Positions 1-64,000 of a stretch of DNA of 64,000 bases are shown one piece after another (position 1 is the first letter of the stretch; the number at the start of each line of letters is the position of its first letter). Below the pieces are notes generated by a model. The model did not search any database, was not told the DNA's origin, and saw only the letters and a list, made by a program, of their open reading frames with translations. The position numbers and the translations under genes were made by a program. The stretch is from Shouchella clausii (GTDB lineage Bacteria; Bacillota; Bacilli; Bacillales; Bacillaceae_D), in assembly GCF_002250115.1 (NCBI RefSeq), contig NZ_CP019985.1, forward strand, positions 4,216,001 to 4,280,000, written 5' to 3'.

Positions 1-1
1 A

Positions 2-685
2 GGACTCGTTTCTTTTTTTTCACCCTGCATATTCCCGTTGCTGCCTGCCTATTTATCTCAATTGACTGGATCAGCGGTTTCTGCCGGTGCGGTTTCTGCC
101 CCCCGCCGTGTCATCCTATCGCGAAGCCTTGGCTTTATCGCTGGATTTACTATTGTCTTTATGTTGTTCGGCCTAACAAGCACGGCAATCGGCCAATTGT
201 TTATGGGCAACCGTTTTTTGCTTGAGCGAATCGGTGGCATTATTATTATTTTATTCGGGTTGCAAATGGCCGGGCTTTTGTCAATCCGTGCTTTGTTTAC
301 AGACAAACGCTTGCAGGCAAAACCAAAGTCGGCGGCAAGCTTTTCAAAATCACTGTTGCTAGGCTTCTTATTTGCAGCAGGATGGACGCCTTGCGTTGGT
401 TTGGTTCTGTCAGCGATTTTGGCACTTGCTTCGACAACAGGCAAGCTCTGGGACGGCACATTCCTGTTGTTTGTTTATTCAGCAGGGCTTGGCATTCCTT
501 TTTTGTTGATTGCCCTTCTTTGGTCCCGCTCCTTACATAAAATGAAGCGACTGAACAAGTATTTGCCAACGATCCAGAAAGTGAGCGGATACATGATGAT
601 TGTCCTCGGCCTTCTGTTGTTTACCGGCCAATTTTCCGCCCTTGCTGCTATTATGTCCCGTTATACCCCGTCATGGCTCGGGTAA
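2..685 (+). CDS. ccdA: CcdA-like cytochrome c biogenesis / thiol-disulfide transmembrane protein, 5' end missing
   Basis: The reading frame is open from base 2 and has no start codon in the window, so the gene begins upstream. The first visible residues include a Ser-Pro-Cys motif (Cys codon at 26-28), and a second Trp-Thr-Pro-Cys motif lies after the third membrane segment. This cysteine pair in two transmembrane helices is the signature of the CcdA/DsbD-beta family, which moves reducing equivalents from cytosolic thioredoxin across the membrane. Several hydrophobic helices are visible, as expected of a polytopic membrane protein of about 230 residues. CcdA families have paralogues, so its partner (cytochrome c maturation, spore thiol proteins or another acceptor) cannot be decided here. 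The stop is followed by a degenerate copy of the dispersed repeat and a strong hairpin. Confidence 0.85.
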   Translation, partial: GLVSFFSPCIFPLLPAYLSQLTGSAVSAGAVSAPRRVILSRSLGFIAGFTIVFMLFGLTSTAIGQLFMGNRFLLERIGGIIIILFGLQMAGLLSIRALFTDKRLQAKPKSAASFSKSLLLGFLFAAGWTPCVGLVLSAILALASTTGKLWDGTFLLFVYSAGLGIPFLLIALLWSRSLHKMKRLNKYLPTIQKVSGYMMIVLGLLLFTGQFSALAAIMSRYTPSWLG

Positions 686-701
686 CACCATAGCATATAA
701 A

Positions 702-789
702 GAGGCAAAGCCGACAAAATCACTCAGACTGATAGAAAACGCTTGACAAGCGAGACGAACAACGAAGAATCGAGCGTTTGACTACAACC
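702..789 (+). repeat. Degenerate copy of the dispersed terminator-associated element
   Basis: This stretch shares the GAGG start, the GACAAAATCA segment, the block around CAGACTGATAGAAAACG and the GAGCGTTTG-x-CTACA right end with the 154-bp copies at 16781 and 56603. It is only about 88 bp, so the middle is deleted. Its right end directly abuts a terminator hairpin at 791-818. No hairpin duplicate is visible on its left. Confidence 0.7.
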
Positions 790-790
790 G

Positions 791-818
791 AAAGGGAGCG
801 CCACGTGGCGCTCCCTTT
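791..818. terminator. Bidirectional terminator between ccdA and ecsC
   Basis: A perfect 28-bp palindrome with 14-bp arms (AAAGGGAGCGCCAC and its complement) lies between the convergent ccdA-like gene and ecsC. It is flanked by T-rich sequence on the plus side and could serve both genes. Confidence 0.85.
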
Positions 819-835
819 GTTGTTTCACCGTATCA

Positions 836-1546
836 TTATTGCATATTTAAGCGATTGAGCCAGCGCATGCGATAGACGTTCATTGCTGTTTCTTCTAGCT
901 TTTCGAGCAATGTATGGTTGACTGCTCCACCAACAACAGCCCCGAATCCAGGAATAAGCTGAAACATTTTTGGCACATCGATATAATCGCGATAGCGCAA
1001 CTGCAGTGCTTGCCAATCAGTCGCTAGGAGACGTTGTTCTAAATGGTCGCTTATCGCCTCCAACAATTCGGCTCTATCGTCGCCAGACGAATAAGCGAGT
1101 TGAAAAATGAGCAAAATCAGTTGACGTTCCGACTCTTCCTTAGGCGAATATCCATATGCCGCGGCCGTTGCAAACAGTGCTTTAAATTTAATGGAAAGCA
1201 ATAATGGAAAATCACTTAAGCCTAAAAGCACGCCCCCCGCTCCAGTGCCAATCCCTTCAAAAACAGCAGTTCTCCGGTATAGTTGGAAAAGGCGACGCAC
1301 TTCGTCGTCGCACTCTTTTAACGTCATTGGCTTTTCCTCAGGCTCTTTTGTCACGAACGTATTCCCTGCAAGCACAGCTTCAATCGTTTTTTGGACGCAA
1401 ATCGTTGCTGTCTGGTGGTAAACGGCGGGAAGCCTGTCGTTGATTTTATTTTGCCATTCCTTTGTTTTAGATGAAAGACGCGATGGCCGCTTTTTAATCC
1501 TACGCTGCCAGCGCCTTAGCTCCTCTTCCACTTCTTTTTCGTACAT
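836..1546 (-). CDS. ecsC: EcsC family protein
   Basis: This is the third gene of the ecsABC set, transcribed after ecsA and ecsB. The start at 1546 (Met-Tyr-Glu-Lys) is chosen because TAAGGAG lies just upstream; the open frame further upstream runs into the ecsB end. The resulting 236 residues equal the B. subtilis EcsC length. The N-terminus is basic and charged, and the middle holds a glycine-rich hydrophobic stretch (GIGTGAGGVLLGL) typical of the EcsC domain. The molecular role of EcsC is not established; its position suggests it helps the EcsAB transporter, which is needed for normal protein secretion, competence and intramembrane proteolysis in Bacillus. It ends at a strong hairpin. Confidence 0.93.
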   Translation of the reverse strand: MYEKEVEEELRRWQRRIKKRPSRLSSKTKEWQNKINDRLPAVYHQTATICVQKTIEAVLAGNTFVTKEPEEKPMTLKECDDEVRRLFQLYRRTAVFEGIGTGAGGVLLGLSDFPLLLSIKFKALFATAAAYGYSPKEESERQLILLIFQLAYSSGDDRAELLEAISDHLEQRLLATDWQALQLRYRDYIDVPKMFQLIPGFGAVVGGAVNHTLLEKLEETAMNVYRMRWLNRLNMQ

Positions 1547-1571
1547 GAAATCACTCCTTATTTCATGTATA

Positions 1572-2798
1572 TTACCGAATGCGCCGGTATTTTCCTCTTT
1601 TGCGATGAATGAGCGTCTGGCTGCCGTAAAATGCCAGTGCACCAGTAGCAACAAGTGTAAGCAAGCCAAAAATGACTGAAGTAGAGGCCCAGACAATGAG
1701 GGCAAATGCAAGCACAAGCACAGCCAACAATCGCAATACTAACTGCGACATAGCCGTTTTTTGCTCCCCTGGCCTAATCGGGTACAAATCGACCCACATA
1801 CTTGTGGCATGATGGAAAGACAACGTCGAAAGCTGCATCATCGTCATATGGGTAAACAAGAAAGCAACCCCAACTTGCATCCAGCCTGAAGGAAGAATGT
1901 AAAGGATAAGGGAACCTACTAGCAATAAACGGACATACGTTCCAAAATAATCGTTGGCACGAATAAACGACCGGGCATATAAGTATTGGTAAACAGCGCG
2001 CTTGTCGCCGCCAAGCAGAGGAATTGCCCATTGCATATAGGTCCTTGCCCGTACTTTTTTCCGAAGTTGAGGCACATCCGTAAAGGCATTGGCAATCCGG
2101 TAAAAAAACAAAACCATTCCGCTTTCGATTTCAATTAAACGATCCCATTTTAGTACATGCTTTGTTTTCAGCATTCGGAAATAAAAGACGTACAATAACG
2201 CCATCAACACAAGCAATGCAAGCGTGAGCCAGTAAGGCGCTTGATCAAACAGCAAGTACGCAACAGCCGTGTTCAACAATAGCCTTAAAACAATATGTGA
2301 AGCCCGTTCTCCTCTGGATGTTAGACGTTGTTCATACCACACCGCTAACATATTCCATGCTTTAACCGCCAACAGCAAGACAAGCGTTACCCAAAAAACA
2401 GCTCCGCCTCCTCCCCTTGCTGTAAACATTGGCCCGCTTGCCATAAACATCAACACAATATAGCTTGATTGCCAAGCAATCGAGTACGCAATGGAACGGG
2501 CAAAATAAGGACGGAGCCGCTCTTCATACGGCAACAAAAAGACAATATCGGCGGGCTTGACAAATGTGCGGATATGGCCGGCTGTCAGCCTCCAGGCAAA
2601 TAGTACCGTAAGCAGCTCTGCTACAGGAAAATCTGCCGGCATTGTTTCAATAAATTGCTGGTAATAGACCGTTAAAAACAAAAACAAAAAGAAAACCGAA
2701 CCGACAAAGCCGCTGTTTAAAATCAGCTTTAAGTAGCCTTGCGCTTCCCTCCAGTAGTTGTGGCAGCGGTCTGCCCACAATGATTTGCCATCAATCAT
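1572..2798 (-). CDS. ecsB: EcsB, ABC transporter membrane subunit
   Basis: The protein has 408 residues, the same as B. subtilis EcsB, and several long hydrophobic helices with few charged residues between them. It is the membrane partner of EcsA. Its ATG overlaps the last eight bases of ecsA, which points to translational coupling. In Bacillus, EcsAB is required for processing and secretion of exoenzymes and for activity of the RasP site-2 protease; the transported substrate is thought to be a peptide but is unproven. Assignment rests on length, hydrophobicity and operon order together. Confidence 0.93.
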   Translation of the reverse strand: MIDGKSLWADRCHNYWREAQGYLKLILNSGFVGSVFFLFLFLTVYYQQFIETMPADFPVAELLTVLFAWRLTAGHIRTFVKPADIVFLLPYEERLRPYFARSIAYSIAWQSSYIVLMFMASGPMFTARGGGGAVFWVTLVLLLAVKAWNMLAVWYEQRLTSRGERASHIVLRLLLNTAVAYLLFDQAPYWLTLALLVLMALLYVFYFRMLKTKHVLKWDRLIEIESGMVLFFYRIANAFTDVPQLRKKVRARTYMQWAIPLLGGDKRAVYQYLYARSFIRANDYFGTYVRLLLVGSLILYILPSGWMQVGVAFLFTHMTMMQLSTLSFHHATSMWVDLYPIRPGEQKTAMSQLVLRLLAVLVLAFALIVWASTSVIFGLLTLVATGALAFYGSQTLIHRKRGKYRRIR

Positions 2799-3528
2799 GG
2801 CGCTCTTCCTTCGTCATCTCAATATAAATGTCATCGAGCGTTGCGTCTGGTTTGCCGATTGCCTCGCGCATGTCGGCAAGCGTTCCAGCCAAAACAACTT
2901 GTCCTTGGTGTAAAATGACAAAGCGGTCGCAATAGCGTTCTGCTGTGGCAAGAATATGGGTAGACATTAACACAGCAGCGCCCCTGTCCTTCATTTTTGA
3001 AATCCAATTTAAAAACGATGTAATCCCTACAGGATCAAGGCCAACAATCGGCTCATCGACAACGTAAAGAGACGGCTCTGTCAAAAAGGCGCTCATAATC
3101 ATCACTTTTTGGCGCATCCCTTTTGAAAAATGGTTCGGATACCATTTTTTCATTTTCGCCATATTAAATTCGTTTAACAGCCTCTCAGCCCTTTCTTCAA
3201 AAACGCTGTCATCGATTCCATAAGCGACACTCGTTAAACGCAAGTGCTCCCACAATGTTAACTCATCATACAGGAGCGGCGTTTCGGGTATGTAGGCAAA
3301 AGAGCGTCTATATGTGTCGGCATCATCGGCAAAAGCAAGTCCATTTATTCTCACGTCTCCACTCATCGGGTCCATTAATCCTAAAACATGTTTGATGGTG
3401 GTACTTTTCCCAGCACCATTTAACCCGATTAAGCCGACAATTTCTTGCTTGTTTACAGTAAAAGACACATCATGCAAAACCGGTTTTTTCGGCGAATAAC
3501 CGCCGGTCAAATGTTCAATTGTCAGCAC
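2791..3528 (-). CDS. ecsA: EcsA, ABC transporter ATP-binding subunit
   Basis: A single ABC ATPase domain of 245 residues. Walker A (GLNGAGKST) is at residues 35-43. The signature loop is the FSKGMRQ variant usual in EcsA rather than the textbook LSGGQ. Walker B (VVDEP) follows near residue 157, and the H-loop histidine is in STHILATAE. The start is a GTG at 3528, preceded by AAGGAG about ten bases upstream. It is first in the ecsA-ecsB-ecsC operon and diverges from hit, exactly as in B. subtilis. It powers the EcsB membrane channel on the cytoplasmic side. Confidence 0.95.
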   Translation of the reverse strand: MLTIEHLTGGYSPKKPVLHDVSFTVNKQEIVGLIGLNGAGKSTTIKHVLGLMDPMSGDVRINGLAFADDADTYRRSFAYIPETPLLYDELTLWEHLRLTSVAYGIDDSVFEERAERLLNEFNMAKMKKWYPNHFSKGMRQKVMIMSAFLTEPSLYVVDEPIVGLDPVGITSFLNWISKMKDRGAAVLMSTHILATAERYCDRFVILHQGQVVLAGTLADMREAIGKPDATLDDIYIEMTKEERHD

Positions 3529-3699
3529 GTCCTAATCACTCCTTGAAGTAAGTGTAGCAAATTTTTTCACATCGCGCACTTTCTATGGACAGCCATACCC
3601 CTTTCCACACTGTCGCCCTGTATTCCTTTATTGAAAAGGCGTTGCTTCTCCTTTTTATTGCAGGTAAACTGGCTGTATATCAAATGATGAGGTGATAGT

Positions 3700-4125
3700 A
3701 TGTCCGGTAATTGCGTATTTTGTAAAATTGTCCAAGGAGAAATTCCTGCTGTCAAACTCTATGAAGATGACGAAATTGTTGCCTTTTTTGACATTTCGCA
3801 AGTGACAAAAGGACACGCATTAGTTATTCCTAAAGCACACCATGCCGATATTTTCAGCCTGCCTGAGAAAACAGCAGCAACGCTGTTTGCAGCAGTGCCA
3901 AAGCTAGCTTCAGCCTTGAAAGCAGAGTTCGCTCCTGTAGGAATGAACATTTTAAATAACAATGGCGAGGCTGCCGGGCAAACCGTCTTTCATTACCATC
4001 TCCATCTCCTCCCTCGGTATGGCGAGACAGGTTTATATGGCTCATTATGGAAAGAAGCTACTGTAGGAACGCCGGATATGGAATCATTGCAAGCGTCTGC
4101 TGAAAAGATAAAAATGAATCTTTAA
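3700..4125 (+). CDS. hit: HIT family nucleotide-binding protein
   Basis: The 141-residue protein carries the histidine triad HYHLHLL with histidines 98, 100 and 102, the catalytic motif of nucleotidyl hydrolases/transferases that act on dinucleoside polyphosphates and AMP-lysine or AMP-amide bonds. Cys5 and Cys8 near the N-terminus, with later histidines, form the zinc site typical of Bacillus Hit. A GAGGTGAT ribosome site precedes the ATG. It diverges from ecsA across a 171-bp gap, the conserved hit-ecs arrangement. The true substrate in Bacillus is unknown. Confidence 0.95.
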   Translation: MSGNCVFCKIVQGEIPAVKLYEDDEIVAFFDISQVTKGHALVIPKAHHADIFSLPEKTAATLFAAVPKLASALKAEFAPVGMNILNNNGEAAGQTVFHYHLHLLPRYGETGLYGSLWKEATVGTPDMESLQASAEKIKMNL

Positions 4126-4144
4126 ATGAGGAGGTCTAAAAAAG

Positions 4145-4220
4145 TCAGGCTGTAGCAAACGCGCCAACTGTCGTGTTCGACAAGCGTTTTCGCTCAGTCT
4201 GCTTGACTTTGTCGACAACC
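4145..4220 (-). repeat. Short copy of the dispersed element, reverse orientation, in the hit-serC gap
   Basis: Read on the minus strand this begins GGTTGTCGACAAAGTC, continues with GCAGACTGAGCGAAAACGCTTGTC and ends GCGTTTGCTACAGCCTGA, matching both ends of the 154-bp element but lacking its centre. The remainder of the 313-bp gap (4126-4438) holds AT-rich sequence with a possible serC -10 (TATGAT at 4382) and no gene. Confidence 0.7.
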
Positions 4221-4438
4221 GATCACGTTTGAAAAAACGGTGCCACAAAAAACGGAATTATAGAAGGAGCCCACGCTATAGAACCAAGCTTTTCAAGATT
4301 TGCTTGATGGGACAAGGAAAGAGTAAGTCATTTTTTCATAAAACTTTTTTGGAAAAATGCACATGATGACGCCAAACTGTGGTATGATTCTGATAATAAC
4401 ACACTTTAAAGCAATAAAGATACTAGGAGTGGTCAGCC

Positions 4439-5533
4439 TTGAACGATGTGCATAACTTTAACGCAGGCCCTGCAGCTCTTCCAAAACAAGCTTTAGAAAG
4501 AGCGCAAAAAGAACTGGTCAATTTTGACGGGACAGGCATGTCGGTCATGGAACTGAGCCACCGCAGCGACACATATGACCGCATCCATACTCATGCGATT
4601 AAGAAAATAAGGAAATTGTTGGAAGTTCCTGATGACTACCACATCCTGTTTTTGCAAGGGGGCGCCAGCTTACAATTCCCAATGGTGCCGATGAATTTTC
4701 TTGATCAGCAAGCAACTTATATACTGACAGGAGCATGGTCAGAAAAAGCGCTCGCAGAAGCCAAACATTTCGGCAAAACGGTGATTGGTGCATCGGGAAA
4801 AGACGGTAATTATAAACAAATTCCTGCTTTAAACCAGATTAGCGAACATGCGCAAGACTCGTATATCCACATGACATCAAACAATACGATATATGGAACC
4901 CAGTGGCATGCCTTTCCCAATACGAAAGCGCCACTCGTGTGTGATATGTCAAGCGACATCTTCTCGCGCCGCATCCCCGTAAACCAATTTGGCCTAATTT
5001 ATGCCGGAGCCCAAAAAAACTTAGGCCCTTCAGGGGTGACGCTTGTATTGATCCAAGATTCGTTTTTGCAGCGAGCTAAAAGCGGCCTTCCGGCAATGTT
5101 GTCGTATAATACGTTTGTTAAATCAAATTCCCTTTACAATACGCCGCCTGTGTTTTCGATTTATATGCTCGGTCTAGTCCTCGATTGGCTAGAAGAATCT
5201 GGTGGTTTAACAGAAATCGAAAACAGGAATAAAGCAAAAGCGCAACTTTTATATGACGCGATAGATGAAAGCGACGGTTTTTACATTGGCCACGCCACTC
5301 AAGATTCACGCTCAAACATGAACGTCACGTTTACATTAGCAAATGATGCGTTGACTCCTATGTTCTTGCAGGAAGCGAAAGAAGCAGGGTTTGTTGGTCT
5401 TAATGGTCACCGTTCAGTTGGAGGGCTAAGGGCTTCCATTTATAATGCTGTTCCTTACGCCTCTTGTGAAGCGCTTGTTGATTTTATGAAACAATTTAAA
5501 AATAAACATGCCGAGAAAGGAGCCACCGTATGA
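4439..5533 (+). CDS. serC: Phosphoserine aminotransferase
   Basis: Catalyses the PLP-dependent transfer of an amino group from glutamate to 3-phosphohydroxypyruvate in serine biosynthesis. The 364-residue protein has the SerC-specific N-terminus NFNAGPA, the HRSDTY substrate loop near residue 41, and the PLP lysine in AGAQKNLGPSG at Lys193. The start is TTG at 4439, supported by AGGAG nine bases upstream; no ATG in the first codons has a ribosome site. It overlaps the downstream yhaH by four bases (ATGA), so the two form an operon. Synteny with hit and hpr agrees with Bacillus serC. Confidence 0.96.
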   Translation: MNDVHNFNAGPAALPKQALERAQKELVNFDGTGMSVMELSHRSDTYDRIHTHAIKKIRKLLEVPDDYHILFLQGGASLQFPMVPMNFLDQQATYILTGAWSEKALAEAKHFGKTVIGASGKDGNYKQIPALNQISEHAQDSYIHMTSNNTIYGTQWHAFPNTKAPLVCDMSSDIFSRRIPVNQFGLIYAGAQKNLGPSGVTLVLIQDSFLQRAKSGLPAMLSYNTFVKSNSLYNTPPVFSIYMLGLVLDWLEESGGLTEIENRNKAKAQLLYDAIDESDGFYIGHATQDSRSNMNVTFTLANDALTPMFLQEAKEAGFVGLNGHRSVGGLRASIYNAVPYASCEALVDFMKQFKNKHAEKGATV

Positions 5534-5886
5534 AAAAATCTTCCTTGGTAGCCGGAATCGCTGTTGGCTTTGTCTCTGCTGGCATTGCTACTTTATTGTC
5601 AGCTCCACGTAGTGGGGGGGAAACGCGGGCATGTTTGCAACAAACATACAAGTCCAGCAAAGATTGTCTTCAAACCATTTCTTTGCAAGCGAAACAAGTC
5701 GCCAGCCAAACGGCAACAGTCGTCGATTTGGCTAAATCTGTCGGCAAACAAACCGCTTCCGAACTTAGCCAATCGATTGAGCAATGGAAAACAGGTACGA
5801 AACCGGCTACCGAAGCATTACAACGCCACATTCATGAAGCGCAAGCATCCATTAGCCAGTTAAACCAAGACAAATCCCGTGCCTAA
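5530..5886 (+). CDS. yhaH: YhaH, YtxH-domain small protein
   Basis: A 118-residue protein, the same length as B. subtilis YhaH. It starts with a short hydrophobic segment with a GIAVGFVSAGIATLLSAP pattern characteristic of the YtxH family, followed by a long helical, Gln/Ser/Ala-rich region that is probably a coiled coil. YtxH-type proteins are general-stress associated and membrane anchored; no enzymatic function is known. The ATG overlaps the serC stop, with AAAGGAG seven bases upstream. A strong terminator overlaps its last codons. Confidence 0.9.
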   Translation: MKKSSLVAGIAVGFVSAGIATLLSAPRSGGETRACLQQTYKSSKDCLQTISLQAKQVASQTATVVDLAKSVGKQTASELSQSIEQWKTGTKPATEALQRHIHEAQASISQLNQDKSRA

Positions 5887-5917
5887 ACATGCGTTTAAGC
5901 ACGGGGATGCTTTTTTC
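5876..5917 (+). terminator. Terminator of serC-yhaH
   Basis: CCCGTGCCTAAAC pairs with GTTTAAGCACGGG (one mismatch, very short loop), followed by a run of six T. The stem begins inside the last codons of yhaH. Confidence 0.9.
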
Positions 5918-6020
5918 CTGAAAATTGGCTCTTTATTTATTGTCGATTTTTCGGCATAATATAAGAAAATATATAAAGATAACATTTGTTTAACAAGTTT
6001 TCGGAATGGAGGAGATGGAT

Positions 6021-6596
6021 TTGAACCACCCATTAAAAGAATCGATTGTCTTTAGCCATAAAATGGCGTTGTTAAGCAAAGCCCTCTGGAAATCTGTTGA
6101 AAAAGATTGGCAAGCATGGATTAAACCATTCCACCTAAATTTAAACGAACACCATATTCTTTGGATTGCCTATCAGCTTAATGGCGCCACCATTTCAGAC
6201 ATCGCTTCACACGGTGTTATGCATGTCTCCACCGCCTTTAATTTTTCAAAAAAACTTGAAGCAAGGGGATTGCTTTCATTTTCAAAGAAAAAAGACGACA
6301 AGCGGAATACGTACATTTGTCTGACAGACTCTGGCCGACAACTGTTCCTTGAGACAATGAGAGCCTTTAATGAGCATACGTACCATGTCTACCAAGGAGC
6401 GGTGCCGATGAAAGAACTTTATGGAAAATTTCCGGAATTCTCTGAGCTTATTTGTATTGTCCGCCACATTTATGGCACTGAGTTTATTGAGCAGTTTGAT
6501 GCCTGTCTAACTGATTTCCAAAATGACGTTGAAGAAAAAGACGGCCATTTAAAACTGGCTTCTGCCAACCCTTTCCCCTTGCAACCTGCAAAATAA
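6021..6596 (+). CDS. hpr: Transition-state regulator Hpr (ScoC), MarR family
   Basis: A winged-helix MarR-type repressor that in Bacillus represses extracellular protease, oligopeptide-transport and sporulation genes. The segment WKSVEKDWQAWIKP followed by LNEHHILWIAYQLNGATI and the recognition region HVSTAFNFSKKLE are nearly as in B. subtilis Hpr. I choose the TTG at 6021 because GGAGGAG lies six bases upstream; the ATG at 6006 has no ribosome site and the ATG at 6015 touches the Shine-Dalgarno sequence. This gives 191 residues, near the usual 203. Position between yhaH and prsA matches B. subtilis. Confidence 0.94.
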   Translation: MNHPLKESIVFSHKMALLSKALWKSVEKDWQAWIKPFHLNLNEHHILWIAYQLNGATISDIASHGVMHVSTAFNFSKKLEARGLLSFSKKKDDKRNTYICLTDSGRQLFLETMRAFNEHTYHVYQGAVPMKELYGKFPEFSELICIVRHIYGTEFIEQFDACLTDFQNDVEEKDGHLKLASANPFPLQPAK

Positions 6597-6597
6597 A

Positions 6598-6627
6598 AAA
6601 ACGGCGGATGAATGATCCGCCGTTTTA
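6598..6627. terminator. Terminator shared by hpr and the YpmS-like gene
   Basis: ACGGCGGAT and its complement form a 9-bp stem with a 5-base loop at 6601-6623, with A-rich sequence before and TTTT after, so it can work in both directions between the convergent genes. Confidence 0.88.
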
Positions 6628-7242
6628 ATTATCCGCCGTACTATTAGAGCGCACCAAACCTAACTCGATTTCATCATGAGCTAAATCAACTTTGTTGAAC
6701 CGCAAGCCATATGGCAATGTCTCTTTTATTTCGCTTGGATGTAACAGCACACTTTCTTCTGAAGGGTAAATTGTTACCCACTCAGGCAAATCAGCGAGTT
6801 GGGAAAAAATCCGTAATGCATAGGCTGGAGAAATTTGAAGCGCACCTGCGTTTAAATGTTCAGCTTTTAATAAAAGCGACCCATCCTCACGCACTTCAGG
6901 CGCAAATCTCATCGATAAATCAACGTCTCCAATGAAAACATTTACTTCTCCTGTCAAATAAACACCGTCTTCCGCTAAGTGAAAAGCAAACGGCACGTCT
7001 TCTCCAGACTTTGTCAAATCTGCTAGCAGCATATTCATTTGGTCACGGTTAAGCTGAATGGACAACATGTCGCCGCTTGTCCCCTGTTGTTCAGTTGCCG
7101 GCAAACGCGCCTCCTCAGAGCCTGCGAATAAATAGATGAAAAACACAATAATTGCCGTTGTTAGCAATACAAACAGGCTAGCCGCAACAAAAAAGCCGAC
7201 TTTGTAGAATCGGTCTGTCTGCGTCACTCTTTTTTGCTGCAT
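6625..7242 (-). CDS. YpmS-like (DUF2140) membrane-anchored protein
   Basis: 205 residues: a short basic cytoplasmic N-terminus, one transmembrane helix at about residues 13-40, then an extracellular domain. The domain has the alternating hydrophobic pattern and the Leu-Asn-Arg-Asp-Gln-Met-Asn segment seen in DUF2140/YpmS proteins. Function is unknown. It replaces yhaI-yhaJ-yhaK found at this point in B. subtilis. Family assignment is from overall pattern and is less certain than that it is a real gene; its stop overlaps the shared terminator. Confidence 0.75.
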   Translation of the reverse strand: MQQKRVTQTDRFYKVGFFVAASLFVLLTTAIIVFFIYLFAGSEEARLPATEQQGTSGDMLSIQLNRDQMNMLLADLTKSGEDVPFAFHLAEDGVYLTGEVNVFIGDVDLSMRFAPEVREDGSLLLKAEHLNAGALQISPAYALRIFSQLADLPEWVTIYPSEESVLLHPSEIKETLPYGLRFNKVDLAHDEIELGLVRSNSTADN

Positions 7243-7341
7243 CCCCTACACACCTTTCATTAGCTTGTCCACAAGAAAAAGCATCTGTTTACCGTTATAC
7301 CCTTTTTTACCCGTTTTGAATAGTCCCTTTTTCATGGAAAA

Positions 7342-7366
7342 GCCATCCGGGGGAGAGCCGGATGGC
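7342..7366 (-). terminator. Terminator of the YjcZ-like gene
   Basis: GCCATCCGG pairs with CCGGATGGC across a 7-base loop, followed on the minus strand by TTTTCC. It lies ten bases beyond the yjcZ-like stop. Confidence 0.8.
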
Positions 7367-7375
7367 AGGAGCGGA

Positions 7376-7477
7376 CTAGCAAATCCAAGATGCACCAATA
7401 ATAACTAGCAAAATGAAAAGCACAACAATTAAGGCGAATCCGCCGTGGTACCCGTATCCTCCGCCTGCATAACTCAT
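7376..7477 (-). CDS. YjcZ-family sporulation micro-protein (33 aa)
   Basis: The peptide starts MSYAGGGYGYHGGFAL and continues with a single hydrophobic helix (IVVLFILLVIIGASW). This is the YjcZ / small Gly-Tyr-rich membrane peptide family, common in Bacillus spores and often present in many copies. The ATG at 7477 is preferred over the one at 7483 because AAGGAGG lies eight bases from it. A hairpin terminator follows the stop. Confidence 0.88.
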   Translation of the reverse strand: MSYAGGGYGYHGGFALIVVLFILLVIIGASWIC

Positions 7478-7682
7478 GTACATTTCCTCCTTTGATAATT
7501 TCACAAGATATTTGATAAAAGCATATTAGAGGGATGCCGCCTGATTCGCCCAAAGGCACTGTTTTACTTGTAATCCGGGGAAAACCATACGAGAAATGGC
7601 GCAATTTCGCTTTTTGCTTGGCTTTCAAACAGCTCCTCTATGCTTTGTTACCATATCCTATGCAAAAACAAATTATGGGTAC

Positions 7683-7697
7683 TGGGCAATTTGCCCA
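7683..7697. promoter_or_regulatory. Perfect palindrome upstream of the prsA promoter
   Basis: TGGGCAA-T-TTGCCCA is a perfect 15-bp inverted repeat, ending 22 bp before the predicted prsA -35 box. It has the size and symmetry of an operator for a dimeric regulator; the regulator is not known. The remaining 7478-7836 gap contains only the promoter and no gene. Confidence 0.45.
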
Positions 7698-7718
7698 ATT
7701 TCATTCCTTATCCGGCGA

Positions 7719-7747
7719 TTGTTGGCAGCACGTATTTATGGTATAGT
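7719..7747 (+). promoter_or_regulatory. Probable sigma-A promoter of prsA
   Basis: TTGTTG at 7719-7724 and TATAGT at 7742-7747 are separated by 17 bp. The start codon is about 90 bp downstream. Confidence 0.6.
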
Positions 7748-7836
7748 ATGGTTTGTGAACCTTGATAAACTAGCTGTTTGCCTACGGACAAGCAGTTTGA
7801 AAAAGAAAATTCGTGATCACCGAGGAGTGTGCCTGA

Positions 7837-8877
7837 ATGAAAAAGTTGGTATTAGCAGCAGTAGGTGCTGTCAGCTTAACCGTCTTTGCTGGTTGTAGCG
7901 ATGACAGCGAAAACGCAGTAGTAGAAATTGATGGGGAAACAGCTCTCACGAAAAATGATCTATATGATTCTTTTAAAGAGACGCAGCAAGCCCAACAGCA
8001 GTTTGTCAACCAAATGAGTACAGCATTGCTAACACGTGCTAGTGAGGATATGGACATTAGCGATGATGAAATAAATGAAATGATCGAAGATTTAAAATCC
8101 GATTATAATGTGGAGTCTGATGAAGACTTAGTCAACTTCTTTACGAATTCCGGCTATCCGCTTGATGATATTGATCAATTAAAAGAAGAACTTATTGTGC
8201 CTGAAATCGCCATGAAGCAACTTAGCGCAGAAGGCGTAGATACGTCAGACGAAACCCTTCAAACTTATTTTGAAGAAAACCAAGAACAATTTGAACAGAT
8301 TACAGCGCGCCATATTCTTGTAGAAGATGAAGAAACAGCAAATGAAGTTAAAGACCGCTTAAACGACGGCGAAGACTTTGCTGAGTTGGCCGAAGAATAT
8401 TCTACCGACACGCAATCGGCTGCCAATGGCGGCGACCTTGGGACATTTGACCGAGAGCAAATGGTGCCTGAATTTTCAGAGGTTGCCTTCAGTTTGGACG
8501 TGAATGACATTAGTGATCCTGTCGAATCACAGTTCGGCTTCCATATCATTGAAGTAACAGATAAACTCGATACTTTTGAAGACAACCGTGACTTTGTATA
8601 CGACCAAATCATCTCCGAGCAAGGGAAAGATTTTACCACTGTTTTAGGAGAGCTGATTGACAAATACAATGTAAAAATTAACGACGAGGAATTCGATGCC
8701 ATTGTCACCCAGTACACAACGCCAATCGAAGAGCCTGCCGTTGAAGAAGAGCCTGCTGACGGAGAGAACGGAGAAGAAGAACCTGCTGACGCGGAAAACA
8801 CAGAGGAAGATGAGCCTGCTGAAGATACAGAAGCAGATACCTCTAACGAAGGCAACGGCGAAGATACTGAAGAGTGA
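7837..8877 (+). CDS. prsA: PrsA foldase lipoprotein
   Basis: A post-translocation folding factor anchored outside the membrane. The N-terminal signal ends in the lipobox VFAGC with Cys20 as the lipidated residue. A parvulin-type PpiC domain spans about residues 155-245 (ARHILV ... FGFHIIEV), flanked by helical chaperone regions. The protein ends in an unusual tail of about 50 residues made almost only of Glu, Asp, Pro, Ala, Gly and Asn, with repeats of the EEPA type; this makes it longer (346 residues) than B. subtilis PrsA (292). An acidic exposed tail fits an alkaliphile. GAGGAG precedes the ATG, and a terminator follows. Confidence 0.96.
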
Positions 8878-8885
8878 TGAAGAAA

Positions 8886-8921
8886 AGAGCAAGCAACAGC
8901 GCGATGCTGTCGCTTGCTCTT
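8886..8921. terminator. Terminator between prsA and yhaL
   Basis: AAGAGCAAGC pairs with GCTTGCTCTT, and the stem continues with ACAGC/GCTGT around a 5-base loop. It lies between convergent genes and overlaps the yhaL stop. Confidence 0.88.
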
Positions 8922-9198
8922 ATTTCTGTTGTGCTTCCCTGCGAGCTTTGGCGGCCTCCAAGCGGGCCATGTAAACATTTCCCTCTTGCTCGATCCACTC
9001 CTGATCAGCCTCGTTTTCTTCCTTCATTGTTTTTACCCACATATATCCGCTAAACAAAATGCCGATAATCAAACCATACATCCACCAAGGGCTGCTTGTT
9101 ATGACTGATAGTAGCGAAGTTTGAGTCACAATGAAGACAATCGTTAAGGCGGCAACAGCTCCGAGAGCAATGAACTGGCTTGTCTTTTTAGGTTTCAT
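8920..9198 (-). CDS. yhaL: YhaL-like sporulation-associated membrane protein
   Basis: From the ATG at 9198 the product has 92 residues, with two membrane segments (residues ~10-30 and ~38-55), then a charged helix containing DQEWIEQEGNVYM, the most recognisable YhaL segment. The start is chosen because AAGGATGG lies eight bases upstream; the longer open frame has no ribosome site. It sits between prsA and yhaM as in B. subtilis, although the extra N-terminal membrane helix makes it longer than the 70-residue B. subtilis protein. Function unknown. Confidence 0.85.
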   Translation of the reverse strand: MKPKKTSQFIALGAVAALTIVFIVTQTSLLSVITSSPWWMYGLIIGILFSGYMWVKTMKEENEADQEWIEQEGNVYMARLEAAKARREAQQK

Positions 9199-9280
9199 CG
9201 TATCGTCCATCCTTCCGCATCCGTTTTGGCTTTCTAGTAAAACGTATGCATTAGAAAAATAGAATAGAACTGTAGAGATG

Positions 9281-9420
9281 ATCAAAGTCGACAAAACCTT
9301 CTAGACTAATAGAAAAACGCTTGTCCGCCAATGTACAAATCCGTGTGAAACCGAGAATAGCGTTCATGAATCACGGGATTCCAAGCATTGGAACGAGGGT
9401 ATTTGGTTTAACAGTTCTGA
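9281..9420 (+). repeat. Diverged near full-length copy of the dispersed element
   Basis: Aligns by eye with the 154-bp copies at the left (CAAAGTCGACAAAA, then TAGACTAATAGAAAAACGCTTGTC), in the middle (GAATAG-CGTTCATGA) and at the right end (ACAGTTCTGA). Many substitutions make it an old copy. It fills most of the yhaL-yhaM gap. No flanking hairpin pair is seen. Confidence 0.55.
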
Positions 9421-9422
9421 AC

Positions 9423-10382
9423 CTATAACTCTATTGGCTTTTTATGAAAGCTCGGCTTATAAAAACTGCGATTATCAAGGGCCATAACCCGTTCCGAAAA
9501 CTCTCCCGGCTGTACCCGTTCAAGCGCCCGATCCATCATATTAATCTTCGCATCAATATTATCAATTAAATGGAGAACTTCTGCCTCCCTCACTACAGGG
9601 GTTTTTGGACTGCCCCATTCCCCTTTCCCATGGTGACTTAAAATAAGATGCTGAAGAATAAGAACCTCTTCCCCGTCAATTTCTAATTCTTTCGCTGCTT
9701 GAGCAATTTCATTGGACATGATCGATATATGGCCGAGAAGCTTTCCTTCTAACGTATAGGTAGTATCAATCGCACCAGATAGCTCACGGACTTTGCCTAA
9801 ATCGTGCAAAATGATGCCTGCGTAAAGCAAGTCTTTGTCAAGAGTTGGATAAAGCTCTATTAAGCTTTTGCCAATCCGTAGCATCGATACGACATGGAAT
9901 GCCAAACCGGACATAAATTCATGATGGTTTTTTGTAGCCGCTGGCGATTCTAAAAATGCCTGTTGGTGTTTTTTTAGGAGAAAGCGTGTAATCCGTTGGA
10001 TATGGGGATTATGGATTTCAAAAATGTATTGATTGACTTCATCGAGCATATCATTTGGCGCCAAGGGGGCTGATCGGACAAAATCATTTAAGTGAACGCC
10101 ATCCATCGCTGATGTTGGGCGGATGCTGGCAATTTTAAGCTGAAGCCGACCCCGATAGTCAATCACGTCTCCTTGGATATGGACAATTGTTTTATTGACA
10201 AAGGTCGCTTCATCTTCTGGGGAAATGCCCCAAAGTTTGGCCTCAATTTCACCCGTATGGTCGCCAAGAATCAACGTCAAAAAAGGCTTTGAGTTGCTAG
10301 CGATTTGTTTTGTGGCGGTTTTAATTAATAAATAACCATCTACCGCTTCCCCCACTCGATGATGTCTAATGCCTTTTGCCAT
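9423..10382 (-). CDS. yhaM: 3'-5' exoribonuclease YhaM
   Basis: From the ATG at 10382 the product is 319 residues. An OB-fold nucleic-acid domain occupies about residues 10-90 and an HD metal-dependent phosphohydrolase domain about 150-300, with the catalytic His193-Asp194 in ILHDLGK and a second SHHGKGEWG histidine pair. It degrades RNA and single-stranded DNA from the 3' end. The start was set by AGAGGTGAG seven bases upstream; an upstream extension in the same frame lacks support. Position after yhaL follows B. subtilis. Confidence 0.94.
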
Positions 10383-10453
10383 CGTCTCACCTCTTAAGCT
10401 TCTAATCTTCCTTTCAGTATAGCATACGATTCGCTGTAAAGGGGTTGAAATCA

Positions 10454-10485
10454 AAAAGAGCGCACCCGTAGGCTAGCGCTCTTTT
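10454..10485 (-). terminator. Terminator of cssRS
   Basis: AAAAGAGCGC pairs with GCGCTCTTTT around a 12-base loop. On the minus strand it begins in the last codons of cssS and ends in a T run. Confidence 0.85.
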
Positions 10486-11876
10486 TTATCAGCTTTTGCT
10501 TCTTTTCGCCGTTCTTTCCGTTTTGGTTCAATAGGCTTAGGCTTGACTGTCTTCGGCAACGTAATGGTGAATCGGACGCCATCATCGATATTTTCCACTC
10601 GGGCGCTACCACGATGAAGTTCAGCTATTTGCTTAACGATGGCTAGCCCAAGGCCAAATTTGCCTTTATTGCCTTTATAAAATGGATTAAATAGCTTAGT
10701 CAAATCAGCGTCAATCGGCTCTCCTTCATTTTCGACAATGAGATAACAGTTTCTCTCATCTTGTTCAGCGCGAATACACAAGCGATGCTCCGCATAACGC
10801 AAGCCGTTTTCAACGAGGTTTTCCAACAACACTTCGCATTGTTCAATGTCAGCTTCGACAACGACTTCTGCCCCTTCGACGGAAATGGTTACATCATCGC
10901 GCTGGTAGCGGAACCGTTCTTCAATCTGGTATGCAAGCTTTCCGAACGGGAATGGCCCAACGTTAAGCTGATCTTTCTTCATTTGGTCGAGCTTTGTGTA
11001 ATAGAGCATGTCAATGACGCGGCGTTCCATCCGGTTTGCCTCTTCAGTAATGACGTCCATCGTTTGCTCCAAATTTTCCTTAGGCAAAATCCCGTCTTTC
11101 ACAGACTGGGAGTAGCTTTTAATGACCATAATTGGCGTTTTGAGCTCGTGGGAGGCATGTTGGATGAATGTCTTTTGCGCTCGGTCATAACTATTTAAGT
11201 TTTGCCGCATCCGTTCAAATTGGTAAGATAGGCGTTCGAAGTCCTTATCTCCCTCCCACCGCAATGGTTCTTGCCAATTACGGTTGGCAATTTGCTCAAG
11301 ATGGTTCTCAAGCACGGCAAGAGGCTGGCGCAAATAATGCTTTAGCCAAATCGCCGGGAACAAACTTAAGGCACTTGCTAACAACAATAAGTATAGCAGC
11401 CGCTCCCATAAACGGTTTACCATCTCGTCACGGTATGTGTCCCACATATACGTGACAAGGAATTGACTGTCCGAGATTTTGGTGATTACATAAAATAGCG
11501 TTTGTTCATCAAATGTGGTTTCATAACGGCCATGCTGTCCTTTTTGTTCTAAAGCATTCCGGACTACTTCATCATTCACTTCGTAAGGCGGGACTAGCCT
11601 TGGGTCATTATAGCTAACACCTGCTTCCGATAAACGAAATGAATAAGAAACCGTTGAACGTTGCTCCCTAGCCTGGTAAAACCCTGGCTGGAACGGAAAG
11701 TAGTCATTCTCGCCAGATAGAAGCTGCCTTAAATCGTTTTCAATTAAACGATACGTTTCCTCAGTAAGCGTTCCTCTGATCGAAAGTGGGTAAACAATGG
11801 TAATCGAAAGGACGACAAGCACAATTAACGAAACGAATGCAAGCCATATTCGTCTCGTCAAATTGATTTTAATCAT
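10473..11876 (-). CDS. cssS: Secretion-stress sensor histidine kinase CssS
   Basis: A membrane sensor kinase of 467 residues. Two transmembrane helices (about 10-31 and 159-178) bracket an extracellular sensor domain, followed by a HAMP linker, the H-box HASHELKTP with the phospho-acceptor His243, the N-box ENLVENGLRYA and the glycine boxes. The arrangement and H-box surroundings resemble B. subtilis CssS, which responds to misfolded secreted proteins and heat and controls htrA/htrB. A very basic tail (about 25 residues, Lys/Arg/Glu-rich) extends the C-terminus. It overlaps cssR by four bases. Confidence 0.87.
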   Translation of the reverse strand: MIKINLTRRIWLAFVSLIVLVVLSITIVYPLSIRGTLTEETYRLIENDLRQLLSGENDYFPFQPGFYQAREQRSTVSYSFRLSEAGVSYNDPRLVPPYEVNDEVVRNALEQKGQHGRYETTFDEQTLFYVITKISDSQFLVTYMWDTYRDEMVNRLWERLLYLLLLASALSLFPAIWLKHYLRQPLAVLENHLEQIANRNWQEPLRWEGDKDFERLSYQFERMRQNLNSYDRAQKTFIQHASHELKTPIMVIKSYSQSVKDGILPKENLEQTMDVITEEANRMERRVIDMLYYTKLDQMKKDQLNVGPFPFGKLAYQIEERFRYQRDDVTISVEGAEVVVEADIEQCEVLLENLVENGLRYAEHRLCIRAEQDERNCYLIVENEGEPIDADLTKLFNPFYKGNKGKFGLGLAIVKQIAELHRGSARVENIDDGVRFTITLPKTVKPKPIEPKRKERRKEAKADKKER

Positions 11877-12556
11877 GAAGACAAAATGCGGTATCCGTAA
11901 CCATAGAGCGTTTCTAGGTGGATACGCGGCATTTTTTTACGGACGCGGCGGACCACATCGTCCACTGCCCGTTCTGAACCAAAATAATTTTCGCCCCAAA
12001 CATGCTCAATGATTTTTTCGCGAGAAAACGCCTTGCCAATATCAGCAGACAACAACAACATTAAATCCATTTCTTTTGTCGTTAAATCAACCGTGTCATT
12101 ATCATCGGCCTCTAAATCGACGATCGTGCGGCCGATTGGGTCAATGCTGTAGTTGTTTAGCTCAATTTTTTGCGATTCTGCTGACGACGTACCGTAAACA
12201 CGATTAAGCAGCTTTTTTACGCGGATAATTAGTTCCTGGGGCAAAAACGGCTTCGCCAAATAATCATCGCTGCCCATCTCAAGGCCGAGCACACGATCTA
12301 AGTCTTGGTCACGTGCAGAAATAAAAATAACTGGCGTATCTTCTTGCTCTTTAATAGCTTTCAAAACTTGGTAGCCGTCGGTCCCAGGCAGCATAATATC
12401 CAATACCCACAAATGCGGTTTATCCGGGACCGCCTCAATAGCAGCATTGCCGTCGAGAAAAACGGTAACATTCCAACCTTCCTTTTGCAAATACGCCTTT
12501 AATACCTCTGATAAATTCGCTTCATCTTCCACTAGGTAAATATTATATGTTTCCAT
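11873..12556 (-). CDS. cssR: Secretion-stress response regulator CssR
   Basis: An OmpR-class regulator of 227 residues: receiver domain at 1-120 with phospho-acceptor Asp53 in VLDIMLP and the conserved Lys in AKPF, then a winged-helix DNA-binding domain at about 130-225. The segments PHLW-LDIMLP-TDGY, VIFISARD and the ending ETLYGYGYRI.SS are close to B. subtilis CssR. The ATG at 12556 is chosen since AGGAGG is seven bases upstream. The pair lies beside yhaM and prsA here instead of beside an htrA-type protease. No clear promoter was recognised in the 245-bp gap upstream. Confidence 0.9.
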   Translation of the reverse strand: METYNIYLVEDEANLSEVLKAYLQKEGWNVTVFLDGNAAIEAVPDKPHLWVLDIMLPGTDGYQVLKAIKEQEDTPVIFISARDQDLDRVLGLEMGSDDYLAKPFLPQELIIRVKKLLNRVYGTSSAESQKIELNNYSIDPIGRTIVDLEADDNDTVDLTTKEMDLMLLLSADIGKAFSREKIIEHVWGENYFGSERAVDDVVRRVRKKMPRIHLETLYGYGYRILSS

Positions 12557-12776
12557 CTGCAATCCTCCTAACAGTTCCAGTCAATTCATTTACATTTGTG
12601 TCTAAAAGCTTGTCCTCTTCAGGTTTTCACTTTCAGTTACCTGCCCATAAACAGGAAATCCATAACCATTTATCGACACCTTCAAGTGGTATAGCTTTAT
12701 TTTACATAATTTCGTTTTAAATCGCGAACTTTCCGCTGAATTTACGTAATCTTCCTCACTCTCAAGAAATATGTAA

Positions 12777-12803
12777 AGGCATGCCCTTAACCGGAGCATG
12801 CCT
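12777..12803 (-). terminator. Hairpin at the end of the 106-aa gene
   Basis: AGGCATGC pairs with GCATGCCT over an 11-base loop and overlaps the stop codon of the upstream gene; only a short T run follows on the minus strand, so termination strength is uncertain. Confidence 0.6.
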
Positions 12804-13122
12804 ATAACAGAGCAATAGCAGCAAGGGCTGCAAGCGGTAGCACCCAGCGACGCCAGCCAAATGGCCTGACGCCAAACCCGTAAGGCGGGTAGCCATAGTA
12901 TGGATAGCTATACGGATAACGCATTTCCATTGCACTAGAAAACCCTTCTAATTGGGACAAGCGTATCGGTTTTTCATTCTCGTCGACTGGATAAAGGACA
13001 TGGGCATTCTCATTGTCAACATATTCAATGATGGCTTCAAGCTCGACGCCGTCATGGGCCGTCAATTTGACGGGATAATTGGTGTACCGCTGGCATAATG
13101 ACTTAATTGTTTCTACTGACAT
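12802..13122 (-). CDS. Hypothetical protein with Tyr/Pro-rich linker and C-terminal hydrophobic tail
   Basis: 106 residues. The first 65 residues alternate beta-type hydrophobics (VKLTAHDGVELEAIIEYVD), resembling a small barrel of the Sm/YlxR-like kind, though I cannot assign a family. A Tyr/Pro/Gly-rich stretch (PYSYPYYGYPPYGFG) follows, then a short hydrophobic end (VLPLAALAAIALL) that may insert in the membrane. Such Tyr-Pro-rich proteins are common in spore coats, but this is inference. A good ribosome site (AAAGGGGGAA) precedes the ATG. Confidence 0.75.
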   Translation of the reverse strand: MSVETIKSLCQRYTNYPVKLTAHDGVELEAIIEYVDNENAHVLYPVDENEKPIRLSQLEGFSSAMEMRYPYSYPYYGYPPYGFGVRPFGWRRWVLPLAALAAIALL

Positions 13123-13200
13123 CCACTATTCCCCCTTTGCCGATATTGTATTCACTCATGAAAAATAGGTGAATGCACACTTTTTTTCATGCTATACTAA

Positions 13201-13214
13201 TGGAAACGCTATCA
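13201..13214. promoter_or_regulatory. Candidate CcpA cre site before yhzD-like gene
   Basis: TGGAAACGCTATCA matches the cre consensus TGWAARCGYTWNCW at 13 of 14 positions. It starts six bases after a likely -10 box (TATACT at 13194-13199) and ends before the ribosome site, a position where CcpA would block transcription. Confidence 0.5.
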
Positions 13215-13233
13215 AACAAAAGGAGATGAGCCC

Positions 13234-13413
13234 ATGGTTTACTATTTGACTGCTTTTCAAAAAGACAGTTCAGAAGTGTTAAATGAACGGTTTGAAGCAG
13301 CAACGGACGACGAAGCCATCCGAACAGCCACATTACGGTTAACAGAAGCGCAGGCGGAAAAGCTCACCCATCGGTTGACGAGAAGCGGCAAGCTGCTGTT
13401 ATTCTGCCGATAG
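13234..13413 (+). CDS. yhzD: YhzD-like small protein
   Basis: 59 residues: MVYYLTAFQKDSSEVLNERF then a helical region with DDEAIRTA and a C-terminal SGKLLLFCR. The pattern of an N-terminal strand, the phrase NE.FEAA.D.EA and the closing SGKL-LF-R match the YhzD family of Bacillus. AAGGAG is placed eight bases before the ATG. Function unknown. A TATACT box and a cre-like sequence lie just upstream, suggesting carbon-regulated expression. Confidence 0.78.
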   Translation: MVYYLTAFQKDSSEVLNERFEAATDDEAIRTATLRLTEAQAEKLTHRLTRSGKLLLFCR

Positions 13414-13419
13414 AAAATA

Positions 13420-13500
13420 CCGCCCTTTTCTTAAAAGAGCGGCTACGGAATGACTTCAAACAGTGAAGATGCGAATCGATGAGCGCTTGCCTATCGTCTG
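13420..13500. other. yhzD-yhaX intergenic region: hairpin plus possible element remnant
   Basis: CCGC-C-CTTTT pairs with AAAAG-A-GCGG at 13420-13442 (one mismatch), a terminator-like hairpin for yhzD. From 13465 on, GAAGATGCGAAT and GAGCGCTTGCCTATCGTCTG resemble the centre and right end of the dispersed 154-bp element, so this may be a decayed copy lacking its left part. Confidence 0.4.
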
Positions 13501-13520
13501 TACCCTACGCCAGCACGATC

Positions 13521-14378
13521 TTAATCCACTTGCAGCCGTAGTTGCTTTCGGAACAGTTCATGGACCATAAAGGCAAAGCCGTCTTGGTCAACAGTCCGTG
13601 TGACCCAGGAGGCTTTTTCTTTTAGTTTTCCACTGGCATTGCCCATCGCTACCCCGAGGCCTGCCATTTCTATCATGTCAATATCCTCCTCACCAATGCC
13701 AATTGCTACAACATCTTCCATCTCCATGCCCCGCTGTTTCGTAAGCCATTGCAATGCTCGTGCTTTTCCAGCACCAGCACCAACAAATATGCACTCTTCC
13801 CTGCTTATGCGGCTCATTTCAATGCTTTGGATCTCTTTCTGTAACACTTCGCAAATATGGTCCAAGTCTGCACTGTTTTCACATTTTACGGAAATATTAA
13901 GCGGTCCGCTCCCTTCTTTCAAAACTTGCTCATAAAGAGAATCCACATAAGTGGTCGGGTACATTAACTGTTCACCAGGAGAACTGAATGACATTCGTGC
14001 AAGCAAGTTTTGTTTTTGTAACGGCCGAGTCGCTACAGCGTGGTTGCCATATAATAGGCGGGCATCACAGTCGAAACGTTCAAGGATATGGCAGAAATCA
14101 AGTGTTGTATCCATTTCGAGCTGGCGATTAAACCATTCATTTCTATCTGTATCCGCAACAAGCGCTCCTCCATGAGCGATTACCATGCCATCAAGCTTTA
14201 ATGCTTTCGCTGCCTTTTGGGCCCGTGAAAAAGGCTGCGATGTCGTCAGGACAACTGTGATCCCTTTATACTTTAAATAATTGATCGCCTCTTTCGTCCT
14301 CCTGCTTATCTTCGAATCTTTGCCAAAAATGGCTCCATCAATATTGACCGCCAGCAGTTTGTAGGCCTTCACATCCAT
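13521..14378 (-). CDS. yhaX: YhaX, HAD-superfamily (Cof-type) phosphatase
   Basis: A Cof/IIB-type HAD hydrolase of about 285 residues. Motif I is NIDGAIF near residue 12, where the usual DxD/DxDGT is changed (first aspartate replaced by Asn), as in B. subtilis YhaX (LNIDGAL). Motif II is LTTSQ, and motif III/IV appears in GIGEEDIDMIEMAGLGVAMGNA. The lost nucleophile suggests a binding or structural role; B. subtilis YhaX is a mother-cell sporulation gene. The start is the ATG at 14378, or a GTG six bases later with better spacing to the GGGGG. Confidence 0.87.
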   Translation of the reverse strand: MDVKAYKLLAVNIDGAIFGKDSKISRRTKEAINYLKYKGITVVLTTSQPFSRAQKAAKALKLDGMVIAHGGALVADTDRNEWFNRQLEMDTTLDFCHILERFDCDARLLYGNHAVATRPLQKQNLLARMSFSSPGEQLMYPTTYVDSLYEQVLKEGSGPLNISVKCENSADLDHICEVLQKEIQSIEMSRISREECIFVGAGAGKARALQWLTKQRGMEMEDVVAIGIGEEDIDMIEMAGLGVAMGNASGKLKEKASWVTRTVDQDGFAFMVHELFRKQLRLQVD

Positions 14379-14489
14379 TCCCCCTTCAATTCTCTTGATG
14401 TACTGTGAACTTGCCTCATTCTGTACTAGTATTATGATGACGAGGAAAAAAGTAGAACTGGCTGTTTGCCGCTTGCGCACACACATAAA

Positions 14490-14520
14490 AAAACGACCTG
14501 CCTTGTTCGGCAGATCGTAA
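14490..14520 (-). terminator. Terminator of yheA
   Basis: CGA-C-CTGCC pairs with GGCAG-A-TCG (one mismatch) around a 6-base loop; seven T follow on the minus strand. Confidence 0.85.
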
Positions 14521-14525
14521 AAGAC

Positions 14526-14882
14526 TTATTGCTCTTGTGGCGGTTCGCCATAAATGCGCTCAAGTGGCTCGGTAATGATTTTGTTCAAGTCTGTAATAAT
14601 CACACTTAAACGTTGTTCCGCATCCATCAATTTTGAAATCAATTCATGCTGGGAAACGAGTTCAAATTGCTGCTGTGCTTGTTGCGCTTCTTCTTCGCTA
14701 ATTTGCACGCCTTGCATTTGTTTTTGCTGCAAATCGAGCTGAAGCTTCCGGAAATTTTCAAGCATTTTTTTAGCGATGTCGTCCGCATCGATTTGCCGAT
14801 GCAAATCGTAAAGCGACTTAAATTCTTGCGTTTCTGCCAACGCTTCTTTTAGCTCGTGCGCTTTATCATACGCATTGCTCAT
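14526..14882 (-). CDS. yheA: YheA, YlbF/YmcA-family protein
   Basis: A 118-residue all-helical protein of the YlbF/YmcA (DUF964) family; the Gln-rich central helix with LQQKQMQG and the closing NKIITEPLERIY match YheA. Relatives YlbF and YmcA form part of the RNase Y specificity complex; whether YheA acts likewise is unknown. The ATG at 14882 is nine bases from AGGAG. It lies between yheB and yhaX, transcribed with yheB upstream. Confidence 0.9.
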   Translation of the reverse strand: MSNAYDKAHELKEALAETQEFKSLYDLHRQIDADDIAKKMLENFRKLQLDLQQKQMQGVQISEEEAQQAQQQFELVSQHELISKLMDAEQRLSVIITDLNKIITEPLERIYGEPPQEQ

Positions 14883-14956
14883 TCATTATCACTCCTATAG
14901 GCTAGTCTCACCGACTATAACACGAAGTCGAACGTAAATCACGCCATATGGGCCAA

Positions 14957-16102
14957 TTAATAGAAAAAATGTACGATAACGGCTTGAACGAGGCCAACGA
15001 TTCCGCCAATCAAGCCGCCGAGAAGGGTAATCATGTGCAACTCCCGTCTCGTAATGTTCATAATTAATTTTTCTAAATGCGCCATTGAGAACGAGGCTAC
15101 TTGCGCTTCAATCACTTCCTCCAGGCGGAGCTTGCTAAGGATATCAGCAATATGTTGTTCCATGTAAGCCGTCACCATGCCGACAATGACAGGGACACCC
15201 CGTTCAACGAGCGGTTCTGCATAAGGAGTTGTCCATGTACGCAAAGGTGCGTTATACCAATTTAGAACAGGTATCTTGCCTTCAAGCTCTTCTGCAGCTT
15301 TATCGACCAACTGATCGACATAGTTCTCTGCCTGAAAAGAAGCGAGCGGTCGGTTGAGCATACGGTGCCACTCACTTTGAAGCAGGCTTTGCACCGTTTC
15401 TTTTGTCTGTTCGTCCTGAAGGAATTTTTTAATTTCAGGCAACACATATTCCGTCAACTTATCAGCAGAAAAAAACATGGATACCATGCTGCCGACTTTT
15501 CCTTTTGTCGACAAGAACTGCCTCACCATTGCACCAATCCGTTGTTCGCCTTTTTCACTGTCAATATACGCTGTTGCCCGTTTTAACAACAAGGCTGACG
15601 CCTCTGGAAGCCAGTCCGTCAAACGATCCTGCAATTCTTGTGGGACGACGCTTTTAATAGGCACTTCTTTGTTTTTTTGTAAATAGCGTTTGAGGCGATC
15701 CTTCAGCCATGATTTGGATTGGACGACAAGCCGTTCACGGCCAATATCTGCTTGAAACAGCTGCTTTAGAATCGACTCAACGGTTCGTTCGCTCCTAAGC
15801 CAGCTCGCAAGCTGTTTTTTAAGCCAATTGGTTAGTTCAGCCGCAAAAGCGGTACTGCCAAATTTTTTGCCGAGCCCCTCAGCTGTAAGCAAATGATTGG
15901 CGACAATATTGCCAAGTTGGACGGCAAGTTCCTTTTGTCGACGAGGCAGTAAGCCAGGTGTGAAAGGAAGTTGCCATTTGCCGATTGAGTATGCCCGATG
16001 GGGACGGAATAACATGCGGATTGCAAGGGCGTTGGTCGCCGCACCCACAATAGCGCCGACGACGGCGAGTAAAAGTACTAACCATATCCAGTGCACTGTC
16101 AT
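14957..16102 (-). CDS. yheB: YheB, DUF445 membrane protein
   Basis: 381 residues, near the 377 of B. subtilis YheB. The N-terminal membrane helix (WLVLLLAVVGAIVGAATNALAIRMLF) leads into the conserved RPH.AY.IG..QLPFTPGLLP.R family motif; the central part is helical and charged; the C-terminus carries a second hydrophobic hairpin. DUF445 proteins are of unknown function. The ribosome site (GCAGG) is inside an 8-bp hairpin right before the start codon, which could limit translation. Confidence 0.92.
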   Translation of the reverse strand: MTVHWIWLVLLLAVVGAIVGAATNALAIRMLFRPHRAYSIGKWQLPFTPGLLPRRQKELAVQLGNIVANHLLTAEGLGKKFGSTAFAAELTNWLKKQLASWLRSERTVESILKQLFQADIGRERLVVQSKSWLKDRLKRYLQKNKEVPIKSVVPQELQDRLTDWLPEASALLLKRATAYIDSEKGEQRIGAMVRQFLSTKGKVGSMVSMFFSADKLTEYVLPEIKKFLQDEQTKETVQSLLQSEWHRMLNRPLASFQAENYVDQLVDKAAEELEGKIPVLNWYNAPLRTWTTPYAEPLVERGVPVIVGMVTAYMEQHIADILSKLRLEEVIEAQVASFSMAHLEKLIMNITRRELHMITLLGGLIGGIVGLVQAVIVHFFY

Positions 16103-16104
16103 AT

Positions 16105-16128
16105 GCCTGCTTTCTAAAGCAAGCAGGC
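16105..16128 (-). promoter_or_regulatory. Hairpin that sequesters the yheB ribosome site
   Basis: GCCTGCTT (16105-16112) pairs perfectly with AAGCAGGC (16121-16128). On the minus strand the second arm contains the GCAGG Shine-Dalgarno and ends two bases before the ATG at 16102. It could act as a translational switch, or be a terminator of something upstream. Confidence 0.45.
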
Positions 16129-16254
16129 TTCCTCCTTTTTCCAGGAATGCGGACCTAAATCCATTGTTCTATTATAGCTGATTTTTTTTGATCATGAAAT
16201 GCCACCTATGGTACACTCTATGTAAGCCCTTACATAAAAATGGAGGTGTTTTCT

Positions 16255-16479
16255 GTGCTTGTCCATTTCCAATACAAGCCTCTTTCTGTCCACGGCCGTA
16301 AACAAAAATGGAGTTTTTCTTGCTATTTTGAAGGGCGCTTTGTCGCTGGCACATATCACCATGATGGCTCGATTTTGTGGCAAAACGCCCCTCATGACAT
16401 AAATAAACAATTGCAATTAGAAAAATCAATCCATGATTTAATGCTTTACCATGTGTATGAAGCAGAACAGCATATTTAA
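16255..16479 (+). CDS. yheE: YheE-family small protein
   Basis: 74 residues from the GTG at 16255, chosen because GGAGGTG lies six bases upstream. The phrases HFQYKPL at the start and IHDLMLYHVYE at the end, with a beta-rich middle (WSFSCYFEGRFVAGTYHHDGSI), fit the YheE family found beside yheB in Bacillus. Function unknown. A weak promoter (TTGATC, 18 bp, TACACT at 16212) lies 40 bp upstream. Confidence 0.8.
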   Translation: MLVHFQYKPLSVHGRKQKWSFSCYFEGRFVAGTYHHDGSILWQNAPHDINKQLQLEKSIHDLMLYHVYEAEQHI

Positions 16480-16524
16480 TCATTTTGACTCTTTTGGTGC
16501 ATGTTAATACCAGGAGGGATGACG

Positions 16525-16686
16525 ATGCCAAACAAAGAAAAACAGGACTCTGAGGCGCGGGCAAAATTCGAACTGGACGTCGACCGATATGTGAATGAAG
16601 GTTTACATGGAGGAACCGTTAACCCTCGCTCAGGCGGACGGATTGAAGAAGACGTTCCCCAAGAAAAACAAAGCAAGCGCTCTTAG
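16525..16686 (+). CDS. Small hydrophilic protein of unknown function
   Basis: 53 residues, rich in Glu, Lys, Arg and Gly (ARAKFELDVDRYVNEGLHGGTVNPRSGGRIEEDVP). No family recognised. AGGAGG is seven bases from the ATG at 16525, which supports expression; an ATG six bases earlier is too close to it. High charge and lack of hydrophobic residues suggest a disordered or spore-associated peptide, but nothing in the sequence proves this. Confidence 0.7.
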   Translation: MPNKEKQDSEARAKFELDVDRYVNEGLHGGTVNPRSGGRIEEDVPQEKQSKRS

Positions 16687-16756
16687 CTTTTTATAGTCCA
16701 GACACAAACCGTAGCCAGCAGCGCTGGCGTAAGGGAAGAGACGTTTAGAAGCGTGA

Positions 16757-16780
16757 AAAGAAGCCTCGCAGGGCTTCTTT
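16757..16780 (+). terminator. First copy of the duplicated terminator hairpin (element copy A, left)
   Basis: AAAGAAGCC and GGCTTCTTT form a 9-bp stem with loop TCGCAG. The same 24-bp hairpin, with one base changed, occurs again at 16935-16958 on the other side of the 154-bp element. Confidence 0.85.
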
Positions 16781-16934
16781 GAGGTTGTCGACAAAGTCGA
16801 TAACTGCACTCAGACTGATAGAAAACGCTTGTCAGACGAGAAGTGCAGGCGAGGGAAGATGCGAATAGAACAGGCGTTCATGAGCATATGACCGAGAAAA
16901 ACGACGACGTATGCGAGCGTTTTTCTACAGTCTG
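16781..16934 (+). mobile_element. Terminator-targeting MITE-like element, copy A (154 bp)
   Basis: Begins GAGGTTGTCGACAAAG and ends CTACAGTCTG. Read inward, the right end is CAGACTGTAGAAAAAC, an imperfect inverted repeat of the left end. The element has no open frame of note. It is exactly as long as copy B (56603-56756) and about 90% identical by eye. It is inserted between two copies of a 24-bp terminator hairpin that differ by one base, so the hairpin looks like a target duplication. The ends resemble those of the IS1182-type element at 28418-30257. The rest of the 16687-17001 gap holds only a GCCAGC/GCTGGC inverted repeat at 16714-16728. Confidence 0.8.
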
Positions 16935-16960
16935 AAAGAAGCCTCACAGGGCTTCTTTTT
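16935..16960 (+). terminator. Second copy of the duplicated terminator hairpin (element copy A, right)
   Basis: Same stem as at 16757-16780 with loop TCACAG, followed by a longer T run, so this copy is probably the original, efficient terminator of the small genes upstream. Confidence 0.88.
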
Positions 16961-17001
16961 TGTTATACTAGCCTAAAAAGACCTCGAAAGGTAAGTGAAC
17001 G

Positions 17002-17865
17002 ATGATCACTGAACTAAAAACACAATTTGCCCACGCCTTATGGAAACCTGGGGACAACCTGTCGGATCGTTGGGCGCTGCAATCAGAAAACCGCGATACT
17101 GTTTCTTTTAATCGCCAAAAGCTAACAGACAGAGAGCGGCTATTGTTGTCTTTGCTTTTAAGTGAACCTCTGCTTCCTCCTGCTCCACAAACAAAAGAAG
17201 AAAAAGAATGGCACGCTTATTTGTTCGGCGACGGGCAACAGCCACCGACAGAAGAAACCATTTGCGCTGTTCATTTTCAATTGGAAAAGCCTCTTGAAGA
17301 CTTTGCCGCTTTTCGTGAAGCGGTTCTAAATACATTTCCTCCATATACTTGTTTCGTATGGCAAAACAGCATGTCCGGCATGTTGTTGTTCCCTTCGGCC
17401 GCAGAGGATGTTGATTTAAATGCAGTTGTTGAATTGATTGAAACAGACTTTTACATCGGGATTTCGTTCATGGTGGGGACACCAGTGGAAGGGCCAAAAG
17501 CAAAGGCGGCATGGCGATTTGAAAGCGAGTTGTTTGCTTGCTGTAAAGACGATCAAACAAAAAAGAAGCGCCACGTATTGCAAGCGGCGGAAGCTGGTTT
17601 AGCTTACTTACTAAAGCAAACCCCTTCTCTCGAGCTCGAAAAGCTGCGCGCCCATTTTCTTCCTCAGGAAATTGTTGACGACAAAGAGCTAGTACGGACG
17701 GTACGCATGTACTTGCTGGAAAATATGAATAGCACAAAAGCGGCTAAAACCCTTCATTTGCACCGCAATAGCCTGCAATACAGAATCGACAAGTTTGTTG
17801 CCGTCACTGGAATTGATATACGCACTTTTCCAAACGCTGCCTTTGTCGCTTTGCTGCTTCCATAA
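17002..17865 (+). CDS. PucR/CdaR-type transcriptional regulator
   Basis: 287 residues. The last ~60 residues (VRTVRMYLLENMNSTKAAKTLHLHRNSLQYRIDKF) are the PucR C-terminal helix-turn-helix, in which the recognition helix HRNSLQYRI is characteristic. The N-terminal 220 residues are not a domain I recognise and probably sense a ligand. It is directly upstream of msmX on the same strand, as the B. subtilis yxkF-msmX pair is, so it may control sugar import; that is inference. The start ATG at 17023 or the one at 17002 are both possible; AAAGGTAAGTG supports 17002. Confidence 0.85.
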   Translation: MITELKTQFAHALWKPGDNLSDRWALQSENRDTVSFNRQKLTDRERLLLSLLLSEPLLPPAPQTKEEKEWHAYLFGDGQQPPTEETICAVHFQLEKPLEDFAAFREAVLNTFPPYTCFVWQNSMSGMLLFPSAAEDVDLNAVVELIETDFYIGISFMVGTPVEGPKAKAAWRFESELFACCKDDQTKKKRHVLQAAEAGLAYLLKQTPSLELEKLRAHFLPQEIVDDKELVRTVRMYLLENMNSTKAAKTLHLHRNSLQYRIDKFVAVTGIDIRTFPNAAFVALLLP

Positions 17866-17976
17866 CCCGCGGCATGCTGCACAGGTTGACCGTTATTTTT
17901 TGTGCACTTTTTCCATAGCGCCGCCTTTATGAAAGGGGTTACAATACAAACAATAACTAAGGAGGGGAAACGACAA

Positions 17977-19074
17977 ATGGCTTCGATTCAATTAAAAAAT
18001 GTGTACAAAGTATATGATGGGGATGTTACGGCTGTTACAGACTTCAACTTGGACATTGAAGACAAGGAGTTTATTGTTTTCGTCGGCCCATCAGGCTGTG
18101 GTAAGTCTACTACATTGCGGATGATCGCTGGTCTTGAAGAGATTTCCCAAGGCGACCTTATCATTGGCGATAAACGAATGAATGATGTCGCTCCAAAAGA
18201 CCGGGACATCGCAATGGTTTTCCAAAACTACGCATTGTATCCACATATGAACGTATACGATAACATGGCATTCGGGCTTAAACTGCGCAAATTTAAAAAA
18301 GAAGAAATTAAAACCCGCGTCCATAATGCGGCGAAAATCCTTGGACTTGAGGAAATGCTTGACCGAAAACCAAAAGCAATGTCCGGCGGGCAACGTCAAC
18401 GTGTTGCTCTTGGACGGGCGATCGTCCGTGACCCGCAAGTGTTTTTAATGGACGAACCACTGTCCAACTTGGACGCGAAGCTTCGTGTGCAAATGCGTGC
18501 CGAGATTACAAAATTGCATAAGCGCTTACAAACGACGACGATTTATGTAACCCATGACCAAACAGAAGCGATGACGATGGCGACACGGATTGTCATTATG
18601 AAAGATGGCTTTATCCAACAAATCGGCACACCGAAAGATGTGTACGACAATCCGGAAAATATTTTCGTCGGCGGTTTTATCGGCTCTCCATCTATGAACT
18701 TTATTTCAGGCCATTTAGATGGAAGCGATTTCGTTGTTAAAGAGCAGCGCATACGCGTCCCAGAAGGGAAAATGTCTATCTTACGGGAACAGGGCTTTCA
18801 AGATAAAGAACTGATTCTCGGCATACGCCCTGAAGATATTCATGATGAGCCCGTATTCATTTCTTCATCGCCAGATACAAAAATCAATGCGTTGATCGAT
18901 GTAGCAGAATTGACTGGTGCTGAAATGGTGCTTTACTCATCGATTGACGGCCAAGAATTCGTCGCTCGTGTTGATTCACGGACAACAGCCAAAAGCGGCG
19001 ATACGATTGAGCTTGCTTTTAATATGAATAAAGCACACTTCTTTAATCCAGAAAACGAACAACGCATTCGCTAA
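17977..19074 (+). CDS. msmX: MsmX, shared ATPase of oligosaccharide ABC importers
   Basis: 365 residues, equal to B. subtilis MsmX. Walker [10 protein letters not shown] near residue 37, Q-loop [10 protein letters not shown], signature [14 protein letters not shown], Walker [17 protein letters not shown] and the H-loop THDQTEA are all intact, followed by a C-terminal regulatory (TOBE-like) region from about residue 240 to the end. MsmX energises several sugar permeases encoded elsewhere (maltodextrin, arabino-oligosaccharides and others). TAAGGAGGGG precedes the ATG at 17977; the longer open frame is not supported. A cre-like but imperfect sequence (TGAAAGGGGTTACA, 17931) lies upstream. Confidence 0.95.
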
Positions 19075-19117
19075 AAACAATTTAACGTCTGACAAGACAT
19101 AATAAAAAGTCCTAAGC

Positions 19118-19156
19118 GGCCTTACCTCTGTATGTAACAGGGGAAGGCCTCTTTTT
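19118..19156 (+). terminator. Terminator of msmX
   Basis: GGCCTT-A-CCTCTG pairs with CAGGGG-A-AGGCC in an imperfect stem around a 7-base loop, followed by CTTTTT. Confidence 0.85.
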
Positions 19157-19358
19157 GCTACATAATGACTTCTTTAGGCATGCTCCCTTCCACTATAAAT
19201 CCTCTTTTCTTAAATGCCTTCCCATTGCTTAAAACATTTTTTCAACAGATGACCAACAGTTTCGTTCATTGAAACGTTCTCTTTATGAGAGGGAAACATT
19301 GAATCTCGATTGAATGTACAATGAACGGAGGACAGATGGAGAATAGGTGGGTGACATA

Positions 19359-19814
19359 TTGGCGACATTTGAAGATTTACATGGAGATTTACGGCGCTTC
19401 GCTTATTCGATTGCCCGCCATGAACACGAAGCCAATGACTTGCTTCAAGACGCATTCGAGAAAGCATTGGTACACAGTGAACTTGAACAGTGGCCGCGCC
19501 ATAAACAAAAGGCATGGTTTTATCGAGTGATGAAAAACGAGCTGATTGACCAGCGCCGCAAGCTCCAACGAGAAACGGAGTGGGAAGAAGCAAACGAACC
19601 AGCCTTTCAAGCTGCTGGCCTAACAGCGATCGAAACAGCGGACTTGCTTCGCTCCCTCTCCCCTATTCAAAGTGATATTGTTTTCAAACGCTATTGGATC
19701 GGGCTTTCCAGCAACGAAATTAGCGAACAAACAGCGTTAACGGCATCAACCGTACGCTACCATTTAGCGAAAGCGATCAAGACGCTGCGCAAACAATTAG
19801 AGGAGGATGAATAA
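19359..19814 (+). CDS. Small sigma-70 family (ECF-like) sigma factor
   Basis: 151 residues with region 2 at about 10-70 (DLRRFAYSIARHEHEANDLLQDAFEKAL ... KAWFYRVMKNELIDQRRK) and region 4 at about 95-150 (LSPIQSDIVFKRYWIGLSSNEISEQTALTASTVRYHLAKAIKTLRK). No region 1 or 3, so it belongs to the ECF-type group. The TTG at 19359 is chosen because AGGTGGGTGA lies just upstream; a GTG at 19347 is an alternative. It is coupled to the following gene, only one base after its stop. No anti-sigma gene with a membrane helix is seen next to it; the partner is a soluble repeat protein instead. Confidence 0.85.
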   Translation: MATFEDLHGDLRRFAYSIARHEHEANDLLQDAFEKALVHSELEQWPRHKQKAWFYRVMKNELIDQRRKLQRETEWEEANEPAFQAAGLTAIETADLLRSLSPIQSDIVFKRYWIGLSSNEISEQTALTASTVRYHLAKAIKTLRKQLEEDE

Positions 19815-19815
19815 A

Positions 19816-21009
19816 ATGGGAATGACGATTGGAAATGTCGGATTGTTAAACATGGTGAATGCTACCGAAGAGAGCATTCGCGATATTGAAAAAATCGAAA
19901 ATGTCGGACTTGTAATCTACGCAAAAGAGACAGCGCCTCTCCTTTCAAAATTAACTATCAACAACATCGGCCAGACACTAGAAACTAGTCATCAAGCACG
20001 CATCGTCAACGGTCGTTTGCTCATTGATTCCGCCTTTTTGGAGGCGATGCTCGAACCATGTACCTTTCTAGTGAACGGCCTGGTTATAGTCGCAAAGGAT
20101 GTGACGGTCGAGCAGCTCAAACAGGCAGCCTGCCAAATCGTTGTGCACGGTAGCGTTTATGCTCCTCCCGCTCTAAAAGGGGCCGTCAACCTTCTGTTAA
20201 AAACCGTCTCTGGTTCCGTTGAAACGTACACAGACCACTTGCCTCAAATTGAAACCACTAGCATTCAATTGACCAATAGCTACCTAAAGGCACTTCCACC
20301 TGGCCAACTTCTTATCGTCAATGGCAAGCTCGAATTGGCACCTGATCTTGACATGGCCTTGTTTTCAGACAGAATTGCACGTCTCACCATTAACGGAAAG
20401 GCGCTTCTTTATGCCACACAAGAACAAGGTTTTTACGAGAAGGCTTCCGTTGTGGGCAAAGTGGCGATCGTTCCCTCTGGCTTTCAAGTAACGACGGGGA
20501 CACTGCGCTTAAATGAACATTCGATCAAACGGTTTAGGGGCAGCTCGCTTTACACCACCAAGCCGTTGCTGTTACAAAAGGGCATTTCTAGAGAACAATT
20601 GCAGACAGCTTTCACCGCTATTCACTCAACTTCCTACATCGTCTGCCATGAGGAACTTGAAGACTTAGTGTACGAACGCTTGGATCGATTTGAAACAGAC
20701 GTTCTTTCCTACTCTGGTGCCTTTCGTTTCATTGAAAAAGAAAACTGGCAACAAGAAGACGTTGAGTGGTTGGAAGCAAATACGACGATCGTTGTCGACG
20801 ACACATTAACCATTACAGAAAAGATAGCCGAGAACATTCTAAACGAAAAAATTGGCACACTTGATTTATTTGGCTCAGTCTACACAGCTGACGCTGCCCA
20901 AAAAGCATTGCTGCAAAGCAAACTGCGCACACCTGAAGGAATCTTGGTCGACCAATCCAATCAAAGTGCGAGAAACCGAATGGGAAACATTGGAGAACTT
21001 ACCCTTTGA
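19816..21009 (+). CDS. Four-repeat protein of unknown function, partner of the sigma factor
   Basis: 397 residues without signal peptide or membrane helix. After an N-terminal block (MTIGNVGLLNMVNATEESI) I see about four degenerate modules of 80-90 residues, each with an L..L....-V-NG-L strand, a V/IS.E.L...I helix and an I.G.-.Y....  strand (starting near residues 75, 160, 245 and 325). The protein ends with RMGNIGELTL, echoing its start. ATG 19816 is nine bases from AGGAGG, which itself lies in the end of the sigma gene. Tight coupling suggests it senses a signal for, or binds, the sigma factor; that is inference. I do not recognise a named family. Confidence 0.8.
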   Translation: MGMTIGNVGLLNMVNATEESIRDIEKIENVGLVIYAKETAPLLSKLTINNIGQTLETSHQARIVNGRLLIDSAFLEAMLEPCTFLVNGLVIVAKDVTVEQLKQAACQIVVHGSVYAPPALKGAVNLLLKTVSGSVETYTDHLPQIETTSIQLTNSYLKALPPGQLLIVNGKLELAPDLDMALFSDRIARLTINGKALLYATQEQGFYEKASVVGKVAIVPSGFQVTTGTLRLNEHSIKRFRGSSLYTTKPLLLQKGISREQLQTAFTAIHSTSYIVCHEELEDLVYERLDRFETDVLSYSGAFRFIEKENWQQEDVEWLEANTTIVVDDTLTITEKIAENILNEKIGTLDLFGSVYTADAAQKALLQSKLRTPEGILVDQSNQSARNRMGNIGELTL

Positions 21010-21065
21010 AATGGGGCAAAAAATTGATGGGCTTTTAATCAACAAGCGTAGGCAAGCAGCCCTCT

Positions 21066-21097
21066 CCCCTGCATCCTTTAATAAAAAGAAGCAGGGG
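21066..21097 (+). terminator. Possible terminator after the repeat protein
   Basis: CCCCTGC pairs with GCAGGGG across an 18-base loop, followed by TTCGTTTC. The long loop and interrupted T run make this weak. The remaining sequence up to 21259 has no supported gene. Confidence 0.45.
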
Positions 21098-21259
21098 TTC
21101 GTTTCATACACGTGTCACACAAGCGGGACCCATTTGTTCGGAGAAATGTTAAAACGGATTTGTCACGCAAAGCAAGCCTGGAAAAACCAAGTGAACACAG
21201 CTGGCAACGACGAATAGAACGGCCAAGCATACGGTTAATAGAAGGAGGCCGCAAAAACA

Positions 21260-21409
21260 ATGACATTTTCATTCCTTTTTTTCACGATTACCATTAAAAA
21301 ACGCAAGCACTTAGAATGTTCACAAGCTGAACTGGAAGCGTTTATTCATGACGAAAAAATCGAAAAACAAATAGAAGCGATCAAAACGCGTTATTGGCAC
21401 CATCTTTAA
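21260..21409 (+). CDS. YrzI-family small protein (49 aa)
   Basis: Starts MTFSFLFFTITIKKRKH and continues as a charged amphipathic helix (ELEAFIHDEKIEKQIEAIKTRYWHHL). This hydrophobic start with T(I/V)T(I/V).KR followed by a Glu/Lys-rich helix is the YrzI small-protein family of Bacillus. GAAGGAGG is located eleven bases before the ATG. Function unknown, possibly sporulation linked in B. subtilis. Confidence 0.75.
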   Translation: MTFSFLFFTITIKKRKHLECSQAELEAFIHDEKIEKQIEAIKTRYWHHL

Positions 21410-21522
21410 TTGAACGTCGTAAAAGAGACAAAATTAGGTCTACTGCCGTTAACGTGCCTGTCCTCTAAATACCTGGTCCGTATACGAGAAGAAGCGATCG
21501 TTTGGTGATCATCTATCCTTAC

Positions 21523-21559
21523 GAAAAAGACCCGTAAGACCGTCACTGGCCTTATCGGG
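21523..21559 (-). terminator. Terminator of the yng operon
   Basis: On the minus strand, CCCG then TAAGGCC pairs with GGTCTTA then CGGG around a 6-base loop (one G-T pair), followed by a T5 run. Confidence 0.85.
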
Positions 21560-21595
21560 CAAAAGGGATTTGTCATTACTTTCAAGCGCTACGCC

Positions 21596-23125
21596 TTAAA
21601 CGGGATAAACGGGATGCTTTCGTTCGCTAAACACCATCCGCTTGCTATCATAAAAAGCAAAGCGCTGCACCAATTCTTGTCGTAAGTCATTGCCGTTGAC
21701 AATCCCGTCGATGACTAGCTCTGAAGCAAGGCGATAAACGTCGATATCCCGTTTATATGCTTCACGTTTTTCCTCTATAAACGCTTTCCGCTCCTGTTCC
21801 CCAAGTTCAGCAATTTTGTTTGCATATACGGCGTTTACCGCAGCTTCTGGCCCCATCACCGCAATTTGTGCTTGCGGAAGGGCGAGGCAACAGTCTGGGT
21901 CAAAAGCAGGCCCGGCCATTGCATACAGTCCGGCCCCGTACGCTTTTCGGACGATGACAGAAATTTTTGGTACAGTCGCTTCCGCCATAGCGGCAATCAT
22001 TTTTGCGCCATGGCGAATAATGCCAGCACGCTCGACTTTGGTGCCGATCATAAAGCCTGGAATGTCCGCTAAAAACAAAAGCGGCAGATGAAAAGCATCA
22101 CAAAGAGTAATGAAGCGAGCGGCTTTGTCAGCTGAATCTGGAAACAATACTCCCCCTTTTGCCTTTGGTTGATTGGCGACAATGCCGATCGCCTGTCCGT
22201 TTAACCGGGCAAAGCCAGTGATGAGTTCTGGAGCGAAGTTTCGCTTGATTTCAAAAAAACTGTCGTTGTCGACGAGGCGCTCGAGCAAGTCATACATGTT
22301 AAAAGGCGCATTTTGATTTTGCGGAATCAAGTCCTCGATCGTTTTTGGCACATCTTTCGGCGGGCGCGCCTCTTTACTAGGCGGCTTCTCTTTATAGCTT
22401 GGCGGCAAATAACTTAAATAAGCACGCGCCTGGGAAATCGCGTCTTCCTCGTTTTTGGCTAGAATATCGCCACAGCCTGACACACTGCAGTGCATACTGG
22501 CGCCGCCCATTTCTTCAAGTGTGACATCCTCGCCAATAACCATCTGTGCCATCCGCGGCGAACCTAAATACATGGAAGCATTTCCGTCCACCATAATGAC
22601 AACATCGCAAAATGCAGGAATGTACGCGCCGCCCGCCGCTGAAGGACCGAAAAGAATGCAAATTTGCGGAATTCTTCCTGACAGCTTTACTTGATTGCTA
22701 AAAATACGGCCTGCCCCTCTCCGCCCTGGAAACATCTCAACTTGGTCAGTAATTCTTGCCCCAGCTGAGTCAACCAAATACAACAGCGGCACGGACAATT
22801 TTTCTGCCGTTTCTTGAATACGGATGATTTTTTCAACCGTTCGAGCTCCCCAAGAACCTGCTTTAACGGTCGAATCATTCGCCATCACACAAACAGGCTT
22901 GCCGTCTATCGTACCCATTCCACAAATGACACCGTCTGCTGGCAGACCGTCCGCTTCACAGTTAGCAAACAAGCCGTCTTCAGTAGTCAAGCCGTCATCA
23001 AGCAACAACTGCAAACGCTCCCTGGCAAACAGTTTGCCTTTCTTCGCATTTTGTTGATGGTATTTCGTATGGCCACCTTTAAAAATTTCCGTTTCCTTCG
23101 CCAATTTGGTTTGTTCAAATGTCAT
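21596..23125 (-). CDS. yngE: Acyl-CoA carboxylase carboxyltransferase subunit (YngE; methylcrotonyl/propionyl-CoA type)
   Basis: 509 residues with the crotonase-fold carboxyltransferase halves: N-terminal domain with FARERLQLLLDDG and SAGARITDQVEMFPGRRGAGRIF, C-terminal domain with ADIPGFMIGTKVERAGIIRHGAKMIAAM and KAYGAGLYAMAGPAFDPD. It transfers carboxyl from biotin to a short-chain or branched acyl-CoA. With YngH and YngHB it makes the full enzyme. Its last place in the operon after the hydratase matches B. subtilis yngE. The substrate is most likely 3-methylcrotonyl-CoA because of the pathway context, not because of residues I can identify. Confidence 0.9.
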   Translation of the reverse strand: MTFEQTKLAKETEIFKGGHTKYHQQNAKKGKLFARERLQLLLDDGLTTEDGLFANCEADGLPADGVICGMGTIDGKPVCVMANDSTVKAGSWGARTVEKIIRIQETAEKLSVPLLYLVDSAGARITDQVEMFPGRRGAGRIFSNQVKLSGRIPQICILFGPSAAGGAYIPAFCDVVIMVDGNASMYLGSPRMAQMVIGEDVTLEEMGGASMHCSVSGCGDILAKNEEDAISQARAYLSYLPPSYKEKPPSKEARPPKDVPKTIEDLIPQNQNAPFNMYDLLERLVDNDSFFEIKRNFAPELITGFARLNGQAIGIVANQPKAKGGVLFPDSADKAARFITLCDAFHLPLLFLADIPGFMIGTKVERAGIIRHGAKMIAAMAEATVPKISVIVRKAYGAGLYAMAGPAFDPDCCLALPQAQIAVMGPEAAVNAVYANKIAELGEQERKAFIEEKREAYKRDIDVYRLASELVIDGIVNGNDLRQELVQRFAFYDSKRMVFSERKHPVYPV

Positions 23126-23139
23126 CTCGCTCTCAACTC

Positions 23140-23928
23140 CTATTTGCCTTTGTAAACGGGAGGGCGCTTTTCTTTGAATGAAGCAAGCCCTTCTAAACGA
23201 TCCTCGGTTTGCAATGTCTGTAAATATGCTTCGCGTTCCACAGCCAAAGCGGCTTCAAGAGGAAGGGCTGCCCCTTCGTTAATTGCCTTTTTTGCTGCTT
23301 GCAGCGCAATCGGGCCGTTGCTCGCCATCTCAATCGCCAACTGTGAAGCAGCTTCGGATGTTTTTTCTCGAGGCAGTGCCCATTCGCAAAAACCGTATTT
23401 ACGGGCTTCTGTTCCAGTTAAACGCCTTGCCGTGAAAATGAGTTCCTTTGCCTTTCCTGGGCCAATTAAACGAGGCAGCCGTTGCGTCCCTCCCCCTCCT
23501 GGAATAATCGCCAATTTGGTTTCCGTCAAACCATAAAAACTGTCTTCGGCAAAAATGCGGACATCGCAAGCAAGACACAGTTCCAACCCGCCGCCAAAGG
23601 CACTGCCCCCAACTTCGGCAATGACAGGCTGTGGAAGCTTTTCCACACGTGCAATCACCTCACCAATCCGCTTGACCGCATAGATTGCCTCGACTTCTGT
23701 CATGTTTGCCCGTTCTTTTAAGTCAGCGCCGGCACAAAACGCTTTTTCGCCTGCGCCGGCTAAAATGACAACACGGATGCTGCGATCTTGTTCAACCCAG
23801 TCGCAAGCCGCTTCGAGTTCATCTAAAAGCGCAAGCGAGAGCGCATTGGCTGCTTGTGGACGGTTTAACGTAATACGGGCAATTCCATCGTCAGCTGCTG
23901 TCTGCACAAGCGTTTTAATCGAGCTCAA
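23140..23928 (-). CDS. yngF: Enoyl-CoA hydratase/isomerase (YngF; probable methylglutaconyl-CoA hydratase)
   Basis: 262 residues of the crotonase family: oxyanion-hole segment [15 protein letters not shown], then [25 protein letters not shown] with the second glycine loop, and [21 protein letters not shown] carrying the catalytic-glutamate region. In leucine breakdown it would hydrate 3-methylglutaconyl-CoA to HMG-CoA. It begins at a TTG that overlaps the biotin-carrier gene by 14 bases; AGGGGA lies about nine bases before it. Confidence 0.9.
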
Positions 23929-24127
23929 TCAAAACGTCCCCTTCGTTGACAAACTCCCCTTCTGGCTTTACGATCGCCTTGACTTTCCCTGCACGCTCTG
24001 CCTCAATTGGAATCTCCATTTTCATTGATTCTAAAATGGCGACTTCATCCCCAGCCTTCACTTCGTCGCCTTCTTTTACTGTAACTTTCCAAACGTTTCC
24101 TGCCATTGTCGCTGTAATATGGTTCAT
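23915..24127 (-). CDS. yngHB: Biotin carrier protein (YngHB)
   Basis: A complete 70-residue biotinyl domain. The biotinylated lysine is Lys36 in ESMKMEIP, flanked by the usual glycine turns ([15 protein letters not shown] and [23 protein letters not shown]). It is a free-standing carrier that shuttles carboxybiotin between YngH and YngE, as in B. subtilis where BCCP-like YngHB is separate. Its ATG overlaps the yngH stop (ATGA). Confidence 0.93.
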
Positions 24128-25485
24128 GCTTCTCTCTCCTTTATGAAAAGTTCTTCTTTATAATCATTTAAAAAGGATGTTGGCGTGTTGCCTTCAATAA
24201 AAGCTTGGTGATCGCATATTGCCCGCAAAAGCGGCAGATTGGTTTTTACCCCTGTTATGTCATAGTCATTGAGCGCTTCCTTTAATCGAGTAATCGCTTC
24301 AATGCGCGTGCCCCCTTTAACAATGAGCTTAGCGATCATCGGATCATAAAACGGTGTAATCACGCTTCCTGCTTTCACCGGACATTCATGGCGGATAAAA
24401 GGTTGTTTCGGAAGAGAGATGTCCTTTATAATCCCAGGCGAAGGGAAAAAGCGTATTGGGTCTTCTGCATAAATGCGGACTTCGATCGCATGGCCGCTGC
24501 CTCTGAGCTCATGCTGCTGCCACGGCAGCACATCGCCATTTGCTATCCGCAATTGCCATTCCACAAGATCAATGCCAAAGACTTCCTCTGTCACTGGATG
24601 TTCGACTTGCAGCCGTGTATTCATTTCCAAAAAGTAATAATTTCCGTCGCTGTCTAGCAAACATTCAATTGTGCCAGCATTTTCATAACCAATGGCGGCA
24701 GCTGCTTTTTTCGCCATTTCCTCCATCGCCTCACGAGTCGTTTGGTCTAAAAAAGGAGATGGCGCTTCTTCAACAACTTTTTGATGTCTCCTTTGAATGG
24801 AACATTCCCGCTCCCCAAATGCGAGGATATGGCCATCGCTGTCAGCGAGCACTTGAATTTCAATGTGACGCGGCCGCTCAAGCAACTTCTCCAAATAAAG
24901 AGAGCTGTCGCCAAAAAACATACGTGCTTTCTTTTCGTTTCGGGCAAAAGCTGCTTCGATTTCCTCTTCATTCCGGCACACATCAATGCCGATGCCGCCG
25001 CCACCTGAAGCGGCTTTGACCATAACCGGAAAGCCAATTTCCCTTGCTTTCGTCTTTGCTTCTGCTGCTGAGGCGAGGGCGCCACTTCCTGGAATAACAG
25101 GGATGCCCGCTGCTTCCATCGTCTTTCTAGCTTGCAATTTATCGCCCATCAGCGCAATTGCCGTTGCTGAAGGGCCGATAAATGTTAGCCCATTGTCCTT
25201 ACAGGCGGTCGCAAATGAAGCTTGCTCGGACAACAGCCCGTAACCGGGATGAATGGCATCAGCTTTTGCTTGTTTGGCAACAGCCAAAATCTGTTCTTGG
25301 TTTAAATAGCTCTCCTGGACACGTGAACCGCCAATGCAGTAGGCCTCGTCGGCAAGCGTGACGTGTTCTGCATTGCAATCAGCTTCTGAATAAACAGCGA
25401 TCGTCTTTACGCCAAGCTTTTTGCATGTACGGATAATGCGCGAGGCAATTTCGCCACGGTTGGCAATTAATACTGTATTGATCAC
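24124..25485 (-). CDS. yngH: Biotin carboxylase subunit (YngH)
   Basis: 453 residues in ATP-grasp architecture: N-terminal [19 protein letters not shown], glycine-rich ATP loop [29 protein letters not shown], and the [15 protein letters not shown] active-site signature. It carboxylates biotin on YngHB using ATP and bicarbonate. The start is a GTG at 25485 that overlaps the stop of yngJ (GTGA), so the operon is tightly coupled. A free-standing biotin carboxylase, as opposed to a fused alpha chain, fits the B. subtilis arrangement. Confidence 0.93.
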
Positions 25486-26654
25486 CGTTTCGCCTCCTTT
25501 TGCTGTAAAGCTGCTAACCCTAAATGCCTAGCAATGACAAGGCGTTGGATTTCCGAAGTGCCTTCGCCAATTTCCAATAGCTTGGCATCACGGAGCATCC
25601 GTTCTACTTCATATTCGCGCATATAGCCATAGCCGCCATGAATTTGCAAGGCCTGGTTGCATGTGCGTGTTGCCATTTCAGAAGCGAACAGTTTGGCATA
25701 GGCCGCTTCTTTGCCAAACGGTGCTCCTGCATCCTTTAAAGCAGCTGCCTTGTGCACCATATTACGAGCAAGTTCAATTTCCATCGCCATATCGGCTAGC
25801 TTAAATTGAATCGCTTGGAATGAGCCGATCGGCTTCGAAAATTGTTTTCGTTCTTTCGCATAGGCTAACGCCCGGTCAAAGGCAGCTTGGGCAATGCCGA
25901 CTGCAAGGGCTGCAATTGAAATTCGCCCACCATCCAACGTGTAAAGAAATTGACTGAAGCCTTTTCCAGGATCGCCAAGCAAATTGCTTTCAGGGACACG
26001 GACATCTTCAAGGACAAGTTCACATGTGTTTGAAGCGCGGACACCCATTTTGTCGTAAGGAGCCGTAATCGTAAACCCAGGTGTATCTGTTGGTACAATA
26101 AACGCTGAAATCCGTTTTTTGCCGTTTGATTGCGTGCCGGTAACGGCAGTAATGATAACGGTTTGCGCGTACATGGCATTCGTGATCCAACATTTCTCAC
26201 CATTGAGAATATAGTCGCCGTTTTCAAAGACAGCTTTTGTCTGCGTCCCACCCGCGTCAGAACCAGCATTTGGTTCTGTTAACCCGAATGCACCAAGGGA
26301 TTCGCCTTTTGCAAGTGGAACTAAATAGGTTTGCTTTTGTTCTTCTGTGCCGTAGTAGAAAATCGGACTTGCACCAAGAGATACCGCTGCAGCATAACTC
26401 AAGCCGGTACCGCCGCATGCGTAGCCGATTTCTTCGACAGCAAGTGCATAAGAGACCGTATCTCCTCCTGACCCACCGTATTTTTCGGGGAACGGCAAAC
26501 CGAGCAAGCCAAGCTGCCCCATCTTTTTAAAAATCGTCTCTGGAAAACGCGAATCTCGATCTAGCTCTCGCGCTAGTGGGGCAATTTCCTTGCGGGCAAA
26601 TTGCCTAACCATGTCTTTAATCATTTCTTGGTCTTTTGTCAGTCTGACTGTCAT
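25482..26654 (-). CDS. yngJ: Acyl-CoA dehydrogenase (YngJ; probable isovaleryl-CoA dehydrogenase)
   Basis: 390 residues of the FAD-dependent acyl-CoA dehydrogenase family: [21 protein letters not shown] in the FAD/substrate region, [14 protein letters not shown], and [40 protein letters not shown] at the C-terminal end. First gene of the operon, so it probably makes 3-methylcrotonyl-CoA (or a related enoyl-CoA) for the carboxylase. A cre site and an imperfect palindrome lie in its upstream region. Confidence 0.92.
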
Positions 26655-26679
26655 GGCATGCTCTCCTTCTTTTCATAAT

Positions 26680-26695
26680 CTGAGCGACCGTTCAG
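26680..26695. promoter_or_regulatory. Candidate operator palindrome for the yng operon
   Basis: CTGAGCG-AC-CGTTCAG is an inverted repeat with 7-bp arms and one mismatched pair, 26 bp before the yngJ start. The spacing resembles operators of TetR-type regulators of acyl-CoA genes; no regulator gene is adjacent. Confidence 0.4.
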
Positions 26696-26716
26696 GAAAA
26701 AGCCAACTTTTAGAAA

Positions 26717-26730
26717 TGAAAGCGTTACCA
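26717..26730. promoter_or_regulatory. CcpA cre site of the yng operon
   Basis: TGAAAGCGTTACCA matches the cre consensus TGWAARCGYTWNCW at all 14 positions, 63 bp upstream of yngJ. It predicts glucose repression of acyl-CoA breakdown. Confidence 0.65.
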
Positions 26731-26903
26731 AAATCGTAACGTACTCTTTTTCGTAAGTCAAATCCTTTCTGTTTATCCTATTTGCCCCATCCAGTGGCTA
26801 TGCTGTTCTTTTCACGCCATCCATGCTAGACTTTTTTTATGAAAAACGAAACTTCGATTTTTGCTGTCCGTAAATGGTATTAAAAGAAAGGTGGTACATA
26901 GAG

Positions 26904-27452
26904 ATGATTATTCTTATCATTGTCATCATTGCTGTTATTGGGCTTGCTTGGATTGCTAGCTACAACTCACTCGTTAAGCATCGAAATTGGGCCGAGGAAT
27001 CGTGGGCACAAATTGATGTGCAGTTAAAGCGACGCTATGATTTAATTCCCAATCTCGTTGAAACCGTAAAAGGCTACGCCAAACATGAACAGGAAACGTT
27101 GACTGGCGTCATTGAAAAACGAAACGTCATTGCCCAGCCGAATGCGAGCCGCCACGAACGTGTCGAGCAAAATGCTGAGCTAAACGGCATGCTTAGGCAA
27201 TTATTTGCCCTTGGGGAATCGTATCCCGATTTAAAAGCGAACAAAAACTTTTTGCAGCTTCAGGAAGAGCTTGCTGGAACAGAAAATAAAATTGCGTACG
27301 CCCGTCAAGCTTATAATTCAACCGTGATGCGCTATAATACCAAGCTGGAGTCGTTTCCATCCAATCTGATTGCTAATATTCATTCTTTTATGCGCATGGA
27401 ACTCCTTGACATTCCTGATGAGGAAAAAGAACCGGTAAAAGTGCAATTTTAA
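26904..27452 (+). CDS. lemA: LemA family protein
   Basis: 182 residues from the ATG at 26904 (AAGGTGG nine bases upstream). One N-terminal membrane helix (about 1-20) is followed by the LemA domain with WAQIDVQLKRRYDLIPNLVETVKGYAKHE and AYNSTVMRYNTKLESFPSNLIA. The bulk is probably outside the membrane as a helical bundle. LemA is commonly paired with HtpX in bacteria, as here (12-bp gap), but its action is unknown; a role in membrane-protein quality control is inferred. Confidence 0.94.
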   Translation: MIILIIVIIAVIGLAWIASYNSLVKHRNWAEESWAQIDVQLKRRYDLIPNLVETVKGYAKHEQETLTGVIEKRNVIAQPNASRHERVEQNAELNGMLRQLFALGESYPDLKANKNFLQLQEELAGTENKIAYARQAYNSTVMRYNTKLESFPSNLIANIHSFMRMELLDIPDEEKEPVKVQF

Positions 27453-27464
27453 GGAGGGGAGCCA

Positions 27465-28340
27465 TTGTTTCATATCCAGATTGCCCGCAATAAACGAAAG
27501 ACGGTTTTTTTGGTCGCCCTCTTTATTGTTTTTGTTCTCTTGATCGGCGCCGCTATTACGTACGTGCGTGCCGGCGATTACGTAAGCGGCGCTATTTTTG
27601 CCGCGGTCATCGCCGGAGGCTATACGATCTTTATGATTTCCACAAGCACCAATGTTGTCATGCGCATGAACCACGCCCGTGAGATCACTTCATCAACGGA
27701 ACAGCCGTTTTTATGGCACACCGTCGAGGGATTAGCCATTGCAGCGCGGATCCCGATGCCGCGAATTTTTATTATTCAAGACAAAAGCCCGAATGCCTTT
27801 GCAACAGGGATTTCGCCAAAATCAGGCGCTGTAGCCGTCACTTCCGGATTAATGGAGCGCCTCTCCCGCGAAGAAATTGAAGGTGTGCTTGCTCATGAAG
27901 TGGCCCATATTCGCAATTATGATATACGCTTATCTACCATTGCCGTCGCTCTCGTATCGGCAATCGCCATATTGAGCGATCTCGGCATGCGTTTTTTCGT
28001 ATTTTCTGGAGGACGTAATAAAGACAACAAGCATCCGCTTATTCTCATCATTGCCATTTTCCTCGTCTTGCTTTCGCCGCTTGTAGCCACAATGATGCAG
28101 CTTGCCATTTCCCGCAACCGCGAGTATTTGGCTGATGCGAGTGCAGTAGAGTTGACCCGCAACCCTGTAGCGTTAGCAAGCGCACTGGAAAATATTACGA
28201 ATACGCGTATTCCTGTGGAAGAAGCATCGTCTTCAACCGCATCGCTATACTTTGCGGACCCATTAAAAAAGAAAGCCGCGTCGTTATTTTCAACCCATCC
28301 GCCGCCAGAAGAACGGATAAAACGATTGCGGAATATGTGA
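27465..28340 (+). CDS. htpX: HtpX-type membrane zinc metalloprotease (M48)
   Basis: 291 residues with four hydrophobic segments, the zinc-binding HEVAH motif in GVLAHEVAHIRNYD (near residue 146) and a second ligand in NREYLADASAVEL. It degrades damaged membrane proteins from the cytoplasmic side. Starts at TTG 27465 after AAGGAGGGG. Its stop is followed within five bases by the end of the convergent transposase frame, so read-through would be stopped by the hairpin inside the IS at 28450. Confidence 0.93.
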   Translation: MFHIQIARNKRKTVFLVALFIVFVLLIGAAITYVRAGDYVSGAIFAAVIAGGYTIFMISTSTNVVMRMNHAREITSSTEQPFLWHTVEGLAIAARIPMPRIFIIQDKSPNAFATGISPKSGAVAVTSGLMERLSREEIEGVLAHEVAHIRNYDIRLSTIAVALVSAIAILSDLGMRFFVFSGGRNKDNKHPLILIIAIFLVLLSPLVATMMQLAISRNREYLADASAVELTRNPVALASALENITNTRIPVEEASSSTASLYFADPLKKKAASLFSTHPPPEERIKRLRNM

Positions 28341-28344
28341 AAAA

Positions 28345-30081
28345 TTATTCAGATTGATAGAAAACGCTTGTCAGCTTCAGATGAACTACAAAGGATGCGA
28401 GCGTTTGCCAAAAGACAGGGGTTGTCCCAAAAGCCTTTAAAATGAAGAAGGGGAGTCGAGATTTGAGTTGATCTCGACTCCCCTTTTTTTGATGGGTCGT
28501 TGTTTTGAGTGAATAATGGCAGGCCTTGCCCGCCATTTTCCTCAGATTGAGGGCCAATCCCAGCCAACCAAGCTCCACCGTCACCTTCTCCAACCCGCGA
28601 AGATGGAATCGTCGAAACCCGAGATTTTGTTTGGCATGCCCAAATACACTCTCGACGTCCGTTTTTCTTTGCGCGTAGAGTGTGGCTCCCCTTTCACTAT
28701 GCAGTTTGGCCGCTTCTTTGGCTTTGAGTTCCTCGTAGACGGGGTTGTAATGGATTTGGCGATTCCCCTTGGCCTTCGTACAGTCCGCTTTGAACGGACA
28801 CCCCTCACAGGACTCGCATTCGTAAATCTTAAAGTCGCGCTTGAATCCATAGCGATCGGTACGGCGGCGATAGGCTTTAAAGGCGACCTTCCGGTTGTTT
28901 GGGCACCAATAGACATCCTCGTGTTCGTCATACCACCAGTTATACGGATGGTAGGTCTGCTTTGGGAATGATCGTTTTTGCTCTTGGCGATAGGTGATGT
29001 AGGGAATGAGCGATGTGACCGTTTCTTGCTCTTCCATGTAAAGATAATTGCTTTCACTTCCGTAGCCTGCATCGGCAATGAACCAGTTTGGCAGAGGCAG
29101 ACCTGTCGCTTTAAGGTGCTCATAATGCGGGATCAAACAACGGATATCGGTTGGGTGTTGGTGAACCGTGTAGTGAAGAATGAATTGGTTTTGCGTCGCC
29201 ACTTGCCAGTTATACCCTGCCTTGAGTTGCCCATTGTTCATGTGATCGTCTTTCATCCGCATGAACGTGGCATCTGGGTCGGTTTTAGAAAAGCTGTTGC
29301 GCTCGCCAAAGAGACCCATCTGTTCTTCGTATTTTTCCAAACGAGGAAGATGGTCTTTCGTTAAGCTTCGATAGGCCTTTCGTAGTGGCTTGCTCGCTTC
29401 TTTGTGGGCCCGTTTTTCTTCTTTGGATGGGGCTTCTGCGATGGCTTGGTCCAGCGCATCCAGTTCCTTTTCCACCTTTGTGACGACGTCTTGAAGACGT
29501 TTGCGGCTGATTCGTTGCCGTTCAAACGTGGCGTCCTCCTGCTTTAAGGTTTCGGTATCCAACGTAATCGCTTCTTGAATGGCCTCTAACGTTTTATCGA
29601 TTTTCATTTGAAGCTTCTCTTCGTGGGAAAGCGTGCTCTTTTTCCAAACGAACGAGTATTTATTGGCGTTCGCTTCGATTTTGGTGCCATCGAGAAAATA
29701 GGCCTCCATGTCGACATAGCCTTCTTCGATCAGAAGATGCGTCATTTCGGTATACAGGCCTTCCATCAACGATTGGAAACGTTCTGAGCGAAAGCGATTG
29801 ATCGTCCGAAAGTTTGGGGCTTGTCCAGCAGCGAGCCACATCATCGGCAGGTTTTCTTTGAGGGCTTGTCCCATGGCTCGGCACGAGAACCAACGTTGCG
29901 TATACGCATATAGGACAATCTTTGTCATCATTTTCGGATGATAGGCAGGTCTGCCCCCACCTTCATACGCACGAACAAAGAAATCGTCATCCAACCCATC
30001 CACCACGTCACTGACCACACGCGCGACATGATGTTCGGGGATAAGATCGGAAAAATCCATAGGCAGATAGAGTTGATTCAT
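28345..30081 (-). CDS. IS1182 family transposase, reading past the IS end
   Basis: A DDE transposase: the N-terminal DUF772 part (LIPEHHVARVVSDVVDGLDDD ... GRPAYHPKMMTKIVLYAY ... FRTINRFRSE) and the catalytic DGTKIEANANKYSF segment, a long helical insertion, ADAGYGSESNYLY with the second aspartate, and RKTDVESVFGHAKQNLGFRRFHLRG with the final glutamate. Catalytic motifs look complete. There is no stop inside the IS: the frame crosses the left inverted repeat and ends at 28345 in flanking DNA, adding about 24 foreign residues. I start it at ATG 30081, just after the protective hairpin; ATG 30162 would add 27 residues but lies inside that hairpin. Confidence 0.88.
   Translation of the reverse strand: MNQLYLPMDFSDLIPEHHVARVVSDVVDGLDDDFFVRAYEGGGRPAYHPKMMTKIVLYAYTQRWFSCRAMGQALKENLPMMWLAAGQAPNFRTINRFRSERFQSLMEGLYTEMTHLLIEEGYVDMEAYFLDGTKIEANANKYSFVWKKSTLSHEEKLQMKIDKTLEAIQEAITLDTETLKQEDATFERQRISRKRLQDVVTKVEKELDALDQAIAEAPSKEEKRAHKEASKPLRKAYRSLTKDHLPRLEKYEEQMGLFGERNSFSKTDPDATFMRMKDDHMNNGQLKAGYNWQVATQNQFILHYTVHQHPTDIRCLIPHYEHLKATGLPLPNWFIADAGYGSESNYLYMEEQETVTSLIPYITYRQEQKRSFPKQTYHPYNWWYDEHEDVYWCPNNRKVAFKAYRRRTDRYGFKRDFKIYECESCEGCPFKADCTKAKGNRQIHYNPVYEELKAKEAAKLHSERGATLYAQRKTDVESVFGHAKQNLGFRRFHLRGLEKVTVELGWLGLALNLRKMAGKACHYSLKTTTHQKKGSRDQLKSRLPFFILKAFGTTPVFWQTLASFVVHLKLTSVFYQSE
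28346..28409 (+). repeat. Truncated copy of the dispersed element beside the IS
   Basis: Contains TTCAGATTGATAGAAAACGCTTGTCAG and then GGATGCGAGCGTTTG, the two inner end regions of the 154-bp element, with the middle deleted. It lies between htpX and the left end of the IS1182-type element. Confidence 0.65.
28450..28490. terminator. Hairpin inside the left end of the IS
   Basis: GGGGAGTCGAGAT pairs with ATCTCGACTCCCC (13 bp) around an 8-base loop, followed by seven T on the plus strand. It would stop transcription coming from htpX and lies in the transposase C-terminal codons on the other strand. Confidence 0.85.
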
Positions 30082-30115
30082 GGTATACTCTTGGAAAGTG
30101 ACCTTTGGGTTACGC

Positions 30116-30186
30116 AAAAAAATCGCCTGCTTTCGTTTGAATTTTGGTAGTGGTACCTTCATTTTAAACGATGAGGCGATTTTTTT
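30116..30186. promoter_or_regulatory. Inverted repeat upstream of the transposase start
   Basis: AAAAAAATCGCCT at 30116-30128 is repeated perfectly inverted at 30174-30186 (13 bp). In transcripts entering from outside it would fold and block or end transcription, a known protective feature of IS elements; transcripts from an inner promoter would escape. Confidence 0.55.
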
Positions 30187-30274
30187 GTGCTTTTTTATCC
30201 AAATGTAAAAAAGCCACCCCAAAAGGTCATTTATCTATGACCTTTTGGGACAGCTCCTTTTGCTAAGCGATTAG

Positions 30275-31477
30275 TTAGTTCAATAGCAATGACTGCTCTT
30301 TCGCTTCTTCAAAAATGCCGAGCATAATGCTCATACCTTTTTCAATTTCTGCATCAGTTGCATGAGTGAAGTTAAGGCGCAGTGTATTTAATTGGGGTGC
30401 TCCTGCATAAAAAGGCCTTCCTGGTACATAGGCCATTCCCTTTTCTACAGCGCGTGGCAGCAAAGCTTCTGTATTAATGTGCGGTTCTGCCTCTACCCAT
30501 AGGAACATGCCGCCTTCTGGTTCGATAAACTGGATCGAGCCGCGCTCTTTCGCCTCTTGCAAACAATTAACCATAACATTCTTCCGGTGTCCATACAACT
30601 CACTAATGTTGTGGATATGACCATCAAAATCGAAGTCGCGACATAGATGGTAAAGTGCCTGATGCCCAATCGAGTTGGAGTGCAAGTCATTGGCCTGTTT
30701 CGCTTGCGCCATCATGCGAATAATTTGGTATGGGCCCGTTATCCAACCGGTTCGTAAAGCAGGTACGGCCGTTTTGGAAAACGTACTCGTATACAACACA
30801 TGGGATCCATCATCAAGAGCCGCAATTGGCGTATAGCCCCCTGGAGTAAATTGGATGTCGCCGTATGGATCGTCTTCAAAAACAAGGACATGGTGCTTAC
30901 GCGCTAAGCCCACTAATTCTTTGCGCCGCTCAAGCGTCCAAACACGGCCTGTCGGGTTTGAAAATGTTGGAACTACATAAATGACTTTAGGCTTATATTC
31001 TTTTATTTTTCGAACTAAATCGTCCATCATCATTCCGTCTGCATCACATTTAACAGGAATAATTGTCGCTTCGTAAGACTGAAAAACTTGCAATGCCGCT
31101 AAATAAGTTGGCTCTTCCGTAAATATAACGTCCCCTGGCCCAATCATCACCCGGGAAAATAAATCGATTGCCTGCTGCGAACCAGTCGTCAATAACATCT
31201 CATCAGCAGTTAAGCCTGTTATGCCTTTTTTCTCCATCCGTTCAAGAATCACTTCGCGCAAAGGCAGATACCCTTCTGTTTCTCCGTATTGCAATGCCTT
31301 ATTTCCACTCGCAAACACGCGGCTAAATGCTTCTTCAATCGCCTTTAGCGGAAATAAGCCATCATCTGGCAAGCCTCCTGCAAAGGAAATGACGTCCCCT
31401 CGGTTCACCACTTTTAAGATGTCTCGAACAGCTGATGACTTCAAATGGCGGACCCTTTGTGCAAATGCATACTTCAT
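30275..31477 (-). CDS. PLP-dependent aminotransferase (class I, 2-aminoadipate/aromatic type)
   Basis: 400 residues of fold type I. Visible elements are ISFAGGLPDDGLFP at the N-terminus (the substrate-loop style of LysN and related enzymes), LLTTGSQQAIDL for the PLP phosphate, FSNPTGRVWT with the conserved Asn, EDDPYGDIQF, and the PLP lysine in STFSKTAVPALRTGW. GGGGTG six bases upstream supports the ATG at 31477. The substrate cannot be fixed; relatives act on aromatic amino acids, 2-aminoadipate or branched-chain amino acids. An IS has inserted 17 bp after its stop. Confidence 0.88.
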   Translation of the reverse strand: MKYAFAQRVRHLKSSAVRDILKVVNRGDVISFAGGLPDDGLFPLKAIEEAFSRVFASGNKALQYGETEGYLPLREVILERMEKKGITGLTADEMLLTTGSQQAIDLFSRVMIGPGDVIFTEEPTYLAALQVFQSYEATIIPVKCDADGMMMDDLVRKIKEYKPKVIYVVPTFSNPTGRVWTLERRKELVGLARKHHVLVFEDDPYGDIQFTPGGYTPIAALDDGSHVLYTSTFSKTAVPALRTGWITGPYQIIRMMAQAKQANDLHSNSIGHQALYHLCRDFDFDGHIHNISELYGHRKNVMVNCLQEAKERGSIQFIEPEGGMFLWVEAEPHINTEALLPRAVEKGMAYVPGRPFYAGAPQLNTLRLNFTHATDAEIEKGMSIMLGIFEEAKEQSLLLN

Positions 31478-31560
31478 CTCTAACACCCCGGTATCTCTTA
31501 GTCTTTTTCTCTTTTTTTTTCGTCCACTCACAAAAAAATCTGATTAATTGAATGACTTCT

Positions 31561-31590
31561 ATTCTACTCCTCCTTTGACAAAAAAGTCAA
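31561..31590 (-). promoter_or_regulatory. Promoter of the aminotransferase gene
   Basis: On the minus strand TTGACT (31590-31585) and TAGAAT (31566-31561) are 18 bp apart. The -35 is part of a TTGAC/GTCAA inverted repeat that could bind a regulator. Confidence 0.55.
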
Positions 31591-31605
31591 TCAATTTATG
31601 TGTTG

Positions 31606-31637
31606 AAAAAAACTTTCCTCCGGCAAAGGAGGAAAGC
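31606..31637 (-). terminator. Terminator of yfiBC
   Basis: CTTTCCTCC pairs with GGAGGAAAG around a 6-base loop, followed by seven T on the minus strand, just after the yfiC stop. Confidence 0.9.
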
Positions 31638-31643
31638 TTCTTT

Positions 31644-33458
31644 TTAATCCTTGATTGCGGCATATTGGGACTTGACAAGTCCAAAATAGGTCCCTTTCTT
31701 TTCCATCAGCTGGTCATGGGTACCTTGTTCAATCACATTGCCATGTTCAAGGACAATGATGTTGTCGGCATCACGAATCGTTGAGAGGCGATGGGCAATC
31801 ATGATCGCCGTTCTGCCTGCCAACAGCGTTTTAAGCCCGTTTTGGATTTTCACTTCGGTTTCTGTATCAATGCTAGCGGTAGCCTCATCCAAAATTAAAA
31901 TGCGCGGATCGGCAATTAACGCCCGGGCAAAGGAAAGTAATTGCCGTTCTCCTACAGATAGCACATTCCCTTGTTCTTCGACTTCAGTTTGGTAGCCTTG
32001 TTCCAACTTTTCAATAAAGGAATGGGCTCCAATTGCTTTTGCTGCTGCTATAATTTCTTCGTCTGTTGCTGAAGGATTGCCAAAGCGAATGTTATCCATG
32101 ATTGTGCCTGCGAAAATAAATGTGTCTTGGAGGACGTAACTGACATGTTTGCGCAAATCGGCAAGACGAATGTCTTTTAAATCAACGCCATCTAAGTAAA
32201 TTTCCCCTGAAGTTGGATCATAAAAACGGCTCATCAAGTTGACAATCGTAGACTTGCCAGAACCGGTATGGCCGACAAGAGCGACTGTCGTGCCGGCATG
32301 AAAGGTGAGGTCAACGCCGTTTAATGCCCGACGTTTGCCGTCGTAAGAAAACTCGACATCTTTAAAGACGATTTCTCCTTTTATGTCCGTAAGCGGCTTC
32401 GCATCTAGCTTATCTTCGACATTCGGCTTTTCATCAAGAAATTCAAAAATCCGCTCGCTCGAAGCCATACCGACAAGAAGCTGGTTGTACACTTGCCCTA
32501 AACGGGAAATTGGCTCCCAAAACATGCCAATGTAAAAAGCAAAAGATACAAACACACCTAATTCTAATGTACTAGCATCACTTTGGATCAAAAACGCGCC
32601 ATACCAAATTAATATCGCTCCTCCAAGTGCGCTTGCCATTTCAACAAACGGCCGGAACAATGCGTTCATGCGTGTAGCCTGGCGCCAGCTCTCATAGTTT
32701 TGGCTGTTCACTTCGTCAAAGAAATCCATGTTTTCATGTTCTTGTGCATAGGCTTGTGTCACGCGAATTCCTTGAATGCTCTCATTCAAATGGGAATTCA
32801 GCCTAGATTGGCGCAAACGCACGGTTTGCCAAGCGCGGCGAATTTGCCGGCGCAGTTTCGTAGAAATAAAAAACATAATCGGCAAAACGATGAGAATGAC
32901 AACCGCAAGTTCTGGGCTGAGCGAAAATAATATGACGACAATCCCAACGAGCATGACCGCATCCATCAATAAATTAATAACGCCGTTTGTAAACAAATCT
33001 TGGAGAGAATTGACATCATTGATTACTCTTACAAGAATCGAGCCAGCTGAACGCTGGTCATAAAACCGATGGGACAAATGCTGGATATGGTCAAACAGCT
33101 TTTTGCGAATGTCAAAAATAACATGCTGGCCAAGCTGATTCGTCCAGCGGATACGGAAAAGATTGGCTATATAGGCGAATAGATACAAGCTTAAAACAAT
33201 GCCTGCATAAAGCACCATATCAGCGGTGGTCGCTAACCCTTTTTCCAGCCTGTCGACAGCGAATACGCCGATAAATATTGGAACAATCAGCCGCACTGCC
33301 GTCGCCAGCAGCATAACAAAAATCGTTTTTGGCAACAGGCTTTTTGCGTAAGGCGCCAAAAACGAAAATAGACGCGTCATTTGTTTCCAGTTAAAGGGTT
33401 TTTCAATAATTTCCTCAGTTGAATAGTGAAAACGAGTTTTCCTTCTTGCCTGTTCCAT
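31644..33458 (-). CDS. yfiC: YfiC, ABC exporter half with canonical ATPase site
   Basis: 604 residues, the B. subtilis YfiC length: an N-terminal six-helix exporter domain (about 30-330) fused to an ATPase domain. Walker A GHTGSGKS, signature LSVGERQL (a variant of LSGGQ), Walker B ILILDEATASID with the catalytic glutamate, and IAHRLSTI as the H-loop. It pairs with YfiB encoded 14 bp upstream as a heterodimeric multidrug-type exporter. AAGGATGTG precedes the ATG and overlaps the yfiB stop. Confidence 0.92.
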   Translation of the reverse strand: MEQARRKTRFHYSTEEIIEKPFNWKQMTRLFSFLAPYAKSLLPKTIFVMLLATAVRLIVPIFIGVFAVDRLEKGLATTADMVLYAGIVLSLYLFAYIANLFRIRWTNQLGQHVIFDIRKKLFDHIQHLSHRFYDQRSAGSILVRVINDVNSLQDLFTNGVINLLMDAVMLVGIVVILFSLSPELAVVILIVLPIMFFISTKLRRQIRRAWQTVRLRQSRLNSHLNESIQGIRVTQAYAQEHENMDFFDEVNSQNYESWRQATRMNALFRPFVEMASALGGAILIWYGAFLIQSDASTLELGVFVSFAFYIGMFWEPISRLGQVYNQLLVGMASSERIFEFLDEKPNVEDKLDAKPLTDIKGEIVFKDVEFSYDGKRRALNGVDLTFHAGTTVALVGHTGSGKSTIVNLMSRFYDPTSGEIYLDGVDLKDIRLADLRKHVSYVLQDTFIFAGTIMDNIRFGNPSATDEEIIAAAKAIGAHSFIEKLEQGYQTEVEEQGNVLSVGERQLLSFARALIADPRILILDEATASIDTETEVKIQNGLKTLLAGRTAIMIAHRLSTIRDADNIIVLEHGNVIEQGTHDQLMEKKGTYFGLVKSQYAAIKD

Positions 33459-33472
33459 GCCTGGTCACATCC

Positions 33473-35221
33473 TTACGCTTGTTGCAGCACATATTGTTGA
33501 TCTTGGTTTTGGATATCGTAAATCCGCCTGTATAGCCCTTCTTCCTGTAGAAGGCTTTCGTGATCTCCGTCTTGAACAATGTTCCCATCTTCAAGAACGA
33601 GAATCTTGTCACAATGCTTTACAGATGATATCCGATGGGCAATGACAAACGTTGTCCGCCCTTCCATTATTTCTTTTAGCGCTTGCTGGATTTTCATTTC
33701 TGTTTGCATATCAACAGCGCTGGTCGCATCGTCTAGGATTAGAATGCTCGGGTTTAAGATCATAGCCCTGGCAATGGCGATCCGCTGCTTTTGCCCTCCA
33801 GAAAGACCGAGGCCCCGTTCGCCGAGAATCGTGTCGTATCCGTCTGGAAGCGAGCTAATAAAGTCATGTGCATCTGCACGCTTAGCTGCCGCTACAATCT
33901 CTTCCATCGGAACATCAGGGTTTCCATAGGCAAGGTTGTCACGGATAGAAGAAGAGAACAAAAACGTTTGTTGAAGCACGAGGCCGATGTTGCTCCGCAG
34001 TTCCTTTACGTCATAATCTTCTACCGGTTTGCCGTCAATGAGAATATCACCCGCTGTTTTTTCATAAAAGCGCATGATAAGCTGGATAATGCTTGATTTT
34101 CCTGAGCCTGTTGCGCCGACAAGCCCGATTGTCGACCCTTTAGGTGCATGGAAAGAGATGTCCGTGAGCGCATTTTTGGCTTTGTTGTTATAGCGTAACT
34201 CGACGTTTTTGAAAACGACATCGCCCTCAAGCTTCGCATACGAGCTTGTTTGCTCTACTCCGTTTTTCCGCTCCTCTTCATCCAGTATTTCAAGCAAACG
34301 TTCTCCTGACGCTTTTGACTGTGAAAACGTGTTGATAATAAATCCAAGGTTCATAATCGGACCAATAATAAACCATACAAGGCTAAAGAAAGCCGTTAAT
34401 TCGCCAGCTGTCAATTGGCCTTGTACCGCTAAATAACCGCCGAAACCAAGAAGCAGCACAGCAGACGTATTGCCGATGAATTCCATTAACGGAAAATACG
34501 TTCCCCATACATTAGCGACTTCTACGTTTTTTGCACGGTAATCGTCATTTTGTTTATGGAAACGGCTTTTTTCTGTGTCTTCCTGGGCAAGAGCTTTGAC
34601 CGTATGCATGCCGCTTACATTCTCTTGCACTTTTGTGTTGAGCGAAGCAAGGGATTTACGGACACGACGAAATCCCGGGTGTACCCGTTTATCAAACTTG
34701 TAAACAACGACACTTAAAAACGGCAATGTCACCATTGTCACAATTGTCAAGGGGACTGAATAGTAAAACATAACGATCAGCGAAAAGCCGACAAGCAGGA
34801 CAAAGTTGACAAGCTGGGCGCAGCCAAACGAAAGAAAAAAGCGGAATGCTTCCACGTCCGCTGTTAGCCTTGACATCAAATCGCCGGTTTTAGCATTGTC
34901 GTAATAAGTAAATGGAAGGAATTGCAATTTTTTATAAAGCGCTTTCCGAAGACGATAAACAGCCCGTACGCCAAACAAATCACCAAAATATTGGTTGATG
35001 TACGTGGCGATTCCCTTTACTGCCATGATTAAAATCAAACCGATCGCCAAGTAAGGGATAATGCCGTATTCGCCGCCGCTAATACCAACATCAATGGCGA
35101 TTTGCAAAACGACCGGATAAACAACCGTGATCGCTGTCACAAAAAACAATGCGATCAATGAAAACACGAAAAACCTTTTATCTGGAAGATAAAACGTTGC
35201 CAGACGCCTAAAAGTCTCCAC
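33473..35221 (-). CDS. yfiB: YfiB, ABC exporter half with degenerate ATPase site
   Basis: 582 residues from a GTG at 35221 (AGAGGTGG seven bases upstream). Same exporter-plus-ATPase layout as YfiC. Walker A is GATGSGKS and the signature is the canonical LSGGQKQRIAIARA, but Walker B reads ILILDDATSAVD, with Asp where the catalytic Glu should be. So one composite site, formed by Walker A/B of YfiB and the variant signature of YfiC, is degenerate, as in BmrCD and TM287/288 type heterodimers. A good sigma-A promoter lies upstream. Confidence 0.92.
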   Translation of the reverse strand: METFRRLATFYLPDKRFFVFSLIALFFVTAITVVYPVVLQIAIDVGISGGEYGIIPYLAIGLILIMAVKGIATYINQYFGDLFGVRAVYRLRKALYKKLQFLPFTYYDNAKTGDLMSRLTADVEAFRFFLSFGCAQLVNFVLLVGFSLIVMFYYSVPLTIVTMVTLPFLSVVVYKFDKRVHPGFRRVRKSLASLNTKVQENVSGMHTVKALAQEDTEKSRFHKQNDDYRAKNVEVANVWGTYFPLMEFIGNTSAVLLLGFGGYLAVQGQLTAGELTAFFSLVWFIIGPIMNLGFIINTFSQSKASGERLLEILDEEERKNGVEQTSSYAKLEGDVVFKNVELRYNNKAKNALTDISFHAPKGSTIGLVGATGSGKSSIIQLIMRFYEKTAGDILIDGKPVEDYDVKELRSNIGLVLQQTFLFSSSIRDNLAYGNPDVPMEEIVAAAKRADAHDFISSLPDGYDTILGERGLGLSGGQKQRIAIARAMILNPSILILDDATSAVDMQTEMKIQQALKEIMEGRTTFVIAHRISSVKHCDKILVLEDGNIVQDGDHESLLQEEGLYRRIYDIQNQDQQYVLQQA

Positions 35222-35283
35222 CGTTACACCACCTCTTAAATTCAATGCTTAGAATTACGAAATACCGTAGAGTCGTAAAATCT

Positions 35284-35312
35284 ATCTTACTCTGAAACGA
35301 ATCGACCGTCAA
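35284..35312 (-). promoter_or_regulatory. Promoter of yfiBC
   Basis: On the minus strand TTGACG (35312-35307) and TAAGAT (35289-35284) are separated by 17 bp, about 60 bp upstream of the yfiB start. Confidence 0.65.
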
Positions 35313-35382
35313 TTAATATATCGATCATTTTGAAATTTTTTTGTTTGTCTATGTAACATAAAGACATTCGCTTACGTTGCAC

Positions 35383-35405
35383 AAAAAAAGGGCTGTCTGC
35401 TGCCC
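35383..35405 (-). terminator. Terminator of spoVR
   Basis: A short stem GGGC/GCCC with an 8-base loop ends in seven T on the minus strand, touching the spoVR stop codon. Confidence 0.7.
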
Positions 35406-36797
35406 CTATAAATACTTGCGGTGCATTTTGCCGCCGTCGTAAATAAAAACGATCTGCTTTTCATTAATTTCTGTTTCCAAATGAACCGTGCGGCCCCATA
35501 GTTGATATAGATAAGGAAGGACTCTCTCCAAATGGCCAACATCAAGTTCAATTCCTTCAAAACGATGTGTAATATAAAGCTCACCATTTTTTAAGTAATC
35601 GCCATCCGTCACCACTAGGTACGGAAACCCGCCATTGACCCGCGATTGAGTAATGTGGTCGCGTACGCCTTCCCAAGCTTTGTCGACAATCTTATAGTCA
35701 GAACCTTGTTTTTGGAACAAGTACATGTCTTCCCGGTGGACGAGCTCTTTTGTTAAATAGTTGCGGATAAAGGATGTATCCGATTCAATTTCACGGACTT
35801 CAAAGATTTTTTCTCGCCCGCTCCCTGGCTTAATCCCTTGTTTGCGCTGCATTTCCTCTGTTGGCTCGTTGTAGCGTTGTTCAATATCCTCAAAAATTTT
35901 CAACCCTAAGTAATAAGGATTAATGGATGTTTTCGATGGCTGGACAACAGCAGCGTTCAACTTCGCAAATTCAACTGCCTCTTCGCTCGTTAAATCCATC
36001 TCTCTAATAATTCGTGCATGCCAAAAAGAGGCCCAGCCTTCATTCATGATTTTCGTTTCCAATTGCGGCCAGAAATAAAGCATTTCTTCGCGCATCATTG
36101 TCAAAATATCACGCTGCCAAGGTTCCAATTCCCTGCTATGGTGTTCGATAAAACGGAGCACATCTTTTTCAGGGCTTTCAGGAAAACGTTTCTTTTTTGG
36201 AGGTGCTTCCTTTTTAGGCTGCTCTTCTAAATTCCACAAATCCTCGTATTCAGAAGCCCGTGGCTTTTCAAATGTCAAGTCGCTGCTCTCTACTGGCTTG
36301 ACAAGCCCAGGGTCAATATGTTCTTGAATCGCCAAAACGGCATCAAGAAAATTTTCAACTTGCTCCTTGCCATGAATATGTTCATAGTGGGCAACCCGTT
36401 CGGCGGTTGCACTCATGCTCTCTACCATATCGCGCCGTGTATTAGAAAAGCGAATGTTGTTTTTGAAAAAGTCGCAATGGGCCAACACATGGGCGACGAT
36501 AAGCTTATTTTGGATCAAACTATTGCTGTCTAATAAAAAGGCATAGCATGGATCAGAATTAATAACGAGCTCATAAATTTTGCTTAACCCTAAATCATAC
36601 TGGAGCTTCATTTTGTGGTATTGCTTGCCAAACGACCAATGGTTATACCGTGTTGGCATTCCATAAGCACCGAATGTGTAGATGATATCCGCTGGGCAAA
36701 TTTCATAGCGCATTTCATAAAAATCAAGGCCAAACCCTTTAGCAATTTCAGTAATCTCTTCAATCGCATATTGCAGTTCTTTCCAATTGTTAGACAA
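35406..36797 (-). CDS. spoVR: SpoVR family sporulation protein
   Basis: 463 residues, close to the 468 of B. subtilis SpoVR. Typical segments are [36 protein letters not shown], the [25 protein letters not shown] histidine-rich region, and the [17 protein letters not shown] block with further metal-type ligands. SpoVR is required for proper spore cortex formation, and in many bacteria acts with PrkA and YeaH/YhbH; a yhbH homologue is at the right edge of this window. The start is TTG at 36797, six bases from GGAGGG. Confidence 0.95.
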
Positions 36798-36858
36798 CGC
36801 GCTCCCTCCTTCGCTGTCTTCCTATTCTATGAACAGCAGCGGGGGAACATGAACGAAG

Positions 36859-36898
36859 AAAAAGCCCTTAGCGTACAGCAAGCCTGTACGCAAGGGCA
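36859..36898 (-). terminator. Terminator of pgcA
   Basis: GCCCTT-GCGTACAG type arms (one bulged A) pair around a 5-base loop at 36864-36897; a T5 run follows on the minus strand. Confidence 0.88.
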
Positions 36899-36901
36899 AT
36901 G

Positions 36902-38641
36902 TTAAGAAATAAAAGCTTCCATATAAGACATGACCGCTTGTTGCAACTGATTCAGTTTTTGTTCACTCTCTCCATTGCTTGAACCGACAACACCAAAATA
37001 GAACTTCACTTTAGGTTCTGTTCCAGAAGGACGCACACAGAACCACGAGCCGTCCTCAAGTGTGTACTTCAGTACATTTGATGCTGGCAATTCAATCGCT
37101 GTCCGTTCTCCTGTTGCAGTGGCAAGCGCTTGTCTCGATTCAAAATCTTCAACTGTTGTAATGAGCCTGCTAGCCATATGTGTCGGCGCTTCTTGACGGA
37201 GAGAGGCAAGAATAGAAGCAATTTTTTCTGCCCCTTCTTTTCCTTTTAACGTTAATGATTGCAACCCTTCACGGTAATAGCCATACTTGCGGTAGACTTG
37301 CTGCAATGCTTCATAAACCGTCATGCCTTTACGCTTATAATGGAGTGCCAACTCAGCAGCAAACAGGCAAGCTTGAATAGCATCTTTATCGCGGACGAAA
37401 TCACCTATTAAATAGCCATAGCTTTCTTCATAGCCGAACAAAAATGTATGTTCACCGGAACGTTCATATTCGCCCATCTTTTCGCCGATAAACTTGAAGC
37501 CTGTTAATGTATCAATCGTTGTCAGCCCGTAAGCGTCAGCAACTGCTCGGCCTAGTTCAGACGTGACAATCGTCTTGAGGACTACGCCATTTTGCGGAAG
37601 AGTCCCCTTTTGCTGGCGTGTTTCGAGAAGATAGTCAAGCAAAAGCGCGCCCGTTTGATTTCCAGTCAAGACAATGTAGTTCCCCTCGTCATCTTTCACT
37701 GCAAGCCCTACACGGTCTGCATCCGGGTCTGTAGCAAGCAAAAGGTCTGCCCCTTGGCGCTCCCCATACTCCATCGCCAATGTAAAGGCTGCATGTTCCT
37801 CTGGGTTTGGTGAAGAAACAGTTGAAAAATCAGGATCAGGTTGCTCTTGTTCAGCGACCACTGTAACGTTTGTAAACCCGCTCTCCTTTAGGGCGCGCCT
37901 AACCGCAATATTCGCTGTGCCATGGAGCGGTGTAAACACAATAGCCAACTCATCGCCATAATTCTTGTCCATTTCAGGCTGAAGCAAAATCGTCTTCAAT
38001 TGTTCGTTATAAGCATCGTCCATTTCAGTAGAGATGAGCTCGTATAACTGTGCTGCTTTCAATTCTTCTTCATCGCCAACTTCAATAGCCAATTCGTCTT
38101 CGATTGATTGCACGCAAGCGACAAGCTCTTCTGCAGGGGCAGGCGGAAATTGGCAGCCATCTGCGCCGTATACTTTAAAGCCATTATACTCAGGCGGGTT
38201 ATGAGAAGCGGTAATCACAATGCCTGCTTCAGCCCCGAGATAACGGACGGCAAACGACAATTCGGGCGTCGGCCGCAAACTTTCAAAAACGTACGCTTTA
38301 ATGCCATGAGCGCCTAACGTGATTGCTGCTTCATGAGCAAACTTTGCCGACTTATGGCGGGAATCAAAAGCGATCGCCACTCCTTTGCTTTTTGCCTTCT
38401 CGCCTCGTTTTTCAATAAAGCGGGCCAATCCTTCGGCTGCTTTTCGAACAGTATATGTATTCATCCGGTTTGGTCCTGGCCCGATTTCCCCACGCATGCC
38501 TCCTGTTCCAAAGGCAAGTTCCCGGTAAAAACAATCTTCAAGCGCCTTATCATTATCCAAAATGGCGTCCAATTGTTGACGCACATCTGGTTCTAATTGT
38601 GCAAATTGGTTCCAGCGTTCCACTTTCTCCGCAATATTCAA
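36902..38641 (-). CDS. pgcA: Phosphoglucomutase (alpha-D)
   Basis: 579 residues, with the phosphoserine loop [15 protein letters not shown], the metal loop DPDADRVG, the sugar-binding [11 protein letters not shown] and the phosphate-binding [12 protein letters not shown] loop. It interconverts glucose 6-phosphate and glucose 1-phosphate, supplying UDP-glucose for teichoic acid and glycolipid synthesis. The start is TTG at 38641 because GGGAGGG lies six bases upstream; the ATG at 38656 overlaps that site. Located between glpD and spoVR; the glpD-pgcA order is as in B. subtilis. Confidence 0.95.
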
Positions 38642-38718
38642 AAGAGTCCCTCCCATAAAAACTGCTCTACGCTATCATTTTACACAGCATTCCCTTGGTT
38701 TGCCAGCAAAAAAACGAC

Positions 38719-40326
38719 TTACCTGCTTGCAGGCTTGATCAAGGCATCCAATTCTAATCGGTATTGCGCTTCCTGCTCCTCGCTCCAATTAAAGCGATCA
38801 CGCATGTAGCGAAAAACCGCTTCTTGGACATGTAACGCTTCTGTTTTATTAAAGTAGAACATCGCCGTGCGCCTGACTAAAAAGTCTGCGGGCGTAACCG
38901 CCATTTCTTCTTCAATCGAAAACAGCAGCTGCGCAAAAATAACCGGCGGCAACCCAAATAGACGCGCTTGTTTTTTATAAGACCAAAAGCGTGCATAAAT
39001 GGCCCCTACATTCGAACCATACATATCAACTAATTCTTGTGCCTTTTCTCTGCTAATTCCATACTGCACCCCTTCAGCGAGGCGCTTTTCTTTATAATTG
39101 TCAAATTGGTCAACGCTGCCTGCATAGCCGCCAGAAAGGGTGACTGTATCCGTTTCGCACGGAGAAAAAGGACCTGCTTTTTTGGCGATACGGTCAAGAA
39201 TTTGCTTGGCCAATAAACGATAACCAGTAGTGTGCCCACATACTACGGTTACAAGGCCTGAAGCAGATTCAAACCAATCATTTTTCCTGATCGCTTCATG
39301 CTTTTTTTTGTTTGTTTCAATCACAATTGGCCGCTTTACATGCCATGAGGCTTCAATATCATCGGGTGTGATCTGTGCTTGCTGAAACGTCTGATTGATT
39401 TTCGCCAACATGACCTCTCGTTCGTTTTTGTCCCTTTCATCGCTGTTTGTCAAAGACAACACGACTTTCTTGCCCCTTGGCGCCAGACTAATCAGCTTTT
39501 TGTCGTCCAATTCCAAATAAACAACTTGGTCAATCGCAAGCAGCTCTTTTGGAATGACCATATAAGCATCAGTCATATAGCCAATCGTCTTTGCCGACAT
39601 AGACCGGTCTTGCTCCCGAAGAGTATCTGCCTCAATCCCTGTCGCGTTAATAATCTTTTTAGCGAACACTTTATAAGCTTCGCCAGTCAACTGATCGATT
39701 GCCACCACACCGACAGCTTTCCCATTTTCATAGAGAAATGTCTCTGCTTTCATATAATTGAGCGCCATTGCTCCCCTTCTAGTTGCTTCTTTTAATAAGT
39801 CAAAAACGAGCCGTGCATCGTCACGCCAAAATTCATGATAGAGAACAGCCCCTTTGATCGATTTGTCAGAGAGCAAAGGCGCAAGGCGATTCAGTTCCTT
39901 TTTAGATAAATGTTTGCGCTTTTCCTTTCTTGCTAAGTCTGATATACGTTCAACTACCTTTGAACCGAAAGAATGCCTGCCAAACATGCTGACTTTAAAA
40001 GCAGGAAGCAGCAAAGGAAGCTGTTTCATTAAATGCGGGGCATTTTCATGTAAAATCAAGCGCTCTTTGACATATTCTCCGTGCCATTTCATGTCAAGCT
40101 GGTGGGCCTGCCTACTCTCATTATGGAAAAGGGTTGACCAGGCACCTGAAGAACCTGAAGCAAAATCGGCTCGTTCAATTAAAACAGTCTTCATACCCCT
40201 GACTACTGCATCAAGGGCAATGCCCGCTCCTGCAACCCCTCCACCGATTACTAGTAAATCGAAGGCGTCCCCTTCCAGCTGCTGTATATACTCACCCCGC
40301 AATTCACTTGAAAAAGAATGAACCAT
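38719..40326 (-). CDS. glpD: GlpD-like FAD-dependent dehydrogenase, divergent active site
   Basis: 535 residues with the N-terminal dinucleotide fold FDLLVIGGGVAGAGIALDAVVRGM and the general order of glycerol-3-phosphate dehydrogenase, including RDDAR, KKIINATG, SIEEEMAVTPADFLVRRTAMF. Several segments expected in GlpD are altered: the FAD/substrate strip normally GTSSRSTKLVHGGLRYL is GSSGAWSTLFHNESRQ, WAGLRPL is WHVKRPI, GGKLTGYR is CGHTTGYR, and the VGTTDT motif is missing. So it may be a paralogue with a different or lost activity. No glpF or glpK is beside it. Start at ATG 40326 (GGGGAG six bases away). Located upstream of pgcA as in B. subtilis. Confidence 0.8.
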   Translation of the reverse strand: MVHSFSSELRGEYIQQLEGDAFDLLVIGGGVAGAGIALDAVVRGMKTVLIERADFASGSSGAWSTLFHNESRQAHQLDMKWHGEYVKERLILHENAPHLMKQLPLLLPAFKVSMFGRHSFGSKVVERISDLARKEKRKHLSKKELNRLAPLLSDKSIKGAVLYHEFWRDDARLVFDLLKEATRRGAMALNYMKAETFLYENGKAVGVVAIDQLTGEAYKVFAKKIINATGIEADTLREQDRSMSAKTIGYMTDAYMVIPKELLAIDQVVYLELDDKKLISLAPRGKKVVLSLTNSDERDKNEREVMLAKINQTFQQAQITPDDIEASWHVKRPIVIETNKKKHEAIRKNDWFESASGLVTVVCGHTTGYRLLAKQILDRIAKKAGPFSPCETDTVTLSGGYAGSVDQFDNYKEKRLAEGVQYGISREKAQELVDMYGSNVGAIYARFWSYKKQARLFGLPPVIFAQLLFSIEEEMAVTPADFLVRRTAMFYFNKTEALHVQEAVFRYMRDRFNWSEEQEAQYRLELDALIKPASR

Positions 40327-40391
40327 CGACAACTCCCCAATCTGTTTGCTCACTTTCCTTATCATAGCATTTTTTCACAATAACAGAGAAG

Positions 40392-41090
40392 TCAGACGAT
40401 AACCGGAATCCGATTTTTTAAACAAATGTTCTGTTTGGATAGTTCCGTGCTCACGGCGCTAATGAACACGCCTTTATCGTTTGCCTCCTTAATCGCTTTG
40501 GCAAAATCGGGGTCTATGCTGCTTTCCATTTCCACTGTGCTAATGTTGCTATGTTGAGAGACAAACAGAATCGCGCTCTCATACTCGGGCAACAAATTCA
40601 AAGCAGTCAATTCCCGTACATGTTTTGCGCCCCTTTTCGTGACGGCATCTGGAAAAAACCCTTTGCTGCCGCGAGCAAGCGTTACACTCTTTACTTCAAG
40701 CACCAGCGTCCGTCCGTTTTTCGAAAGCAAAAAATCAAAGCGCGATTTACCTATTGTTGCTTCTCTTTTTTCTAGCTGCCAGCCACTAAATGCTTCAAGC
40801 GAATGGGAGGCTAGCGCCTCTTCTACTAATTGGTTGGCAAAAGTCGTTTTCAATGAAACAAGGTCACCGCCAGGCGTCTCACATAGCACAGCTGTCCACG
40901 CCGTTTTTCGTAACGGGTCAACAGCAGGCTCCGCCCAAATGACGGCGCCTTCTACTAACAATTCACGCAAACGTCCTGGATCAGGCAAATGGGCCAGGAC
41001 GCTTTCCCCTGTGTCAGCCCGCTTTAACTCGACAACAAAACGATTGGGGCGATGAATGAACTGCATTTTCGTTAATGGCGGCAAGCGCAT
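40392..41090 (-). CDS. sfsA: SfsA, DNA/RNA nuclease-like protein
   Basis: 232 residues of the SfsA family: an OB-like N-terminal part (RPNRFVVELKRADTGESVLAHLPDPGRLRELL) and a PD-(D/E)xK nuclease core with RFDFLL and LVLEVKSVTL followed by GFFPDAVTKRGAKHVREL. Originally named for sugar fermentation stimulation; its cellular substrate is unsettled. GGAAG lies seven bases before the ATG. It is flanked by glpD and yhcX. Confidence 0.94.
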   Translation of the reverse strand: MRLPPLTKMQFIHRPNRFVVELKRADTGESVLAHLPDPGRLRELLVEGAVIWAEPAVDPLRKTAWTAVLCETPGGDLVSLKTTFANQLVEEALASHSLEAFSGWQLEKREATIGKSRFDFLLSKNGRTLVLEVKSVTLARGSKGFFPDAVTKRGAKHVRELTALNLLPEYESAILFVSQHSNISTVEMESSIDPDFAKAIKEANDKGVFISAVSTELSKQNICLKNRIPVIV

Positions 41091-41148
41091 TGTGATTCTT
41101 CCTTTCTATTAAGACACATTCGATCATGTCTGTTCAGTCTGCTTTCAC

Positions 41149-42687
41149 TTACTGTTTGTAAACGACATGATAAATGTCATCACGGCGGTCACGTAATTGA
41201 TTAACGCTGCCAGAACGGCGGTGGCGCCGCAAAATTTCCAAATCAACGTCTCCTACTACGACGGTTTCAATATTAGGGCTGCACTCCCCTACGATGCCGT
41301 CGCGGGGAAACGTGAAATCAGACGGCGTGAAAATGCCAGACTGGGCATACTGGATATCCATATTGGCCACATCAGAAAGATTGCCGACTGTGCCAGAAAT
41401 GACGGTGTAAATTTGGTTTTCAATCGCCCGTGCCTGGGAACAGTAGCGGACACGCAAATAGCCTTGGCGGTCATCTGTACAAAATGGCGAAAAGATGATG
41501 TTCGCCCCTTTGTCAGTAGCAATACGGGCCAATTCTGGAAACTCAATGTCATAACAAATTTGAATGGCAATTTTGCCACAATCTGTGTCAAATACTTTTA
41601 CTTCGTCGCCGCCGCTAATTCCCCAAAAAAGCCGTTCGTTTGGGGTAATATGGAGTTTATATTGTTTTTCAATCGTACCATCACGGCGGAACAAATAGCT
41701 GATATTATAAATTTTCCCTTCTTCTTCTACGTAATGGGACCCGCCGATTATATTGACGTTGTAGCGAACAGCAAGCGTCGTAAACAGTGCAATATAATCC
41801 TCTGTAAACTCCGTTAAACGGCGAATCGCCTGGCTTGGACTTTTCTCGGGAAGAAAAGATAATAGCTGAAGCGTGAAAATTTCAGGAAAAACAGCAAAAT
41901 CGGATTGGTAACTAGCTGCTACATCTGCATAATACTCACATTGGACAGCGAAATCATCAAATGAAGCAATTTTTTTCATCTCGTATTGGATCGTCGTAAT
42001 CCGCACAGGAAAAGACGTTTTAAAACGCCTTTTTGGCGTAGATGGCTGGTAGTCAATATTATTCCATTCCATTAATGTTGCATATTTCATACTCGCTTTG
42101 TCATCAGTCAAGTAATTGGCGTTAACACGTTTAAGGGAAAAGCCATTAATAACTTGGAACGTTAAAACCGGGTCATAAATATTATGCATCGTTACTTGGT
42201 CTACATATTCCCGTGGTGAGATTTTGTCCGCATATTTGTAGTAGTTTGGGATGCGCCCACCAATAATAATGCTTTTTAAATTTTTTTCCCGGCACAAATC
42301 TTTCCGCGCTTCATATAGACGGCGGCCAATTTTCATGCGGCGAAAATCAGGGTGCACCATTACTTCAATCCCGTATAAATTGTAGCCATCAGGATCATGG
42401 TTGGTAATATAGCCTTGGTCGGTAATTTCATCCCAAGTGTGCTGGTCGTCGTATTCATCAAAATTGATAATTAAACTAGAACAAGAGCCAATGATTTGCC
42501 CATCGTATTCGACGCAAAATTGGCCCTCTGGAAATATGGAAATGTGGCTCTTTAATTCTTCACGGCGCCACGGCTCCATATTTGGAAAGCATAGTTTTGA
42601 CAAATTTATAATATCGTTAAAATCCTTTTCTTCGATATGGCGAAGAATGATTTTTTTTTCGAACTTAGACACATCAATTTCTTTCAT
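41149..42687 (-). CDS. yhcX: YhcX, GNAT acetyltransferase fused to a nitrilase-type hydrolase
   Basis: 512 residues from the ATG at 42687 (AAGGTG eight bases upstream), against 513 in B. subtilis YhcX. Residues ~1-190 form a GNAT domain with YGIEVMVHPDFRRMKIGRRLYEARK as the acetyl-CoA loop. Residues ~220-512 form a carbon-nitrogen hydrolase domain with the Glu-Lys-Cys triad in FAVFPEIF, EKQYKLHITPNE and IAIQICYDIEFPE. The fusion suggests a two-step conversion of an amide or nitrogen compound, substrate unknown. It belongs to the yhcX-glp neighbourhood conserved in Bacillus. Confidence 0.93.
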   Translation of the reverse strand: MKEIDVSKFEKKIILRHIEEKDFNDIINLSKLCFPNMEPWRREELKSHISIFPEGQFCVEYDGQIIGSCSSLIINFDEYDDQHTWDEITDQGYITNHDPDGYNLYGIEVMVHPDFRRMKIGRRLYEARKDLCREKNLKSIIIGGRIPNYYKYADKISPREYVDQVTMHNIYDPVLTFQVINGFSLKRVNANYLTDDKASMKYATLMEWNNIDYQPSTPKRRFKTSFPVRITTIQYEMKKIASFDDFAVQCEYYADVAASYQSDFAVFPEIFTLQLLSFLPEKSPSQAIRRLTEFTEDYIALFTTLAVRYNVNIIGGSHYVEEEGKIYNISYLFRRDGTIEKQYKLHITPNERLFWGISGGDEVKVFDTDCGKIAIQICYDIEFPELARIATDKGANIIFSPFCTDDRQGYLRVRYCSQARAIENQIYTVISGTVGNLSDVANMDIQYAQSGIFTPSDFTFPRDGIVGECSPNIETVVVGDVDLEILRRHRRSGSVNQLRDRRDDIYHVVYKQ

Positions 42688-43307
42688 GCTGCTCACACCT
42701 TCCTCACTTGAACATGTCAATTCATTCCGTAGTTTACCTCTTTTTCAGCTGTTTGAATAGTGTTTTTCCCCGTTCCGTTAAAGAAGGAAAAGTTTTCAAA
42801 AAGTAAAGGTGCGTTGCGAAGTTGTCCTGACATGGTAGTCACAGGATTGGGCCAGATTCTATCATTGCTTTTTAACAAGGCTTAACGCGCAGACGCTGCT
42901 AAATCGCCGTAAGAACGATTTGAACTTAATAGAAATTATCGGGCTGCACACTAAAAATGGCTGATTGTTAGGAGGAAACATACACTAGCGAACTAACGAG
43001 AGGGAATGATTTTGGCAAAAGGTCAATCCTCCATTTGCCTAAAGGGGATTGCTTGGTTTACGGCTTGTAGTTTGAAAGGGAATTACCGGGAGGACGCCAA
43101 GTTTGATAGCTACGTGAACGTGGGTAAGTCCCCGATTCCAGTTGGCGATGAGCAACATTCGACATGCCGGAAACGGGGCTTATTAAAAAATAGATAAAAA
43201 TGCATTGCAATTGAATGAGCAATCGTCTAATTGAATAGGGCGTTCCTTTGAATAAAGGCTCTAGAGCGCTATAGCTCTCTATGCATTTGCCGTGTCTCTG
43301 CTGCTTC
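42688..43307. other. Gene-poor 620-bp region with one doubtful small ORF
   Basis: No recognisable gene lies between yhcX and the phosphodiesterase gene. A 63-codon frame at 43006-43197 begins MILAKGQSSICLKGIAWF and has GAGAGGGA directly before its ATG, but the spacing is short and I know no family for it. An unused AGGAGG occurs at 42971. An AGAGC/GCTCT inverted repeat at 43263-43278 might end the phosphodiesterase transcript. The base composition is more AT-rich than the neighbours, which fits decayed foreign DNA. Confidence 0.4.
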
Positions 43308-44039
43308 CTACAAAAACGTTTCACGCAAATGGAGTGCTCGTGTCGGAAAATCTGTGAAAACGGCTGGACAGCCCCAAGAAAATAGCTTTTTCAAAGTTGT
43401 CGTGTCATTGACAGTGAAGGCCCGAACAGCAATATTTGCCTGATTCATTTCTTCAATTAATTCTTTTGATACGTGCATACTATCTAAATGGTAGCCTTTT
43501 GCCCCTAACTGCTTCAGATAGCTGGTTGCTTTAAATAAAGGCCCTTTTACAAGTGCTGCCGTTTCAATGAAAGGTAAATGGGCTTGCAACTTTGCTAGCA
43601 ACATATGGTCAAATGAAGAAACAACAAGACGCTCTTTAAACCGGTTATCGCGAATGAGCGGCAAAATCGCATCAATGACCCGTTCATGCGGCTGGCCGTA
43701 CCCTTTTATTTCTAGGTTTAAATGGAGCGACGGATAACTCGCTGCCCAGTCGAGCAGTTCAGACAGGAAAGGGATACTTTCTTGTTTTTGGTACGTTTGC
43801 TTGGCAGCTGCATTCAATTGTTTCAACTCATTGGCCATGTATTGGCAAACAGGGCCTTGCCCATTGGTTGTTCGGTTGACCGTGCGATCGTGAATTACAA
43901 CAGGTACATCATCTTTCGTTAATTGGACATCAAATTCAATGCCGTCTGCCCCTGCTTTTGCCGCTTGTTCAAAAGCCTTCATCGTGTTTTCCGGATAAGA
44001 CCCAGACGCACCACGGTGGGCATAAATTAACGTTTTCAT
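43308..44039 (-). CDS. Glycerophosphodiester phosphodiesterase, cytosolic
   Basis: 243 residues, the same length as B. subtilis YhdW. The GDPD signature is complete: IYAHRGASGSYPENTMKAFEQA (catalytic His and Arg-Gly), GADGIEFDVQLTKDDVPVVIHD (metal-binding Glu/Asp and second His), NLEIKGY and AFTVND. It hydrolyses glycerophosphodiesters to glycerol 3-phosphate and an alcohol. No signal peptide, so it acts inside the cell. AAAGGAGGTG precedes the ATG at 44039. Confidence 0.92.
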   Translation of the reverse strand: MKTLIYAHRGASGSYPENTMKAFEQAAKAGADGIEFDVQLTKDDVPVVIHDRTVNRTTNGQGPVCQYMANELKQLNAAAKQTYQKQESIPFLSELLDWAASYPSLHLNLEIKGYGQPHERVIDAILPLIRDNRFKERLVVSSFDHMLLAKLQAHLPFIETAALVKGPLFKATSYLKQLGAKGYHLDSMHVSKELIEEMNQANIAVRAFTVNDTTTLKKLFSWGCPAVFTDFPTRALHLRETFL

Positions 44040-44100
44040 CCATGCACCTCCTTTCCGTTTACGTTCTTCAAAGGTTTGTTTTAAAAACAAAGGGAGGTGT

Positions 44101-44736
44101 TTATTCTTTACTTTCCATTCTTACAAAAAAAGTCCCCTTTGTTTCTCCTTGACATGCAAGGTTAAATTGATCGCCATCAGCGATTGCCCCGACACCTTCT
44201 GGCGTGCCTGTAAAAAGCAAATCGCCCTTTTTTAAACCAAAAGCAAGATGGCATTCTTGGACAATTTCATTAAATGAAAACAACATATTCTCCGTATTGC
44301 CTAGCTGGACGACCTCGCCATTTCGTTCGAGAGAAAAGTTGAGGCTTTTGCTTTCTTGTTCACCTGGAAACGGGAAAAATGGCGTTAGGATGGCAGAGTT
44401 GCGAAACCCTTTGGCACGGAGCCAAGGGTGCCCTTTTTGCTTTAGCTTGCTTTGCAAGTCTCGCAACGTTAAATCAACACCTATGGCCATCTCCGTGACG
44501 ACATCATCAAGTGTATCTCCATCCTCCATGTCTTTGGCAATTTTCAATACAATCTCGGCTTCATAATGGATGGCCCCTTTGTCACTTGGATAAAGAAGCG
44601 TCCTTCCGTCAGCCAACACAGCTGCGCTTTTAGGTTTGCCAAATAACAACGGTTCCGTCGGCACTTCGTTTCCTAATTCTTTCGCATGGTTGGCATAGTT
44701 ACGGCCAATGCAATAAATGCTCGCAATTTCCTCCAT
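44101..44736 (-). CDS. Fumarylacetoacetate hydrolase family protein
   Basis: 211 residues with the FAH catalytic core: IYCIGRNYANHAKELGN, then AIHYEAEIVLKIAKD with the metal-binding His-Tyr-Glu-Ala-Glu, IGVDLTLRDLQ, and LLFTGTPEGVGAIADGD. Bacterial members cleave or decarboxylate beta-keto acids (acylpyruvate, oxaloacetate) with a divalent metal. The ATG at 44736 is chosen for its GAGGGGG ribosome site. It forms a run of minus-strand genes with the aminotransferase and nitroreductase upstream. Confidence 0.9.
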   Translation of the reverse strand: MEEIASIYCIGRNYANHAKELGNEVPTEPLLFGKPKSAAVLADGRTLLYPSDKGAIHYEAEIVLKIAKDMEDGDTLDDVVTEMAIGVDLTLRDLQSKLKQKGHPWLRAKGFRNSAILTPFFPFPGEQESKSLNFSLERNGEVVQLGNTENMLFSFNEIVQECHLAFGLKKGDLLFTGTPEGVGAIADGDQFNLACQGETKGTFFVRMESKE

Positions 44737-44785
44737 TCCATCCCCCTCTGTGTCATTACACCGACGACACGGTTTCATTGTCTTA

Positions 44786-45952
44786 TTAAAACAGATTTAA
44801 GTTGCCCACTCGTGCGATCGCCTCACGCAATGTCGTTTTGTCAGCGAGGAGCCCGATACGCACATATCCTTCTCCATACTGGCCAAACCCGTTTCCTGGA
44901 GCGACGACGAGATGGGCTTTGTCAAGAAGCAGTTCACTAAATTCCTCGGACGTATAGCCTTTTGGTACAGGGAACCAGGCAAAAAACGAACCTGATGGTT
45001 GTTCAACTTGCCAGCCAATTTCCTGGGCTGCCTCCCAAAGGGCTTCGCTCCGTTCTTTGTACAGACCAACCAGCTCGTGTACACTGGATTGATCGGATTG
45101 CAACGCGCAGGCAGAAGCTGCTTGAAGGCCGCCGAAGAGACTACAATGGTAATGATCTTGCAACTCTTCTAGCATCGCAACGATTTCCTTATTGCCAAGC
45201 ACGAAACCGACACGCCAGCCTGCCATATTGTACAATTTCGACATAGTAAAAAGCTCTACGCCTACATCCTTTGCCCCCTCTTGCTGCAAAAAGCTGCATG
45301 GCGTGCCATTAAACCCGATTGCACCGTAAGCAAAGTCATGAATGACCGCAATACAGTGCGAACGGGCAACAGCGACCGTATCGTCAAAAAAGCGCGCGTC
45401 GGCTGTCGCGCCAGTTGGGTTGTTAGGATAATTTAGAAACATCATTTTTGCTTTATCCAACACATCAGAGCCTAGCTCATGATAATCTGGCAGAAATCGG
45501 TTGTTCCTTAACAACGGCATTGGTTTCGCTATTGCTCCCGTTATCGCGATGCCTGACAAATAGTCTGGATAGCCTGGATCAGGTACGAGCGCCATGTCCC
45601 CCTTATTTAATAAACATTGGCATAACTCAACAATGGCTGTTTTTGTTCCTGGCACAATGGCGACCTCGGTTTCAGGGTCCAACTCCACGCCATACTGCTG
45701 TTTGTAATAAGCAGCGATTGCTTCCTTTAAAAACGAATACCCACGAAAAGGGCCGTATCGATGAAACTGCGGCTCGCTGCTTGCCTCACGCAGCGCCTCA
45801 ACAATAAAGGCAGGAGTCGGCTGATCGTGGTTGCCTTGGCCTAAATTTATGAGATCATTATGTTCTTGAGCCAATCGTTGTGCTTTGTTTACTAATTTCG
45901 CAAAAAATTGACTTGGCAGCTGTTCCATCATTTTTGCTTGCTGTATGTCCAT
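44786..45952 (-). CDS. Class I aminotransferase, MtnE/PatA-like
   Basis: 388 residues of PLP fold type I: INLGQGNHDQPTPAFIVEAL, YGPFRGYSFLKEAIA, LVPDPGYPDYLSGI, MFLNYPNNPTGATAD with the PLP-contacting Asn, VIHDFAYGAIGF, and the PLP lysine in TMSKLYNMAGWRVGF. The overall wording is close to MtnE, which converts ketomethylthiobutyrate to methionine in the methionine salvage pathway, but no mtn genes are nearby. ATG at 45952 is six bases from GGGGGG. Confidence 0.87.
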   Translation of the reverse strand: MDIQQAKMMEQLPSQFFAKLVNKAQRLAQEHNDLINLGQGNHDQPTPAFIVEALREASSEPQFHRYGPFRGYSFLKEAIAAYYKQQYGVELDPETEVAIVPGTKTAIVELCQCLLNKGDMALVPDPGYPDYLSGIAITGAIAKPMPLLRNNRFLPDYHELGSDVLDKAKMMFLNYPNNPTGATADARFFDDTVAVARSHCIAVIHDFAYGAIGFNGTPCSFLQQEGAKDVGVELFTMSKLYNMAGWRVGFVLGNKEIVAMLEELQDHYHCSLFGGLQAASACALQSDQSSVHELVGLYKERSEALWEAAQEIGWQVEQPSGSFFAWFPVPKGYTSEEFSELLLDKAHLVVAPGNGFGQYGEGYVRIGLLADKTTLREAIARVGNLNLF

Positions 45953-45976
45953 TGCCATCCCCCCACTCACTGTCTG

Positions 45977-46720
45977 TTATTCCTGTTGCAAAAAGCCCTT
46001 TTCTTTCAAGAAGGCATCCAAATGAGGCCGCTTCCGTTCCTTTGTGTAAGCCGCCATCGCTGTAGTCCAGCCAGTGGTTCGTTTGCCATTCGTGCGCTCC
46101 GCATAATAAGCGCTCATTGTTTCATCATAGACAGAAAGGGCATCTTCCTGATTAATTTGATATGTTTCTTGATGGAGCACAGCTTTTAAAGGCAGGCGCG
46201 GCTTTTGCCCAGGTTCACTGTCAGGCTCGCCTATCGCCATGCCCATTACCGGGAATACATATGTAGGCAAATGAAGCAAATCGCTTACTTCCTTTGGTTG
46301 ATTACGAATTCCGCCAATCATCACACCGCCAAAGCCGAGCGATTCAGCGGCAAGCATAAGATTTTGGGCAAATAAAGCGGCATCAACAGCACCAACGAGA
46401 AGTTGCTCCGCCCCACCGACATCAAATGAAACGTGATGCTGTTTGCTGGCACTTGCATGCCGTGAAAAATCTGCGCAAATGACAAAAAACACACTACACT
46501 CATTTACCCAACGTTGGCCACCTGTTAAATCGGCGAGTGTTTCTTTACGAGCAGTATCCTCCACAGCTATAACGGAGTACGCTTGTACATGATGGGAGGT
46601 CGACGCCCACTGCGCCGAGCTGACAATCGTTTCAATTTGCTCCTTTGTGACGCGCTTATTTGTAAAAGCGCGAATCGACCGATGACTGGTCATAAGCTTT
46701 AGCACATCATTGCTTTCCAT
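45977..46720 (-). CDS. NADPH-dependent FMN oxidoreductase / nitroreductase, NfrA type
   Basis: 247 residues. HRSIRAFTNKRVTKEQIETIVSSAQWASTS forms the FMN site, with GAVDAALFAQNLMLAAESLGFGGVMIGGIR and KPRLPLKAVLHQETY typical of NfrA-type flavin reductases (compare B. subtilis YcnD/NfrA2). Such enzymes reduce nitro compounds, flavins or hydrogen peroxide using NADPH. ATG 46720 follows AGGTGG. Likely one transcription unit with the aminotransferase 24 bp downstream. Confidence 0.88.
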   Translation of the reverse strand: MESNDVLKLMTSHRSIRAFTNKRVTKEQIETIVSSAQWASTSHHVQAYSVIAVEDTARKETLADLTGGQRWVNECSVFFVICADFSRHASASKQHHVSFDVGGAEQLLVGAVDAALFAQNLMLAAESLGFGGVMIGGIRNQPKEVSDLLHLPTYVFPVMGMAIGEPDSEPGQKPRLPLKAVLHQETYQINQEDALSVYDETMSAYYAERTNGKRTTGWTTAMAAYTKERKRPHLDAFLKEKGFLQQE

Positions 46721-46831
46721 CTCCACCACCACCTGTTTCATTTTTTTGCTGATAATGGTAGTGTACTAAAAATGCCGAAAAAGAGGAACTATTAGCTGCA
46801 GGATCAGCCGATTTTCTTACTAAATCATACA

Positions 46832-46869
46832 AAAAGAGAACCGTATCAATGTTGCGCCGGTTCTCTTTT
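46832..46869. terminator. Terminator of nagAB
   Basis: AAAAGAGAACCG pairs with CGGTTCTCTTTT across a 14-base loop, 18 bp after the nagB stop on the minus strand, ending in a T run. Confidence 0.85.
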
Positions 46870-46886
46870 CTTAAACCAAAGCTATT

Positions 46887-47630
46887 CTACAAATGTGCTT
46901 TTTGCGTATAAGCGCTTGCCGCTTCTTCGTCGGCAATGACTGTGACATTTGGATGCTTGTTTAATATAGAAGCTGGGAACGCCTCATTGACTTCATTTGA
47001 GCGTAACTTGGCGAACGCTTCCGCTTTTGCTTTCCCAGAAATAAGCAACAAGATTTCTTTTGCTTCCATAATCGTTTGAATCCCCATTGTAATCGCTTGT
47101 TTCGGCACATCTTTTAAAGTTGGGAAATACCTAGCATTGGCTTGGCGTGTTTCTTCGGCCAACTCGACAACATGGGTTCTGCTCGAAAATGGCGTCCCTG
47201 GCTCATTAAAACCGATATGGCCATTGCTGCCGATACCGAGAAGTTGAATGTCAATTCCGCCCGCCTCGGCAATCATGTTTTCATAAGCACGGCATTCTTC
47301 TTCAAGGGACGGAGCCATTCCATTTGGCAAATGCGTTTTTTCCTTTGGAATATCGACATGATCAAACAACCGTTGCTTCATATAGTGGCGGTAACTATTT
47401 TTATCCTCTGCAGGCAAGCCGACATATTCATCTAAATTGAACGTTTGCACATGTGAAAATGATTGGCCGTTTTCCTTTGCTTTTGCAATCAAAGCGGTAT
47501 ACGTGTTTTCCGGTGTGCCCCCTGTCGCAAGTCCGAGCGTTATTTTTGGAGACTGCTGAATTCGCTCAAACAAGAGTGCTGCTGCTTTTTGGCTCATTTC
47601 TTCATAATTTTTTACGTGAATAATATTCAT
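46887..47630 (-). CDS. nagB: Glucosamine-6-phosphate deaminase
   Basis: 247 residues with LGLATGGTPENTYTALI (phosphate loop), TFNLDEYVGL with the catalytic Asp, GIGSNGHIGFNEPGTPFSSRTHVV with the ring-opening His region, and AITMGIQTIMEAKEILLL. It converts glucosamine 6-phosphate to fructose 6-phosphate and ammonia, the second step of N-acetylglucosamine use. Its ATG overlaps the end of nagA (ATGA). Confidence 0.96.
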   Translation of the reverse strand: MNIIHVKNYEEMSQKAAALLFERIQQSPKITLGLATGGTPENTYTALIAKAKENGQSFSHVQTFNLDEYVGLPAEDKNSYRHYMKQRLFDHVDIPKEKTHLPNGMAPSLEEECRAYENMIAEAGGIDIQLLGIGSNGHIGFNEPGTPFSSRTHVVELAEETRQANARYFPTLKDVPKQAITMGIQTIMEAKEILLLISGKAKAEAFAKLRSNEVNEAFPASILNKHPNVTVIADEEAASAYTQKAHL

Positions 47631-48814
47631 ACGTCATCCTCCTTGCCATATGCTTTTTTCCCTAAACAATAGGTGTACAACACATCGCCTTCTTTTGTGA
47701 GCACAGTGAAATCGCCATCTTTCCCAGGCGCCAATGACCCTTTTTTCGCGTCAATGCCAATTTTTTTCGCTGGGTTGTAGGAAGCCATTTGCACCGCTTG
47801 TTCCAATGAGCAGCCAGTATAAGCAACCATATTTGCTACCGCCTTGTTCATTTGCAAAACAGAACCGGCAAGCGTGCCATCAGAAAGCGTCGCTCTTCCA
47901 TCGTTTACAGAAACGTCCTGGCCCCCTAAATCATAAGCACCGTCAGGCAACCCTTTTGCCCTCATCGAGTCAGTAATAAGCAGGCACTGATTCGTGCCCT
48001 TTGCTTTCCAGGCCAGCTTCACCATTTCTGGATGGATGTGAATGCCGTCAACAATTAACTCAATATCGAGTTCATCAAGGAGTAGCGCTCCGCCAGCTAC
48101 GCCTGGTTCACGATGATGCAAAGAACGCATGCCATTGTACATATGCGTAACTTGGTTTGCACCTGCTGCAACAGCTTGCTCCATTTCACTATAGACAGCA
48201 TCTGAATGGCCAATTGACGGATTCGCGCCTTCTGAACGCAAATAGGCTGCCAACTCGCTGCCATTTCGTTTTTCCGGTGCGTAGGTTACTTGTTTAATCA
48301 TGCCTTCTGCTAAATCGATCCATTTTTTCATGATTGGTACGGATGGTTCTACAATGTATTCGAGAGGCTGTGCGCCTTTTTTCGTTTCATTAATAAAAGG
48401 CCCTTCAATATGTAGGCCGACAATTTCTGCTTCTTTATCCGCCCGTCTATAAGCAACTACATTTTCAATCGCGGCTTCAATGTGCTCATGTTTTTGGGTA
48501 ATGGTTGTCGCAAGAAAGGCAGTCGTCCCTTCGGCTGGCAAATTTGCTGCCATTGTTTGCAACGCATCCTTTGTACGGTCCATTACATCGGCACCATAGC
48601 CGCCATGTATGTGCACGTCAACAAAGCCTGGGACAACGACGGCATCAGCTGGAATCGTTATCTGTACTGTATCTTCGTTCTTATAATCGTCGCCGTTGCC
48701 AACACCAACCGCGGTAATTTTGCCATTATTGATCGCAAGAAACCCTTTCTCGTATTTACGACACCCTGGTTCCCCTGTGATCAACTGTCCCCCTGTTACA
48801 ACGATACTTGCCAT
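47627..48814 (-). CDS. nagA: N-acetylglucosamine-6-phosphate deacetylase
   Basis: 395 residues of the amidohydrolase superfamily: PGFVDVHIHGGYGADVMD gives the His-x-His pair, GLHIEGPFINETKKGAQP the metal-binding Glu, SIGHSDAVYSEMEQAV and NQVTHMYNGMRSLHHREPG further histidines, and LITDSMRAKGLPDG the catalytic Asp. Removes the acetyl group from GlcNAc 6-phosphate derived from chitin or cell wall. Divergent from nagR with a shared regulatory gap. GAAGGTGAT precedes the ATG. Confidence 0.95.
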   Translation of the reverse strand: MASIVVTGGQLITGEPGCRKYEKGFLAINNGKITAVGVGNGDDYKNEDTVQITIPADAVVVPGFVDVHIHGGYGADVMDRTKDALQTMAANLPAEGTTAFLATTITQKHEHIEAAIENVVAYRRADKEAEIVGLHIEGPFINETKKGAQPLEYIVEPSVPIMKKWIDLAEGMIKQVTYAPEKRNGSELAAYLRSEGANPSIGHSDAVYSEMEQAVAAGANQVTHMYNGMRSLHHREPGVAGGALLLDELDIELIVDGIHIHPEMVKLAWKAKGTNQCLLITDSMRAKGLPDGAYDLGGQDVSVNDGRATLSDGTLAGSVLQMNKAVANMVAYTGCSLEQAVQMASYNPAKKIGIDAKKGSLAPGKDGDFTVLTKEGDVLYTYCLGKKAYGKEDDV

Positions 48815-48855
48815 GCGATCACCTTCCTCGTTTCATCATTCCCTTTGTTTCTTTT

Positions 48856-48884
48856 AGTATACGCTCTAGTCGTTTAGTTGTCTA
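48856..48884 (-). promoter_or_regulatory. Promoter of nagAB
   Basis: On the minus strand TAGACA (48884-48879) and TATACT (48861-48856) are 17 bp apart. Confidence 0.65.
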
Positions 48885-48891
48885 TACCAAT
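48876..48891. promoter_or_regulatory. Candidate NagR operator over the nagAB -35
   Basis: On the minus strand ATTGGTATAGACAACT resembles the TGGTnTAGAC half-site recognised by NagR/YvoA-type HutC regulators. It covers the nagAB -35 box and abuts the nagR -35, so binding would repress both; GlcNAc 6-phosphate or glucosamine 6-phosphate is the known inducer type. Confidence 0.5.
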
Positions 48892-48918
48892 TACAATGAA
48901 AAAAAATTATGGTATACT
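48890..48918 (+). promoter_or_regulatory. Promoter of nagR
   Basis: ATTACA at 48890-48895 and TATACT at 48913-48918 are 17 bp apart, 31 bp before the nagR start. Confidence 0.5.
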
Positions 48919-48948
48919 GATTTTATCATATGTTCGGAGGACAAAGGC

Positions 48949-49671
48949 ATGATTGACAAACAGTCTCCTATTCCGATTTATTTTCAAATTGAGGAGCTTA
49001 TTAAAAAGCAAATTGCCGATGGGATTTTAAAACCAGGCGAAGCGTTGCCATCTGAGCGAGAATTTGCCGACATGTACGGCATTAGCCGCATGACCGTTCG
49101 CCAAGGCATTAACAATCTTGTCCAGCAAAAAAAACTATACCGTGAAAAAGGGCGAGGCACATTCGTATCGTGGCCTAAAATTGAACAACCACTCTCTAAA
49201 ATGACCAGTTTTACAGAAGATATGAAAAGCCGCAACATGGAGCCTGGTTCAAAGTTGCTCTCTTTTAAAACCGCTAAAGCGGATGAACCGATTGCCAAAG
49301 TGCTTGCGGTTGAGGAAGGCACCCCTATTTATGCCATTAAACGTGTGCGCCTAGCAGATGAGTTGCCTATTGCCTTGGAACGGACTTATATTGCTTGCGA
49401 GCTCGCCCCACATTTAACCGCTGACACATTGAACCATTCGCTTTACTCCTACTTTGAACGGACATGCGGCTATTCAATTTCTGATGCAGAACAGACAATC
49501 GCAGCCGTCCTCGCTGACGAAGAAGATGCCCGTTGGCTTACGGTGCCCGTCGGCTCCCCACTTTTGGCGATTCGCCGGCAAACAAGGCTTGAAGACAATC
49601 GTGTATTAGAAGCTGTTTATTCCCATTACCGTGGTGATCGCTACCACTTTGTAACGAAAATGGTACGTTGA
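48949..49671 (+). CDS. nagR: NagR (YvoA), GntR/HutC-family regulator of GlcNAc genes
   Basis: 240 residues. An N-terminal GntR winged helix (IPIYFQIEELIKKQIADG, LPSEREFADMYGISRMTVRQGINNLVQQ, YREKGRGTFV) is followed by a UTRA effector domain (about 80-240) with IYAIKRVRLADELPIALERTYI and SDAEQTIAAVLADEEDARWL. It represses nag genes until amino-sugar phosphates bind. In B. subtilis nagR follows nagAB on the same strand; here it is divergent from nagA. GGAGG is twelve bases before ATG 48949. A hairpin terminator follows. Confidence 0.92.
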   Translation: MIDKQSPIPIYFQIEELIKKQIADGILKPGEALPSEREFADMYGISRMTVRQGINNLVQQKKLYREKGRGTFVSWPKIEQPLSKMTSFTEDMKSRNMEPGSKLLSFKTAKADEPIAKVLAVEEGTPIYAIKRVRLADELPIALERTYIACELAPHLTADTLNHSLYSYFERTCGYSISDAEQTIAAVLADEEDARWLTVPVGSPLLAIRRQTRLEDNRVLEAVYSHYRGDRYHFVTKMVR

Positions 49672-49690
49672 TGTTGTGCAAACGAGACTT

Positions 49691-49723
49691 GAGGCGCCTG
49701 ACTCATTAGCAGGCGCCTCCTCT
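49691..49723 (+). terminator. Terminator of nagR
   Basis: GAGGCGCCTG pairs with CAGGCGCCTC (10 bp) around a 9-base loop, followed by a CT-rich tract. Its stem core is like the terminator duplicated at 56578, but no element is inserted here. Confidence 0.85.
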
Positions 49724-49785
49724 TTATGCCCAAACCACGCATATCTGTCATGATAAAAAATCTCGTTGTTTTTTTCAGAAAAGTA

Positions 49786-49814
49786 TTGACAGTACGATTT
49801 GTTGCTGCTAATTT
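49786..49814 (+). promoter_or_regulatory. Promoter of the ArgH-like operon
   Basis: A perfect TTGACA (49786-49791) is followed after 17 bp by TAATTT (49809-49814). The weak -10 suggests activation or low basal use. Confidence 0.5.
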
Positions 49815-49847
49815 AGAATCAACTACAATTTGTGCGAACATTACAAC

Positions 49848-49859
49848 ATACGTACGTAT
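49848..49859. promoter_or_regulatory. Perfect palindrome ahead of the ArgH-like operon
   Basis: ATACGTACGTAT is a perfect 12-bp palindrome, 21 bp before the lyase start and downstream of the promoter. It is a good candidate operator for the GntR/HutC regulator encoded in the same operon. Confidence 0.5.
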
Positions 49860-49879
49860 CTGAAAGGCTGGTGATCTCC

Positions 49880-51376
49880 TTGGTTGGTCGTTTAAAGGAA
49901 ACTCCCTCACAGGAAATGATTGACTTATTGTTTAAGCCAAGTATTAGCTCCGATTTAAAATATCACTATTCATACTTGCTGAAAATTAACAGCGTCCATT
50001 TATTAATGCTAAAATCGGAGGGTATTATCCCTGACGAAGCAGCCCGTAAAATCCACTCCGCCCTCGCCAACTTGCAGGTGACAGGAAAAGAGGCATTGTC
50101 GATCAATCCTGCTCTTGAAGATTTATATTTTAATGTGGAAGCTTATATTATCGAGCAAACAGGACCAGAGATAGGTGGACAAATGCACACAGGAAGAAGC
50201 CGCAATGATATTTTGGCGACTGTGAGCCGCATGCGAATACGCGAAGAAATGATCGAAATTTACGAACTAGTCTGTACACTAAGGCGGACATTAATTGATT
50301 TAGCTACTGAACATACGGCAACATTAATGACTGGTTACACACATTTACAGCCAGCTGAACCGATTACGTTTGCCCATTACCTTTCCGCACTGCTGCACGG
50401 ATTCGAGCGGGATTTCACACGCCTGTATAACTGTTATGCCCAAATCAACAAAAGCCCGCTTGGTTCTTGCGCCCTTGCCTCAACTACGTTTTCGATTAAC
50501 CGAAAATTCACGATGGATTTATTAGGATTCACCGATTTGCTTGAAAATTCGCTTGACGGCATCGCCTCTCGAGATTATGCATTAGAAGCACTTTCAGCAT
50601 TAAGCATATTTAGTAACTCATTAAGCCGCTTCGCACAAGACCTTTACACTTGGTGTTCGTATGAATTTGGTTATCTTGAAGTCGGTCATTCAGTAGCAGT
50701 TATTAGCAGCATTATGCCGCAAAAAAAGAACCCAGTTACGCTCGAGCATATTAAAGCGAAGGCTGGACATATTCAAGGCGCACTTGTATCCTCCCTCTCA
50801 GTATTAAAGAATACCCTTTATTCGCATTCGCGGGATACAAGCATGGAAAGCATGAAATACACATGGGAAGCGATCAACGAAACGAAAGCAGCCATTCGGC
50901 TTATGGTCAAAACCTTACAAACGCTTACCGTTCATAAAGACAATATGGCTGCTACTACTCGCCAAAACTTTAGTACAGTGACTGAGCTAGCAAATGCACT
51001 AGTAAGACACTACCACTTTTCGTTCCGCACCGCCCATCATATCGTTGCTGAAATTGTCAACGAGACACTGAATCAAGGGCTGGGATCTGATAAAATAGAA
51101 GCAAGTACAGTTGAACGTGCCATCAAACAGGTAACAGCAAAAACGGTTTCTGTCACCAAAGAATTTGTTGAGCAGGCCCTTGATCCGGAGCGAAATATTT
51201 CACTTCGGACCGTGCGCGGCGGCTCAGCCCCTGTTGAGGTTGCACGGCAATTACAGCAGCTCGAACAGACACTAGCATCAGATCGCCAAAAAATTAGCGA
51301 TTTGAAACAGGCTCTGCAATCTGCTGATCAACTATACAAACGCTACGCTGCGGAACTCGAAAGGGGGTCGCAGTAG
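49880..51376 (+). CDS. Argininosuccinate-lyase-like enzyme of an accessory operon
   Basis: 498 residues of the fumarase/aspartase superfamily. All three conserved regions of argininosuccinate lyase are present: HTGRSRND at about 103-110, TGYTHLQPAEP at 151-161 and the catalytic-serine loop SSIMPQKKNP at 276-285. So it should eliminate fumarate from an N-substituted aspartate. It lacks the usual ArgH N-terminus (LWGGRF) and has a helical C-terminal extension of about 45 residues. No argG or other arginine gene is near; it is followed by a GntR regulator and a symporter, so a catabolic substrate is more likely. The start is TTG at 49880 (GGTGA five bases before); a GTG at 49871 is possible. Confidence 0.82.
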   Translation: MVGRLKETPSQEMIDLLFKPSISSDLKYHYSYLLKINSVHLLMLKSEGIIPDEAARKIHSALANLQVTGKEALSINPALEDLYFNVEAYIIEQTGPEIGGQMHTGRSRNDILATVSRMRIREEMIEIYELVCTLRRTLIDLATEHTATLMTGYTHLQPAEPITFAHYLSALLHGFERDFTRLYNCYAQINKSPLGSCALASTTFSINRKFTMDLLGFTDLLENSLDGIASRDYALEALSALSIFSNSLSRFAQDLYTWCSYEFGYLEVGHSVAVISSIMPQKKNPVTLEHIKAKAGHIQGALVSSLSVLKNTLYSHSRDTSMESMKYTWEAINETKAAIRLMVKTLQTLTVHKDNMAATTRQNFSTVTELANALVRHYHFSFRTAHHIVAEIVNETLNQGLGSDKIEASTVERAIKQVTAKTVSVTKEFVEQALDPERNISLRTVRGGSAPVEVARQLQQLEQTLASDRQKISDLKQALQSADQLYKRYAAELERGSQ

Positions 51377-51400
51377 TATGAATGAGTGAGGCGAGCCGAC

Positions 51401-52105
51401 GTGATTGATGAAGAAAGCAGCATTCCCCTTTATTTGCAATTAAAAGATCTCTTTGTTGAAAAAATAGACAGCGGCGAATGGCAAGAAAATGCGAAGATCC
51501 CAGACGAACTTACATTGGCGAGCCAGTATCGGTTAAGCCGCTCAACCGTTCGCCAAGCATTGTTAAAACTCGTTGATGAGGGGCGTTTGACCCGAAAACA
51601 AGGAAAAGGGACATTTGTGAATGAGAAAAAAATCCAAACACCTGTGTTTAGTTTTTATTATCCTGAAAAATTCGGAAAAAAACACACCGTTTTGTCAGCT
51701 CAGGAAATAGCTTGCTCGGCGACAGTCCAGTCGGCATTGCAACTATTTCCTGGCGAACTTGTCTATGAGCTCATCCGTCTCCGCTATTTTGAGGATGAAG
51801 TTGTCGCTGTTGAAACATCTTATTTACCGAGTGCAGCGGTTCCTGGCTTGTTGCAGAAAAATCTTGAAGGCACTCTTTATGAACTATTGATTACTCAGTA
51901 CAATCTGCAAATCCAAGCATATGACACCACGGTAGAACCGGTAATCCTAACCCAGTTGGAAACCGAACGCCTACAAGTTGAAGGTAACGGACAGCCTGCT
52001 TTAAAAATTACAAAAATCGGCTCAACATGGAATAAAAAGCGCTTAATTCTCACGAAAAGCATTTTCAGAGGCGACCGCTGTAAACTCATGTTCCACCATG
52101 AATAG
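51401..52105 (+). CDS. GntR/HutC-family transcriptional regulator
   Basis: 234 residues: N-terminal winged helix (IPLYLQLKDLFVEKIDSGEW, IPDELTLASQYRLSRSTVRQALLKLVDEG, RKQGKGTFV) and a UTRA ligand-binding domain with YELIRLRYFEDEVVAVETSYL and EPVILTQLETERLQV. It sits between the lyase gene and the symporter gene and probably controls both in response to the transported compound. The start is GTG at 51401 with GAGG nine bases before; a GTG at 51386 in the same frame lacks a ribosome site. Distinct from NagR upstream, which is only generally similar. Confidence 0.87.
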   Translation: MIDEESSIPLYLQLKDLFVEKIDSGEWQENAKIPDELTLASQYRLSRSTVRQALLKLVDEGRLTRKQGKGTFVNEKKIQTPVFSFYYPEKFGKKHTVLSAQEIACSATVQSALQLFPGELVYELIRLRYFEDEVVAVETSYLPSAAVPGLLQKNLEGTLYELLITQYNLQIQAYDTTVEPVILTQLETERLQVEGNGQPALKITKIGSTWNKKRLILTKSIFRGDRCKLMFHHE

Positions 52106-52108
52106 AGT

Positions 52109-52157
52109 CGCCCATCTAAAGCTTTGTTGCAATAGAGCTTTAGATGGCGTTGTTTTT
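52109..52157 (+). terminator. Strong hairpin between the regulator and the symporter gene
   Basis: CGCCCATCTAAAGC pairs with GCTTTAGATGGCG (one bulge) around a 14-base loop, followed by TTGTTTTTT. It sits directly before the symporter ribosome site, so it either separates the symporter from the lyase-regulator unit or attenuates read-through. Confidence 0.85.
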
Positions 52158-52191
52158 TACAGAATATTCAATTTTATTAGGAGGGGTTTGT

Positions 52192-53613
52192 GTGGATGTA
52201 TCGATTTGGGTAATTGTCGCAAATATGACTGTGCTCTTAGGTGCCATCGTCTTTTCCTTTTATATTAGCAAACGTACTAGGAACAACGAAGGCTGGGCTG
52301 TTGGTGGACGGGCTTTGCCTGTCTATGTCGTCATTTTAACACAGTTCGCGACGGCTTCTGGCGGCGGCATGCTTGTTGCTCAAGTTGGGATCGGCTATGC
52401 TTTCGGTTGGAGTGTGATCACTTACGGCTTGTTTACAGGAGCGGGAGTCCTTGCCCTTCTGTTTCTTGCGAAATGGTTGCGCAAAAACGATTTTATTAGT
52501 CTCCCTGACATTTTCAAAAAAATATATGGCACTCACCCGTTCTTGATCACGACGATCACATTCATGACAATGGTGGTCCCCTTTGGTTGGCTATGTACGC
52601 AATTAGTTGCTTTCGGCCGATTGTTTTCAGAATTGACTGGCGTTGAGCCTTGGCTGTTAATGCTTATCTTCACAGTCATTTGCCTTTTATTTATTATCCC
52701 AGGAGGACTGGTATCTGTTGCCTGGACAGACTTGATTTTTGGAATTCTCATGCTCGTGATGGCTGTAGTGGCTTCTGTTTATGCGATCACATCAGCCGGC
52801 GGTTGGTCAGCGATCGTACAGGCAGTCCCTCAAGAGAATATTGGCATTGAAGGCTTTTGGTCCGTCGGACTTCTAACAGTGCTCTTTTGGTCATTATCGC
52901 TCACACCAGGCACAATGACCAATCAAATGTACTTCCAGCGCATTTATGCTGCTGACAGTATGAAGACAGTCGTCATTTCATTGTTATCTACTGCCGCTCT
53001 CCTCATTTTGACGAAGTTTTACGCAGCGTTAGTCGGCATGTCCGCCTACACGATGAACCCAAACTTGGATAACCCTGAAAGTGCTGCTGGCATGTTTTTA
53101 TCCAATATGCCATCCATTTTAATGGTCGCCTATTCTACTTTCATTTGTGCAACCTTGTTGTCGACGGTCACCAGCGCAGTCCAATCCGTCGTCGTTAATA
53201 TCACCCGTGATATATACCAGTCGTATCTTAATCCGAATGTCAGCGACGGACAGTTGCTCCGGACATCACGTATTTTTTCAGTGTTTGTCATCTTCTTTGC
53301 ATTTGCTCTTGCGACGTTATATCCACGGGCACTTGACTGGATTGTCGCTTCTTATGCTTATTCAGCTGCCGGTCTGTTTGCTCCACTGTTTATCGGCTTC
53401 GCTCTAAAAGACAGACAATTCCTTACTTTCAAAGGAGCGATTGCCGGTATGCTTTTTGGAATCGCAGGCGCAGGCTTGGCCCATTTGCTCGGTACAACCA
53501 TCCCATACGTTGCTTTCGGCTTACTTGCCTCCACGATTGGTCTGCTCATAGTAAGTGCAGCGACCCGAAACAAGAAAACGGCAGCTGTTGCCCGTAAAGA
53601 AACGTCCATTTAA
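52192..53613 (+). CDS. Sodium:solute symporter (SSS family)
   Basis: 473 residues with about 13 hydrophobic helices. The first helices carry GWAVGGRALPVYVVILTQFATASGGGMLVAQVGIGYAFG, the usual SSS substrate/sodium region; later SLTPGTMTNQMYFQRIYAADSMKT and the FICATLLSTVTSAVQSVVVNITRDIY segment (helix 8 sodium-site serines) are also typical. It imports a small solute with sodium, which suits an alkaliphile. The start is GTG at 52192 after AGGAGGGG. Substrate is likely that of the ArgH-like enzyme upstream. Confidence 0.9.
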   Translation: MDVSIWVIVANMTVLLGAIVFSFYISKRTRNNEGWAVGGRALPVYVVILTQFATASGGGMLVAQVGIGYAFGWSVITYGLFTGAGVLALLFLAKWLRKNDFISLPDIFKKIYGTHPFLITTITFMTMVVPFGWLCTQLVAFGRLFSELTGVEPWLLMLIFTVICLLFIIPGGLVSVAWTDLIFGILMLVMAVVASVYAITSAGGWSAIVQAVPQENIGIEGFWSVGLLTVLFWSLSLTPGTMTNQMYFQRIYAADSMKTVVISLLSTAALLILTKFYAALVGMSAYTMNPNLDNPESAAGMFLSNMPSILMVAYSTFICATLLSTVTSAVQSVVVNITRDIYQSYLNPNVSDGQLLRTSRIFSVFVIFFAFALATLYPRALDWIVASYAYSAAGLFAPLFIGFALKDRQFLTFKGAIAGMLFGIAGAGLAHLLGTTIPYVAFGLLASTIGLLIVSAATRNKKTAAVARKETSI

Positions 53614-53623
53614 CATGCAATGA

Positions 53624-53650
53624 AAAAGCAGGCTAGGGCAGCCTGCTTTT
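53624..53650. terminator. Terminator between symporter and SDR genes
   Basis: AAAAGCAGGCT pairs perfectly with AGCCTGCTTTT around a 5-base loop, usable by both convergent genes. Confidence 0.9.
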
Positions 53651-53655
53651 CTTGG

Positions 53656-54525
53656 TCATGAACTAATATAATCCCCGCCATTAATATGGATCGCCTGTCC
53701 GGTCATGTAGGAAGAGTCGTTTGAAGCGAGGAGTACATAGGCACCGACAAGTTCACTCGGCTGACCTGCTCGTCCCATTGGCGTCGTTGTGCCAAACTCA
53801 GACACTTTCTGCTCGTCAAAAGAAGCAGGAATCAACGGCGTCCAGATTGGGCCAGGGGCTACGCTGTTTACGCGAATATGCTTTGAAGCAAGCGCCTGCG
53901 CCATTGAACGGGTAAAGGCTGTAATGGCGCCTTTGGTACTCGTATAATCAATCAACGTCACGTTGCCCCGATAGGCATTAATAGAAGACGTATTGATAAT
54001 AGCGCTACCTGGCTTCAAATAATCAAGCGCTGCTTTCGTATAATACACATATGAATAGAAATTGGTCGCAAATGTACGGTGGAGCTGTTCGGCTGTTAGT
54101 TCCCGTAAATCGTTGACTGGATGTTGCTCTGCAGCGTTGTTGACTAAAATATCTAGGCCGCCAAGTTCCGTGACTGTACGTTCAACGCTCTCCTTACAAA
54201 ACGTTTCATCACTTATGTCGCCTGAAATCGTAATGCACTGGACGCCCTCTTGTTCGACGCGCTGCTTGGTTTGTTCTGCGTCTTCATGCTCATCTAAATA
54301 GACGATCGCAATATGGGCGCCTTCTTTAGCATACCCGACTGCCACGGCGCGGCCGATACCCGAATCGCCACCAGTAATAAGCGCTACTTTGCCGCGTAGT
54401 TTTCCTGTGCCTTTGTAATCGTCGTCTTCGTAGATCGGGCGCGGTTCCATCACCGCTTCATCCCCTGGTTGCTTGTCTTGTTTTTGCGGCGGAATGCCAT
54501 TTGCTAAATAATTGTGTAAGTCCAT
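53656..54525 (-). CDS. Short-chain dehydrogenase/reductase, YhdF-like general-stress protein
   Basis: 289 residues, the same length as B. subtilis YhdF. An N-terminal extension (PPQKQDKQPGDEAVMEPRPIYEDDDYKGTGKL) is typical of this SDR subgroup. The Rossmann motif is ALITGGDSGIGRAVA, followed by NNAAEQ, the catalytic Ser in NTSSINA and the YxxxK in YTSTKGA. The NAD(P)H-dependent substrate is unknown. A sigma-B-type promoter lies 40 bp upstream, in line with a stress role. ATG 54525 follows GGAGG. Confidence 0.9.
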   Translation of the reverse strand: MDLHNYLANGIPPQKQDKQPGDEAVMEPRPIYEDDDYKGTGKLRGKVALITGGDSGIGRAVAVGYAKEGAHIAIVYLDEHEDAEQTKQRVEQEGVQCITISGDISDETFCKESVERTVTELGGLDILVNNAAEQHPVNDLRELTAEQLHRTFATNFYSYVYYTKAALDYLKPGSAIINTSSINAYRGNVTLIDYTSTKGAITAFTRSMAQALASKHIRVNSVAPGPIWTPLIPASFDEQKVSEFGTTTPMGRAGQPSELVGAYVLLASNDSSYMTGQAIHINGGDYISS

Positions 54526-54564
54526 TTTCTCTCTTTCCTCCTCTTCTTCATCATTAGTATTGGT

Positions 54565-54591
54565 ATACCTCAAAAGTTAGGGTATTTAAAC
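54565..54591 (-). promoter_or_regulatory. Sigma-B-type promoter of the SDR gene
   Basis: On the minus strand GTTTAA (54591-54586) and AGGTAT (54570-54565) are 15 bp apart; sigma-B consensus is GTTTAA and GGGTAT with 12-15 bp. Confidence 0.6.
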
Positions 54592-54719
54592 ATAAGCACT
54601 TTTCATCCGTTAAAACACCTGAAATTTTTACTAAAAACTGCATACATACGCGGTGTGATCATGCTAATCTGTCATTATGGTGTACAAAACAGGCCTTTTT
54701 CATGCAAAAACAACTCTAC

Positions 54720-54749
54720 TTGGACAGCCTTAAAAAAAAGCGGTATACT
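54720..54749 (+). promoter_or_regulatory. Promoter of the beta-helix gene
   Basis: TTGGAC (54720-54725) and TATACT (54744-54749) are 18 bp apart, 24 bp before the start codon. Confidence 0.55.
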
Positions 54750-54773
54750 CTAGCATAGATTGAGGTGAAAACG

Positions 54774-56549
54774 GTGAAAACAATCCACGTAACAAGAAAA
54801 CTTCTTTCCAAGTACAAAACGATTGAAGAAGCGTTGCTTGATGCTAGCGATGGGGATACGATCAAAATAGATCAAGGAACATACCAGGAGTCTGTGACAA
54901 TTGCCAAGTCTGTTCATTTAGTCGGCCTCGGTGAACCGGAAACAGTTATCATTCAAGCGCCAATGGATATCATCAATAAAGCGTCGGTGTCGATAAAAAA
55001 CATATCTTTTGCCGAATGCGAAAAAGGGCTAACCGTTAAAAACGGATATGCGCAATTGACTCATTGTCAGTTTACTCGCCTGAAAAAATGGGGGATCCAT
55101 GTACTTGAGGATGGCCATCTTGATTTAACCGACGCCACGATTCGCCATAGTGGCATCGGCCTATTTGTAGTTGGTCGAGCCCGCGCCGAGTACTGCGCTT
55201 TATACAGCCAACGGGGCAGTCAAGTCTGCGTAAGCGGAAACGGCCGGTTTGTAATGAAACACTCGCATATTTACCAAGGAAAGAGCGCGGCGATTTATTT
55301 TGACCAGAACAGCCGCAGCTTTGTGGAAAATTGCCAAATCTACGGCCATCATTCTGAAAATATGCAACTTAAATCAACAGGCAACAGCGAAGCCGCTTTA
55401 AAAGATTGCCTGATCTATGAAAGCTCTTCTGGAGGGGCACTTGTCCTTGGCGAATCGAAGCTGACATTGAATTCATGTACGTTGACTAATAATGTACCGA
55501 GACAAGTAGTCGTTTTAGGCGGGGAAACGATTATCCAAAATAGTTTGTTTGAAACAGGACAAATTGGAGTGGACATTAACGATAACGGTACCGCCCAACT
55601 TGAAGCAACGATTCTCACGTCGCACGAAGACGACCATATTCGCGTTGGCGATGGCGCCCTTTACGTGTATCGAAGTACAATTAAATTTGGGCAAAAATCA
55701 GGCGTAGTCCTGACGAAAAACGCCTATGCCCATATTGAATCAAGCGATTTGTTCGGCCACATGATGCCACAATTAGCAGTAAGCGAACAAGCACGTGTAA
55801 GCCTAAAACATAGCGCTATCTTCTATGGCAAACATTATGGGTTTTGGCTGACGGAACAAGCAAGTGCAGATGTTGGCCACTGCCGCTTTTATGAAAATGA
55901 ACTGAATCAACTCGTCATTGCAGACAAAAGTGAAGCCGACCTAGAAGACATACAAGTCTTTGATGGAGCGCAAAGCGGCCTTTATATTCATGACCATAGC
56001 CATGCGAATGTTGTAAATTCAACTTTTTACCATCATAATGACCTTTATCCGCAAATTTATGTAAGCAGCCATTCAACGATTACAATGAAAGAAAGCAAGC
56101 TTTATGACAGTTATGAGAGCGGCATCCGCTTTGACATGGAAGCGAGCGGGCTCCTGGAACATTGCCAGTTTAGCGGCCATTACGAAGCACAAATTGATAT
56201 CCAACATAGCGCTCCAACGATTCGAGAATGCGTGATCGAAAACGGCGGAACTTGCGCCATTCGCTTGCTCCATGCTGGCGGCTTCATCGAAAATTGTACA
56301 TTTAGCGGCCATGAACACAATATTGCCATTGGGGGCGAATGCGACACAGACATTATCGGTCAAGAAGCTGACGCATTGCGCCAATACGCCGAAGCATTAA
56401 GTGTGACAGAAGAAATGGAAGCACAGCTCTCACAAGCTGAAATGCGGGCAGCACTAGAAAAAGCACAAAAAGACGCAGAGCGTGAAGAGCGGACAGTGGA
56501 AATTGTCGGTCTTGTAGAGGAATTGGAAGAACAACTCGGAAAAAAATAA
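54774..56549 (+). CDS. Cytoplasmic right-handed parallel beta-helix repeat protein
   Basis: 591 residues from the GTG at 54774 (GAGGTGA five bases upstream). After an N-terminal pectate-lyase-like entry (YKTIEEALLDASDGDTIKIDQGTYQES ... VGLGEPETVII), about 20 short coils of 22-24 residues follow, with recurring phrases such as V..S.F..H, A.I.DC.. and SG.Y....A.V. They run to about residue 530. The last 60 residues are a charged coiled coil (EEMEAQLSQAEMRAALEKAQKDAEREE). No signal peptide or membrane helix, so it is not a secreted lyase, and no catalytic Asp cluster was noticed. In some Bacillales such beta-helix domains are joined to an AAA ATPase; this protein stops before one. Function unknown. 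Confidence 0.85.
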   Translation: MKTIHVTRKLLSKYKTIEEALLDASDGDTIKIDQGTYQESVTIAKSVHLVGLGEPETVIIQAPMDIINKASVSIKNISFAECEKGLTVKNGYAQLTHCQFTRLKKWGIHVLEDGHLDLTDATIRHSGIGLFVVGRARAEYCALYSQRGSQVCVSGNGRFVMKHSHIYQGKSAAIYFDQNSRSFVENCQIYGHHSENMQLKSTGNSEAALKDCLIYESSSGGALVLGESKLTLNSCTLTNNVPRQVVVLGGETIIQNSLFETGQIGVDINDNGTAQLEATILTSHEDDHIRVGDGALYVYRSTIKFGQKSGVVLTKNAYAHIESSDLFGHMMPQLAVSEQARVSLKHSAIFYGKHYGFWLTEQASADVGHCRFYENELNQLVIADKSEADLEDIQVFDGAQSGLYIHDHSHANVVNSTFYHHNDLYPQIYVSSHSTITMKESKLYDSYESGIRFDMEASGLLEHCQFSGHYEAQIDIQHSAPTIRECVIENGGTCAIRLLHAGGFIENCTFSGHEHNIAIGGECDTDIIGQEADALRQYAEALSVTEEMEAQLSQAEMRAALEKAQKDAEREERTVEIVGLVEELEEQLGKK

Positions 56550-56577
56550 TCCTTTAGCAGATAATAGCTAAAAATTG

Positions 56578-56602
56578 AGGCGCCCTCTACAAGAAGGCGC
56601 CT
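56578..56602 (+). terminator. First copy of the duplicated terminator hairpin (element copy B, left)
   Basis: AGGCGCC and GGCGCCT form a 7-bp stem with an 11-base loop. The same 25-bp (27 bp with two shared flanking bases) sequence recurs exactly at 56757-56781. Confidence 0.85.
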
Positions 56603-56756
56603 GAGGTTGTCGACAAAGTCGACAAAATCATTCAGACTGATAGAAAACGTTTGTCAGACGAGGAGTGCAGCCGAGGGAAGATGCGAATAGAACGGGGGTT
56701 CATGAGCATATGACCGAGGCAAACGACGAAGTATGCGAGCGTTTGTCTACAGTCTG
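56603..56756 (+). mobile_element. Terminator-targeting MITE-like element, copy B (154 bp)
   Basis: Begins GAGGTTGTCGACAAAG and ends CTACAGTCTG; read inward the right end is CAGACTGTAGACAAAC, matching the left end at 11 of 16 positions. Same length as copy A and about 90% identical by eye, in the same orientation relative to the upstream gene. It lies between two exact copies of the beta-helix gene's terminator hairpin. A second, internal TCAGACTGATAGAAAACG (56633) resembles the inverted right end, so the element may fold into a long hairpin. No coding sequence. Confidence 0.82.
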
Positions 56757-56782
56757 AGGCGCCCTCTACAAGAAGGCGCCTC
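56757..56782. terminator. Second copy of the duplicated terminator hairpin (element copy B, right)
   Basis: Exact repeat of the left hairpin; here the stem extends one pair further (GAGGCGCC/GGCGCCTC). It lies between the beta-helix gene and the convergent dinB gene. Confidence 0.85.
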
Positions 56783-56811
56783 ATTATAGTCCGTTGAACG
56801 TATTATTCAGA

Positions 56812-57285
56812 CTAAATCACGGGCTTATCCATTTTCCGTAAAAACGCAATTTGCCCGATATGGTAGGCATTATGCGTTGTTGTATTTGCAATTAACCCCC
56901 ACCATTCGGCCTCTACCGGATAGCCTTTTACCTTCTCTGACAATTGCTTTTCTGTAATTAAGTCCTGCCAACGCAACAAAATGCCCAGCAGCTCCGTTTG
57001 CAAAGTTTGGAAGTTTTTATCTTTGGGGACAAGAAAGCTATCCGCATTCTTTTCAATGCCAGGTACTCTACTTGCGTCCGCTTTTTCATAGCGTGTCTGC
57101 CATGTTTGATTCCAGTAGATTAAATGTTGGACAATCTCGGCAATGCTATGACTCGATTTGTCAGGTTTCCAAAACGCCTCTATTTCCGTGATCCCTTTGA
57201 CAGCTTCTTGGAAAGGGATATACCAGCTGGGGGCATTTGTATTTGCTAATAATTGGTCTAATAATACTGTTTTAGCATCAACCAT
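56812..57285 (-). CDS. DinB/YfiT-like metal-dependent protein
   Basis: 157 residues of the four-helix DinB fold. A histidine in EIVQHLIYWNQTW and two in NTTTHNAYHIGQI occupy the expected metal-site positions. Family members include bacillithiol transferases and damage-inducible proteins of unknown activity, so the function is open. ATG 57285 follows AGGAGGAG. Confidence 0.85.
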   Translation of the reverse strand: MVDAKTVLLDQLLANTNAPSWYIPFQEAVKGITEIEAFWKPDKSSHSIAEIVQHLIYWNQTWQTRYEKADASRVPGIEKNADSFLVPKDKNFQTLQTELLGILLRWQDLITEKQLSEKVKGYPVEAEWWGLIANTTTHNAYHIGQIAFLRKMDKPVI

Positions 57286-57311
57286 TTTTCTCAACTCCTC
57301 CTATAAATCTT

Positions 57312-57593
57312 CTAAAAAATCGAATTTGGCAGTTTCCACTGGAACTCCTTTCTTCCTGTATCGCTGTTTATCCGCTCTTTGCCTCCTATTTTATTAAAAG
57401 CAAAAGGATACCATACACCTACTATCGCAGAAGTGATATAGGGCGTAAAGTATACTAGGGTTGGCAACGTGTCAATCACTGTAAATTGTGATAAAACGAA
57501 TGGCAGCCCGCTTCCATACCCGGTATTCGTTTTCCGATGTCCAATGGAAGTATCTTTTACCCAAACTCCCTTATTTTGCTTTTTCTTACTCAT
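57312..57593 (-). CDS. Hypothetical protein, doubtful
   Basis: A 93-codon frame with basic, Gly/Lys-rich ends (MSKKKQNKGVWVKDTSIGHRKTNTGYGSG) and a hydrophobic middle that could span the membrane. No family recognised and no good ribosome site (only CCCTT before the ATG). Codon use looks ordinary. It may be a real small membrane protein or a remnant; it sits upstream of dinB on the same strand with a 26-bp gap. Confidence 0.45.
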   Translation of the reverse strand: MSKKKQNKGVWVKDTSIGHRKTNTGYGSGLPFVLSQFTVIDTLPTLVYFTPYITSAIVGVWYPFAFNKIGGKERINSDTGRKEFQWKLPNSIF

Positions 57594-57646
57594 AAGGGTA
57601 CTCTAGTCATGCGAAGTTCTGACGATTATAGGCACGGAAAACAGCA

Positions 57647-57681
57647 ACGACCAGCAAATACCTGACTGCTGGTCGTTTTTG
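57647..57681. terminator. Terminator after the DrrAB-like ABC genes
   Basis: ACGACCAGCA pairs perfectly with TGCTGGTCGT around a 10-base loop, with T runs on both sides depending on strand. Confidence 0.8.
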
Positions 57682-57683
57682 TT

Positions 57684-58523
57684 TTACTTCTTATTTCGGT
57701 ACAAATACATCGTAAGCGGAGCAAAAACAGCTGCAATTAAAAACGATACAGCTACTACCCAGCCTACCTGTTCACCCGTCGCCGTTCCATGCATGAAGCC
57801 ACGAACGGCATCGACTAATAAGGAGATTGGATTGATGTCGACAAAAACTTGGAGCCACGATGGCAACGTTCCTGGATCGACGAAGACATTGCTAACAAAA
57901 GTGAGCGGAAACAGCACCATCATGCTGACCATCATGAGCGATTTATCAGAACGCATAATAAGGCCAAGCGTCGTCCAAATCCACGATAAGCTGAAGCAGA
58001 AAAGCAAGATCAGCGCAACGGCGGCAATGACGCCAAGCGCTCCCCCTTCTGGACGAAATCCAAGAATAAGGCCAAGTACAATCATGATCACAGATGCCAT
58101 TGTATAGCGGACTGTATCTACCAGCAACGAGCCGATCAAAGCCGAAGGCAGCCAGATTGGCAACGTTCGGAAACGGTCGAAGATGCCTTTTCGAATATCG
58201 TTGTTTAAATCAAGTCCAGTATACATTGTAATTTGCGCGACGGTCATGACAAGAATCCCTGGCAGGAGGAATTGCAAGTATTCATTTGTGGAGCCAGAAA
58301 TCGCACCGCCAAATAAATAAGTGAACATCAACAGGAAAATAACCGGAAAGACTGTCACATCAAACATTTGTTCAGGAATGTGCTTAATCCGCAGCAGCGC
58401 CCTAGTCGCGAATGTCATTGACGCAGCGAGTGGATTCGGGCGAGGCGGGCGCCTGCTTTTGGCAATCGCATCCGCTAATTGCATGCTTTGTTCTTGTTTA
58501 TTTCCTTCCGTTGCCTCGTTCAT
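57684..58523 (-). CDS. ABC-2 type transporter permease, DrrB-like
   Basis: 279 residues with six hydrophobic segments and the ABC-2 signature region ([37 protein letters not shown]). The [29 protein letters not shown] stretch is typical of daunorubicin-resistance DrrB-type permeases. It partners the ATPase gene overlapping upstream by four bases. Likely exports an amphipathic drug, antibiotic or lipid. Confidence 0.88.
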
Positions 58524-59503
58524 TCGCTCCCCTCCTTTTCTTCCTCTGGGGTTTGCACCATTTCACCAGTCAGCGTCAAAAAGACCTCATCTAGACTCGG
58601 CTGTCCAAGGGAAAATGTACGGACAGCTATGTTTGCGCTCGCTAATTTTCCTACAGCAGCTGCCGCCACATCTGGATTACCCGTTTGCGCGGTAAGCGAC
58701 GTCGGGTCTTTTCCAGGATGCACCATGGTGTTCTGATCTTCCGCCAGCAATTGCATCGCCCTTTCCCGATCGCTTGCTTGTTGCAGCGTCAAGTGGAGTG
58801 TATTCGTGCCAACCGATGCTTTCAACTCACTGCTTGTGCCTTCAGCAATAATCTTGCCATGGTTGATAACGGCAATCCGGTCCGCCAGCTGGTCAGCTTC
58901 CTCCAAATATTGCGTTGTAAGGAGCACTGTCGTACCAGCATCGACCAATGTACGGACAATATCCCACACTTGGTTGCGGCTCCGGGGATCAAGCCCTGTG
59001 GTTGGTTCATCAAGAAACAGCAGTTCAGGCGTAACAACAATGCTAGCGGCAATGTCTATGCGGCGACGCATCCCGCCCGAGTAATTTTTCACTTGCCTTT
59101 TTGCGGCTTCCTCTAATCCAAATGCATGGAGCAATTCTTCCCCTCGCCGTCTTGCTTGTTTCCGCTTATATCCCATAAGTCGGGCAATCATCGTCAAATT
59201 TTCAATGCCAGTTAAATCTTCATCGATGGAAGCATATTGTCCTGTTAAACTGATCCGGCTTCTGACTGCATCTGTGTCTTTGGCGAGGTCATGGCCAAAG
59301 ATCTTCGCCTCACCACCATCTGGTTTTAAAAGAGTCGCAAGCATGCGGATTGTCGTCGTCTTTCCCGCCCCGTTTGGCCCAAGAAAGCCATAGACCGTTC
59401 CTTTTACGACAGACAAATCGACGCCATCAACAGCCCGATGCTTGCCAAACACTTTCACGAGGCCTTTCGCCTCGATCGCCTTTTCTTCTGTCATTTGCAC
59501 CAA
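58520..59503 (-). CDS. ABC transporter ATP-binding protein, DrrA-like
   Basis: 327 residues: Walker [11 protein letters not shown], the signature [16 protein letters not shown], Walker [21 protein letters not shown] and a C-terminal DrrA domain (about 220-327) ending [17 protein letters not shown], which is the DrrA CREEM-like motif region. It energises the permease encoded next. A TTG at 59503 and an ATG at 59494 are both possible starts; a 13-codon frame begins after AGGAG at about 59533 and ends in the ATG at 59494, hinting at a coupled leader. Confidence 0.88.
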
Positions 59504-59831
59504 CTATATTCAGCCCCCTTTTTTACCAACATTACTCCTATTCAGTCAAACGCTTATTTATGCTCAACGCCCAATCCACAAATGATCACGCCTTGCGCCT
59601 GACACTTGGAAAAATACGCCACATCGTGATGAGCGACAGCAAGACCGATGGCGCGCACTTTATTCCGTCATTCAAGTATAGCACCTTGTTCGATGTTACT
59701 GAACGGTTTTGTCTGAAATATAAAACAAATGCTGCTAGCAATCATACTTCACTTCGCTGGACTGTTAACGTCGCATGCTCTCCTTTTATTTTCCTAGCTG
59801 GCAAGAATGCTGAAATGACCTTCAACAAAGC
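59504..59831. other. Intergenic region upstream of the DrrAB-like operon
   Basis: About 330 bp without a supported gene on either strand. On the minus strand it should carry the promoter of the ABC operon, but no convincing -35/-10 pair was found. A short frame that ends at the ABC gene start is the only notable item. Confidence 0.4.
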
Positions 59832-59864
59832 AAAAATCTCGCCTCGTTTTGCACACGAGGCGAG
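59832..59864 (-). terminator. Terminator of the DHA2 exporter gene
   Basis: CTCGCCTCG pairs with CGAGGCGAG around a 9-base loop, followed by ATTTTTG on the minus strand. Confidence 0.88.
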
Positions 59865-59880
59865 CCTATTTGTGTTTTCG

Positions 59881-61362
59881 TTAAGAATGATTTGGAGCCT
59901 CCGTCAAGTCCTCTGCTCTTCCTGGCAACTCTTCATTGCTGTCTTCGGCAGGTTTTGCCCGTTTCATGAAAAAGGCTAGTACTAACGCAATGATTGAAAC
60001 GTACACCGTAACCATAAATGCGTCGTTGATCCCTTCGACCATTGCCTGTTGACCGAGAAGCGCAGGATCAATTGTACCAGCTAGCTCCTCTGCATGGATT
60101 CTAGTCTGTGTAGACATAATCGTCACAAGCAACGCGGAACCAACAGCCCCTGCCACTTGGTTTAGCGTATTATTCATCGCAGTTCCGTGTGGATTCATTC
60201 GTGCGGGAAGCTGATTTAAACCATTTGTCATGACAGGCATCATCAACATAGACATGCCAAACATCCTAAATGAATACAACATAATCAACTCCGTATAGGA
60301 AGTATCAAGAGCCAATGTCGTGAAAAAGTAGGAAGTAACAATCGTAATCAACAGACCGATGACCGCTAAAACGCGCCCGCCAAATTTGTCAAACAAACGT
60401 CCGGTGATCGGGGACATCGCTCCCATGATTAAAGCGCCTGGCAGCATGAGCAAGCCTGCATGGAATGGCGAAATGCCGCGGACAGTTTGAATGTAAAGCG
60501 GCATGAGCAACATTCCGCCAAACATGCCCATCGTCACTGTAAGCGAAATCGCCGAAGATAAAGCAAACATCGGGTATTTATAAATTCGAAAGTCCAGCAT
60601 CGGCTTTTCTAATTGGAATTGCCGCGTAATAAACAACACAAGGCCAACCACACCGACGACGATTGTGCCGTACACTTCTAAGCTAGCCCATCCTTTGTCG
60701 CCAGCAGCACTAAACCCATACAATATCCCGCCAAAACCGATGCTTGATAAAATAACAGACATCACATCAAGATGTGTATGCACCGATTGTTTATTGTCAT
60801 ACAGTCGAAAAACAGCGAGTAAAAGGGTAACAATCGCGAACGGCAGCATCATATAAAACAATACACGCCATTCATAATGTTCTACAATCCAGCCTGACAA
60901 CGTCGGGCCAATTGCCGGGGCAAATACCATGACGAGGCCAAAAATGCCCATTGCCGAGCCGCGCTTTTCAACGGGAAACGATGTTAACATTACATTCATT
61001 AACAACGGCATCATAATCGCCGATCCTGAAGCTTGAATGACACGCCCTGCCATAAGTACTGGAAAACCGTGGGAGAAACCAGCTAATGCAGTTCCTAAAG
61101 TAAACAGTGTCATTGCTGTTAAAAAAAGCCCACGCACGGAAAATTTTTGGATTAAAAACGCTGTAATGGGTATAAGAATCCCATTTACAAGCATATAGCC
61201 CGTCGTTAACCATTGAACAGTCGCAGGAGAAATATCAAAGTCTGCCATGATCGACGGCAAAGCCACATTAAGCAACGTATTGTTTAGTAACGCAATAAAT
61301 GCACCGGCAAGCAGCATCGCAATCATTTTATATGGCGGTTTCGTTGGTGTATGTTCTGTCAT
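59881..61362 (-). CDS. DHA2-family (EmrB/QacA) multidrug exporter
   Basis: 493 residues with 14 predicted helices. Motifs include LLNNTLLNVALPSIMADF after helix 1 (the DHA2 D1-type motif), GRVIQASGSAIMMPLLMNV, the antiporter motif C GLVMVFAPAIGPTLSGWIVEHYEWRVLFYM, and GRLFDKFGGR. Proton-driven export of toxic compounds; the substrate is unknown. It diverges from the TetR gene, which very probably represses it. GAGGGGG precedes the ATG. Confidence 0.92.
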   Translation of the reverse strand: MTEHTPTKPPYKMIAMLLAGAFIALLNNTLLNVALPSIMADFDISPATVQWLTTGYMLVNGILIPITAFLIQKFSVRGLFLTAMTLFTLGTALAGFSHGFPVLMAGRVIQASGSAIMMPLLMNVMLTSFPVEKRGSAMGIFGLVMVFAPAIGPTLSGWIVEHYEWRVLFYMMLPFAIVTLLLAVFRLYDNKQSVHTHLDVMSVILSSIGFGGILYGFSAAGDKGWASLEVYGTIVVGVVGLVLFITRQFQLEKPMLDFRIYKYPMFALSSAISLTVTMGMFGGMLLMPLYIQTVRGISPFHAGLLMLPGALIMGAMSPITGRLFDKFGGRVLAVIGLLITIVTSYFFTTLALDTSYTELIMLYSFRMFGMSMLMMPVMTNGLNQLPARMNPHGTAMNNTLNQVAGAVGSALLVTIMSTQTRIHAEELAGTIDPALLGQQAMVEGINDAFMVTVYVSIIALVLAFFMKRAKPAEDSNEELPGRAEDLTEAPNHS

Positions 61363-61548
61363 TCAATAACCCCCTCTAAACTGTCGGTCCAATATATATA
61401 CACCAGTTCTACACCAATAACGAGATTTATCATACTCCTTTCCATTCCTCTTTTCAAGCGAAAAAGTTGCGATTTGTTTTTTTTACAAATGTACGGTAGC
61501 ATTAAAATTGGACGACTGGTTCAGATCATTCAATACGGGGTGACGCAA
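61363..61548. promoter_or_regulatory. Divergent exporter-TetR control region with paired motifs
   Basis: A motif of the form ATTGGAC-GAC-GTT occurs twice in opposite orientation: ATTGGACCGACAGTTT on the minus strand (about 61378-61393) and ATTGGACGACTGGTTC on the plus strand (61507-61522). Each overlaps the likely promoter of one of the divergent genes, as expected for autoregulation by the TetR protein. Confidence 0.4.
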
Positions 61549-62439
61549 TTGCAGAAACGGAAAGAACATGTCATCGAAACAGCGCTTAACCTATTTTTAA
61601 AATCCGGCATCCAAGGGACTTCTATCCAAACGATTATTGACAAAAGCGGGATTTCAAAAGGAACGTTTTATAACTATTTTCAGTCTAAAAATGACCTCCT
61701 ATACGGAATCATTAAATTGATACACAATAAAGTTTTAGCCAAGCGGAAAGAAATTGAAGATGATCCTACCATTACAGGGATGGAACAATTTACAAAACAA
61801 ACGATATTGTTTAGCAAGACAAACAAAAAGTACAACCTCTTTCCTTTATTTGAACAAATTTTTTTATCTGACGATCCTTCGTTAAAAAAACTTTTCCAGC
61901 AATATTTCTTCCATGAAATTGAATGGATTCAAAAACAGTTTGTTCGCTTGTTTGGCGAAGAAATAAGACCATACAGCTTGGATGGCGCCCTTATTTTTAA
62001 TGGCATTGTCCATCAATTTATGCGTGTAAAAATGATTTCAAAAAAAGAAGAAGACCAATTTTATGAAAACGTGATTCGCTATGCAGCTGAAAGGGCAGGA
62101 GAGTTTTTCTCCACCATGCAGCAAACACCAAAAGCACCTTTATTTACAGAAAGTTTGTTGCGGGATTGGCTTGACCAAAAAGCCACAACACCAATGAAGA
62201 ATCAACGGCATTTTGAAACAGCGCACAACACTCTTAAGACAGCGATTCTTTCCGCAAACCACGATACGCAAATAGAAAAAGGATTAATCGAGGGGCTGGA
62301 ATTTATTGAGCATGAATTGAAACAGCAGGAACCACGAACATTTGTAATTGAGAGCATCCTCCTCTCCTTCACAGCGCATGCTTCAGAATGGAAAGAAACA
62401 TTGCATCACTATAAAAAAGCGCTTGAACCTTTTATGTAA
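61549..62439 (+). CDS. TetR-family transcriptional regulator
   Basis: 296 residues. The N-terminal helix-turn-helix is clear (KRKEHVIETALNLFLKSGIQGTSIQTIIDKSGISKGTFYNYFQSKNDLLYGII); the long C-terminal part binds ligand. At nearly 300 residues it is longer than usual TetR proteins (about 200), with extra helices from about residue 205. The TTG at 61549 is chosen because GGGGTGA lies five bases upstream; the much longer upstream frame is unsupported. It probably represses the adjacent DHA2 exporter and itself. Confidence 0.88.
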   Translation: MQKRKEHVIETALNLFLKSGIQGTSIQTIIDKSGISKGTFYNYFQSKNDLLYGIIKLIHNKVLAKRKEIEDDPTITGMEQFTKQTILFSKTNKKYNLFPLFEQIFLSDDPSLKKLFQQYFFHEIEWIQKQFVRLFGEEIRPYSLDGALIFNGIVHQFMRVKMISKKEEDQFYENVIRYAAERAGEFFSTMQQTPKAPLFTESLLRDWLDQKATTPMKNQRHFETAHNTLKTAILSANHDTQIEKGLIEGLEFIEHELKQQEPRTFVIESILLSFTAHASEWKETLHHYKKALEPFM

Positions 62440-62576
62440 CCATTCGCTCAATTGATTGATTTACAGAAAGCGACTAACAGGCATTTAAAGAAAAGGAGAA
62501 CATTCACGGTTTAATTGAAGTAACGTTTATGGATGTACTCTTTTCTGCTATACTTTTTCAAAAGGAGTAATGCTTA

Positions 62577-62753
62577 ATGACTATCATCATGTTGGTTGCA
62601 ATTTTTGTTGTGACGTTTGTCGTCGTTTTTTTGCTAAGTGGCTTAATCGACACACTTTTGAAAAACAACCCTAGCATAAAACGGTGGTTCCTCTCATCAC
62701 TAGCTATTACTGGCATCATCTTTGTGCTCTTTTGGTCTTCAAGTCTCATCTAA
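62577..62753 (+). CDS. Small membrane protein (58 aa)
   Basis: Two hydrophobic helices (residues about 2-24 and 38-56) joined by a short loop with DTLLKNNPSIKRW. AAAGGAG is placed eight bases before the ATG, and TATACT at 62549 may be the -10 of its promoter. No family recognised. Short two-helix proteins of this type are common in Bacillus and usually uncharacterised. Confidence 0.75.
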   Translation: MTIIMLVAIFVVTFVVVFLLSGLIDTLLKNNPSIKRWFLSSLAITGIIFVLFWSSSLI

Positions 62754-62837
62754 CGTTGTCCGTCCAACTAAAAACAAACGTTGTAGCAACGAATTCATCA
62801 CGATCATGCTTAAACGACAAAAATGGGAGGTTTGAAT

Positions 62838-63130
62838 ATGAGCAATGATCTACTGAAGCAAATTTTGAATAAGCTAGAAAACATGGAAGCCGAGCAGCAA
62901 AGCATGAAAACCCAATTAGATGAGAATACACGACTTACTAGGGCGCTTTATGACAGGCAGGAAGAAACAGATGCGAAGTTAACGTCTCTTGCTGAGGATA
63001 TGAATTTTATGAAGGGCGAAATGACGACCCTTAAACAAGGGCAAGAGCGGCATGAAAAATTTTAGAGTCGCTAGCCATGCGTTCATTAGAACAAGAGACA
63101 GAGCTCCGGGAGTTAAAACGAATAAAATAG
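62838..63130 (+). pseudogene. Coiled-coil protein gene with a frameshift near its end
   Basis: The first 75 codons (62838-63065) encode a helical, Glu/Gln/Lys-rich coiled coil (LLKQILNKLENMEAEQQSMKTQLDEN) and stop just after HEKF. If one A is added to the A5 run at 63056-63060, the frame continues as HEKILESLAMRSLEQETELRELKRIK and ends at 63130 with the same composition and heptad pattern. So a one-base deletion, a programmed slip, or a sequence error has cut off about 22 residues. GGGAGG precedes the ATG at 62838. Function unknown. Confidence 0.65.
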
Positions 63131-63157
63131 GGGCCACTTTCGTTGCAAAAGGAAAAA

Positions 63158-63180
63158 CCCCCTACCCCCTAAACGGGGGC
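63158..63180 (-). terminator. Terminator overlapping the yhbH stop
   Basis: On the minus strand CCCCC-GTTTA-GGGGG spans the stop codon and is followed by TAGGGGG and TTTTT. Short but GC-only stem. Confidence 0.65.
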
Positions 63181-64000
63181 TTCCTCTGCCGATTTTTGAA
63201 AGAAAAATTTTAGAGCGTGGTAAACATCGCCTTTTTCTTTTAAAATATAGTGCATAAAACGGGGATCTGTCATGTTTTTGTACGCACTCATTAACGTCGA
63301 ATGGCGCGAATATTGATTGACTTCCCCGTAGCCAAACAAGTTGGAACGATCCATCAGCTGGTTAACAAGTTTTAAGCAACGGGCGTTATCAGACGTTAGG
63401 TTATCACCGTCGGAAAAATGGAATGGGTAAATATTATACGCACGTGGGTTGTATTTTTCGTCAATCAACTCTAGCGCTTTCCTATAAGCGGATGAACAAA
63501 TGGTCCCCCCGCTTTCTCCCTTTGAAAAGAAATCCTCTTCGCTTACTACTTTCGCTTCTGTATGGTGGGCAATAAATTCGATTTCAACTGTCTCGTATTT
63601 TGTACGTAGGAAACGAGTCATCCAAAAGAAAAAACTGCGTGCCATATATTTTTCAAATCGTCCCATTGAACCGCTTGTATCCATCATCGCAATGACAACT
63701 GCTTTCGATTCCGGCCGGATCGTTTCCGTCCAAGTTTTAAACCGTAAATCGTCATTGTAAATCGGCATAATGTTCGCTTTGCCATTTAAAGCGTTGCGCT
63801 TAATGGCGGCTAAAATCGTACGGCGTTTGTCGACATTTCCCATTAACCCTTTTTTGCGAATATCATTAAATGCGATATCTTCCACTACAAGCTCTTGTTC
63901 TTCTTTTTTTTGTAAATTTGGCAATGCAAGCTCAGAAAAAAGCATTTCTTCTAACTCCACGATCGAAACCTCAGCTTCATTATAATCTTCACCTGCTTGG
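63169..64000 (-). CDS. yhbH: YhbH (YeaH/DUF444) sporulation protein, 5' end beyond the window
   Basis: The frame is open to the right edge (last whole codon begins at 63999), so the visible 276 residues are the C-terminal part of a protein of about 390. It has a VWA-like metal-binding motif in [27 protein letters not shown], followed by [36 protein letters not shown] and [13 protein letters not shown]. YhbH is a sporulation protein that in many bacteria works with the kinase PrkA and SpoVR; spoVR lies at 35406 in this window. An internal Met at 63960 is not the start, because conserved residues continue upstream of it. Confidence 0.93.

Follow-up and report, generated by a model that had tools for sequence, protein, structure and literature searches.

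The window examined here, a stretch of 64,000 nucleotides (64 kb) of the Shouchella clausii genome, contains two copies of a MITE, each lying between two copies of a terminator hairpin. Copy B occupies positions 56603..56756 on the + strand, is exactly 154 bp long and runs from GAGGTTGTCGAC to GTCTACAGTCTG, its ends forming imperfect inverted repeats. A small hairpin is found at its left end (56607..56625, + strand; TTGTCGAC-AAA-GTCGACAA), followed by a foldback core (56633..56756, + strand), a long imperfect hairpin that begins with a second end-like repeat, CAGACTG, and reaches the right end. The small hairpin is also seen with the loop TTT in place of AAA (L020, L023, L034). On either side of copy B stand identical 25-nt hairpins, to which no strand is assigned (left, 56578..56602, AGGCGCC...GGCGCCT; right, 56757..56781), and sequence and repeat analysis confirm the arrangement described in the initial annotation, a 154-bp copy between two identical hairpins. 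Of the hairpin length of 25-27 nt given there, the value of 25 stands and that of 27 does not, since the 27-nt repeat reported by the repeat tool (56576-56602 and 56755-56781) consists of the hairpin plus two bases common to the element end and the flank. The limits of the MITE were set from copies with a flank unlike the element end, with GAGGTTG as the start and CAGTCTG as the end. Copy A (16781..16934, + strand) is likewise 154 bp long and is 91% identical to copy B. Its 24-nt flanking hairpins (left, 16757..16780; right, 16935..16958; no strand assigned) are unrelated in sequence to those of copy B and identical to each other at 23 of 24 positions, and the right one is followed by a T-tract.

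The suggestion that two cases in 64 kb indicate a family was borne out by 43 blastn matches to the MITE in the same genome, which is complete at 4.52 Mb. With up to 3 mismatches allowed, the left-end motif matched 47 times and the right-end motif 94 times, with no matches for the reversed controls, and flanks were retrieved for 88 of the 94 right-end sites. Both ends are present in 35 copies, 23 of them exactly 154 bp long, and a 191-bp variant (L034, L038) carries an extra internal segment of approximately 37 bp. Among the fetched loci, 38 of 51 distinct sites with a right end only have a strong hairpin that begins no further than 1 nt from that end and, as judged by eye, a terminator often precedes the copies with a left end only as well; such single-end sites look like decayed insertions. 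Of 13 genomes from the genus, 6 carry the MITE (G005 weakly), with 31-46 matches in each of four relatives (G006, G008, G010 and G011), and it is absent from all 28 further genomes searched of the same taxonomic family. The + strand of copy B (56603-56756) folds at -60.2 kcal/mol (z -6.9 against shuffles) and the - strand more weakly (-39.5 kcal/mol, z -3.3); the + strand folds better than the - strand in 43/43 distinct copies, and compensatory change is seen at 8 of 41 predicted pairs of the whole MITE (20 copies). No claim of a functional RNA is made, because a foldback element folds in any case and the copies are related. A search of the 64-kb window for known RNA families gave no Rfam match at gathering scores.

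Related genomes preserve both sites without a complete element. At the site of copy A, G006 has a single hairpin and no element, and G010 and G011 have a remnant of the element (its right 36-45 bp) with a single hairpin; at locus L150 the copy A hairpin is single. At the site of copy B, G006, G010 and G011 (L135-L137) each have a single hairpin and no element. The spacer downstream of copy B differs too, with some tens of bases present in the relatives missing from the genome studied here (G000). The loop of the copy B hairpin (56578-56602) is inverted in G010 and G011 (L136, L137) relative to G000 and G006. The idea that the copies arose by segmental duplication, or that the element struck a pre-existing tandem pair of hairpins, is next to impossible to reconcile with these data: the hairpins differ from site to site, relatives have one hairpin at both sites, and in the Anaerovorax set described below duplication and hairpin agree foot to foot in 35 of 35 cases. 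Nothing in its support was found, and segmental duplication, which the initial annotation had named as a refutation of its reading, is ruled out by the site-specific hairpins and by the single hairpin at empty sites.

Duplications flank 32 of the 35 two-ended MITE copies and are 15-30 nt long; none is present at the other three (L025, L034, L076). The duplication starts at the element end in 25 of the 32 and is free of mismatches in 18, and its first base is A in 26. It ends within 1 nt of the foot of the hairpin in 28 of 32 copies, and in 10,000 permutations of the set the agreement with the hairpin foot had a mean of 0.40 and a highest value of 0.69. Duplication and hairpin length correlate with a Pearson coefficient of 0.21 and a Spearman coefficient of 0.66, the low Pearson value being due to a different hairpin called at one decayed copy, L078, without which it is 0.80. 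At 30 of the 35 copies a strong hairpin begins no more than 1 nt from the right end; among 8000 positions drawn at random from the first 900 nt of the retrieved loci, 57 had one. The hairpin at the element end is confirmed as real and not a product of chance.

One scan of a genome collection yielded 62 related loci, of which 40 from Anaerovorax sp. IOR16 (L177-L216) were used as an independent set and provide the cleanest test of a duplication length set by the hairpin. A full IS copy is present at 36 of these loci and a partial one at four. All but one of the full copies (35/36; none at L195) are flanked by a duplication of 17-34 nt, which, at a hairpin limit of 45 nt, ends exactly at the hairpin end in 33 of 35 and is 1 nt longer in two (r = 0.998); the corresponding permutations gave a mean of 0.28 and a highest value of 0.54. 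At a limit of 60 nt, 32 of 35 were equal and 34 of 35 within 1 nt, with r = 0.55, a drop that arises because L215 is then called with a longer hairpin. The duplications begin with AA, AC or AG in 24 of 35. The relation between duplication and hairpin length, which the initial annotation had proposed to plot, is thus near one-to-one, within 1 nt in 28 of 32 MITE copies and in 35/35 Anaerovorax IS copies (45-nt limit). Length follows the hairpin in both sets, which rules out a duplication of fixed length, and the view that the shared property is the hairpin structure is supported by lengths that match hairpins, by sequences that differ from site to site and by single hairpins at empty sites. Comparison of the copies shows duplication of the whole hairpin, foot to foot, with a length that follows that of the hairpin.

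A further 27 loci comprised five IS copies from the S. clausii genome itself, two Anaerovorax loci with identical flanks (L170 and L171) and 20 from other records. A hairpin duplication was found in 14 of them, including loci of Halalkalibacter urbisdiaboli, Fictibacillus phosphorivorans and an Oscillospiraceae MAG; there was none in five (L104, L166, L168, L220, L221), and eight were without an end pair. Four of the H. urbisdiaboli forms (L169, L172, L175, L176) are only 1215-1433 bp long, compared with 1537 bp for the S. clausii IS, and each has its own hairpin duplication; these short forms look mobile. Among the copies examined, L184, L178, L211 and L213 of Anaerovorax and L173 of Fictibacillus encode the transposase in two overlapping frames, with the break at a run of A; this organisation could reflect programmed frameshifting.

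A candidate for the enzyme that moves the MITE is encoded in the same genome. Nine matches to Pfam DDE_Tnp_1_6 were found there, five of which (L103-L107) belong to one IS of 1537 bp. The family models were run on the transposase of L105, to which, or to one another, the remaining four copies (L103, L104, L106, L107) are 94-99% identical in DNA sequence. It matched the NCBIfam IS1182 model (NF033551) with 483 bits against a cut-off of 270 and contains the Pfam domains DDE_Tnp_1_6, DUF772 and DDE_Tnp_1. The IS1634 family was rejected at 18.7 bits against a cut-off of 100, and a phmmer search for a solved structure gave no match at E 0.01. Terminal inverted repeats are present at both ends of the IS (CAGCCTGTCGACAAA and CAGACCGTAGACAAA or CAGAGCGTAGACAAA). 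By blastn, MITE positions 6-18 match IS positions 6-18 and MITE positions 137-154 match IS positions 1519-1537, so that both termini are in register; taken singly these matches are weak (E 0.006 and 0.02), and the kinship of MITE and IS rests on their shared register. The interior of the MITE is not common to the IS, the remaining matches being both weaker and out of register. Four of the five IS copies (L103, L105, L106, L107) have a duplicated hairpin of 21-28 nt on either side, L104 has none, and MITE and IS share the same kind of target and of target duplication. The 1537-bp IS1182-family IS is therefore the likely mover of the MITE, as far as the terminal sequences and targets indicate. 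At E 1e-100, no full copy of the IS was found in any of the remaining 12 genomes from the genus and, at 1e-10, two of the five MITE-bearing relatives each gave one partial match with stops; in the absence of a full IS from G006, G008, G010 and G011, the mover there would have been lost or be a different one. In all five copies (L103-L107) the transposase frame lacks a stop within the IS and extends 8-170 nt into the flank. In the four copies with duplicated hairpins the stop is reached only after the hairpin and T-tract, and an mRNA ended at the terminator would consequently be non-stop. In Halalkalibacter (L169, L172, L175, L176, L219) and in L167 the frame likewise overruns the end of the IS; in Anaerovorax and Fictibacillus it stops within the IS.

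The initial annotation regarded the family as specialising in Rho-independent terminators, which fits the tracts beside the targets: at least four T among the 8 nt on the right side, or at least four A among the 8 nt on the left, are present at 29 of 32 MITE targets and at 35 of 35 Anaerovorax targets, where AT-rich flanks make this criterion easy to satisfy. That nearly all targets are terminator-like could be taken to mean that insertion is guided by RNA polymerase in the act of terminating, or by the hairpin of the nascent RNA, in place of a DNA structure. We regard such guidance as very improbable, given that three of the 32 MITE targets have neither T- nor A-tract and that the Anaerovorax targets have no T-tract polarity: 13 have the stronger T-tract on the 3' side of the transposase, 12 the stronger A-tract on the opposite side, and ten are ties. 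MITE targets lean to the right (T-tract on the right in 16 versus six, with ten ties), and a crude and noisy count of gene orientation, based on open-stretch ORFs, gave 9 sense, 6 antisense, 11 convergent and 3 neither, without significant bias. Polarity with transcription thus has no significant support in any of the three counts. The lack of polarity in Anaerovorax is expected if a symmetric structure is read, and we read this as recognition of the palindrome, not of transcription.

In strand transfer by DDE enzymes, the 3' ends of the element are joined to 5' phosphates of the target, as set out in the pertinent passages of PMC5678879. Doubling of a whole hairpin then implies that the join on either strand falls at the 5' foot. 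The MITE is quite probably a non-autonomous derivative of an IS1182-family IS, inserted by the transposase of that family at palindromes with duplication of the whole hairpin. The transposase of the full IS would act on the shared ends, and the element would enter palindromes, which are nearly always terminator hairpins. A cruciform would be extruded at the palindrome, and its two opposed hairpins would be attacked by the 3' ends of the element, each at its 5' foot; these two feet would adjoin at the four-way junction whatever the length of the arms. Unfolding and repair would then leave one full hairpin on each side of the element. At a bidirectional terminator the right copy would keep the T-tract for rightward transcription and the left copy the A-tract for leftward transcription, and termination would be spared. 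A cruciform is favoured because the feet are 17-34 bp apart, a variable distance, in linear DNA, but meet at the cruciform junction. The same element and transposase might instead use a hairpin on single-stranded DNA, for example on the lagging strand at a replication fork, as the target. This would likewise tie duplication length to hairpin length, and four target hairpins are stable when folded as single DNA strands, but a two-ended DDE insertion needs joins on both strands, and we judge a single-stranded target to be unlikely, if worth keeping in mind. It is also conceivable, if distinctly unlikely, that a transposase dimer recognises the palindrome in duplex form, as a symmetric sequence whose spacing may vary, and that no hairpin is extruded. 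The symmetry of the targets accords with such reading, as does the existence of IS1182 members tabled with 4-bp direct repeats in the sources cited below, but the half-sites have little in common beyond a frequent A/T end pair, and the spacing ranges from 17 to 34 nt.

A second IS1182-family element in the window, which is not part of the MITE, offers a contrast to the duplicating IS. It lies at 28417..30257 on the - strand, the limits of this 1841-bp IS being set by identity to a second identical copy and possibly off by a few bases. Its transposase matches the NCBIfam IS1182 model with 460 bits and is 30% identical to that of the duplicating IS over the best aligned 187 residues. At this site a terminator hairpin is kept by three relatives (L229, L230 and, with a single mismatch, L231); in the present genome its central part is missing, and no duplication accompanies the IS. 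The element thus resembles the duplicating IS in family and in having hit a terminator hairpin, and differs in that the middle of the hairpin was removed and not duplicated. Both outcomes, duplication and replacement, occur in one genome, the replacing case being a single site. A decayed MITE remnant lies directly upstream of this IS (about 28350-28409), and the ORF of the IS also extends past the IS end. On balance we lean towards a branch of the IS1182 family in which the DDE transposase acts as a four-way-junction enzyme and yields a duplication set by shape, with sister branches joining elsewhere on the structure and deleting the target.

Stem-loop targets are known from this family in staphylococci. 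The passages of PMC4923244 and PMC5678879 that deal with IS1272 and TnSha1 describe stem-loops of varied sequence and size as targets, with five of seven TnSha1 sites being terminators by RNA-seq. Furi et al. (2016) report terminator hairpins that are partly deleted (PMC4923244), and Wan et al. (2017) draw duplication of the whole stem-loop as a possible pathway b for IS1272, the observed mode in the passages concerned being replacement without duplication (PMC5678879). The elements described here are like IS1272 and TnSha1 in their IS1182-family transposase and stem-loop targets, and unlike IS1272 as portrayed in those passages in that the stem-loop is kept and doubled, not replaced or partly deleted; replacement of the IS1272 type, with loss of the stem-loop and no duplication, does not describe the MITE, which has a duplication in 32/35 copies. 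ISPse1 and ISCaa15 belong to the same family by the classification of their papers and are tabled with 4 bp (PMC3281130, where the figure comes without its column heading, and PMC3196728). The pneumococcal repeats BOX, RUP and SPRITE resemble the MITE as short intergenic MITE-like repeats, but SPRITE itself resembles a terminator, and the passages of PMC3049150 concerned describe no duplication of a target hairpin. In the open-licence literature searched, no report of this MITE was found, and none of whole-hairpin target duplication save the hypothetical branch in the relevant part of PMC5678879. The claim that the phenomenon had not been described thus holds in part: as far as searched, the MITE is unreported and whole-hairpin duplication set by shape is in print only as a hypothesis, but structure targeting is not new for the IS1182 family. 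Group IIC introns, the EFAR repeats of Enterococcus faecalis and IS1634/IS1549 also insert at terminators or make long variable duplications. To our knowledge, group IIC introns are retroelements without target duplication; a group II intron was rejected, as the Rfam search of the window at gathering scores gave no match. ISfinder gives variable repeat lengths for IS1182, and instances of such duplication may consequently be listed there.

As a rule, the target duplications of DDE transposons are of near-fixed length, as the transposase spaces its two cuts. In the members of the Bacilli and Clostridia studied here, the fold of the target sets the length, which ranges from 17 to 34 nt. Duplication set by shape offers a clean readout of structure-guided strand transfer, an open point since the proposal of stem-loop replacement by IS1272, and suggests how an element can occupy terminators without destroying them. 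If the proposed branch within IS1182 is true, one family gives duplication, replacement and ordinary short duplication by shifting the point of strand transfer. With duplication and replacement found in one window for one transposase family, the switch between them can be sought by comparing two related enzymes, and a duplication length set by the target makes the insertion of DNA guided by shape testable.
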